A DNA stretch of 34,562 nucleotides from Comamonadaceae bacterium (lineage in GTDB: Bacteria; Pseudomonadota; Gammaproteobacteria; Burkholderiales; Burkholderiaceae_C), in contig JAHFQI010000016.1 in NCBI GenBank assembly GCA_023259355.1, positions 1 through 34,562 on the forward strand, written 5' to 3'. Positions 1 to 34,562 of the stretch are shown piece after piece (position 1 is the first letter of the stretch; each line of letters starts with the position of its first letter). The notes under the pieces are model-generated. The model ran no database searches. It was not told the origin of the DNA and saw only the letters and a list, made by a program, of their open reading frames with translations. The position numbers and the translations under genes are program-made.

Positions 1-1242
1 ATCCCCGGCTTCCCCTCGCCCGAGATCACCCACCCCAACATCCGCTTCCAGCAGGTCAAGCAGCTGCCGGACGAAATGAAGCGCACCGATTCGATGCCGG
101 TGAAATACCACAAGGACGAACAAGGCCGCTACCGTCCGGCCATCGATCAGAAAAAGGGCCGTGAACGGCAGTGGAACCTGGCGCGCCTGTCCTCGCGCGA
201 GAACCCGCTGGTGCTGTTCACGCTGGCGGCGCAGGCCGCGGCCGGCGCCTTCGCGCTACAGTTCCTTGGCGCCCTGGCTGGCCTGCCCGGCTTCGCCGAG
301 TTCGCCCGCTCGCCCCTGTACGCGCCGCTGGCGTTGCTGGCCTTGCTGCTGGTGGGCTTCGGCCTCTTCATGTCCACACTGCACCTGGGCAAGCCCAAGC
401 GCTTCTACCGCGGGTTCAACAACCTGCGCCACTCGCCGGTCTCGCGCGAGGGCTTGGGCATCGCGGTGTTCCAGGCCATGCTGGGCCTGCACATCCTGTT
501 CAGTCTGCCCGCCAACGTCTGGTTCCAGGCCATCGCCGGCCGGCTGTTCGGGGCCGAATGGGTCGCCGGATTGGCCAGCGCCGCCGCCGTGAACTCCCTG
601 GCCACGGCCACCGGCGTTCTCGCCGTCGCGGCCAGCGTGGTCGGCCTGTACTACATGACCCGCTGCTATCGCATCAAGGCGCGGCCATTCTGGAACCACT
701 GGCAGGTCGGCACCGCCTTCTTCGGCACCGCCCTGTCGCTGGGCAGCCTGCTGGCGGCGGCCGTGATGCTGCCCACCCTGCTGGCCGTCGGCACGAACGC
801 GCTGCCCGTGCTGGCCACCTGCGCCGTGCTGCTGGCCCTGGGCCTGGGCGCCGAAGCGCTCGGCCACTGGGCGCATGCGCACGACATGGGGCATGCCGAG
901 CACGAAGGCGGTGCCTCGTACTACGTGCAGGGCACGACGTTCGGCAAGACCTTCATGCTGCGCAATACCGTCCTGGGCATCACCCTGCTCGCCACCTTGG
1001 GCCTGCTGGCGCTGCTGTCGTCGAACCCGGCCTCGGTGCTGCTGCCGTTGGCGGCGTTCACGGCGATCGGCGTCGCGGTGCTGGCCACCAGCCTGGTCAG
1101 CCGCGCGCTGTTCTACGTGCTCGTGATCCCCACCACCATGCCCGGCGCCTTCTTCTGGAAAAACAAGGGCTTCGAGGAACACGCCCGCGATATCGGCCTG
1201 GCCCATCTGCCGCAAGTCGGCGTGGCCCCCCTGCGCCACTGA
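1..1242 (+). CDS. DmsB-DmsC-like fused iron-sulfur/membrane anchor subunit, 5' end outside window
   Basis: The frame is open from base 1, so the true start lies upstream. The first methionine, at 76, is internal. The first ~50 visible residues (GFPSPEITHPNIRF, then MPVKYHKDEQGRY) resemble the C-terminal tail of a DmsB-type 4Fe-4S subunit. About eight hydrophobic segments follow, with short loops such as STLHLGKPKRFYRG and LFYVLVIPTTMPGAFFWKNKG, as in DmsC-family quinol-oxidising anchors. This suggests a DmsB-DmsC fusion that passes electrons from the membrane quinone pool to a molybdoenzyme. The molybdoenzyme gene starts 63 bases downstream on the same strand and is the likely partner. The Fe-S cluster ligands are not visible because that part is cut off. 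Family assignment is good; the exact electron donor is inferred. Confidence 0.75.
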   Translation: MPGFPSPEITHPNIRFQQVKQLPDEMKRTDSMPVKYHKDEQGRYRPAIDQKKGRERQWNLARLSSRENPLVLFTLAAQAAAGAFALQFLGALAGLPGFAEFARSPLYAPLALLALLLVGFGLFMSTLHLGKPKRFYRGFNNLRHSPVSREGLGIAVFQAMLGLHILFSLPANVWFQAIAGRLFGAEWVAGLASAAAVNSLATATGVLAVAASVVGLYYMTRCYRIKARPFWNHWQVGTAFFGTALSLGSLLAAAVMLPTLLAVGTNALPVLATCAVLLALGLGAEALGHWAHAHDMGHAEHEGGASYYVQGTTFGKTFMLRNTVLGITLLATLGLLALLSSNPASVLLPLAAFTAIGVAVLATSLVSRALFYVLVIPTTMPGAFFWKNKGFEEHARDIGLAHLPQVGVAPLRH

Positions 1243-1305
1243 AACCTTGCCGACGTCATGGGTGCCATGCTGACAGCTGGCACCCTACTTGCTACCCTCC
1301 CTGGT

Positions 1306-4134
1306 ATGCAAGAGTCTGTCAAGAAAGAAACAAAGTCCACCTGCCCCTACTGTGGCGTGGGCTGCGGCGTCATCATCGAGAGCAACGGCAGCCAGATCAC
1401 GGGTGTGCGCGGCGACCCGGACCACCCGGCCAATTTCGGCCGCCTGTGCACCAAGGGCTCCACCCTGCACCTCACGGCCACCCAGGCCGTCACGCGGCAG
1501 ACACGGCTGCTACAGCCGATGCAACGCGACCGGCGCGGCGAAACGCCCCGCCCGGTCTCCTGGGATGCCGCGCTGGGCTTCGCCGCCACGCGCTTCGCGA
1601 AAACCATCCGCGAACACGGGCCGGACGCCGTGGGTTTCTACATCAGCGGCCAGCTGCTGACCGAGGACTATTACGTTTTCAACAAGCTGGCGAAGGGCCT
1701 GATCGGCACCAACAACATCGACAGCAACTCCCGGCTGTGCATGAGCAGCGCGGTGGCCGGCTACAAGCTCACGCTGGGCGCCGATGCCCCGCCGGCCTGT
1801 TATGACGACCTGAACCACGCGCAGTGCATCTTCATCGTCGGCAGCAACACCGCGTACGCGCACCCCATCCTGTTTCGCCGGATCGAGGACGCGAAGAAGG
1901 CCAACCCGGCGCTCAAGATCATCTTCTGCGACCCGCGCCGCACCGACACCGCCGAGATCGCCGACCTCTACCTCCCCGTGCAGCCCGGCACCGACGTGAT
2001 GCTGTTCAACGGCCTGCTGCACATCATGCTGTGGGAGGGCTGGATCAACCCCGGCTACATCGCCGCCCACACCAGCGGCTTTGACGCACTCAAGACCGCC
2101 GTGCGGGACTGCACGCCCGACCACGTGGCGCAGATCTGCGGCATCGCCAAGGAAGACCTGCTCACCGCCGCCAAGTGGTTCGCCGGCGCCGGTGGCGACA
2201 CTTCGCATCGCGCGCCCGCCACCTTGAGCCTGTACTGCCAGGGCCTGAACCAGTCGAGCAGCGGCACGGCCAAGAACGCCGCGCTGATCAATCTGCACCT
2301 GGCCACGGGCCAGATCGGCAGACCCGGCGCGGGGCCGTTCTCGCTGACCGGCCAGCCCAACGCCATGGGCGGCCGCGAGGTGGGCGGCATGGCCAACCTG
2401 ATGAGCGCGCACCGCGACCTGGGCAACCCGGCGCACCGCGCCGAAATCGCGGCGTTGTGGGGGGTGCCCGACGTGCCCTTCAAGCCCGGCAAGACCGCGG
2501 TGGAAATGTTCCAGGCTGCGGCCGACGGCGAGATCAAGGCCCTCTGGATCGCCTGCACCAACCCCGCGCAGTCCATGCCCGACCAGGCCACAGTGCGCCG
2601 CGCGTTGCAGCGCGCCGAACTCGTGGTGGTGCAGGAAGCCTTCGCCACCGCATCAACCTGCGACTTCGCCGACCTGCTGCTGCCCGCCACAACCTGGGGC
2701 GAAAAGGAAGGCACTGTCACGAACAGCGAACGCCGCATCTCGCGTGTGCGCGCGGCCGTGCCCGCCGCCGGTGAAGCACGGCCCGACTGGTCGATTGCCG
2801 TGGATTTCGCCCGCCGTCTTGAAGGCGAGATGGGCGCCAAGGCCTCGCTGTTCCGCTACGAAACCCCCGAATCCGTCTGGAACGAACACCGCGAATCGAC
2901 CCGCGGGCGCGACCTCGACATCACCGGTTTGAGCTACGCCATGCTGGAGGCGGCGCCCCGACAGTGGCCCCTGAAAGAAGGCGAATCCGAGGGCCAAACG
3001 CGGCTGTATGAAGACGGCGTCTTCCCGACCGCCGACGGCCGGGCGCGTTTTGCCGCCGTGACCTACAAACCCGTGGCCGAGCCGCGCGAATCGCGCTACC
3101 CGTTTTCGCTCACCACCGGCCGCCTGCGCGACCAGTGGCACGGCATGACGCGCACCGGCACGCTGGGCCGCCTGTTCGGCCACGTGGCCGAGCCGACCGT
3201 GCAGATGCACGCCCAGGACATGGCCAGGCGGGGACTGAAAGACGGCGATCTCGTCCACGTCACCAGCAAGCGCGGCTCCATCCTGCTGCCCGCGCAGGCC
3301 TCGAGCGAGGTGGCGCTGACCCAGGCCTTCATCGCCATGCACTGGGGCCCGGAATACCTGAGCGGCCGCTCCAGCACCGGTGAGAGGCTGGCCGGCGTCA
3401 ACGCCTTGACCACCTCGGCGTACTGCCCCAGCTCCAAGCAGCCCGAACTCAAGCACGCCGCGGTGAAGATTCTGAAAGCCGAGTTGCCCTGGTCGCTGCT
3501 GGGCGTGGCCTGGCTGCCCGAGGCCGAGGCGCTGACTACCCGCGAGGCGCTGAAGTCCCTGATGGCGCAGTTCAGCTTTGCCACCTGCGTGCCGTTTTCC
3601 AACGGCGCCCCGCTTTCGGGACCGCCCGGTCGGGAACGCACCGGCATCCTGTTCCGCGCCGCCGCCGACTACCCTCCCGACGAGGCGCTGGTGAGCCGCA
3701 TCGAAAGCCTGCTCGGCCTGGCCGGCAGCGACGCCCTGCGCTACGCCGACCGGAAGAAAGACCAGCGGCGCAGCATGAAGCTGGTCCGCACGGGGGACGA
3801 AGCCCGGCTCGACGGTTTTTTGCTGGCGGGCGACACCAGTTCCGAGGCCTGGATCAAGACCCTGCTGCAGGACGAATTGCCGGCGCAGGCCTACGGCCGG
3901 CTGCTGCTGGTGCCGGGTGCAAAAGCCCCGGTCGCCGTCCAGTCGCGCGGCAAGCAGGTCTGCACCTGTTTCAACGTCACGGACGAGGCGATTTCCGGCT
4001 ACCTGTCGGGCTGCAGGGGCAGCGAAGAAGAGCGACTGGCCGCCCTGCAGGGCAGCCTGAAGTGCGGCACCAACTGCGGCTCGTGCATTCCGGAACTCAA
4101 GCGGCTGGTGCGCAGCCAGGCCGTCACCGCCTGA
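1306..4134 (+). CDS. nasA: Assimilatory nitrate reductase catalytic subunit (NasA type)
   Basis: This is a molybdopterin bis-MGD oxidoreductase of 942 residues that reduces nitrate to nitrite in the cytoplasm. The N-terminal 4Fe-4S motif CPYCGVGCG (residues 13-21) is followed by GRLCTKG. SRLCMSSAVAGYK contains the cysteine expected to bind molybdenum in the Nas/Nap group. The C-terminal 57 residues form a BFD-like [2Fe-2S] domain with CTCFN (from residue 886) and KCGTNCGSC, an extension found in NasA. I chose ATG 1306 because it directly precedes the cluster motif. An in-frame ATG at 1258 would add 16 residues with no family-like content. Neither start has a strong ribosome binding site. The gene follows a DmsC-like anchor subunit and lies upstream of cobA, which fits nitrate/nitrite assimilation. 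No FAD subunit is visible. Confidence 0.88.
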   Translation: MQESVKKETKSTCPYCGVGCGVIIESNGSQITGVRGDPDHPANFGRLCTKGSTLHLTATQAVTRQTRLLQPMQRDRRGETPRPVSWDAALGFAATRFAKTIREHGPDAVGFYISGQLLTEDYYVFNKLAKGLIGTNNIDSNSRLCMSSAVAGYKLTLGADAPPACYDDLNHAQCIFIVGSNTAYAHPILFRRIEDAKKANPALKIIFCDPRRTDTAEIADLYLPVQPGTDVMLFNGLLHIMLWEGWINPGYIAAHTSGFDALKTAVRDCTPDHVAQICGIAKEDLLTAAKWFAGAGGDTSHRAPATLSLYCQGLNQSSSGTAKNAALINLHLATGQIGRPGAGPFSLTGQPNAMGGREVGGMANLMSAHRDLGNPAHRAEIAALWGVPDVPFKPGKTAVEMFQAAADGEIKALWIACTNPAQSMPDQATVRRALQRAELVVVQEAFATASTCDFADLLLPATTWGEKEGTVTNSERRISRVRAAVPAAGEARPDWSIAVDFARRLEGEMGAKASLFRYETPESVWNEHRESTRGRDLDITGLSYAMLEAAPRQWPLKEGESEGQTRLYEDGVFPTADGRARFAAVTYKPVAEPRESRYPFSLTTGRLRDQWHGMTRTGTLGRLFGHVAEPTVQMHAQDMARRGLKDGDLVHVTSKRGSILLPAQASSEVALTQAFIAMHWGPEYLSGRSSTGERLAGVNALTTSAYCPSSKQPELKHAAVKILKAELPWSLLGVAWLPEAEALTTREALKSLMAQFSFATCVPFSNGAPLSGPPGRERTGILFRAAADYPPDEALVSRIESLLGLAGSDALRYADRKKDQRRSMKLVRTGDEARLDGFLLAGDTSSEAWIKTLLQDELPAQAYGRLLLVPGAKAPVAVQSRGKQVCTCFNVTDEAISGYLSGCRGSEEERLAALQGSLKCGTNCGSCIPELKRLVRSQAVTA

Positions 4135-4259
4135 CGAGGCCGCTGCAAGGCGCCGCGTGTGGCATCACCCCACGGCCTTTCAGGGTGCCGGCTTGCGGCG
4201 ACAATCGGCGGCCGCGCCACCGCGCACCGGCTTTTTGTGGACCCATCGAGACTGCCGCC

Positions 4260-4589
4260 TTGGACACCGACCTGACCCGAACCCTCATCCGCCAGACGCT
4301 GGAGCGCGCGGCCGGACCCGCTCCGGCCGGTGCCGTGATCTGCCTGTGCGCGGCCTGGTGCGGGGTCTGCCGCGACTACCGGGCCGTCTTCGACGAAGTG
4401 GCCCAGGCGCACCCTTCGCTGGTCTTCCGATGGCTGGACGTGGAAGACGAAGCCGACCTGCTTGGCGACCTCGACATCGAGACCTTCCCCACCTTGCTGG
4501 TGTCGGACGGCCAGACGATTCTGCATGCCGGCCCGCTGCTGCCGCAGGCGGCGCACCTCCAGCGCCTGTTGCGCGGCCTGTCACGCTGA
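4260..4589 (+). CDS. Thioredoxin-family protein
   Basis: A protein of about 109 residues with the redox motif WCGVC (in CAAWCGVCRDY) and the cis-proline segment TFPTLLV, both hallmarks of the thioredoxin fold. There is no obvious signal peptide, so it is probably cytoplasmic. The start is uncertain. The frame stays open far upstream, but the sequence there is low-complexity and not thioredoxin-like, so I chose TTG 4260 (LDTDLTRTLIRQ). No clear ribosome binding site precedes it. The gene sits between nasA and ybiB on the same strand. A role in keeping nitrate assimilation enzymes reduced is possible but is only a guess from position. Confidence 0.72.
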   Translation: MDTDLTRTLIRQTLERAAGPAPAGAVICLCAAWCGVCRDYRAVFDEVAQAHPSLVFRWLDVEDEADLLGDLDIETFPTLLVSDGQTILHAGPLLPQAAHLQRLLRGLSR

Positions 4590-4670
4590 GCCTGGGGCAC
4601 CTTTCGAACCGGCCGGCGGCGAATTTCACTTATTACCGGAAGTCATCAGGCTTCACGCACAATTCAAACC

Positions 4671-5576
4671 ATGGGAATCAGCCAGTACATCAAGGAAATC
4701 GGGCGCGGCAAGGACGGCGCACGCTCGCTCACGCGCGAGCAGGCGGCCGACCTCATGGGGCAGGTGCTCGATGGCACGGTGAGCGATCTGGCCATCGGCG
4801 GTTTCTGCCTGGCCATGCGCATCAAGGGCGAGACCGCCGAAGAGATGGCCGGCTTCCTGGACGCCACGCAGGCGCGGCTGACCCGGGTTCCCGCCAGCCG
4901 GCGGCCGGTCGTCGTGCTGCCCAGCTACAACGGCGCGCGCAAACTGCCCGTGCTCACGCCACTGCTGGCGCTGCTGCTGGCGCGCGAGGGCCTGCCGGTG
5001 CTGGTGCATGGCACGGCCACCGAAACCAAGCGCGTGGTCGCGGCGGAAGTGCTGGAAGCCCTGGGCGTGCCGGCGCAGGCTGCGGTTCCCGCCATGGAGC
5101 CCGGCGCGGTGGCTTTCGTCCCCACCGAGGTGCTGTGCCCCGGCCTGAAACGCCTGCTCGATGTGCGCCGCGAAGTGGGCCTGCGCAACTCGGCGCACAG
5201 CCTGGTCAAGCTCATGAACCCGTGTGCGGGCGCCAGCCTGATCGTGGGCAGCTACACCCACCCCGAGTACGCGGTGTCGATGGCGGCCACGTTCGAGCTG
5301 ATCGGCGCCAACGCCCTGCTGCTGCGCGGCACCGAGGGTGAACCTGTGGCCGACCCGCGCCGCACGCCACAGATGGAGGCGTTCCGCCACGGCCAGCGCG
5401 TTCTCGTGCAGGAGGCCCAGGGCGGCTCTCTCGCGGTCCTGCCCGACTTGCCGAAGGCGATTGATGCGACCAGCACCGCCGCCTATATTCAAGCAGTGAT
5501 GGCAGGCCGGTTGCCCGTGCCGGCGCCCATTGCACGGCAGGTGGAACGCATCTTGCATGAGGTGTCGGCATCATGA
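4671..5576 (+). CDS. ybiB: YbiB / TrpD2 family DNA-binding protein
   Basis: A 301-residue protein with the overall fold of anthranilate phosphoribosyltransferase. It has an N-terminal helical domain (LTREQAADLMGQVLDG, IGGFCLAMRIKGET), then a nucleoside phosphorylase-like domain (LLAREGLPVLVHG, NSAHSLVKLMNPC). This matches the YbiB/TrpD2 family. Characterised members lack TrpD activity and bind nucleic acid as dimers. The stop codon overlaps the cobA start by four bases (ATGA), so the two genes are translationally coupled. The ybiB-cobA pairing next to nitrate assimilation genes recurs in betaproteobacteria (recalled from family knowledge). It should not be annotated as trpD: there is no tryptophan gene context. 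Confidence 0.85.
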   Translation: MGISQYIKEIGRGKDGARSLTREQAADLMGQVLDGTVSDLAIGGFCLAMRIKGETAEEMAGFLDATQARLTRVPASRRPVVVLPSYNGARKLPVLTPLLALLLAREGLPVLVHGTATETKRVVAAEVLEALGVPAQAAVPAMEPGAVAFVPTEVLCPGLKRLLDVRREVGLRNSAHSLVKLMNPCAGASLIVGSYTHPEYAVSMAATFELIGANALLLRGTEGEPVADPRRTPQMEAFRHGQRVLVQEAQGGSLAVLPDLPKAIDATSTAAYIQAVMAGRLPVPAPIARQVERILHEVSAS

Positions 5577-6364
5577 AAGACATCGAAAAAACCCTTGGCA
5601 ACGTCGGCAAAGTCAGCTTGGTCGGCGCCGGCCCCGGAGACCCCGAACTGCTCACCCTCAAGGCCGCGCGGGCCATCGAGGCCGCCACCGTGCTGCTGGT
5701 GGACGACCTGGTCAGCGACGCCATCGTGGCGCTGGCCTCACCCCGCGCACGCATCGTGCATGTGGGCAAGCGCGGCGGCTGCAAGAGCACGCCGCAGGCC
5801 TTCATTGAAAAACTCATGATCATGGCAGCCCGCGAAGGCGAGACCGTGGTGCGCCTCAAGGGCGGCGACCCGTTCATCTTCGGCCGCGGCGGCGAAGAGG
5901 TGGAGCACCTGCGCGCGCAAGGCATCGACGTGCAGGTCATCAATGGCATCACCGCCGGTCTGGCCGGACTGACCTCGCTGGGTGCGCCGCTGACCCACCG
6001 CGAATACGCACATGGCGTGATCTTCATCACCGGCCACGCCAAGCCGGGCGACGCCGGCACCGACTGGAAGGCGCTCGCAGCCACCGCGCGCGACGCCAAG
6101 CTCACGCTGGTGATCTACATGGGTGTGAGCGGTGCCGCGCGCATCCAGGCCGAACTGCTCTCCGGCCTGCCGGCCGGGACGCCCGTGGCGGTGATCCAGC
6201 GCGCCAGCCTGCCCGACCAGCGCCACGCCGTCACGACGCTCGGCGAGTTGCACGCCACGATCCAGCGCGAACACCTCGCCAGCCCGTCGATCATCGTGGT
6301 GGGCGATGTGGTGCGTGGCGTGGCCGCTGCGCGGCAGTCCGCGGCGCACCGCCGCGCAGCCTGA
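5573..6364 (+). CDS. cobA: Uroporphyrinogen-III C-methyltransferase (SUMT)
   Basis: A 263-residue enzyme that uses two S-adenosylmethionine molecules to convert uroporphyrinogen III to precorrin-2. This is the branch point to siroheme, the prosthetic group of assimilatory nitrite and sulfite reductases. The family signatures are present: GAGPGDPELLTLKAARAI near the N-terminus and LKGGDPFIFGRGGEE in the middle, with NGITAGLAGLTSLGAPLTHR between the domains. There is no fused CysG-type dehydrogenase/ferrochelatase domain, so precorrin-2 oxidation and iron insertion must be encoded elsewhere. The start codon overlaps the ybiB stop. Placement behind nasA supports a siroheme role rather than a cobalamin role. 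Confidence 0.93.
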   Translation: MKDIEKTLGNVGKVSLVGAGPGDPELLTLKAARAIEAATVLLVDDLVSDAIVALASPRARIVHVGKRGGCKSTPQAFIEKLMIMAAREGETVVRLKGGDPFIFGRGGEEVEHLRAQGIDVQVINGITAGLAGLTSLGAPLTHREYAHGVIFITGHAKPGDAGTDWKALAATARDAKLTLVIYMGVSGAARIQAELLSGLPAGTPVAVIQRASLPDQRHAVTTLGELHATIQREHLASPSIIVVGDVVRGVAAARQSAAHRRAA

Positions 6365-6447
6365 CTGAAAAAGCGCAAGACCGGTTCCCGCCACGGCGGG
6401 GAGCGGATGCGAAGTGGCGGCACGCGCCGCCGCATACACTGCGGGCC

Positions 6448-7692
6448 ATGAATTCGTTTGACGTGGTGGTGGTCGGCGCTGGGGCGGCCGGCCTTTTTTG
6501 CGCAGGGGTGGCGGGGCAACTGGGCTTGAAGGTGCTGGTGCTCGACCACAGCGACAAGGTCGCCGAGAAAATCCGCATCTCGGGTGGCGGTCGCGCCAAC
6601 TTCACCAACCGCAACCTCGACCCCGCCGCGCCGCAAAAGTACTTCCTGGGCGAAAACCCGCATTTCTGCCGCTCGGCGCTGTCACGCTACACGCCGCAGG
6701 ATTTCATCACGCTGGTGCAGCGCCACGGCATCGCCTTTCACGAAAAGCACAAGGGCCAGCTGTTTTGCGACCGCTCGGCCGAAGACCTCATCCAGATGCT
6801 GCTGCGCGAATGCGCTGCCGGCGGCGGCGTCGAGCGCTGGCAGCCCTGTGGCGTCAAGGGCATCCGCTTTCTCGACGGGGCGTCCAGCGAGGGAACGGCC
6901 GCCCCCCGCTACGAAATCGAGAGTGACCGGGGCCTGATCAGAGCCGGCGCCGTGGTCATCGCGACCGGCGGGCTGTCCATCCCGAAGATCGGTGCGACCG
7001 ACCTTGGCTACCGGGTCGCGAAGCAGTTTGGCCTGCGCCTGGTCGAAACACGCCCCGGACTGGTGCCGCTGACCTTCGACGGCGAGGCCTGGGCGCCCTA
7101 CGCGCAACTGGCCGGGCTGGCGCTGCCGGTCAGGATCGAAACCGGCACCAAAAAAGGCCGGGGCGAGTTTCTGGAGGATCTGCTGTTCACCCACCGCGGC
7201 CTGTCCGGCCCGGCCGTGCTGCAAATCTCGAGCTACTGGCGGGAGGGCACGCCGATCCGCCTCAACCTCGCACCCGACACCGACCTGCCCCACGCCCTGG
7301 CCCGCGCGAAGGCCACGTCGCGCAAGCTGATCGCCAACGAACTGGCCACGCTCGTGCCCTCCCGCCTGGCCGATGCCTGGGTGCAGCAGGAGCCGGCCTG
7401 GCAGCGCCCCATCGCCGAAGCGGCCGACAAGGCGCTCAACCAGTTGGCCGAGCGGCTGGCGCGCTGGGAGCTGACGCCCACCGGCACCGAGGGCTATCGC
7501 AAGGCCGAGGTCACGCTGGGCGGCGTGGACACGCGCGACCTGTCGTCGCAAACCATGGAATCGAAGCAGCCGGGCCTGTATTTCATCGGCGAGGTGGTCG
7601 ATGTGACCGGCTGGCTCGGCGGCTACAACTTCCAGTGGGCTTGGGCCAGTGGTCATGCCTGCGCCCAGGCGCTGGCGGCGCGGCCGCGGTGA
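6448..7692 (+). CDS. NAD(P)/FAD-dependent oxidoreductase, YhiN/HI0933 family
   Basis: A 414-residue flavoprotein. The N-terminal dinucleotide-binding motif VVGAGAAGLFCAGVAG is followed by the family signature KIRISGGGRANFTNRN. The C-terminal FAD-contacting segment GEVVDVTGWLGGYNFQWA is characteristic of the HI0933-like (YhiN/BaiN) group. The middle section (FTHRGLSGPAVLQISSYW) is also typical. Length agrees with the family. The physiological substrate is not established for most members, so no reaction is assigned. It lies 83 bases after cobA and is probably its own unit. The gap contains a short GC-rich hairpin (CCCGCCACGGCGGG) near 6388, without a T run. Confidence 0.88.
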   Translation: MNSFDVVVVGAGAAGLFCAGVAGQLGLKVLVLDHSDKVAEKIRISGGGRANFTNRNLDPAAPQKYFLGENPHFCRSALSRYTPQDFITLVQRHGIAFHEKHKGQLFCDRSAEDLIQMLLRECAAGGGVERWQPCGVKGIRFLDGASSEGTAAPRYEIESDRGLIRAGAVVIATGGLSIPKIGATDLGYRVAKQFGLRLVETRPGLVPLTFDGEAWAPYAQLAGLALPVRIETGTKKGRGEFLEDLLFTHRGLSGPAVLQISSYWREGTPIRLNLAPDTDLPHALARAKATSRKLIANELATLVPSRLADAWVQQEPAWQRPIAEAADKALNQLAERLARWELTPTGTEGYRKAEVTLGGVDTRDLSSQTMESKQPGLYFIGEVVDVTGWLGGYNFQWAWASGHACAQALAARPR

Positions 7693-7722
7693 TCGGCATC
7701 GACGGCGGCACGCAGACCTGCC

Positions 7723-7750
7723 TTGAAACCCCTTTTGATAAAGCTATAAT
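7723..7750 (+). promoter_or_regulatory. Sigma70-type promoter of rpsU
   Basis: TTGAAA at 7723-7728 and a perfect TATAAT at 7745-7750 are separated by 16 bases. The leader to the rpsU start is about 120 bases. This is the best -35/-10 pair seen in the window and fits a strongly expressed ribosomal protein gene. Confidence 0.75.
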
Positions 7751-7876
7751 CTCAGGCTTTGCTGGCAATGCCCCGTCGGCCAATACTAGTTACAGACGGG
7801 GCGCATCGCAGTTACGGCGTCCGGGCCCGATCTTCCCGGCCACCCTCTTTCTGCACATTTTGGAAATCATTACGTA

Positions 7877-8089
7877 ATGACGACGATCCGAGTTAAAGAA
7901 AACGAGCCATTTGACGTGGCTCTCCGCCGCTTCAAGCGCACCATTGAAAAACTGGGCCTGCTGACCGACCTGCGCGCCCGCGAGTTCTACGAGAAGCCCA
8001 CCGCAGAGCGCAAGCGCAAGAAGGCCGCCGCCGTCAAGCGCCACTACAAGCGCGTGCGTTCCATGCAGCTGCCCAAGAAGCTGTACTGA
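7877..8089 (+). CDS. rpsU: 30S ribosomal protein S21
   Basis: A 70-residue, very basic protein matching bS21 over its full length: [20 protein letters not shown] at the start and a Lys/Arg-rich C-terminal half ([16 protein letters not shown]). S21 binds the 30S platform near the 3' end of 16S rRNA and helps initiation. A consensus promoter lies upstream, and a strong intrinsic terminator follows 46 bases after the stop, so the gene can be expressed alone. yqeY follows, as in many proteobacteria, but the usual further partners dnaG and rpoD are absent here. Confidence 0.97.
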
Positions 8090-8134
8090 TCGCAGCGGTG
8101 CTGCCAGGGGCCAACGGCCTTTGAAAGCCCTCTC

Positions 8135-8177
8135 AAAACCCGCGCTCGGGACGCCAGGCGCGGGTTTTTGTTTTTTT
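8135..8177 (+). terminator. Rho-independent terminator after rpsU
   Basis: A perfect 11-bp stem, AAAACCCGCGC (8135-8145) with GCGCGGGTTTT (8158-8168), has a 12-base loop and is followed by a T-rich tract broken by one G, to 8177. It ends just before the yqeY ribosome binding site, so yqeY is expressed by read-through or its own promoter. Confidence 0.85.
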
Positions 8178-8198
8178 GTTGACACAGCAGGAGCCCTT

Positions 8199-8645
8199 AT
8201 GAGCCTCAAGGACCAGATCACCGAAGACATGAAAACCGCCATGCGCGCCAAGGACACGGAGCGCCTGGGCACGATCCGCCTGCTGCTGGCAGCCTGCAAG
8301 CAAAAGGAAGTGGACGAGCGCGTCACCCTGGACGACGTGGCCGTCGTCGCCATCGTCGACAAGCTGATCAAGCAGCGCAAGGACAGCATCGAAGCCTTCA
8401 CCAAGGCCGATCGCCAGGATCTGGCCGACAAGGAAAGCGCCGAACTGAAAGTCCTCGAAGCCTACCTGCCGGCGCGCCTGTCCGCAGAGGAAGTCGCCGC
8501 GGAAGTGAAGGCCATCGTCACGGAACTGGGTGCCAAGGGCCCGGGCGACATGGGCAAGGTCATGGGTGCGGTCAAGACGCGCCTGGCCGGCAAGGCCGAC
8601 ATGGGCGCCGTGTCGGCAGCCGTCAAGGCGGCACTCGCCGGCTGA
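8199..8645 (+). CDS. yqeY: GatB/YqeY domain-containing protein
   Basis: A 148-residue protein of the YqeY family. It is related to the tail domain of the GatB amidotransferase subunit, which contacts tRNA. Recognisable parts are MSLKDQITEDMKTAMRAKD at the N-terminus, LLAACKQKEVDER, YLPARLSAEEV and GDMGKVMGAV at the C-terminus. Start ATG 8199 has a good ribosome binding site (CAGGAG, seven bases upstream). The frame continues upstream through the terminator, but those residues are not family-like. The family is commonly linked to rpsU. A role in tRNA-dependent amidation is proposed in the literature but not settled. Confidence 0.93.
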   Translation: MSLKDQITEDMKTAMRAKDTERLGTIRLLLAACKQKEVDERVTLDDVAVVAIVDKLIKQRKDSIEAFTKADRQDLADKESAELKVLEAYLPARLSAEEVAAEVKAIVTELGAKGPGDMGKVMGAVKTRLAGKADMGAVSAAVKAALAG

Positions 8646-8779
8646 ACCTGACAGCCACGCAAATTGTTGCAAATGGCGGGGAAACTTCACCGGCGAGGCG
8701 GCTGACGCCGCAAACTTTTCGGAGGCTGGCGCGTTCTTATACATGATGGGGCCATTGATGCCCCAGATGAGGTTCCGTC

Positions 8780-10993
8780 ATGTCGAATCGAAATACCCTT
8801 GCCTCCGGCGCGCGCCACGTGGCGGTGGCCCTGCTTTGCCTGCTGGGCGCCGCCCTCGCCTCGGCCCAAACCGACCCGCCCGGCCGCGTGGCCCATCTCA
8901 GTCACCTAGAAGGCCATGCCAGCTTCGCGCTGGAGGGCTCCGGGGCCTGGTCGCCGGCTGAATTCAACCGCCCGCTGACGTCCGGCGACCAGGTCGCCAC
9001 CGACCCCGGTTCGCGCGCCGAGCTGCACAGCGGCTCCACCGCGCTGCGCCTCGACGGCCGCACCCGGTTGATCTTCACCACGCTGAACGACGACACGACC
9101 CGGCTCCAGCTGGCCGGAGGCACGCTGGCCCTGCAGATTCGCGCCCTGTATCCCGGCGAACGCTACGAGATCAACACCGCCAACCTGGCTTTCGTGGCCA
9201 GCCAGCCCGGCGAATACCGGTTCGATGTGGACCTGGCACGCGGCACGACCCGCGTCACCCTGCACCGCGGCAGCGGCGTGGCCTATGGCGAGGGCGGCGA
9301 AACGCGTTCGCTGGCGGCGCCCCAGCAAATGATCTTCCTCGGCCGCCAGCTGGGCTTGATGCAAGTGCTGGCCGCGGCGCCACGCGATGCATTCGACCTC
9401 TGGGTCGCCGCGCGGACCCGCCTTGAAGATCGATCCCGGTCGGCCCGGTACCTGTCGCGGGAAACCCCGGGCTACCAGCAGCTCGACGCCTATGGCGACT
9501 GGAGCAGCGACCCGTTCTACGGCCCGATCTGGTATCCGCGCGTGACCCTCGTGGACTGGGCGCCCTACCGCTATGGGCAGTGGCGCTGGATCGCGCCCTG
9601 GGGCTGGACCTGGATCGACGATGCACCCTGGGGCTTCGCGCCCTGCCACTACGGCCGCTGGACGCAGGTCGGCGCGCGCTGGGCCTGGGTGCCCGGCCCG
9701 CTCACGCCGCGCCCCATCTTCGCGCCCGCGCTGGTGGGCTTCATCGGCATCGCCGGTAGCAGTGGCGGCGTGAACTGGAGCATCTCGATCGGTAGCGGCG
9801 GCGCTGGCATCGCCTGGTTCCCATTGGCCCCGGGTGAAGTCTGGCGCCCCGCCTACGCCGCCAGCTCGCGCTACCTCGAACAGATCAATCGCGGACCGCA
9901 TCGCCGCGACGAACGGATTCCCGCCACCGACTACCGCTTCCGCCAGCATGCCGCCGCCCTCACGGCCATGCCGGCCGAGGACTTCGGCCAGCATCGGACG
10001 GGCCGCCCGGGTGCCGTCCAGCGCGTGCCGGAAAGCGTGCTGCCCCACACCCAGGTGCTCCCGCCGCCGCCGAGGACAGGCTACCGCGGCGAAAGCGGTG
10101 CCCGCTTTGCGCCAGGCGCACCGGCGGGGTCGGCAACGCAGACCGCGCCCGCCGTGCCACGCCCCATGATGCCGGCCACGCCGCCTGCGGAAACACGTCA
10201 GCCGCCCCGGATCGACAGTGCATCCCCCATCGAGCAGCCACGCGGGCGCGACCTCGGGCGCCCCGCCGAGCCGCAGACGGCGCAGCCTCCGCGGCGCGAG
10301 GAGCCGGTCCGCCGGCAGGAGGAGCCGTCACGGCCAATGCCGCGCCAACTGCAGCAGGCCCCGATCCGCAATGAGACGCCGGCAGCCGTGCCGCCGCCGC
10401 AAATCCAGCGTGTCGAACCACCTGTCCAGCGAATGGAGCCACCGGTTCAGCGCGTCGAACCGCCAGTTCAACGTAGTGAGCCCCCGGTCCGGCGCGTGGA
10501 GCCGCCAGTGCAGCGCGCCGAGCCCCCGGTTCAGCGCATCGAGCCGCCCGTACGGCGCATGGAGCCACCGGTTCAGCGTGTCGAACCTCCCGCGCCACGC
10601 ATCGAACCACCGATCCGGCGTGTCGAACCGCCAGTGCAGCGCGCCGAGCCCCCGGTTCAGCGCATGGAACCACCGGCCCAGCGCGTCGAGCCGCCCCCGG
10701 CCCAACGTGTCGAACCTCCAGTTCAACGTAGTGAGCCACCGATCCGGCGCGTGGAGCCGCCAGTGCAGCGCGCCGAGCCCCCGGTTCAGCGCATGGAACC
10801 ACCGGCCCAGCGCGTCGAGCCGCCCCCGGCCTCACGCCGGCCGCCGCAAATTGAACAGCGGCCGGAACCTGTTCGCCCGCCCGTCGCGCAGGAGCCGGGG
10901 CGCCCGCAACGGCCGAAACGCGCGGAAGGACGCGGCCCCCATCAGGAGAACCCAGGTCGCCCGCAGGAACCGGAGGGTCGGCGCGAGCGCTGA
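8780..10993 (+). CDS. Exported FecR/DUF6600-type protein with long Pro-rich repeat tail
   Basis: A 737-residue protein. Residues 1-29 are a signal peptide (VAVALLCLLGAALASA, cleavage before QTD). Residues ~35-200 are FecR-like beta structure (GDQVATDPGSRAELH, then ANLAFVASQPGEYRFDVD). Residues ~225-330 are rich in Trp, Tyr and Pro (YGDWSSDPFYGPIWYP, APYRYGQWRWIAPWGWTWI), matching the DUF6600 pattern. From ~residue 440 the chain is Pro/Gln/Arg rich and ends in about 20 PPVQRxE units. It is probably periplasmic or surface-associated. No FecI sigma factor or FecA receptor is adjacent, so classical FecR signalling is not supported. Function is unknown. The repeat tract is a likely source of length variation and assembly error. 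Confidence 0.8.
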   Translation: MSNRNTLASGARHVAVALLCLLGAALASAQTDPPGRVAHLSHLEGHASFALEGSGAWSPAEFNRPLTSGDQVATDPGSRAELHSGSTALRLDGRTRLIFTTLNDDTTRLQLAGGTLALQIRALYPGERYEINTANLAFVASQPGEYRFDVDLARGTTRVTLHRGSGVAYGEGGETRSLAAPQQMIFLGRQLGLMQVLAAAPRDAFDLWVAARTRLEDRSRSARYLSRETPGYQQLDAYGDWSSDPFYGPIWYPRVTLVDWAPYRYGQWRWIAPWGWTWIDDAPWGFAPCHYGRWTQVGARWAWVPGPLTPRPIFAPALVGFIGIAGSSGGVNWSISIGSGGAGIAWFPLAPGEVWRPAYAASSRYLEQINRGPHRRDERIPATDYRFRQHAAALTAMPAEDFGQHRTGRPGAVQRVPESVLPHTQVLPPPPRTGYRGESGARFAPGAPAGSATQTAPAVPRPMMPATPPAETRQPPRIDSASPIEQPRGRDLGRPAEPQTAQPPRREEPVRRQEEPSRPMPRQLQQAPIRNETPAAVPPPQIQRVEPPVQRMEPPVQRVEPPVQRSEPPVRRVEPPVQRAEPPVQRIEPPVRRMEPPVQRVEPPAPRIEPPIRRVEPPVQRAEPPVQRMEPPAQRVEPPPAQRVEPPVQRSEPPIRRVEPPVQRAEPPVQRMEPPAQRVEPPPASRRPPQIEQRPEPVRPPVAQEPGRPQRPKRAEGRGPHQENPGRPQEPEGRRER
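10412..10832 (+). repeat. 21-bp coding tandem repeats with a 126/129-bp higher-order duplication
   Basis: The tract encodes about 20 heptads of the form VEPPVQR, in which position 1 is V, M, A, S or I. On top of the 21-bp unit there is a higher-order period of six units. The block beginning CCGCCAGTGCAGCGC occurs at 10502, 10628 and 10757, at steps of 126 and 129 bases; the extra three bases are one additional Pro codon. The copies at 10628-10702 and 10757-10831 are identical over 75 bases. That points to recent duplication by slippage or unequal recombination, in frame throughout. Confidence 0.92.
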
Positions 10994-11010
10994 GCCGCCG
11001 CGTCGGGCCG

Positions 11011-11853
11011 CTATTCGACGCGAATCGGCACGGTGTACGGATCGACCAGCGTCTTGCCGGGGTTCCCGTTGTCGATGAGATCGAGCTTGAGGGCATAGGC
11101 GCCTGGCGGCGGCGCCAGCCAGGTTTCCGTCTGGCCGTTCGGAAAAGGCATTTCGACCGGCCGTCCGTTTTGCGGCGTCAGCGTCAGACGAAAGTGCCCG
11201 GAGTCCTTTTCCTTTTGCGACAGGTGCGCCACGTTCACGCCAGACGCATGAAACTGCACGCGAAACGGCGCCTTGATGCGCGCGTCACTGCTGACGTTGA
11301 GCAGCCGGATCCCTTTTTGCACGAGCGACTTGGGGTCCACATCGGCGCGTTTGTTCGTGACGGTGATGGACAGCGGCTTGCTGAAGACAAAGTGAGGCAA
11401 ATGCTTCTCGTCGGCAAGCAGCAGGCGCAGCTTGTAGGTGCCCGGTGCCAGCGTCAGGACACTCTCCATCTGGCCCTTGCCGAAGTGGATGTACTGCTCG
11501 TTGAAGGGCAGCGCCTGCTTGAAGTCCAGCGGCAGTTCGCGGTTGACCAGCAGATGGTGGTGCCCGCTCTTGCCGCTGATTGGCTTGGCAATCGGCGCCA
11601 AGCCCCACCCGCCCGACAGGCCGAAGGTCAGACGAAAAGGCGTCTCGATCTTCGCCCCGTCCTCCAGATTGGTGAAATACGCCTCGGACGTCAGCCGGGG
11701 CGGCACCGCTTGCCAGGGGTGCGTCTGGAACGGCACCGGGTCCAGCCGCGCCGCGGAGGCGATGGCTGCCGGCGGGGTCTGCGCGTGGCCACCAGCGCTG
11801 CCGATCATGCCGGCGGCCCCTAGCATCCAGATGGAAAGTCGAGCTTGCTTCAT
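11011..11853 (-). CDS. Exported protein with two DUF4399-like domains
   Basis: A 280-residue protein with a signal peptide (MKQARLSIWMLGAAGMIGSA, cleavage near GHA-QT). The first domain has the DUF4399 pattern: AYFTNLEDGAKIETPFRLTF, then GHHHLLVN and FGKGQMESVLTLAPGTYKLRL. A second, more divergent copy follows (IRLLNVSSDARIKAPFRVQF, then SGHFRLTL and LAPPPGAYALKLDLIDNGN). DUF4399 members are usually single-domain exported proteins of unknown function, so a tandem copy is notable. I chose ATG 11853 because it starts the signal peptide. An alternative start about 11 codons upstream would precede the signal with charged residues. It converges with the FecR-like gene, with only 17 bases between the stops. 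Confidence 0.72.
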   Translation of the reverse strand: MKQARLSIWMLGAAGMIGSAGGHAQTPPAAIASAARLDPVPFQTHPWQAVPPRLTSEAYFTNLEDGAKIETPFRLTFGLSGGWGLAPIAKPISGKSGHHHLLVNRELPLDFKQALPFNEQYIHFGKGQMESVLTLAPGTYKLRLLLADEKHLPHFVFSKPLSITVTNKRADVDPKSLVQKGIRLLNVSSDARIKAPFRVQFHASGVNVAHLSQKEKDSGHFRLTLTPQNGRPVEMPFPNGQTETWLAPPPGAYALKLDLIDNGNPGKTLVDPYTVPIRVE

Positions 11854-11943
11854 GCGGCGCACGATAGCAGACTTGATCTGCATCAAGAAAGGCCACTACC
11901 GGCGTGGGGTGACCACCGGCCGGGAGACCCTTTCGCGGCCGGA

Positions 11944-13338
11944 TCAGCTCCCCGCCACCTTCATGCGGTTGATGAGGACCGAACCCACCGTCTTGGCCCC
12001 GTAGTTGTAGGCATCGGCACCGACGGCCTCGATGCCCTTGAGCATGGTTTTCAGGTTGCCGGCGATGGTGATTTCATGCACCGGGAAAGCGATCTGGCCG
12101 TTTTCGACCCAGAAGCCGCTGGCGCCGCGCGAGTAGTCGCCCGTCACGTAGTTCACGCCCTGGCCCATGAGTTCGATGACGAACAGCCCGGTGCCGAGTT
12201 TCTTCAGCATCGCGTCCAGATCGTCGCCCGGCTGCGTCAACCGCGAGGTCAGCGTGAGGTTGTGCGAGCCGCCGGCGTTGCCGGTCGTCTTCATGCCGAG
12301 CTTGCGTGCCGAATAGGTGCTCAGGAAATAACCTTCCACCCGCCCGCCGCTGACCACCTTGCGCGCCTTCACGCGCACCCCTTCCTCGTCGAACGGCGAA
12401 CTGCCCTTGCCGCGCAGGACGAACGGGTCCTCGGCAATGTCGATGTGTTTCGGAAACACCGGCTTGCCCAGCGAATCGAGCAGGAAGGTGCTCTTGCGGT
12501 ACAGCGCGCCGCCGCTGACGGCCTGCACGAAGCCGCCCAGCAGTCCCGCGGCCAATGGCGACTCGAACAGCACCGGGCATTCGGTGGTGGCGATCTTGCG
12601 GCTCTTGAGGCGGCTCAGTGCCCGCTCGGCGGCATAACGCCCAACCGCCGCCGGTGACGCCAGCTCGGACGCCGAGCGCATGGAGCTGTACCAGGCGTCG
12701 CGCTGCATGTTGGCGCCCTTGCCGGCGATCGGCGCGACCGACAGGCTGTGGCGGGAGCTGGCATAGCCACCGCGAAAACCGCTCGTGTGGGCGCTGAAAA
12801 AATGGCTCTGCTGGGCCGACACGCCAGCGCCTTCGCTGTTGGTGATGCGTTTGCTGGTCTGCAGCGCCGCGGCCTCGCATTCGAGCGCGATCTGCGCGGC
12901 TTCCTCGCTGGTGATGGCCCAGGGGTGGAACAGGTCCAGATCGCGGTGGTCGGTGGCGACATCGGCGGCGTCGGGCAGCCCGGCCACCGGGTCCTCGGCC
13001 GTGAAGCGGGCGATGTCAAAGGCGGCCTGCACGGTCTGCTCGATGGCGGCCGCCGAGAAGTCGGACGTGCTGGCGTTGCCCCGGCGATTCCCCACATACA
13101 CCGTGACGCCGAGCGACTTGTCGCGGTTGCGCTCCACGTTCTCCAGCTCGCCCTTGCGCACACTCACGCTCAGGCCGCAACCCTCGGAGGCTTCGGCCCC
13201 GGCGTCGGTGGCGCCAATTTTCTTCGCGTGCGACAGCGCGGTGTCAACCAGCTCTTCAAAGAAAGCGCGGCTGTAGCTGAAGCCCTGCAGCGGGCGGGCG
13301 GCCGCGGGGGCAGCCTCGGTGGAGGGGAGTTTTTTCAT
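11944..13338 (-). CDS. pmbA: Metalloprotease PmbA (TldE)
   Basis: A 464-residue member of the TldD/PmbA family, which forms a cytoplasmic heterodimeric protease with TldD. It is linked to antitoxin (CcdA) turnover and maturation of modified peptides. Family segments include the N-terminal AKKIGATDAGAEASEG, ENVERNRDKSLGVTVYVG, the central FESPLAAGLLGGFVQAVSG and the C-terminal GASGFWVENGQIAFPVHEIT. PmbA lacks the zinc-binding HExxxH helix carried by TldD, and none is seen here. Start ATG 13338 (MKKLPSTE) fits. The frame is open further upstream but crosses the divergent darP gene. The divergent pmbA/yjgA pair is a conserved arrangement in proteobacteria. tldD is not in the window. Confidence 0.93.
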   Translation of the reverse strand: MKKLPSTEAAPAAARPLQGFSYSRAFFEELVDTALSHAKKIGATDAGAEASEGCGLSVSVRKGELENVERNRDKSLGVTVYVGNRRGNASTSDFSAAAIEQTVQAAFDIARFTAEDPVAGLPDAADVATDHRDLDLFHPWAITSEEAAQIALECEAAALQTSKRITNSEGAGVSAQQSHFFSAHTSGFRGGYASSRHSLSVAPIAGKGANMQRDAWYSSMRSASELASPAAVGRYAAERALSRLKSRKIATTECPVLFESPLAAGLLGGFVQAVSGGALYRKSTFLLDSLGKPVFPKHIDIAEDPFVLRGKGSSPFDEEGVRVKARKVVSGGRVEGYFLSTYSARKLGMKTTGNAGGSHNLTLTSRLTQPGDDLDAMLKKLGTGLFVIELMGQGVNYVTGDYSRGASGFWVENGQIAFPVHEITIAGNLKTMLKGIEAVGADAYNYGAKTVGSVLINRMKVAGS

Positions 13339-13389
13339 GGTGGCAGCTATGATACTTGCCGTCCCCCTATCCGCCTTTCCGGCCCACAC

Positions 13390-14055
13390 ATGTCCCGCAA
13401 ACCCAAAAAAGGCTATTACGTCCGTGGCCAGTTCATTGCCGAAGGCAGTGCCGAGGACCTTGAACTCAAACGCGAGCTCAAGGGCACCGACGAAGCCAGC
13501 AGGACCGATCTCAAGCGCGAGAGCACCGAGCTGCAGAAGCTGGGGGTGGAGCTGCTCACGCTGCGCGCCGACCTGCTGGCCCGCCTCGACCTGTCCGACA
13601 AGCTGCGCGACGCGCTGGCCGAGGCCAAGCGCATCACCAATTTCGAGGGCAAACGCCGCCAGATGCAATTCGTCGGCAAGCTCATGCGCTTGCTCGAACC
13701 CGAGGCGCTGGCCGGCGTTCGCGCCGCGCTCGATGAACAACACAAGGGATCCGCCCAGGCCACGCTGGCGCTGCACCAGGCCGAGCAGTGGCGCGACCGG
13801 CTGATCGCGCAGGATGACGCGTTCGGGGTCTGGATCGATGAATTCCCCGGCACCGACACGCAGCAGCTGCGCGCGCTCATCCGCCAGGCCCGCAAGGACG
13901 CCCTGCCCCCGGACAAGGCCGCCGTGTCCCAGGGCCTGGCGCCCCGGCAGGGCCGGGCCTACCGTGAAATATTCCAGCTGGTGCGCGAGCAACTCACCAG
14001 CACGGCGGCCGACCGCGCCGCCGCCGGCAGCGACCTTGCCGCGGACGCGGACTGA
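13390..14055 (+). CDS. darP: Ribosome biogenesis factor DarP (YjgA)
   Basis: A 221-residue, highly charged, helical cytoplasmic protein of the YjgA/DUF615 family, which associates with late 50S assembly intermediates. Recognisable stretches are KRESTELQKLGVELL, AKRITNFEGKRRQMQFVGKL (a family hallmark) and the C-terminal QGRAYREIFQLVRE. Start ATG 13390 gives MSRKPKKGYYV. The frame extends upstream across pmbA but has no family-like content there. It is transcribed divergently from pmbA with 51 bases between the start codons, so the promoters must overlap. The C-terminal Ala/Asp-rich tail is probably disordered. Confidence 0.92.
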   Translation: MSRKPKKGYYVRGQFIAEGSAEDLELKRELKGTDEASRTDLKRESTELQKLGVELLTLRADLLARLDLSDKLRDALAEAKRITNFEGKRRQMQFVGKLMRLLEPEALAGVRAALDEQHKGSAQATLALHQAEQWRDRLIAQDDAFGVWIDEFPGTDTQQLRALIRQARKDALPPDKAAVSQGLAPRQGRAYREIFQLVREQLTSTAADRAAAGSDLAADAD

Positions 14056-14105
14056 CCAACCGGCCTGCGCGCCCACCTGATGCCTCATCCACACTTGATC
14101 GCGCC

Positions 14106-14696
14106 ATGAGCACTTTCGACCCCGTCACCATCGGCATCGTTTCCATCAGCGACCGCGCTTCGACCGGCGTCTATGAAGACAAAGGCCTGCCGGCGCTTCA
14201 GGACTGGCTGACGAAAGCCCTGAAGAACCCGATCAGTTTCGAGCCGCGCCTGATCCCCGACGAAAAAGACCGCATCAGCGCCACGCTGATCGAGTTGGTG
14301 GACGCCGGCTGCTCGCTGGTGCTGACCACCGGCGGCACCGGCCCCGCGCCGCGCGACGTGACGCCCGAGGCCACGCTGGCCGTGGCGCACAAGGAAATGC
14401 CGGGTTTTGGCGAGCAGATGCGCCAGATCAGCCTGAAGTTCGTGCCCACGGCGATCCTGTCGCGCCAAGTCGCGGTGATCCGCGGCCAGAGCCTCATCAT
14501 CAATCTGCCGGGCCAGCCCAAATCCATCGCAGAAACCCTGGAAGGCCTGAAGGCCGCCGACGGCACGCCCGTCGTCCACGGCATCTTTGCCGCCGTGCCC
14601 TACTGCGTGGACCTGATCGGCGGCCCCTACCTGGAAACGAACGACGCCGTCTGCAAGGCATTCAGGCCCAAAAGTGCGATCCGTACAGCATCTTGA
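14106..14696 (+). CDS. mog: Molybdopterin adenylyltransferase
   Basis: A 196-residue MoaB/Mog-family enzyme that adenylylates molybdopterin before molybdenum insertion by MoeA. The diagnostic motif TTGGTGPAPRDVTPEA is intact, and the N-terminal IGIVSISDRAS and the INLPGQPKSIAE segment match. Length agrees with Mog. It lies 50 bases after darP on the same strand. The cofactor is used by the nitrate reductase at the left of the window. The link is metabolic only: the gene is not in that operon. Confidence 0.94.
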   Translation: MSTFDPVTIGIVSISDRASTGVYEDKGLPALQDWLTKALKNPISFEPRLIPDEKDRISATLIELVDAGCSLVLTTGGTGPAPRDVTPEATLAVAHKEMPGFGEQMRQISLKFVPTAILSRQVAVIRGQSLIINLPGQPKSIAETLEGLKAADGTPVVHGIFAAVPYCVDLIGGPYLETNDAVCKAFRPKSAIRTAS

Positions 14697-14708
14697 TGAG
14701 GAGAAAAA

Positions 14709-16136
14709 ATGAACCGTTGGAATCCCCTTGAATGTGCCCGGCTCGCGCGCCCGAAAACCCTGGCCAGCCTGTTGCTGGCGGCCTTGACCGTGGCCGGCGC
14801 GGCCCCGGCCAGCGCCGCGGAAGCCAGCATGAACTACACCGTCAAGCCGGGCGACAAACTGGTCGTGCTGGCCCGCGAGCTGCTGGCCCGCCCCGCGAGC
14901 TGGAACGAGGTGGCCCGGTTCAACGCGATGCAAAACCCCGATGCGATCCGGCCGGGGCAAGTCCTGGCCATTCCGCTGCGGCTGATGAAGTCCAGCCCGG
15001 CCGCAGGCAAGTTGCTCAGTGCGGCGGGCAACGTGCAGGTGGACTCGGCGGCGGCCGTCGTGGGCAGCCCCATCCGCGAGGGCAGCCGCCTGCAAACCGG
15101 GCAAGACAGCTCGGCCGTGATCGAACTGGCCGACGGCTCTCGCGTCCAGCTCTTGCCCGGCAGCGTGGCCGAACTCGTCACCAGCCGTGAGTACGCGATG
15201 AGTGGCGCTGGCGCCAACAGTGCCGGCAAATGGTTTTCCGGCCTCTTCCGCCTGACCCAGGGGGCGGTGGAGACGCTGGCCAACAAACTCGGCAAGCGCG
15301 CCACGCCGCTTCAGGTGGAAACGCCGACCCTCGTGGTCGGCGTGCGCGGCACGCACTTCCGTGTGGCCCATGAAGCCGGCGCATCCCGGAACTCGCGAGC
15401 GGAGGTCCTGGAAGGCCTGGTCCGGGCCGACAACCCGACCCAGCAAAGCCGCGCGGACCTGCCCATGGGAACCGGTGCCGTGATCAATCCGGCCCAGAAA
15501 CAGATCCGCGTGGAGCGGCTTTTGCCCGCGCCCGATCTGGGCACCGAGCCACTCAACATCACGACGGCGGAAGCGCGCACATGGGCCATGCCCGCACTGC
15601 CGGGCGCATCGGCTTTTCGCGTGCAGGTGGCGAGCGACGCGCGCTTCGAGCGCATCGTGCGCGACATGGAGGTCGCGGGCGCCGCGGCCGACCTGTCAGA
15701 CATGCCGGTGGGCCTCTGGCACGTCCGTGTGCGAGGCATTGCGCCCCAGAAACTGGAAGGCTTTGACGCCGTGCAAACCCTGACCCTCAGAGAGCCACCG
15801 GTCCGGCTGCAAGTCACCGACTCCCTGCTGAGCTTCATCCGCAACGAAACCTGGCTGAACTGGGCCGGGACACTGCCCGGTGGCCAGACGGTTCAGGCCG
15901 AAAGCTACAGCGCCGAAGTCGCGACCGACGCCCAGTTGACCCGCATCATCGGCCGGCCCACCAGCCGCTCGGGGCCCTTCAATCTCGGCGAGTTGAAACC
16001 AGGCCGGTATTTCATTCGCCTCTCGGCGGCGGGCAAACCGGGGGCCATCAGCGAAACCTACCGGATCGAAATCCCTGCGGGCTGGGGCGTTTCAACCATC
16101 GACGTCCCGTCCGCCCTGCAGCGCGCCGGTCAGTGA
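14709..16136 (+). CDS. Exported LysM-FecR domain protein
   Basis: A 475-residue protein with a signal peptide (LASLLLAALTVAGAAPASAA). Next comes a LysM peptidoglycan-binding domain at ~residues 40-95 (YTVKPGDKLVVLARELL, ending PGQVLAIPLRL), then a FecR domain at ~105-235 (GSRLQTGQDSSAVIELADGS and TLVVGVRGTHFRV). The rest looks like two beta-sandwich repeats (ASAFRVQVASDARFERIVRD; SYSAEVATDAQLTRIIGRP). This architecture is common in Burkholderiales, often next to a CHASE2-adenylate cyclase gene, which is missing here. A strong ribosome binding site (GAGGAG at 14698-14703) and 12-base spacing from mog suggest coupling to mog transcription. It is probably a cell-wall-associated sensor or scaffold; the ligand is unknown. 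Confidence 0.85.
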   Translation: MNRWNPLECARLARPKTLASLLLAALTVAGAAPASAAEASMNYTVKPGDKLVVLARELLARPASWNEVARFNAMQNPDAIRPGQVLAIPLRLMKSSPAAGKLLSAAGNVQVDSAAAVVGSPIREGSRLQTGQDSSAVIELADGSRVQLLPGSVAELVTSREYAMSGAGANSAGKWFSGLFRLTQGAVETLANKLGKRATPLQVETPTLVVGVRGTHFRVAHEAGASRNSRAEVLEGLVRADNPTQQSRADLPMGTGAVINPAQKQIRVERLLPAPDLGTEPLNITTAEARTWAMPALPGASAFRVQVASDARFERIVRDMEVAGAAADLSDMPVGLWHVRVRGIAPQKLEGFDAVQTLTLREPPVRLQVTDSLLSFIRNETWLNWAGTLPGGQTVQAESYSAEVATDAQLTRIIGRPTSRSGPFNLGELKPGRYFIRLSAAGKPGAISETYRIEIPAGWGVSTIDVPSALQRAGQ

Positions 16137-16207
16137 TTCCGGCGACCGGGCCGCGATGGCCTGGGTCGTCGCAGCCACCCCGCTGAGACGGCGGCCCGCC
16201 TGACGGC

Positions 16208-16981
16208 CTACTTGCCGATCAGGTCGTTCAGCCGGCCGGCTTCGAAATGCTCGGTCCGGGCCGCATCGTCGGGCACCAGGCCGCCAGCCGGCCGGTTGGC
16301 GGAGAGCTTTTCCACCGCCTGCCACAGCAGCGCGATCTGGTGCTCCTGCGTGGCGGCGTTGTCGATCAGCCCGCGCATGGCCTGGGACAGCGGGTCGTCG
16401 TTCTGCGTCACGCCATAAGCGGAGAAACCCATGCGCGAGGCTGTTTCCTCGCGCTTGGCGTCGGACTCGGCCTGGATGATGCGCGCCGGGTTGCCCACGG
16501 CCGTGGCGCCAGCCGGCACCGGCTTGGTCACCACCGCGTTCGAGCCGACCTTGGCGCCATCGCCCACGGTGAAGCCGCCAAGCACCTTGGCGCCGGCGCC
16601 AATCACCACGTCGCGCCCCAGCGTCGGGTGCCGCTTGGCGCCCTTGTAGAGCGAGGTGCCGCCCAGCGTCACGCCTTGGTAGATGGTGCAGCCGTCGCCG
16701 ATCTCGGCGGTTTCGCCCACCACCACCCCCATGGCGTGGTCGAAGAACACGCGCTCGCCGAGCACGGCCCCGGGGTGGATTTCGATGCCCGTGAACCAGC
16801 GTGACAGGTGCGAGGTGAAGCGCCCCAGCCACTTGAGGCCGCGCGTCCAGAACCAGTGCGCCACGCGGTGCAGCAACACCGCATGCAGGCCGGGGTAACA
16901 GGTGAGCACCTCCCAGGTGCTGCGCGCGGCAGGATCACGGTCAAGAATGCACTGAATGTCGGAGCGGAGGCGGGCAAACAT
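16208..16981 (-). CDS. cysE: Serine O-acetyltransferase
   Basis: A 257-residue enzyme that forms O-acetylserine from serine and acetyl-CoA, the committed step of cysteine synthesis. The N-terminal helical region begins [19 protein letters not shown]. The left-handed beta-helix follows with [11 protein letters not shown], the catalytic [17 protein letters not shown], and [16 protein letters not shown]. The C-terminal ~80 residues after NPARII are longer than in short CysE forms and lack family motifs. The start lies 10 bases downstream of the trmJ stop, so the two genes are cotranscribed. It is convergent with the LysM-FecR gene. Confidence 0.94.
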
Positions 16982-16991
16982 GGTTTGGAGT

Positions 16992-17798
16992 CTATCGCGG
17001 GGCGTCGGGCACCGCTTCGGTCATGGCTTTGCCCTGCGCCGTGAGCCCGGAAGCCGTGCTTGCCCGAGAGGCCGCCAGGCTCATCGCCTTGGCAATGCCG
17101 CGCAGGATGTGGACTTCCTCCTCCGCCAGTTGCGCGCGGTTGAAAAGCTGGTTCAGCCGAGGCATCAGCTTCTTGGGCGCCGCCGGATCCAGAAAGTCGA
17201 TGTCCACCAGCGACTGCTCCCAGTGCGCCAGCATGCCACTGACCTGCCGGGCATCGGCCAGCCGGGGCGCCGTCGTCGCGGCCTGCACCGGATAGGACCC
17301 CAGCGCCATGCGCCATTCGTAGGCGATCACCTGGATCGCCGCGCCCAGGTTCAGCGAACCGAACGAGGGATTCGTCGGAATGCTCAGGGCCGCATGGCAG
17401 CGGTACACGTCGTCGTTCTGCATGCCGAAGCGCTCCGACCCGAACAGGAAAGCCACGCCCTGCCCCGATGCGGCCTGCGTTTGCGCCTGTGCGGCCAGCA
17501 TCTCGAAATGCGGGCGAGGCGCCACGGTGGGTGGTCCGAAGTCGCGCGGCGTCATGGCGGTGGCGCACAAATGGGTCATGCCGTCCAGCGCCTCGTCCAG
17601 CGTGGCGACGATGCGCGCCTTGTCGAGCACATCGATCGCGCCGCTGGCGCGCTGGATGGTTTCCTCGCGCCGCAGCACATTCGCCCAGCGCGGCGCCACC
17701 AGCACCAGGTCGTCGAAACCCATGACCTTCATGGCGCGGGCCGCGGCGCCGACGTTGCCGGCGTGGCTGGTGTTGATCAGGATAAATCGCGTTTGCAT
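16992..17798 (-). CDS. trmJ: tRNA (cytidine/uridine-2'-O)-methyltransferase TrmJ
   Basis: A 268-residue SPOUT methyltransferase that 2'-O-methylates position 32 of certain tRNAs. The knot motifs are present: [17 protein letters not shown] at the N-terminus, [14 protein letters not shown] in the middle, and [19 protein letters not shown]-terminal extension of about 100 residues (from [16 protein letters not shown]), with EEVHILRGI, matches TrmJ rather than TrmH. ATG 17798 (MQTRFILIN) is the family start; upstream in-frame codons add non-homologous sequence. It heads a trmJ-cysE unit and diverges from suhB across 136 bases. Confidence 0.92.
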
Positions 17799-17891
17799 GA
17801 CTTCAGGGGGCGCCAAAGGGCCGCACGGGTAAAATCGCGTTATTGTCGCCGCCCGCATCGTCGGTCCGGCCCCTCCCCGCTCTTCAATCAG

Positions 17892-17922
17892 TTGGGGACA
17901 GAGCCAAAGATCTGTCCCACAA
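17892..17922 (+). repeat. REP-like inverted repeat overlapping the suhB ribosome binding site
   Basis: GGGACAGA (17895-17902) and TCTGTCCC (17911-17918) form an 8-bp perfect stem around an 8-base loop. TTG (17892-17894) pairs further with CAA (17920-17922) past one bulged A. The form resembles the GGGGNCAGA...TCTGNCCCC palindromes linked to REP-associated tyrosine transposases. The last paired bases are the AA of the AAGG sequence upstream of suhB ATG 17935, so the hairpin could mask ribosome binding. No transposase gene is nearby. Confidence 0.65.
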
Positions 17923-17934
17923 GGTTAAAAATTC

Positions 17935-18906
17935 ATGTCGTCTCCCAACCTGCACCCCATGCTCAACGTGGCCGTCAAGGCCGCCCGCGCCGCCGGCGCC
18001 ATCATCAACCGCGCCGCCCTTGACGTAGAAGCCGTGCGCATCTCGCAAAAGCAGGTCAACGACTTCGTCACCGAAGTCGATCACGCCAGCGAAAAAGTGA
18101 TCATTGAAACCCTGCTCACGGCCTACCCCGCCCACGGCATCCTGGCCGAGGAATCGGGCAGCACGCACGGGGTCCAGGATGCGGAATGTGTCTGGATCAT
18201 CGATCCGCTGGACGGCACCACCAACTTCATCCACGGTTTTCCCGTCTATTGCGTCAGCATTGCGCTGGCCGTGCGCGGCAAGGTCGAGCAGGCCGTCATT
18301 TACGACCCCAGCCGCAACGACCTGTTCACCGCCACCAAGGGCCGCGGCGCCTACCTCAACGAGCGCCGCATCCGCGTGAGCAAGCGCACGCGCCTGCAGG
18401 AGTGCCTGATCTCCACCGGCTTCCCGTTCCGCAAGGGCGACAACTTCAACGCCTACCTGCAGATGATGGGCGACGTCATGCAGCGTACCGCCGGCCTGCG
18501 CCGCCCGGGCGCCGCGGCACTCGACCTGGCCTACGTGGCCGCCGGCTTCTCCGACGGTTTCTTCGAGACCGGCCTGCAGCCCTGGGACGTGGCCGCCGGC
18601 TCGCTGCTGGTCACCGAGGCCGGTGGCCTGGTAGGCAACTTCACCGGCGAAGCCGATTTCATTGACCAGAAGGAATGCCTGGCCGGCACGCCGCGCGTCT
18701 ACGGCCAGCTCGTGAGCATCCTGGGCAAATACAGCAAGTTCGCCGGCGCGGGCGACAAGGCCGCCGTGCGCCAGGCCACCGGCCCGTCCACGACCGATGC
18801 CGACGCCGCAGACGATGTGGCCGGCGAGGTGCTGGACGAGGAAGGCCCCGGCGCCGCGGTGCCCGAAACTCCGGCCGACACCAAAGACGACAACGCCCCG
18901 TTCTGA
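17935..18906 (+). CDS. suhB: Inositol-1-monophosphatase family protein SuhB
   Basis: A 323-residue enzyme of the lithium-sensitive, metal-dependent phosphatase family. The metal-binding motifs are EESG (in [12 protein letters not shown]), [17 protein letters not shown] and the C-terminal [17 protein letters not shown]. In enterobacteria SuhB also acts with Nus factors in rRNA transcription; whether that holds here is not shown. Residues after ~275 ([19 protein letters not shown]...) form an acidic, Ala/Pro-rich tail absent from standard members of about 265 residues. The gene starts just after a REP-like hairpin and is followed by mutS after eight bases. Confidence 0.93.
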
Positions 18907-18914
18907 CGCAAGAC

Positions 18915-21539
18915 ATGGCTGTTGCGCTCGACCTGAGTGCCCACACCCCCATGATGGCCCAGTACCTGGCCATCAAGGCGGAGCACCCCGACACGCTCGT
19001 GTTCTACCGCATGGGCGATTTCTACGAGCTGTTTTTCGCCGACGCCGAGAAGGCCGCGCGGCTGCTCGACATCACGCTCACGCGGCGCGGCCAGTCCGCC
19101 GGGCAGCCCGTGGTCATGGCGGGCGTGCCCTTCCATTCGATGGAAGGCTACCTCGCGCGGCTCATCCGGCACGGCGAATCGGTCGCGATCTGCGAGCAGG
19201 TCGGCGACGTGGCCACGGCCAAGGGCCCGGTGGAACGCAAGGTGGTGCGCGTCGTCACCCCCGGCACGCTGACCGACACCGAGCTGCTGTCCGACAAGAC
19301 CGAGTCCATCCTGCTGGCGATCCACCAGGCGCCGCGCAACAGCTGCGGCCTGGCCTGGCTGAGCGTGACCCAGGGCGAGCTGAATCTGGCCGAGTGCGCC
19401 GCCGACGAGTTGGGCGACTGGCTGGCCCGCATCGCGCCCAGCGAGCTGCTTTTCAGCGCCGACGTCACGCCCGCCTTCGAGCAGCGCATCAAGGCGCTGA
19501 AAACCGCCGCCGCGCGCGGCCTGACCTTGTGCCAGCGCCCGGAATGGCAGTTCGACGCTGCCCTGGGCCAGCGCAAGCTGCTTGAACAGCTGCATGCCGC
19601 CACCTTGAGCGCCTGGAACGCCGAAGACCTGCCCCAGGCCCACGCCGCCGCCGCCGCGCTGCTGGCCTATGCCGAACACACCCAGGGCCGCGCGCTGTCG
19701 CACGTCCAGCAGGTGCGCGTGCAGCGCGGCGATGCGCTGATCGACCTGCCCGTCACGACCCGGCGCAACCTGGAGCTGGTGCAAACCCTGCGCGGCGAGG
19801 ACGCGCCCACGCTGTTTTCGCTGCTCGACACCTGCATGACCGGCATGGGCAGCCGCGCCCTCAAGCGCTGGCTGCTCGAACCCCAGCGCGACCGCGCCGT
19901 CGCCGCGGCCCGCCTCGAAGCCCTCGCCACCCTGCGCGGCGACCGCGGCGCCGGCCCCTGGCATGCGCTGCGCGGCCAGCTCAAGGGCAGCAGCGACGTG
20001 GAGCGCATCACCGCGCGCATCGCGCTGCGCCAGGTGCGCCCGCGCGAACTCGTGGCGCTGCGCCTGACGCTGCAGAAATCAGCGCATCTGCTGAGCCTGT
20101 CCCAGTGGGAAGGTTCGCTGCTGGCGCAGATTGCCGGGCATCTGACGCCGCCGCCCGGCTGCGCCGGCCTGCTGGCGCAGGCGCTGCTGGAGGAACCGGC
20201 CGCGCTGGTGCGCGACGGCGGTGTGATCGCCACCGGCCTCGATGCCGAACTCGACGAATTGCGCGCCATCCAGACCAACTGCGACGCCTTCCTGCTCGAC
20301 CTGGAAACGCGCGAGAAGGCCCGCACCGGCATTGCCAACCTGCGTGTGCAGTTCAACAAAGTGCACGGCTTCTACATCGAGGTCACGCAGGGCCAACTCG
20401 ACAAGGTGCCTGACGACTACCGGCGCCGCCAGACGCTGAAAAACGCCGAGCGCTTCATCACGCCCGAACTGAAAGCTTTCGAGGACAAGGCGCTCTCCGC
20501 CCAGGAGCGTGCGCTGGCGCGCGAGAAATGGCTGTACGAGCAGCTGCTCGACCGGCTGCAGGACTTCGTGCCGGTGCTCACGCAGCTGGCGCGCGCGCTG
20601 GCCGCGCTGGACACGTTGTGCGCACTGGCCGAACGCTCGCTCACGCTGAACTGGTGCGCGCCGCAGTTCGCGAAGGAGCCCTGCATCGAAATCCGCCAGG
20701 GCCGCCACCCCGTGGTCGAAGCGCGGCTTGCCGAAACCTCCGGCGGCAGCTTCATCGCCAACGACACCGCGCTCGGCCCGCGCCAGCGCATGCAGGTCAT
20801 CACCGGCCCCAACATGGGCGGCAAATCGACCTACATGCGGCAGGTGGCACTGATCGTGCTCCTGGCCAGCATGGGCTCCTACGTTCCCGCCACATCCTGC
20901 CGGCTCGGCCCGATCGACGCCATCCACACGCGCATCGGCGCGGCCGACGACCTGGCCAACGCCCAGTCCACCTTCATGCTGGAGATGACCGAGGCCGCGC
21001 AGATTTTGCACAGCGCCACGCCACAGAGCCTGGTGCTGATGGACGAGATCGGCCGCGGCACCTCGACCTTCGACGGCCTGGCGCTGGCCAGCGGCATTGC
21101 CGCGCACCTGCACGACAAGACGCAGGCCTTTACGCTGTTCGCCACCCACTATTTCGAGCTCACCGAGTTCCCGGCCAGCCACCACGCCGCCGTCAACGTG
21201 CATGTGAGCGCGGCCGAGGCCGGCAGCGACATCGTCTTCCTGCACGAGATCCAGAGCGGGCCGGCCAGCCGCAGCTACGGCATCCAGGTCGCGCGCCTCG
21301 CGGGCATGCCGGCCGCGGTGCTGCACCACGCGCGCCACGCGCTCGGCGCGCTGGAAGCCGGTGCCAGCGAGAGCCGCGCCCAGGTGGACCTGTTCGCGCC
21401 GCCGCCCGCCACCGAAAACACCAGCCCCAGCGCCATGGAGACCCGGCTTGCCGAGCTGGACCCGGACGCCCTGAGCCCGCGCGAGGCGCTGGACTTCATT
21501 TACTCACTCAAGAAACTAGCCAGTCGGGAGCAGCGCTGA
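18915..21539 (+). CDS. mutS: DNA mismatch repair protein MutS
   Basis: An 874-residue MutS that binds mismatches and recruits MutL. The mismatch-recognition motif F36-Y37-E38 lies in [10 protein letters not shown], the same numbering as in E. coli. The connector and lever/clamp domains follow ([12 protein letters not shown] and [18 protein letters not shown]). The ATPase has Walker [10 protein letters not shown] at about residues 631-639, Walker [17 protein letters not shown] and [10 protein letters not shown]. The C-terminal end ([16 protein letters not shown]) is the usual tetramerisation/helix region, so the protein looks full length. ATG 18915 is the family start; the frame is open upstream inside suhB. 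There is no strong ribosome binding site, so translational coupling to suhB is likely. Confidence 0.97.
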
Positions 21540-21566
21540 AGCGCCGTCCTGGAAAAGAAAAACCCT

Positions 21567-22394
21567 ATGACTTACTGCGTCGCCATCAAACTCAACGCCG
21601 GCCTCGTTTTCCTGTCCGATTCGCGCACCAACGCGGGCCTGGACCAGATCAGCACTTTCCGCAAGATGATCGTCTATGAAAAGCCGGGCGACCGCTTCAT
21701 GGTGCTGCTGTCGGCCGGCAACCTGAGCATCTCGCAGTCGGTGCGCGAGATCCTGCAGGTCGAGCAGATCAAGGACCCCGAAGGCGGCGAGCCCATCACC
21801 ATCTGGAACGCCAAGAGCATGTTCGACGCGGCGCGCGTGCTGGGTTCGGCCGTGCGCCACATCCACCACCGCGATGCCGCGTCGCTCAAGCAGGCCGGCG
21901 TGGAATTCAACGTCTCGCTGATCTTCGGCGGCCAGATCCAGGGTGAAGGCATGCGCCTGTTCCAGGTCTATTCGCCGGGCAACTTCATCGAGGCCACGCC
22001 GGAGACGCCGTACTTCCAGGTTGGCGAATCCAAGTACGGCAAGCCCGTGCTGGACCGCGTCATCACGCCCGAAACACCGCTGGACGAAGCCGCCAAGTGC
22101 GCGCTGGTGTCCATGGACTCCACGCTCAAGTCCAACCTGTCCGTGGGCCTGCCGCTGGACATGGTGGTCTACCAGGCCGACAGCTTCCAGACCGACCGCG
22201 TGATCTGCATCGACGACAACAACCCCTACTTCCAGATGCTGCACGGCACCTGGGGCCAGAAGCTGCGCGAGGTTTTCGACAGCATCGAGGATCCGACCTG
22301 GGACGGCAGCGCCACGCAGATTCCGCTGATGCAGAGTTCGCCCCGCAGCAAGCCGCTGAAGAAGATCACCTCGCCGAAGGAAAAACTCATCTGA
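21567..22394 (+). CDS. Anbu-type proteasome homologue (ancestral beta subunit)
   Basis: A 275-residue Ntn-hydrolase of the Anbu family, relatives of the proteasome beta subunit and HslV. Removal of Met1 would expose the catalytic Thr (MTYCVAIKLNAGLVF). The supporting residues Asp (FLSDSRTNAG) and Lys (STFRKMIVYE) are in the expected places: D17 and K32 after Met removal. Further family segments are VLLSAGNLSISQSV, FNVSLIFGGQI and YFQVGESKYGKPVLDR. Anbu genes often travel with genes for an ATP-grasp protein, an alpha-E protein and a transglutaminase-like protein. None is adjacent here; mutS ends 27 bases upstream and the next gene is convergent. The physiological substrate is unknown. Confidence 0.92.
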   Translation: MTYCVAIKLNAGLVFLSDSRTNAGLDQISTFRKMIVYEKPGDRFMVLLSAGNLSISQSVREILQVEQIKDPEGGEPITIWNAKSMFDAARVLGSAVRHIHHRDAASLKQAGVEFNVSLIFGGQIQGEGMRLFQVYSPGNFIEATPETPYFQVGESKYGKPVLDRVITPETPLDEAAKCALVSMDSTLKSNLSVGLPLDMVVYQADSFQTDRVICIDDNNPYFQMLHGTWGQKLREVFDSIEDPTWDGSATQIPLMQSSPRSKPLKKITSPKEKLI

Positions 22395-22430
22395 TTCGAC
22401 GCCGCGCGGCGCCGGCTCCACCCGGGTCGA

Positions 22431-23339
22431 TCAGGGCGCCAGCAGCGTCAGCCCGTGCTCGCGCCAGATGCGGGCAACGGTGCCGTCCTCCTGCAGCGCC
22501 TTCATCGCCTGCCCCAGGGCTTGCGCCAGTTCGGGCTGCCCTGACTTGATGGCCAACCCCACGACCCAGCCGTTCTGCGGGGTGCCAGGCAGGGACGCGG
22601 GTTCGACGAGGTAGTCGCTGGCGCCCGCCACGTCCTTGAGCACGAACTCGGCCTGGGCCTGCGTCACGTAGGCGGCCGGCCATTTGCCGTCCACCACGCC
22701 ACGCGCCGCGTCCAGCCCCGTGGACGACAGCCGGACCGCGTTCCTGAACCGGCCGCCACCATAGCCGAGCAGCGCGGCGGCGGCGGCGGTGCCGGTTTCC
22801 GCGGCCAGCGTCACGCCGTCCAGCGACATCGACCGCAGGTCCGCCCGCGAGGGCACGCCACGGGTCAACCACACCAGCCGATGGCGGTAGTAGGGCATCA
22901 GGAACTCGACCTGCCGGGTTTCCCCGATCAGGTGCCGGTCGATCGGCACCTGCATCATCAGGTCCGCGGGTCCATAACCCAGGTAGTGGCCGCGCCAGAC
23001 CATGTTGCGCAGGTCGTCGCCCATGTTCTCGCCGGCTTCGAAGGGCAGCCACTGCACCCCCAGGCGCAGGCGCTCGGCCAGCGCCTTCGCCAGCGCCGCG
23101 TCGGCACCGCTCACGCCCTGCGCGCCCCCTTCCGAGAACGGCAGGTGGTTGCGGTACAGCGCCACCTTGAGGCTGCCGCGCTCGCGCAGGTCGGCCAGCT
23201 CGGCCCAGGCCGTGCCCGCCGTCATGGCGGTGGCCGCGCCGGCCAGGAGCAGGTGCCGCCGCCGCATCAGCGGGCCTGGCGCCGCCGAAAGGGCTTCTCC
23301 GGGCTGGCGACGGCCCATAGCGCTCATTGATCTGGACAT
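22431..23339 (-). CDS. Quinoprotein-associated periplasmic solute-binding protein
   Basis: A 302-residue family-3-like binding protein. A long n-region ends in a twin-arginine-like export signal (MRRRHLLLAGAATAMTAGTA). The mature part follows the pattern of binding proteins found beside PQQ dehydrogenases (MoxJ/XoxJ-like): LKVALYRNHLPFSEGG, LGVQWLPFEAGENM, ADLMMQVPIDRHLIG and MPYYRHRLVWL. Such proteins are thought to interact with or help maturation of the dehydrogenase rather than serve an ABC importer, and no permease genes are present here. Start ATG 23339 has an excellent AAGGAG site. It lies 59 bases downstream of pedF on the same strand, so it is probably in the same sigma54-driven unit. 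Confidence 0.82.
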   Translation of the reverse strand: MSRSMSAMGRRQPGEALSAAPGPLMRRRHLLLAGAATAMTAGTAWAELADLRERGSLKVALYRNHLPFSEGGAQGVSGADAALAKALAERLRLGVQWLPFEAGENMGDDLRNMVWRGHYLGYGPADLMMQVPIDRHLIGETRQVEFLMPYYRHRLVWLTRGVPSRADLRSMSLDGVTLAAETGTAAAAALLGYGGGRFRNAVRLSSTGLDAARGVVDGKWPAAYVTQAQAEFVLKDVAGASDYLVEPASLPGTPQNGWVVGLAIKSGQPELAQALGQAMKALQEDGTVARIWREHGLTLLAP

Positions 23340-23398
23340 GTTGTCTCCTTCGGGTTCTGTGGCTGCGGCCCGTTCACTGCGGGCCGGTCAGCGGGTGA

Positions 23399-23890
23399 TC
23401 AGGGCTCGCGACGCGTTTCGAGGTAGGTCTTGATGGACCAGACGGCTTCCTGCGACAGGATGCCTTCGAAGGGCGGCATGTAGACGCGGCCATCGCGAGC
23501 CCGCCCGTGGCGAACCGTCGCCGAGAAATACTCCTGCATTTCGCCGTAGCAGGCTTTCTTCTTGGCGGCGTCGGCCATGCCGACGCAGTCCGCGTCGAAC
23601 TTGCGGAGGTCGGGCGCGATGCCGCCCGAAATCGCTTCCAGGCCGTGGCAGCGCGCGCAGTTCTGGTTGTAGGCCGACATGCCGATCCGTCTGGCCTCGG
23701 CATGGACGGCGCCTTCGGCCGTCCCTTGTGAGTAGGGGTTGCTCTCGCGCCACTGGGCGCCGAGTTGCGGCAGCGTGTGGGTGTCCACCGCCTGGGGCGT
23801 GACATCACCGTGGGCGTGAAGGACCAGCGGCGCGGTGAGGGCGAGGGCCGCCATCAGCCGGCGCAGGAGAACGGGGGTAGTTTGAAACAT
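23399..23890 (-). CDS. pedF: Cytochrome c-550 PedF
   Basis: A 163-residue periplasmic c-type cytochrome. The signal peptide MFQTTPVLLRRLMAALALTA is cleaved near AHA. The mature protein has the haem motif CARCH (78-82) within NQNCARCHGLEAISGGIAPDL, and a probable Met ligand at 138 in VYMPPFEG. Cys102 and Cys114 flank an inserted loop and may form a disulfide, a feature of the PedF group. It would accept electrons from a PQQ-dependent alcohol dehydrogenase. A sigma54 promoter lies about 43 bases upstream of the start, and the activator gene is divergent. The frame runs upstream through the promoter region, but the signal peptide fixes the start. Confidence 0.9.
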   Translation of the reverse strand: MFQTTPVLLRRLMAALALTAPLVLHAHGDVTPQAVDTHTLPQLGAQWRESNPYSQGTAEGAVHAEARRIGMSAYNQNCARCHGLEAISGGIAPDLRKFDADCVGMADAAKKKACYGEMQEYFSATVRHGRARDGRVYMPPFEGILSQEAVWSIKTYLETRREP

Positions 23891-23932
23891 GGAGCACCTG
23901 TTGTTGGGAGTTGACACACATTGCCCTTCTCC

Positions 23933-23947
23933 GCAATTGCCGTGCCT
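23933..23947 (-). promoter_or_regulatory. Sigma54 (-24/-12) promoter of pedF
   Basis: Read on the minus strand this is AGGCACGGCAATTGC, against the consensus TGGCACG-N4-TTGC: one mismatch, with GG-N10-GC spacing intact. A start point about 12 bases after the GC would give a leader of about 30 bases to pedF. The divergent activator gene encodes a GAFTGA-containing protein, which supports sigma54 use. Confidence 0.78.
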
Positions 23948-23989
23948 GCCTTCCGCCGCCCGAAAAACCCCCTTGGCGCCCAAGGTGGC

Positions 23990-24005
23990 TGGCAGGAATA
24001 TTGCT
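23990..24005 (+). promoter_or_regulatory. Sigma54 (-24/-12) promoter facing the activator gene
   Basis: TGGCAGGAATATTGCT matches TGGCACG-N4-TTGCW except for one base in the -24 element, with GG-N10-GC spacing intact. It points toward the AcoR-like gene, with a leader of roughly 170 bases to ATG 24186. Its -24 element lies about 42 bases from the pedF -24 element in back-to-back orientation, so one bound activator could serve both. Confidence 0.62.
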
Positions 24006-24009
24006 GAAT

Positions 24010-24174
24010 CTGTCGCAAACGACTTAACATGTGATCCAAAAATGAGCAATGTCAAGGGATCCGGGACAGGGGATGCAACACCGTCGCCCGAGGTGTCCGA
24101 ATGGAACCAACCGCCGCTCAACGAAAGCCTCCAGTTGCCCGACTGGCTGGCGGACAGCGAGCAAGGTGCGACAG
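24010..24174. promoter_or_regulatory. Candidate activator-binding region
   Basis: The 295-base gap between the divergent starts at 23890 and 24186 has short dyads on the activator side. GTCG-CAAA-CGAC is at 24012-24023. ACACC-N9-GGTGT is at 24078-24096. CTGTCGCA at 24010-24017 recurs inverted as TGCGACAG at 24167-24174. Upstream sites at such distances are usual for sigma54 activators. None is long enough to be sure, and no binding motif is known to me for this regulator. Confidence 0.28.
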
Positions 24175-24185
24175 AAGGAGACAAC

Positions 24186-26222
24186 ATGACCGAAACACCG
24201 ACGACCCTCGGTGAGCGGGCACCGTGGCCACAGGTCGAGCCCCTGTCGCCCGAACATCAGGGGATCATCCAGGCCTCTTGGCAGCGCTCTCGCCAGGCCG
24301 GGCTGGCGCCGGGCATGGTGCCCGATTTCACCGGGGCCAGCGCGACCCATGTCAAGAACCTGCTCGATGAAAGCCGGCAGCTCGGCAGCCTCGCCTACCC
24401 GGTGCTGCAGGCCCTGTACGAACAGATTGCCAACACGCACAGCGTGGTCGTCCTCACCGATGGCGCGGGCCGCATCCTGCACTCGATGGGCGACGACACC
24501 TTTCTCGAACAGGCCGAGAAAGTCGCGCTCAAACCCGGCGTGGACTGGTCCGAGACCGCCAAGGGCACGAATGCCATCGGCACGGCGATCGCGCTGGGCC
24601 TGCCCGTCACCGTCCATGCCGACCAGCACTACCTCGAAGCCAACCGCTTCCTGACCTGCTCCAGCACGCCCATCTTCAGCCCCCGCGGCACGATCATCGG
24701 CGTGCTCGACGTCACGGGCGATGCCCGCGGCTACCACCGCCACACCATGGCCCTGGCCCGCATGTCGGCGCAGATCATCGAGAACCAGGTCTTCGCGGAA
24801 ACCTACCAGGACACGGTGCGGCTGCACTTCCATTCGCGCCCCGAATTCATCGGCACGCTGTTCGAGGGGCTGGTGGCGTTCCCCCGGGGCGGCCGCTTCC
24901 TGGCGGCCAACCGTGGCGCGCTGTTCCAGATCGGCCAGGATCTCGCGCCCCTGCAGCGCAACAGCCTGTCCTCCCTGTTCGGCATCTCGATCGACGAGCT
25001 GATCGACCATTGCCGCTCGGCTTCGGCCCAGCTGCTGACCCTGGCGCTGCCCAACGGCGTCACGGTGCGCGCCCGGGCTGATATCCAGGCGCCGGTGCTG
25101 TGGCAGGTGCAGGGCGCGCCTTCGGCAACGCCGGGCGCAACGCCGCCCGCCGCACAACCTGCCGCCGCCCAGTACCGCGAACAGCTGTCGAGCCTGCGCT
25201 ACCTCGACACCGGGGACCCGCAGGTCGCCTCCACCATCCAGAAGCTGCGCCGTGTGCAAGGCTGCGACATTCCGGTCCTGATCCTTGGCGAAACCGGGGT
25301 CGGCAAGGAGCTGCTGGCCAAGGCCATCCACAACGACTCCGCCCGCGCGCGGAACCCGTTCATCGCGGTCAACTGCGCCTCGATTCCCGAAAGCCTGATC
25401 GAGGCCGAGCTGTTCGGCTACGAGGAAGGCGCGTTCACCGGCGCCCGCCGCAAAGGCGCCATGGGCAAGATCCAGATGGCCAATGGCGGCACGCTCTTCC
25501 TGGACGAAATCGGGGACATGCCGCTCACGCTGCAGACCCGCCTGCTGCGTGCGCTGCAGGAGCGCGTGATTTCACCGCTGGGCTCCAACCGCAGCATCCC
25601 GGTCAATTTCGCGGTCATCAGCGCCACCCACCGGAACCTGCGGCACATGATCGCCGCGGGGTCGTTCCGCGAAGACCTCTACTACCGGCTCAACGGCCTG
25701 GCGGTGCGCCTGCCGGCGCTGCGCGAACGCACGGACCTGGATGCCATCGTCCACCACGTGCTGAAGTCGGGCTGCGACGGCGGGGGGGACAAGCGCCTTT
25801 CGGATGACGTTCAGCGGCTTTTTGCCCGCTACCCATGGCCCGGCAACGTGCGGCAGCTGAGCAACGTGCTGCGCACGGCCTGTGTCCTGTCCGGGAACGA
25901 ACCGTTCATCGAACTGGAACACCTGCCCGACGACTTCATCGAGGAGACCGACATGCAGGCGGGCAGCCCCGGCCCGGCGGCCGCCAACGCCACGGGGGAC
26001 AGTCGCGTTGCGCCCGCGGAGTTCACCGCCACGGCCGCCGACGCGCCGGCGCAGGCGCCGCCCGTCTGGATGGACAAGGGCCTGCAGGAGGTCGAGATCC
26101 AGGCGATCAACAGCGCCCTCGCGCGCTGCGGCGGCAACGTCTCGGCGGCGGCGCGCATGCTCGGCGTCTCGCGCAACACCATCTACCGCAAGGTGCCCGA
26201 GCTGGCGCAGAAGAAAGACTGA
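24186..26222 (+). CDS. AcoR-family sigma54-dependent transcriptional activator
   Basis: A 678-residue enhancer-binding protein. The N-terminal sensor is of the AcoR type with a GAF domain ([15 protein letters not shown], then [12 protein letters not shown] and [12 protein letters not shown]; roughly residues 60-210). The AAA+ core holds Walker A GETGVGKE (~368), the sigma54-contact loop GAFTGA (415-420), Walker [14 protein letters not shown] and the [10 protein letters not shown] sensor region. A Fis-type helix-turn-helix ends the protein ([20 protein letters not shown]). ATG 24186 has a strong AAGGAG site. The long upstream open frame is promoter DNA. AcoR-like proteins often control PQQ alcohol dehydrogenase genes in response to alcohols or aldehydes. 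Here the divergent pedF promoter is the obvious target; the effector is unknown. Confidence 0.92.
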
Positions 26223-26229
26223 GCCTCCC

Positions 26230-26246
26230 CCGGGGCTTCACCCCGG
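26230..26246. terminator. Hairpin between convergent genes
   Basis: CCGGGG (26230-26235) and CCCCGG (26241-26246) form a 6-bp stem with loop CTTCA, between the activator stop (26222) and the convergent metallohydrolase stop (26247). There is no T tract on either strand, so it is only a possible bidirectional terminator. Confidence 0.3.
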
Positions 26247-27248
26247 TCAGGGCCCGGCGCCGGCGGCTCCGGGGCTTGACGCGGGCCGCTCATCGAAGGC
26301 CGCATCCTCGACTTGCCGCCAGGCCCGCTGAAGATTGCGGTCGTGCCGCGCGAGGTTGGCGGCGCTCCGCTCCGCGGGATCGACGGCCTCGCGCCACTGC
26401 AGCACCTCCTGCAAGTCCCGCCCCTCGGCGGACGCCCGCGCCAGATGCGACTGGAGCGCCGCCAGGTAGGCGCGGGTGGATCGCCACCGCTCACGCCCGG
26501 CCTCCGGCGTTGACCCGCCCAGAATGCCCGGCAGGGGTTCGCCCCGCGCCGCCGGCCCCGCCAGTGCCGCAAGCCACCCCGCCATGTCGCCGCGGCCCAG
26601 GTCCGGGACACCGTGCCACGCCACCAGGCCGGCGGGGAACCACCAGCGCCCCGCCGGCTGCCACAGGCTGAGGTCCGCCTCGGTGTGCGCGTGGCCGTGG
26701 GCCACGACCTGCCAGCGCGCGCCCGCCAGCCACAGCGACTGGCCCGGGTGCAACAACCGGTTGGGCAGGGTGATGCGCGTGCCCGCCATCCATTGCGGCC
26801 CCAGCGTGGCGCGCAGGTTCCGCAGGCAGGTCGGGCAGCGCCGCTGCATCTGCTCACGCACGCCGGCCAGGGCGTAGATCGGCGTTCCCTGGGGCCAGGC
26901 CGAGTTGGCCAGGACGTTTTCAGGGTGCGCGTGGGTGTTGATGAGGCGGTGCGCCCGGCCGGGCCAGCGCGCGAGCAGCCAGCGGCGCAGTGCCAGCCCG
27001 GCACAGCGGTGCGGCCCGGGGTCGGCAATCCAGACGGTTCGCCGGTCCACCCAGACGACCGTGGGCTCGGTCCACCCCGCCAGGGCATCGGCCCGCGCGG
27101 GCCGAACCCAGACGCCGCCCGTCGCGTGCTGCAGTGCGATATCGACAGGCGGACAGACGCCCGCCCCAGCCGCCCCGCCGGCCACGCAGGCCCCCACGAG
27201 CGCCACCGCAGTCCGCCAGGCCAGCGTCTGGCCCAGCCGCCTCAGCAC
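26247..27248 (-). CDS. Quinoprotein relay system metallohydrolase (MBL fold)
   Basis: A 333-residue exported metallo-beta-lactamase-fold protein with signal-like LAWRTAVALVGACVAGGAAGAG. Metal-site-like segments are NTHAHPENVLANS, VAHGHAHTEADLSLW and GLVAWHGVPDLG. The usual HxHxDH is altered to HAHPEN, so one metal site may be changed. The MQRRCPTCLRNLRATLG segment is typical of the 'quinoprotein relay system zinc metallohydrolase 1' group, found in genomes with PQQ enzymes. The start is GTG 27248: it overlaps the stop of the upstream hydrolase gene, implying translational coupling, and precedes the signal peptide. The frame is open far upstream but there it only shadows the hydrolase gene. 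The substrate is unknown. Confidence 0.72.
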   Translation of the reverse strand: MLRRLGQTLAWRTAVALVGACVAGGAAGAGVCPPVDIALQHATGGVWVRPARADALAGWTEPTVVWVDRRTVWIADPGPHRCAGLALRRWLLARWPGRAHRLINTHAHPENVLANSAWPQGTPIYALAGVREQMQRRCPTCLRNLRATLGPQWMAGTRITLPNRLLHPGQSLWLAGARWQVVAHGHAHTEADLSLWQPAGRWWFPAGLVAWHGVPDLGRGDMAGWLAALAGPAARGEPLPGILGGSTPEAGRERWRSTRAYLAALQSHLARASAEGRDLQEVLQWREAVDPAERSAANLARHDRNLQRAWRQVEDAAFDERPASSPGAAGAGP

Positions 27249-28375
27249 GCGCGCCCCCTCACGGCGTTTCGCAAGGCCCGCGCCATGGCGGGCTCCGTGG
27301 CCAGATGCCCGGCGTGGACCGGGATGGTGCCGACCGCCCCCGCGCCAGCCGGGCCAGCGAACCAGGCCGTGACGCGCCGCGCGTTGCCGGGCGAACAGAC
27401 CGCGTCGAAGCGGCCATGAAGGACCTGCACCGGCGCCCGGGCCGGCGCTGAAGCTGGCGTTGCGGCGGCTTGCGCCAGCCAGCCGCGCCAGGCTGGAACG
27501 GCCCCGCTCAACAGGTGGTCGCACCCCCGCGACAGCAGCCGGGCCTGCAACGCCACCTTCCGCGCCTGCGCGGGGGGCACCGGGCGCCGCATGCGCAGCC
27601 CCGCCGCCCCTCGACGCTCGCTGCGCCGAAGGTCGCGCCAGGCGGCGCGCAGCCGCCACGCCGCCGCCGCGTTGTTCTCCGGCGCAACCTCAGACGCATG
27701 GCGTGACGCCCGGCATGCGCCGCGCAGGGCGGTGCGGCCCTCCGCCAGCAGCCAGGCGCGGGCCACCAGGGCGGCCGCCGGACCAGGTGTTGCAAAACGG
27801 AACAACCGATGTACCGCGCCCAGCCAGGCAGGCAAACCGAGCCTTGATGCCGGTGGAGGCAGGCCGGCCTGGCGCAGCACGCCAGCCGGCATCGCACGGA
27901 CCAGACCCCAGACATCGCCGGTGCGCCCCAGGAAACTGCCGCGCAGCACCACCCGTTCCACGGACGCCGGGTAGCGGCGCAAGTAGGCCAGCGCGAGGTA
28001 CGCCCCCCAGGAGCCGCCCAGCACCGACCAGCGCGGAATGGCCAGCGCCTCGCGCAGCGCTTCCAGGTCCGACACCATCGCCGCCACAGGCAGGCGCCCG
28101 GCGCGTCGAACGCCAGCCGCCGCACTGCCGCGCTGGTGCGACCCCCAGGCCGTGTGAAGCGCCGCGTCGAACGCCGCCAGCAAGGCCGGCGACGCGCCGC
28201 TGCCGGGGCCGCCGTGCAGCACCAGCCAGGGCTCGCCACCAGACTCGCCCAGCCGCCAGCCGGACTGCCCCCCCGCGGCGGTCATCAGGCGCCACGGCCG
28301 CGGGCGAGAGCCGCCCTCGTAAAGCGTGGTGTCGGGACTGGCTGCGGGGGTGTCTGTAGGGGCTTGGTTTCTCAT
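27242..28375 (-). CDS. Alpha/beta hydrolase, prolyl aminopeptidase-like, divergent from pqqA
   Basis: A 377-residue protein related to S33 prolyl aminopeptidases. It has the oxyanion motif HGGPGSG (54-60), nucleophile elbow GGSWG with Ser122, probable acid Asp324 (HGRFDAV) and His357 (VHAGHL), so the triad looks intact. The DQRGxGxS loop typical of true prolyl aminopeptidases is degenerate here (SHQRGSAAAG). Specificity has therefore probably shifted. No signal peptide is evident. ATG 28375 (MRNQAPTD) is chosen as the last Met before conserved sequence. It faces pqqA across 108 bases and overlaps the metallohydrolase gene by seven bases. Peptidase-like genes are common in pqq loci (for example pqqF, or an S9 peptidase in pseudomonads), so a role in processing cross-linked PqqA is plausible but unproven. 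Confidence 0.7.
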   Translation of the reverse strand: MRNQAPTDTPAASPDTTLYEGGSRPRPWRLMTAAGGQSGWRLGESGGEPWLVLHGGPGSGASPALLAAFDAALHTAWGSHQRGSAAAGVRRAGRLPVAAMVSDLEALREALAIPRWSVLGGSWGAYLALAYLRRYPASVERVVLRGSFLGRTGDVWGLVRAMPAGVLRQAGLPPPASRLGLPAWLGAVHRLFRFATPGPAAALVARAWLLAEGRTALRGACRASRHASEVAPENNAAAAWRLRAAWRDLRRSERRGAAGLRMRRPVPPAQARKVALQARLLSRGCDHLLSGAVPAWRGWLAQAAATPASAPARAPVQVLHGRFDAVCSPGNARRVTAWFAGPAGAGAVGTIPVHAGHLATEPAMARALRNAVRGRAC

Positions 28376-28390
28376 GGCATGGATGGTGCT
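28375..28390 (+). promoter_or_regulatory. Possible sigma54 promoter for pqqA
   Basis: TGGCATGGATGGTGCT keeps GG-N10-GC spacing and TGGCA, but the -12 element is GTGC rather than TTGC. It would give a leader of about 80 bases to pqqA. It overlaps the start codon of the divergent hydrolase gene. Such matches arise by chance in GC-rich DNA, and no clear sigma70 pair was seen as an alternative. Confidence 0.3.
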
Positions 28391-28483
28391 TGCAAGAGGC
28401 GTGCAAAGCGTTGTTGTACCGGCTTGCAACAGGTGGGACGGCATCGACTTTGCGCTCTGTTCAAACTACTTCAGGAGACTGCC

Positions 28484-28558
28484 ATGCAATGGACCACCCC
28501 GACTTTCGTCGACATGCGCTTCGGTTTTGAAATCACGATGTACATCGCGAATCGCTGA
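28484..28558 (+). CDS. pqqA: Coenzyme PQQ precursor peptide PqqA
   Basis: A 24-residue peptide ending FEITMYIANR. Glu16 and Tyr20 have the E-x3-Y spacing of the residues that PqqE cross-links and that become the PQQ skeleton. The N-terminal MQWTTPTFVDMRFGF is typical of PqqA. A CAGGAG ribosome binding site lies at 28472-28477, seven bases ahead of the start. A strong hairpin follows the gene before pqqB, as expected for a precursor needed in excess over the enzymes. Confidence 0.97.
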   Translation: MQWTTPTFVDMRFGFEITMYIANR

Positions 28559-28571
28559 CCCGGGATCGGAT

Positions 28572-28604
28572 GCCGCGGGCGCCCTTCAAACCGGCACCCG
28601 CGGC
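28572..28604 (+). other. Stem-loop between pqqA and pqqB
   Basis: GCCGCGGG (28572-28579) pairs with CCCGCGGC (28597-28604). After one mismatch GCC (28581-28583) pairs with GGC (28593-28595), leaving a 9-base loop. No T run follows, so this is more likely an RNA-stabilising or partially attenuating hairpin that sets the pqqA to pqqBCDE ratio than a full terminator. Confidence 0.7.
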
Positions 28605-28634
28605 GACCGGCCCCCCACCTCACACTTTCGGCCG

Positions 28635-29564
28635 ATGACTGACCTGACCTACCTGCGCGTCCTGGGTGCCTCCGCCGGCGGCGGCTTTCCCCAGTGGAAC
28701 TGCAACTGCGCCAACTGCCGCGGCGTCCGCGCCAACCAGCCCGGCCTGACACCCCGGACCCAGTCGTCCGTCGCATGGAGCCGCAACCGGCAGGACTGGC
28801 TGCTCTTCAACGCATCGCCCGACATTCTCACCCAGCTGCGCGCCCAGCCGGCGCTGCAGCCCGCACGTTCGCTGCGCGACACCGGCATCGCCGCCGTGGT
28901 GCTGATGGACGCCCAGATCGACCACGTCACCGGCCTGCTGATGCTGCGCGAGCGCGGCACGCCGCTGCCGCTGCACGCCACGCCCGAAGTGCTTGGCGAC
29001 ATCGGTTCCGGTTTCCCGATCACGTCCATCCTCGGCCACTACTGCGGCGTGCAGACACACCCGCTGCCGCTCGACGGCACACCGGCCCGCTGGAATTTCC
29101 TCGAAACCGCGCACATGGACCCGCTGGCCCTGAGCAGCAAGCCGCCGCCCTACTCGCCCTACCGCCACGCGCCCCGGCCCGGCGACAACATCGGCGTCAC
29201 GCTGGTCAACGAGCGCACCGGCCGGCGCCTGTTCTACGCCCCCGGGCTCGCCGAAATCAGCCCCGCCGTCTGGCAGGCCATGCAGGCCGCCGACGTGGTG
29301 CTGGTCGATGGCACGTTCTGGACCGACGACGAAATGATCCGTCTCGAACTCAGCAAGAAGCGCGGCCTGGACATGGGCCACCTGCCCCAGTCCGGCCCCG
29401 GCGGCATGCTGGAGCACCTGAAGCGGCTGCCGAGCACCACGCGCAAGGTGCTCATCCACATCAACAACACCAACCCCATCCTGCGCGACGACGGCCCCGA
29501 GCGCGCCGAGCTTACGGCCGCGGGCGTGGAAGTGTCCTTCGACGGCATGGAGATCGCCTTCTGA
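28635..29564 (+). CDS. pqqB: PQQ biosynthesis protein PqqB
   Basis: A 309-residue metallo-beta-lactamase-fold protein, reported to hydroxylate the tyrosine moiety during PQQ synthesis. Typical features are the N-terminal [16 protein letters not shown], where Cys residues (CNCANC) form a structural zinc site, then the metal-site region [16 protein letters not shown], and LPQSGPGGM toward the C-terminus. ATG 28635 begins [11 protein letters not shown], the family start. Its stop shares one base with the pqqC start (TGATG), so the two are coupled. Confidence 0.96.
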
Positions 29565-30280
29565 TGAACCCGAACCCTGAATCCCCCTGGAGCCACGCAG
29601 ACTTCGAGGCGCAGCTGCGCGCCAAGGGCGCCGGCTACCACATCCACCACCCGTTCAACGTCCGCCTCAACAGCGGCCAGTGCAGCGCCGACGAAGTCCG
29701 CACCTGGGTGGCCAACCGGTTTTATTACCAGATCTGCATCCCGCGCAAGGACGCAGCCGTCATGGCCAACATGCCCGACCGCGAGCACCGGCGCCTGTGG
29801 GTGCAGCGCATCCTGGACCACGACGGCCATGGCGACTTCGAAGGCAATGCCGCCGGCGGCATCGAGGCCTGGACGCGCCTGGGCGAGGCCGTCGGCCTCC
29901 ACCGCGACGACCTCTGGAGCCTGCGCCAGGTCGCGCCGGCCGTGCGCTTCGCCTGCGACGCCTACGTCAACTTCGCGCGCCAGGCGCCCTGGCAGGAAGG
30001 CGTGTGCTCGTCGCTGACCGAAATGTTCGCGCCGCAGATCCACAAGGACCGCCTGGCCACCTGGCCGCAGCACTACCCCTGGATCGAGGCCGACGGGCTG
30101 AGTTATTTCCGCCAGCGCATTCCGCTGGCCAGCCGCGATGTGGAACACGGCCTGCGCGTCACGCTGGGCTACTTCAACACCCGCGCGATGCAACTGCGCG
30201 CGCTGGAGATCCTGCAGTTCAAGCTCGACATCCTGTGGTCCATGCTCGACGGCATTGAAAAAGCCTGCGCGCCAAGGTGA
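29564..30280 (+). CDS. pqqC: Pyrroloquinoline-quinone synthase PqqC
   Basis: A 238-residue cofactor-free oxidase that performs the last ring closure and eight-electron oxidation to PQQ. Family markers include [33 protein letters not shown] (the conserved RFYYQ region) and DHDG with a His at about 86, equivalent to an active-site His. The C-terminal [20 protein letters not shown] also matches. Length agrees with stand-alone PqqC, so it is not a PqqCD fusion. Confidence 0.97.
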
Positions 30281-30285
30281 ACACC

Positions 30286-30552
30286 ATGAGCACCCCAGAC
30301 AACTGGAAACCCAGGATCGCACCAGGCATGCGCCTGCAGAGGGAATCCGTGCAGAACGCCTGGGTGCTGCTCTACCCCGAGGGCATGGTCAAGCTCAGCG
30401 ATTCGGCCAGCGAAATCCTGCGGCGCTGCGACGGCGCCCATGACGTGGCGGCGATCACGACGGAGTTGCAGGCGTTGTTCAATGTCGAAGGCATCGCCCC
30501 GCAAATCCAGAGCCTGGTCGATGAAGGAGCACGCCGTGGCTGGATCGTCTGA
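30286..30552 (+). CDS. pqqD: PqqA-binding chaperone PqqD
   Basis: An 88-residue RiPP recognition element that presents PqqA to PqqE. Typical stretches are WKPRIAPGMRLQRES, WVLLYPEGMVKLSDSASEIL and the C-terminal RRGWIV. ATG 30286 has an AAGGTG site six bases upstream. GTG 30277, overlapping the pqqC stop, would add three residues and is less likely. The 3' end overlaps pqqE by 17 bases. Confidence 0.94.
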   Translation: MSTPDNWKPRIAPGMRLQRESVQNAWVLLYPEGMVKLSDSASEILRRCDGAHDVAAITTELQALFNVEGIAPQIQSLVDEGARRGWIV

Positions 30553-31717
30553 CACCGTGGCGCCACCGTTCTGGCTGCTCGCGGAACTCACCTACAAGTG
30601 CCCCCTGCACTGCGTGTTCTGCTCGAACCCGGTGAACTACGCCGACACGGCTGCCGAACTCGACACCGCCACCTGGAAGCGGATCTTTGACGAAGCCCGG
30701 GCCATGGGCGCGGTGCAGCTCGGCTTCTCGGGCGGCGAGCCGCTGCAGCGCGACGACCTCGAAGAACTCGTCGCCCACGCGCACACGCTGGGCTTCTACA
30801 CCAACCTCATCACCTCGGGCATCGGGCTCACGCCCGAGCGGGCGCGCGCCCTCAAGCAGGCCGGCCTGGACCATGTGCAGCTCTCGTTCCAGGACTCCAC
30901 CCGCGAACTCAACGATTTCCTGAGCCACACCCGCACCTTCGAGGTCAAGAAACGGGCCGCCACCCTGATCAAGGAACACGGCTGGCCCATGGTGATGAAC
31001 GTGGTGATGCACCGCCAGAACCTGCCGCACGTGGGGCGCATCATCGAACTGGCGGACGAGTTGGGCGCCGAGTACCTGGAACTCGCCAACACCCAGTACT
31101 ACGGCTGGGCCTGGCTGAACCGCGACCACCTGCTGCCCACGCACCAGCAGCTGCAGGAGGCAGAGGCGGTGGTCAACGCCTACCGCGCCAAACTCACGGG
31201 CCGCTGCAAGGTGCTGTATGTCGTGCCCGATTATTTCGAGGACCGCCCCAAGGCCTGCATGAACGGCTGGGGTTCGGTGTTCCTGGCGGTCGCGCCCGAC
31301 GGCCTGGCCATGCCCTGCCACGCCGCGCGCAACCTGCCGGGCATGCCCCTGCCCAGCGTGCACACGCAAAGCCTCCATTCGATCTGGTTCGAGAGCCCCG
31401 CTTTCAATGCCTACCGGGGCTTTGAGTGGATGAAGGAGCCCTGCCAGTCCTGCCCCGACAAGGCCAAGGATTTCGGCGGCTGCCGCTGCCAGGCCTGGCT
31501 GTTCACGGGCGACGCGGCCGCCACCGACCCGGTGTGCAGCAAGAGCCCGAACCACGAGCAGGTGGTCCAGGTCGTGCAGCGCGCGGCCCGGCCCGACCCG
31601 GCCGCACCGGCAGTCAACGAGTTTCCGCTGGTGTTCCGCAACGATGCCGCCTCGCGCGACGCCGCAGTGCAGGCACGCGCCGTGCCGATGGCGCGGCCTG
31701 AGCCCCACAGATGTTGA
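30536..31717 (+). CDS. pqqE: PqqA peptide cyclase (radical SAM) PqqE
   Basis: A 393-residue radical SAM enzyme that joins Glu16 and Tyr20 of PqqA by a C-C bond. The SAM cluster motif CPLHCVFC is at residues 22-29, and LGFSGGEP follows. The SPASM region has CMNGWGS, MPCHAARNLPG, PCQSCPDKAKDFGGCRCQAW and DPVC, giving the auxiliary cluster ligands. GTG 30536 is preferred because AAGGAG lies six bases upstream; an in-frame ATG at 30521 would add five residues. The tail after the SPASM domain (from HEQVVQVVQRAARP) is a longer, poorly conserved extension of about 50 residues. The stop overlaps the next gene by seven bases. Confidence 0.96.
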   Translation: MAGSSDTVAPPFWLLAELTYKCPLHCVFCSNPVNYADTAAELDTATWKRIFDEARAMGAVQLGFSGGEPLQRDDLEELVAHAHTLGFYTNLITSGIGLTPERARALKQAGLDHVQLSFQDSTRELNDFLSHTRTFEVKKRAATLIKEHGWPMVMNVVMHRQNLPHVGRIIELADELGAEYLELANTQYYGWAWLNRDHLLPTHQQLQEAEAVVNAYRAKLTGRCKVLYVVPDYFEDRPKACMNGWGSVFLAVAPDGLAMPCHAARNLPGMPLPSVHTQSLHSIWFESPAFNAYRGFEWMKEPCQSCPDKAKDFGGCRCQAWLFTGDAAATDPVCSKSPNHEQVVQVVQRAARPDPAAPAVNEFPLVFRNDAASRDAAVQARAVPMARPEPHRC

Positions 31718-32712
31718 CCCGACGTGAAGCCCTGCGCCGGATGGCCGCCACAACCGCGGCGGCCGTCGCGGCAGCCGGCATCACCCGCAACGCCCAGGCG
31801 GACGACGCCGCTGCGGGCTTCCCCCGCCGCCCCATCACGCTGATCGTGCCTTGGGCGGCCGGCGGCGCCACCGATCTGACGCTGAGGATGATGGCCGAAC
31901 TGGCCGGCCAGCAACTGGGCCAGCGCATCGTCGTGGAAAACCGCGGGGGCGCCGGCGGCACGCTGGCCATGCCGGTGCTGCAGCAGGCCGCCCCGGACGG
32001 CTACACCCTGGCGCAGATGCCGCAGACGGTGTTCCGCGCCCCCTGGATTCAGAAAGTGGCCTGGGACCCGGTCCGCGACACCACGCCCATCCTCCAGGTC
32101 AGCGGCGTGACCTTCGGCATGGTGGCGCCCGCATCCAGTTCCCTGACGTCCGTGGAGGCCGTGCTGAACTGGGCGCGCCAGCATCCGGGGGAATTGACGA
32201 TTGCGACCAACGGCATCGGCACCACGCCGCATGTGGTGCTCGACGAGTGGTTTGAGAAACTGGGGCTGTCGTTCATCCACATCCCCTACAAGGGAGTCTC
32301 CGAGCAGATGCTGGCCGTCGCTTCCGGGCAGGTCATGCTCGGCATCGGCGCCAATGGCTTTGCGCCCTATGTGGACAGCGGGCGGGTGCGCCTGATTGCC
32401 ACCATGGCCGCGCGCCGCAGCCCGCGCTGGGCCGCCGTGCCCACGCTCCAGGAACTGGGCCACGGCATCGTGGCCAATTCGCCCTACGGGATTGCAGGTC
32501 CGAAGGGCCTGCCGGCGGCCGTGGTGCAGACGCTGCACGAGGCCTTCCGCCACGCCCTGCACGACCCACGGCATCTTGCCGAACTGGCCAAATACGACCA
32601 GGAAACCGCCTACCTCAACCCCGCCGAGTACGGCCGCGGCATGCAGGCCGCGTACGCGGCGGAGCAGCGCACCGTGGCCCGAATGGGCCTGGTTACGCGG
32701 ACCGGCAGCTGA
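31711..32712 (+). CDS. Bug-family (tripartite tricarboxylate transporter) solute-binding protein
   Basis: A 333-residue periplasmic receptor of the Bug/TctC family. A twin-arginine-like signal (TRREALRRMAATTAAAVAAA) precedes PITLIVPWAAGGATDLTLRM. Other family segments are VVENRGGAGGTLAM, PYKGVSEQMLAVASGQV and GPKGLPAAVV. Bug proteins bind small carboxylates, amides or aromatic acids. No TctA/TctB membrane genes are nearby, so it is an orphan receptor, as is common in Burkholderiales. The ATG lies inside the last codons of pqqE (seven-base overlap), so it is expressed with the PQQ operon. The ligand is unknown; binding of PQQ, a precursor or an oxidation product is only a guess. Confidence 0.88.
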   Translation: MLTRREALRRMAATTAAAVAAAGITRNAQADDAAAGFPRRPITLIVPWAAGGATDLTLRMMAELAGQQLGQRIVVENRGGAGGTLAMPVLQQAAPDGYTLAQMPQTVFRAPWIQKVAWDPVRDTTPILQVSGVTFGMVAPASSSLTSVEAVLNWARQHPGELTIATNGIGTTPHVVLDEWFEKLGLSFIHIPYKGVSEQMLAVASGQVMLGIGANGFAPYVDSGRVRLIATMAARRSPRWAAVPTLQELGHGIVANSPYGIAGPKGLPAAVVQTLHEAFRHALHDPRHLAELAKYDQETAYLNPAEYGRGMQAAYAAEQRTVARMGLVTRTGS

Positions 32713-33003
32713 GGGCATCGGCCCGATGAGGCGCCGGAAAGACTGCTTGGCGCCGTACTATCTGGTTTGCTCGGTGCGCAGGCTATAGTGCTTGCAACGA
32801 ATGCATTCACGCACTTGGTCCAACAAGCGCGTGGCGCGCAACACGGGAGGGGCGGCGGGTTTCATGGCTGAATTTAGTACTGTTTTTTTATACGGCCTAT
32901 GGTGCCAACAGCGTTTCGTCAAGCCGAATTCGGCCTTTTGGCGCAGTCAATTTAGACCGCAGGCTCCGGATATGGCCTGCGGCCTATCGCGGTCCACATT
33001 ACG
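32713..33003. other. Non-coding stretch between the pqq operon and the cassette
   Basis: No convincing gene. GGCGCC at 32730-32735 and 32749-32754 can pair after the operon but lacks a T run. From about 32860 the DNA turns AT-rich. A perfect 12-base palindrome GCCGAATTCGGC is at 32923-32934. CCGCAGGC...GCCTGCGG lies just before the cassette edge, with GACCGC and GCGGTC around it, which may be a decayed attC arm. RYYYAAC-like GTCCAAC is at 32818. A short open frame here starts poorly and is not family-like. Confidence 0.5.
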
Positions 33004-33004
33004 T

Positions 33005-33688
33005 TAGGCATCACATTCGATGGCCCAGGACGTATGAGATCAGAAGACAAATTCGCTTTAGCTAGTGTCGAACACCAAGCATTCCTAGTTGAGTTAGGAG
33101 AGCTTACGCTTGCTTGGTCCGACGTCGAGCAGGTTCTCTTCAAACTTCTGAAGCACTACTCCCGAGTATCTTGGCCAGTGGCTCAGGCACTCTTTTCAGG
33201 CACTCGGGCCCGAAATGCAATCAACTTTATTCGGGCGATCGCCGAGAATACTGACATGGAGCCGTCGCGGGTCCAGGATCTCGAAGAGGTCTTTACGCAG
33301 GTGCTCGCCATCAACTCACTGCGAGATTTCGTGGTGCACAACGTTGATGGATCAGAGCAGGAGTTTGAGGACTTGGACCCTAGCAAGCGGTACGTAAGCG
33401 ATGCACTTCGGTCGAGCCGGAAGTCAAAGTCAAAGACATACTTGGTCGGATCTGCAACGCTTGCCGCAATGCGCCATGACTGCGTGGAGTGCTGCTGGAG
33501 GCTTCATCCACATTGGGACCCAAAAAACATCCCATTTCAACCGGGTTCAGGTCGAGGCAAGCGTGAAGCGTGGAAGTTCAAGGCTCCCATGCTAAGTCAG
33601 CGGCGGGAGCGCGCCTGGTGATGCCTAACAATCCGGTCCAGCGGACAGCAGGCCAGCTGCGCTGTCCGCCTGCCGCTGACCTTTGTCG
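33005..33688 (+). mobile_element. Putative single integron gene cassette
   Basis: The left edge is GTTAGGC (33004-33010), a perfect GTTRRRY core. Integrase cleavage after its G gives a cassette start at 33005. The right edge is an attC-like site at 33623-33694, with its cleavage point after G33688. One gene almost fills the element, in the orientation expected for a cassette (attC after the stop codon). Base composition is visibly poorer in GC than the flanking genes. There is no integrase gene in the window, so this is an isolated cassette or part of an integrase-less attC cluster. Confidence 0.68.
33034..33621 (+). CDS. Cassette-borne unknown protein with HEPN-like RX4H motif
   Basis: A 195-residue protein not recognised as a named family. 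The first ~105 residues are predicted mostly helical (VELGELTLAWSDVEQVLFKL, then ARNAINFIRAIAEN and LEEVFTQVLAINSL) and end in RDFVVHN. Arg97-X4-His102 is the spacing of the catalytic RX4-6H motif of HEPN RNases. The second half is basic (SSRKSKSKTYL) and ends RRERAW. There is no signal peptide or membrane segment. No strong ribosome binding site is visible before ATG 33034. Codon use is less GC-biased than in neighbouring genes, consistent with transfer. The attC begins two bases after the stop. A toxin, defence or RNA-binding role is possible; the motif alone does not prove it. Confidence 0.75.
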   Translation: MRSEDKFALASVEHQAFLVELGELTLAWSDVEQVLFKLLKHYSRVSWPVAQALFSGTRARNAINFIRAIAENTDMEPSRVQDLEEVFTQVLAINSLRDFVVHNVDGSEQEFEDLDPSKRYVSDALRSSRKSKSKTYLVGSATLAAMRHDCVECCWRLHPHWDPKNIPFQPGSGRGKREAWKFKAPMLSQRRERAW

Positions 33689-33694
33689 TTGAAG
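33623..33694 (+). repeat. attC recombination site (59-base element)
   Basis: R'' GCCTAAC is at 33623-33629 (perfect RYYYAAC). A 5-base spacer and the L'' arm GGTCCAGCGG (33635-33644) follow. A central stem pairs GCGGACAGC with GCTGTCCGC. The L' arm CCGCTGACC (33673-33681) pairs with L'' except for one extra base, which is the usual asymmetry. After a 6-base spacer comes the R' position, GTTGAAG (33688-33694), which keeps GTT but departs from GTTRRRY in its last base. The total of 72 bases is normal for attC. Confidence 0.72.
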
Positions 33695-33779
33695 CTGTAT
33701 TTTTAGTCCCCCCCAGGCCTCAAACTGGCCCGTGACTTGCACGCGCAACGCGGGGACTTGAAGAAGCCGTGACAGCCGT

Positions 33780-34103
33780 TCAGCGCGCCAGAACCCACTC
33801 CACGATGGTCTTCACTTCGGCTTCGGCCAGCGAGTTGTTCGCGGGCATGGGGATACGGCCCCAGGCGCCCTTGGAGCCGTTGCGCACGCTCTGCACCAGG
33901 TGGCTCACGGCATCGGACTGGCCGCGGTATTTGTCCGCGACCAGCTTGTAGGCGGGGCCCACCACTTTCTCATTGATGGAATGGCAGGACAGGCAGCCGG
34001 CATCCCGGGCCATCTGTTCGGGCGTAGCCGCCCAGGCTGCCGGCGTGGCAAGCAGCGCGCACAGCGCGAGGCCTTTTGCCGCTTCAAATACTCGGGATCG
34101 CAT
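33780..34103 (-). CDS. Small class I cytochrome c
   Basis: A 107-residue periplasmic monohaem cytochrome. The signal peptide (AAKGLALCALLATPAAWA) is followed by haem motif CLSCH in AGCLSCHSINEKVVGPAY, and a Met ligand in WGRIPMPANN. It matches the c-551/c8 group. Read on its strand, a GGAG ribosome binding site precedes the start. It lies downstream of the alcohol dehydrogenase on the same strand and would accept electrons from it, although a terminator-like hairpin separates the two. The cassette's attC ends about 85 bases from its stop. Confidence 0.92.
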   Translation of the reverse strand: MRSRVFEAAKGLALCALLATPAAWAATPEQMARDAGCLSCHSINEKVVGPAYKLVADKYRGQSDAVSHLVQSVRNGSKGAWGRIPMPANNSLAEAEVKTIVEWVLAR

Positions 34104-34132
34104 ACCTATTTCTCCAGGTCATCGTTGAATCG

Positions 34133-34170
34133 AAAAAAAACGGCGGCTGGCGGACCACCACACCGCCGCC
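34133..34170 (-). terminator. Intrinsic terminator after the alcohol dehydrogenase gene
   Basis: On the minus strand CGGCGG pairs with CCGCCG around a loop of 16 bases, and the stem is followed by eight T (34133-34140 read as A on the plus strand). A second GC stem, ACGGGGC/GCCCCGT at 34186-34207, lies closer to the dehydrogenase stop. The cytochrome gene downstream would be reached only by read-through or its own promoter. Confidence 0.65.
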
Positions 34171-34228
34171 AGGGTCGCCTGGAGAACGGGGCGCCAAAAG
34201 GCCCCGTCCTTCAAGACCGCGGGCCGTG

Positions 34229-34562
34229 TCAGCTCTTGTGCAGCTTGAACACCCACACCGATCCGCCCTGCTCGAGGAAGTTGACCTTCTTGGCCACTTC
34301 GCCGCCCCACAGCGGAACCGCGCCGCCCCAGCCGGACACGACCGAGATGTACTGCTCGCCGTCCTGTTCCCAGGTGATGGGGGGCGCAACGATGCCGGAG
34401 CCGGTCTGGAACTGCCACACGACCTTGCCGGTCTTCGCATCGGCCGCCTTCAGGTAGCCCTCGGGCGTGCCCCAGAACACCAGGTTGCCGGCGGTGGTCA
34501 GCACACCACCCCACAGCGGCGCTTCGTTCTTGACTTCCCACACGATCTTGCCGGTCTTGGGG
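34229..34562 (-). CDS. PQQ-dependent alcohol dehydrogenase, C-terminal fragment
   Basis: The frame is open to the window edge, so only the last ~111 residues are seen. They form beta-propeller repeats of the quinoprotein family ([20 protein letters not shown], then [20 protein letters not shown]). [20 protein letters not shown] and [11 protein letters not shown], with a short tail ending FKLHKS, match the ethanol dehydrogenase group (ExaA/PedE/PedH) better than XoxF or MxaF. The PQQ and metal ligands lie outside the window, so calcium versus lanthanide use cannot be judged. It oxidises alcohols in the periplasm and is the natural client of the pqq operon and cytochromes here. Confidence 0.9.

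Follow-up and report, generated by a model that had tools for sequence, protein, structure and literature searches.

A putative two-way sigma54 switch between pedF and a GAF-AAA+-Fis activator gene in a Comamonadaceae bacterium

Introduction

In enterobacteria, ZraR drives the divergent sigma54 promoters of zraP and zraSR, as stated in the part of the report available to us (PMC4987338). The locus studied here lies in a window of 34,562 nucleotides, the whole stretch of DNA analysed, from a Comamonadaceae bacterium (contig JAHFQI010000016.1). It resembles the ZraR system, as outlined in that part of the report, in the combination of one sigma54 activator with divergent sigma54 promoters, predicted in our case, that serve a periplasmic target and the activator's own operon or gene. 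However, the same text presents ZraR as the response regulator of a two-component system, whereas the activator encoded in the window carries a GAF domain and, unlike the situation given there for ZraR, each promoter in the window has its own candidate enhancer, situated in the leader of the other gene. ZraR thus already provides a case of self-activation from a divergent pair (PMC4987338). A sequence-only reading of the window had called self-activation of the activator gene unusual; the ZraR precedent qualifies this, and the activator-facing site is, moreover, not universal among the relatives.

The exaA gene of Azospirillum brasilense Sp7 is under the control of sigma54 and a LuxR-type regulator (Singh et al. 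2017, cited in PMC12826043, available in part), and the same excerpt mentions EraR with RpoN as a positive control in two-hybrid work. The likeness to our locus consists in a quinoprotein alcohol dehydrogenase under sigma54, predicted for the window; the partner named in the excerpt is a LuxR-type regulator, whereas that of the window is a GAF-AAA+-Fis activator. In Ralstonia solanacearum GMI1000, growth on ethanol requires rpoN1, and an AcoR homologue encoded beside exaC is predicted to control exaC (PMC4676750, in the portion available). There, as here, an AcoR-type activator is predicted for ethanol oxidation. The target predicted in that portion is the acetaldehyde dehydrogenase ExaC and not pedF, and a divergent self-activating promoter is not mentioned in it for the AcoR homologue. 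In Pseudomonas putida, pedF, pedG and the PQQ dehydrogenases reside in one alcohol-oxidation cluster (PMC12997753), and Pseudomonas pedE, pedF and pedI are reported to be under positive control by PedR1 and PedR2 (PMC13390443). The accessible sections of these two papers place the P. putida ped cluster under PedR1/PedR2 control and describe no AcoR-type sigma54 activator. Among the entries listed in a literature search, judged by title and abstract opening and with most subscription papers outside its scope, none describes the pedF/activator arrangement.

The arrangement outlines a regulon for PQQ-dependent alcohol oxidation in Comamonadaceae that lends itself to testing, including candidate activator sites, and may represent a compact, natural example of sigma54 positive feedback, with each enhancer sitting in the leader of the opposite gene.

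Results and discussion

Genes around the intergenic region

The minus-strand gene at 23399-23890 encodes a cytochrome c-550 that matches TIGR04494 (c550_PedF) with 196.9 bits at a cut-off of 122, which confirms the name pedF given to it in the sequence-only reading. A second minus-strand gene (22431-23339) in the PedG position encodes a periplasmic solute-binding protein (Pfam SBP_bac_3, 28.7 bits, cut-off 26.4), which we label PedG from its position. A homologue is encoded in the DNA of 42 of the 46 pedF/activator loci compared below. The sigma54 activator gene on the plus strand can be read as a long frame (24042-26222) or from an internal start (24186-26222) that follows AGGAGACAAC, with GGAGAC conserved upstream. 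Its product unites a GAF sensor, an AAA+ sigma54 domain and a Fis-type helix-turn-helix in a single protein (Pfam GAF, Sigma54_activat and HTH_8, each above its cut-off), and the GAFTGA in its translation is presumably the sigma54-activator motif. Among the 25 matches listed, of 28, to NCBIfam families, none exceeds its cut-off; the earlier designation 'AcoR-like' is therefore retained as a description of the GAF/AAA+/Fis architecture and dropped as a statement of AcoR membership. The AlphaFold model of the activator is poor (mean pLDDT 45.6) and was left unused. Three other strong sigma54 activator domains are encoded in the assembly.

The PQQ synthesis genes start on the plus strand with a gene found by pattern at 28483-28557, which we take to be pqqA and which has pqqC and pqqE downstream. 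On the minus strand, the C-terminal piece of a PQQ alcohol dehydrogenase (34229-34562) matches profile positions 451-530 of TIGR03075 with 126.7 bits, a value below the whole-protein cut-off because the gene is cut by the contig end.

Two sigma54-type elements back to back

In sigma54 promoters, a GG and a GC separated by ten bases form part of the consensus TGGCACG-N4-TTGCW, and transcription starts 12 bases on from the C of the -12 element. The earlier claim of two such sites with one -24 mismatch each and GG-N10-GC spacing was borne out when the window sequence was reread. On the minus strand, AGGCACGGCAATTGC (23933-23947, within the element 23932-23947) faces pedF and has a predicted start at about 23921; on the plus strand, TGGCAGGAATATTGCT (23990-24005) faces the activator gene and has a predicted start at about 24016. 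Each site shows one mismatch to TGGCACG-N4-TTGC, and in the minus site the base after GC is G instead of A or T. The interval between them, previously put at about 42 bases, is exactly 42 (23948-23989).

A plain count of consensus matches with up to two mismatches did not separate the sites from chance (28 matches in the window versus 23.4 expected, not significant); a weight matrix and conservation did. The matrix was built from the pedF promoters of loci that do not belong to the window clade, i.e., the window together with loci L038, L064, L039, L040 and L041. With this matrix, position-weight scoring, a check that the sequence-only reading had proposed, gave 14.8 bits for the minus and 14.9 bits for the plus site, ranks 5 and 4 among 69,094 window positions; positions 1278, 33726 and 5542 (+) score slightly higher than the pair (15-16 bits). 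When the 295-bp gap was resampled 2000 times with a first-order model, scores as high were rare on the plus (p=0.0015) and the minus strand (p=0.003) and never occurred on both together (0/2000). The pattern TGGCANG-N4-TTGCW, which was fitted to the plus site, occurs nine times in the 3.8-Mb assembly, and its reversed control is absent. An rpoN gene was found in the assembly.

A strict sigma70 scan of 23800-24260 found no promoter, and its silence is weak evidence because the scan is strict. The hexamer TTGACA at 23911-23916 was considered as a sigma70 element and rejected, as the strict scan is empty and both L040 and L041 lack the hexamer; we prefer to read this position as part of an enhancer, since the enhancer match described below holds throughout the clade. 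A terminator-like hairpin on the minus strand (23971-23985; 0.6 expected) lies between both promoters. It was set aside, the segment being absent or different in the other five aligned clade loci.

Conservation of the two sites among relatives

An activator match was present in 65 records, 52 of which also have a pedF match in the retrieved DNA. The 13 records lacking one were left out; three of them are other activators of the window's own assembly. Removal of L030, where pedF is not divergent, and of the duplicates L003, L008, L009, L010 and L018 left 46 loci including the window. A further set of 20 relatives' loci was not included in the conservation counts.

On the pedF side, 30 of the 46 loci have a GG-N10-GC site with no more than one mismatch (0.19 simulated); up to two mismatches are seen in 41 (1.9) and up to three in all 46 (8.5). 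These counts were obtained without training, whereas the pedF-side scores of the alignment and the 46-locus matrix are partly circular because training was done partly on pedF-side sites. The corresponding figures for the activator-facing site are 3/46 (0.13 simulated), 13/46 (1.4) and 27/46 (7.1). A plus-strand matrix score of at least 9 bits is reached in 22 of the 46 loci, compared with 4.2 simulated and 2/45 in coding controls; at 13 bits or more the excess is small (just 5/46 versus 0.6 simulated, maximum 4). The sigma54 matrices behind the alignment and permutation results, the 46-locus scores, the open-frame comparison and the dehydrogenase and pqqA sites below contain one mischosen 16-mer from L041 (5790 instead of 5683; both have three mismatches), and the promoter-enhancer distances for this locus, which are based on 5790, are unreliable.

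Within the window clade, TGGC and TTGC stand at fixed spacing in the activator-facing site of all six loci, including L064, where the site is degraded (6.7 bits). When the six loci are aligned, sigma54 scores peak at column 23990 on the plus and at 23932 on the minus strand. The plus-strand column has a mean of 12.7 bits, the next one -3.8, and none of 2000 permuted matrices reached it. Eight loci of the Limnohabitans type carry a related activator-facing site. A tree was made of 44 activators, for which the site was labelled by hand as present in 18 rows (L064 and L066, both partial, were left out); on it the labels require six changes compared with a shuffled mean of 14.2; the activator-facing site thus follows clades and is not universal. 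Loci L021, L023, L029, L033 and L063 reach 9 bits and were nevertheless labelled site-less, the position or sequence of the match being unfit.

These data bear on the idea that the plus site is a chance match retained through common ancestry. The six clade loci are related, and simply counting consensus matches gives no significant excess in the window, both as this idea would have it. However, TGGC and TTGC are kept at fixed spacing in 6/6 loci despite gaps in the intergenic alignment, a mean intergenic identity of 53% and activators that are 63-85% identical to that of the window, and we consider a chance match extremely improbable.

An enhancer motif placed for each promoter

A motif was learned by expectation maximisation on 34 upstream regions of PQQ alcohol dehydrogenase genes, a training set in which close relatives of the window are represented by their dehydrogenase promoters and from which all pedF/activator DNA is excluded. 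It is an imperfect palindrome with the best form GTGATCCAAA.TTGAACACT. In the pedF/activator regions, matches of at least 10 bits are present in 41/46 (1.97 simulated) and of at least 13 bits in 33/46 (0.55 simulated). The best match in the window, UAS-B (24031-24050, plus strand, 20.8 bits), has its centre some 120 bp upstream of where pedF transcription is predicted to start. UAS-B also has the fewest mismatches among the 37 assembly-wide matches to the enhancer pattern (reversed control 14); of 20 loci from that assembly-wide search, L140 alone was used. A weaker site, UAS-A (23900-23919, minus strand), lies in the pedF leader, its centre some 107 bp upstream of the start predicted for the activator. 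In the window alone it is weak (5.2 bits unsmoothed, 9.1 smoothed). Over the 276 columns of the six-locus alignment, the best enhancer columns are UAS-B (mean 19.4 bits) and then UAS-A (9.9 bits with the smoothed matrix). With 2000 permuted matrices, a score of 19.4 was never reached; the top column was at least 9.9 in 0.2% of them, and the second column in none. Each of the two elements resides just downstream of the predicted start of the other gene. Six of the eight Limnohabitans-type loci have an enhancer match of at least 13 bits between both promoters, the exceptions being L054 (11.0 bits) and L062 (only 7.8). The region thus offers sigma54 sites on both strands and candidate activator sites within reach of both promoters, the one for the activator promoter being weak.

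That the activator drives both pedF and its own gene, as first suggested for this window, is supported by promoter conservation and by an enhancer motif placed for each promoter. Judged by these features, sigma54 control of pedF is very likely, and self-activation of the activator is likely in the window clade. In the mechanism that we propose, an alcohol-related signal would be sensed through the GAF domain; the activator would bind at UAS-B and render RNA polymerase-sigma54 active at the pedF promoter, and binding at UAS-A would switch on its own promoter at 23990, with positive feedback inside one PQQ-dependent alcohol oxidation regulon as the predicted outcome. Binding and transcription, the protein that binds, the signal that it senses and whether the feedback is positive are all inferred from sequence. 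The activator is assigned to the UAS sites by adjacency and the shared motif. Points against the proposal are the weakness of UAS-A in the window, the degraded activator-facing site of L064 and its absence from many relatives, six dehydrogenase genes that have no sigma54 site (see below), the assignment of the motif's binder by adjacency and the assembly's other sigma54 activators.

The latter observation leads to a different assignment, according to which the plus site does work as a sigma54 promoter but is driven by another activator, e.g., a nitrogen or general carbon regulator. Sigma54 sites name no activator, and the three additional strong activator domains in the assembly would supply candidates. 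Yet UAS-A, rightly placed for the plus promoter, resembles the enhancer motif of the alcohol dehydrogenase genes, and we regard control by another activator as quite improbable.

Self-repression is common among activators of this type, and UAS-B may serve it since it sits in the activator's leader: binding there, a short way past the start predicted for the activator, could lead to repression instead of activation. Under this explanation, pedF alone would be activated, and the activator gene would be transcribed from a housekeeping promoter and repressed by its own product via UAS-B across the leader. The absence of the activator-facing site from many relatives fits such a scheme, as does the location of UAS-B. 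It is opposed by the sigma54 column at 23990, which leads the plus strand of the clade by 16 bits and is not equalled by any of the 2000 permuted matrices, and by the strict scan, which found no sigma70-like promoter in the region. We therefore judge repression from a housekeeping promoter to be unlikely and favour self-activation from 23990 in the window clade.

An upstream extension of the activator frame

The activator frame extends 48 codons upstream of 24186 to an ATG at 24042, inside UAS-B. In the six clade loci this extension contains no stop in 298 codons, compared with 8 and 10 in the other two frames; its length is a multiple of three in every locus, and an LPDWL motif is conserved; differences at the three codon positions (0.42, 0.40 and 0.52) show a modest third-position excess. 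Eight Limnohabitans-type loci have no stop in 345 extension codons versus 25 and 21 in the other frames, and there is no ATG at the point where counting began. From this pattern of conservation, the leader upstream of 24186 is taken to be coding. All six clade loci read ATG at 24042. In the dehydrogenase enhancer set, A at the equivalent position has a frequency of 0.04, and retention of the ATG despite this low frequency is as expected if it is preserved as a start codon. Upstream of 24042 the window has no good ribosome-binding sequence. A strong one precedes 24186, and its GGAGAC is present in 6/6 clade and 8/8 Limnohabitans-type loci. Across 32 versus 14 loci, no association was found between the activator-facing site and a longer upstream open frame (p=0.37), and we claim no link between the two.

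Dehydrogenase and pqqA promoters in the wider regulon

PQQ alcohol dehydrogenase genes were present in all 35 relatives searched. Of 41 dehydrogenase loci retrieved, L123 has too little upstream DNA (108 bases), leaving 40 testable ones; the count excludes homologues that score under the family cut-off (L101-L107) as well as rows for which there was no locus. A sigma54 site of at least 13 bits lies upstream of 34/40 testable genes, and none of the 34 testable genomes is without such a gene. No site of this strength was found upstream of the remaining six (L118, L132, L133, L135, L136 and L137), with upstream scores of 6.8 bits for L136 and 8.9 bits for L137. As an aside, the below-cut-off dehydrogenase homologue L101 has no sigma54 site, and the associated pqqA has neither a site nor an enhancer.

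In the window, a candidate sigma54 element for pqqA (28375-28390, plus strand, 12.9 bits) is preceded, at a distance of about 580 bp, by a motif match within the upstream hydrolase gene that may act as a distal enhancer (27787-27806, plus strand, 19.4 bits). Among the pqqA genes found by pattern, 13/14 have a sigma54 site of at least 11.8 bits within 250 bp, the exception being L101, and the same 13 have an enhancer match of at least 14 bits within 900 bp. The best enhancer match lies about 627-752 bp upstream of pqqA in 12 of these 13, the window included, and at 190 bp in L061. Within the homologous hydrolase genes, the best enhancer match falls on alignment columns 243-244 in 12/12 cases (window included). 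Third-position identity at the site is 0.71 compared with a mean of 0.52, figures that include kinship among the relatives, and several other stretches of the hydrolase gene are equally conserved. A conserved long-range intragenic enhancer for PQQ synthesis is thus offered as a candidate, and we treat it as a lead and not as a result because other hydrolase stretches are as conserved and relatedness is still in the data. Overall, we consider it probable that the locus is a two-way sigma54 switch, in which the GAF-AAA+-Fis activator would drive pedF, the PQQ dehydrogenase gene, pqqA and, in the window clade, itself.

A more far-reaching reading combines the pqqA lead with the extended activator frame. 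The activator would exist in two forms, a long one from 24042 and a short one from 24186, and the same activator would drive pqqA from the intragenic enhancer about 580 bp upstream. The self-activated sigma54 transcript would then carry the 48-codon extension, and 24186 would give the short form. If true, feedback would alter the quality of the activator as well as its amount. We put this combination forward tentatively and hold it to be rather doubtful.

As a minor observation, a small open reading frame with a CxxCH motif (33780-34103, minus strand) adjoins the cut alcohol dehydrogenase gene at the contig end. We take CxxCH to be a haem-binding motif and the product to be, probably, the cytochrome of the alcohol dehydrogenase.
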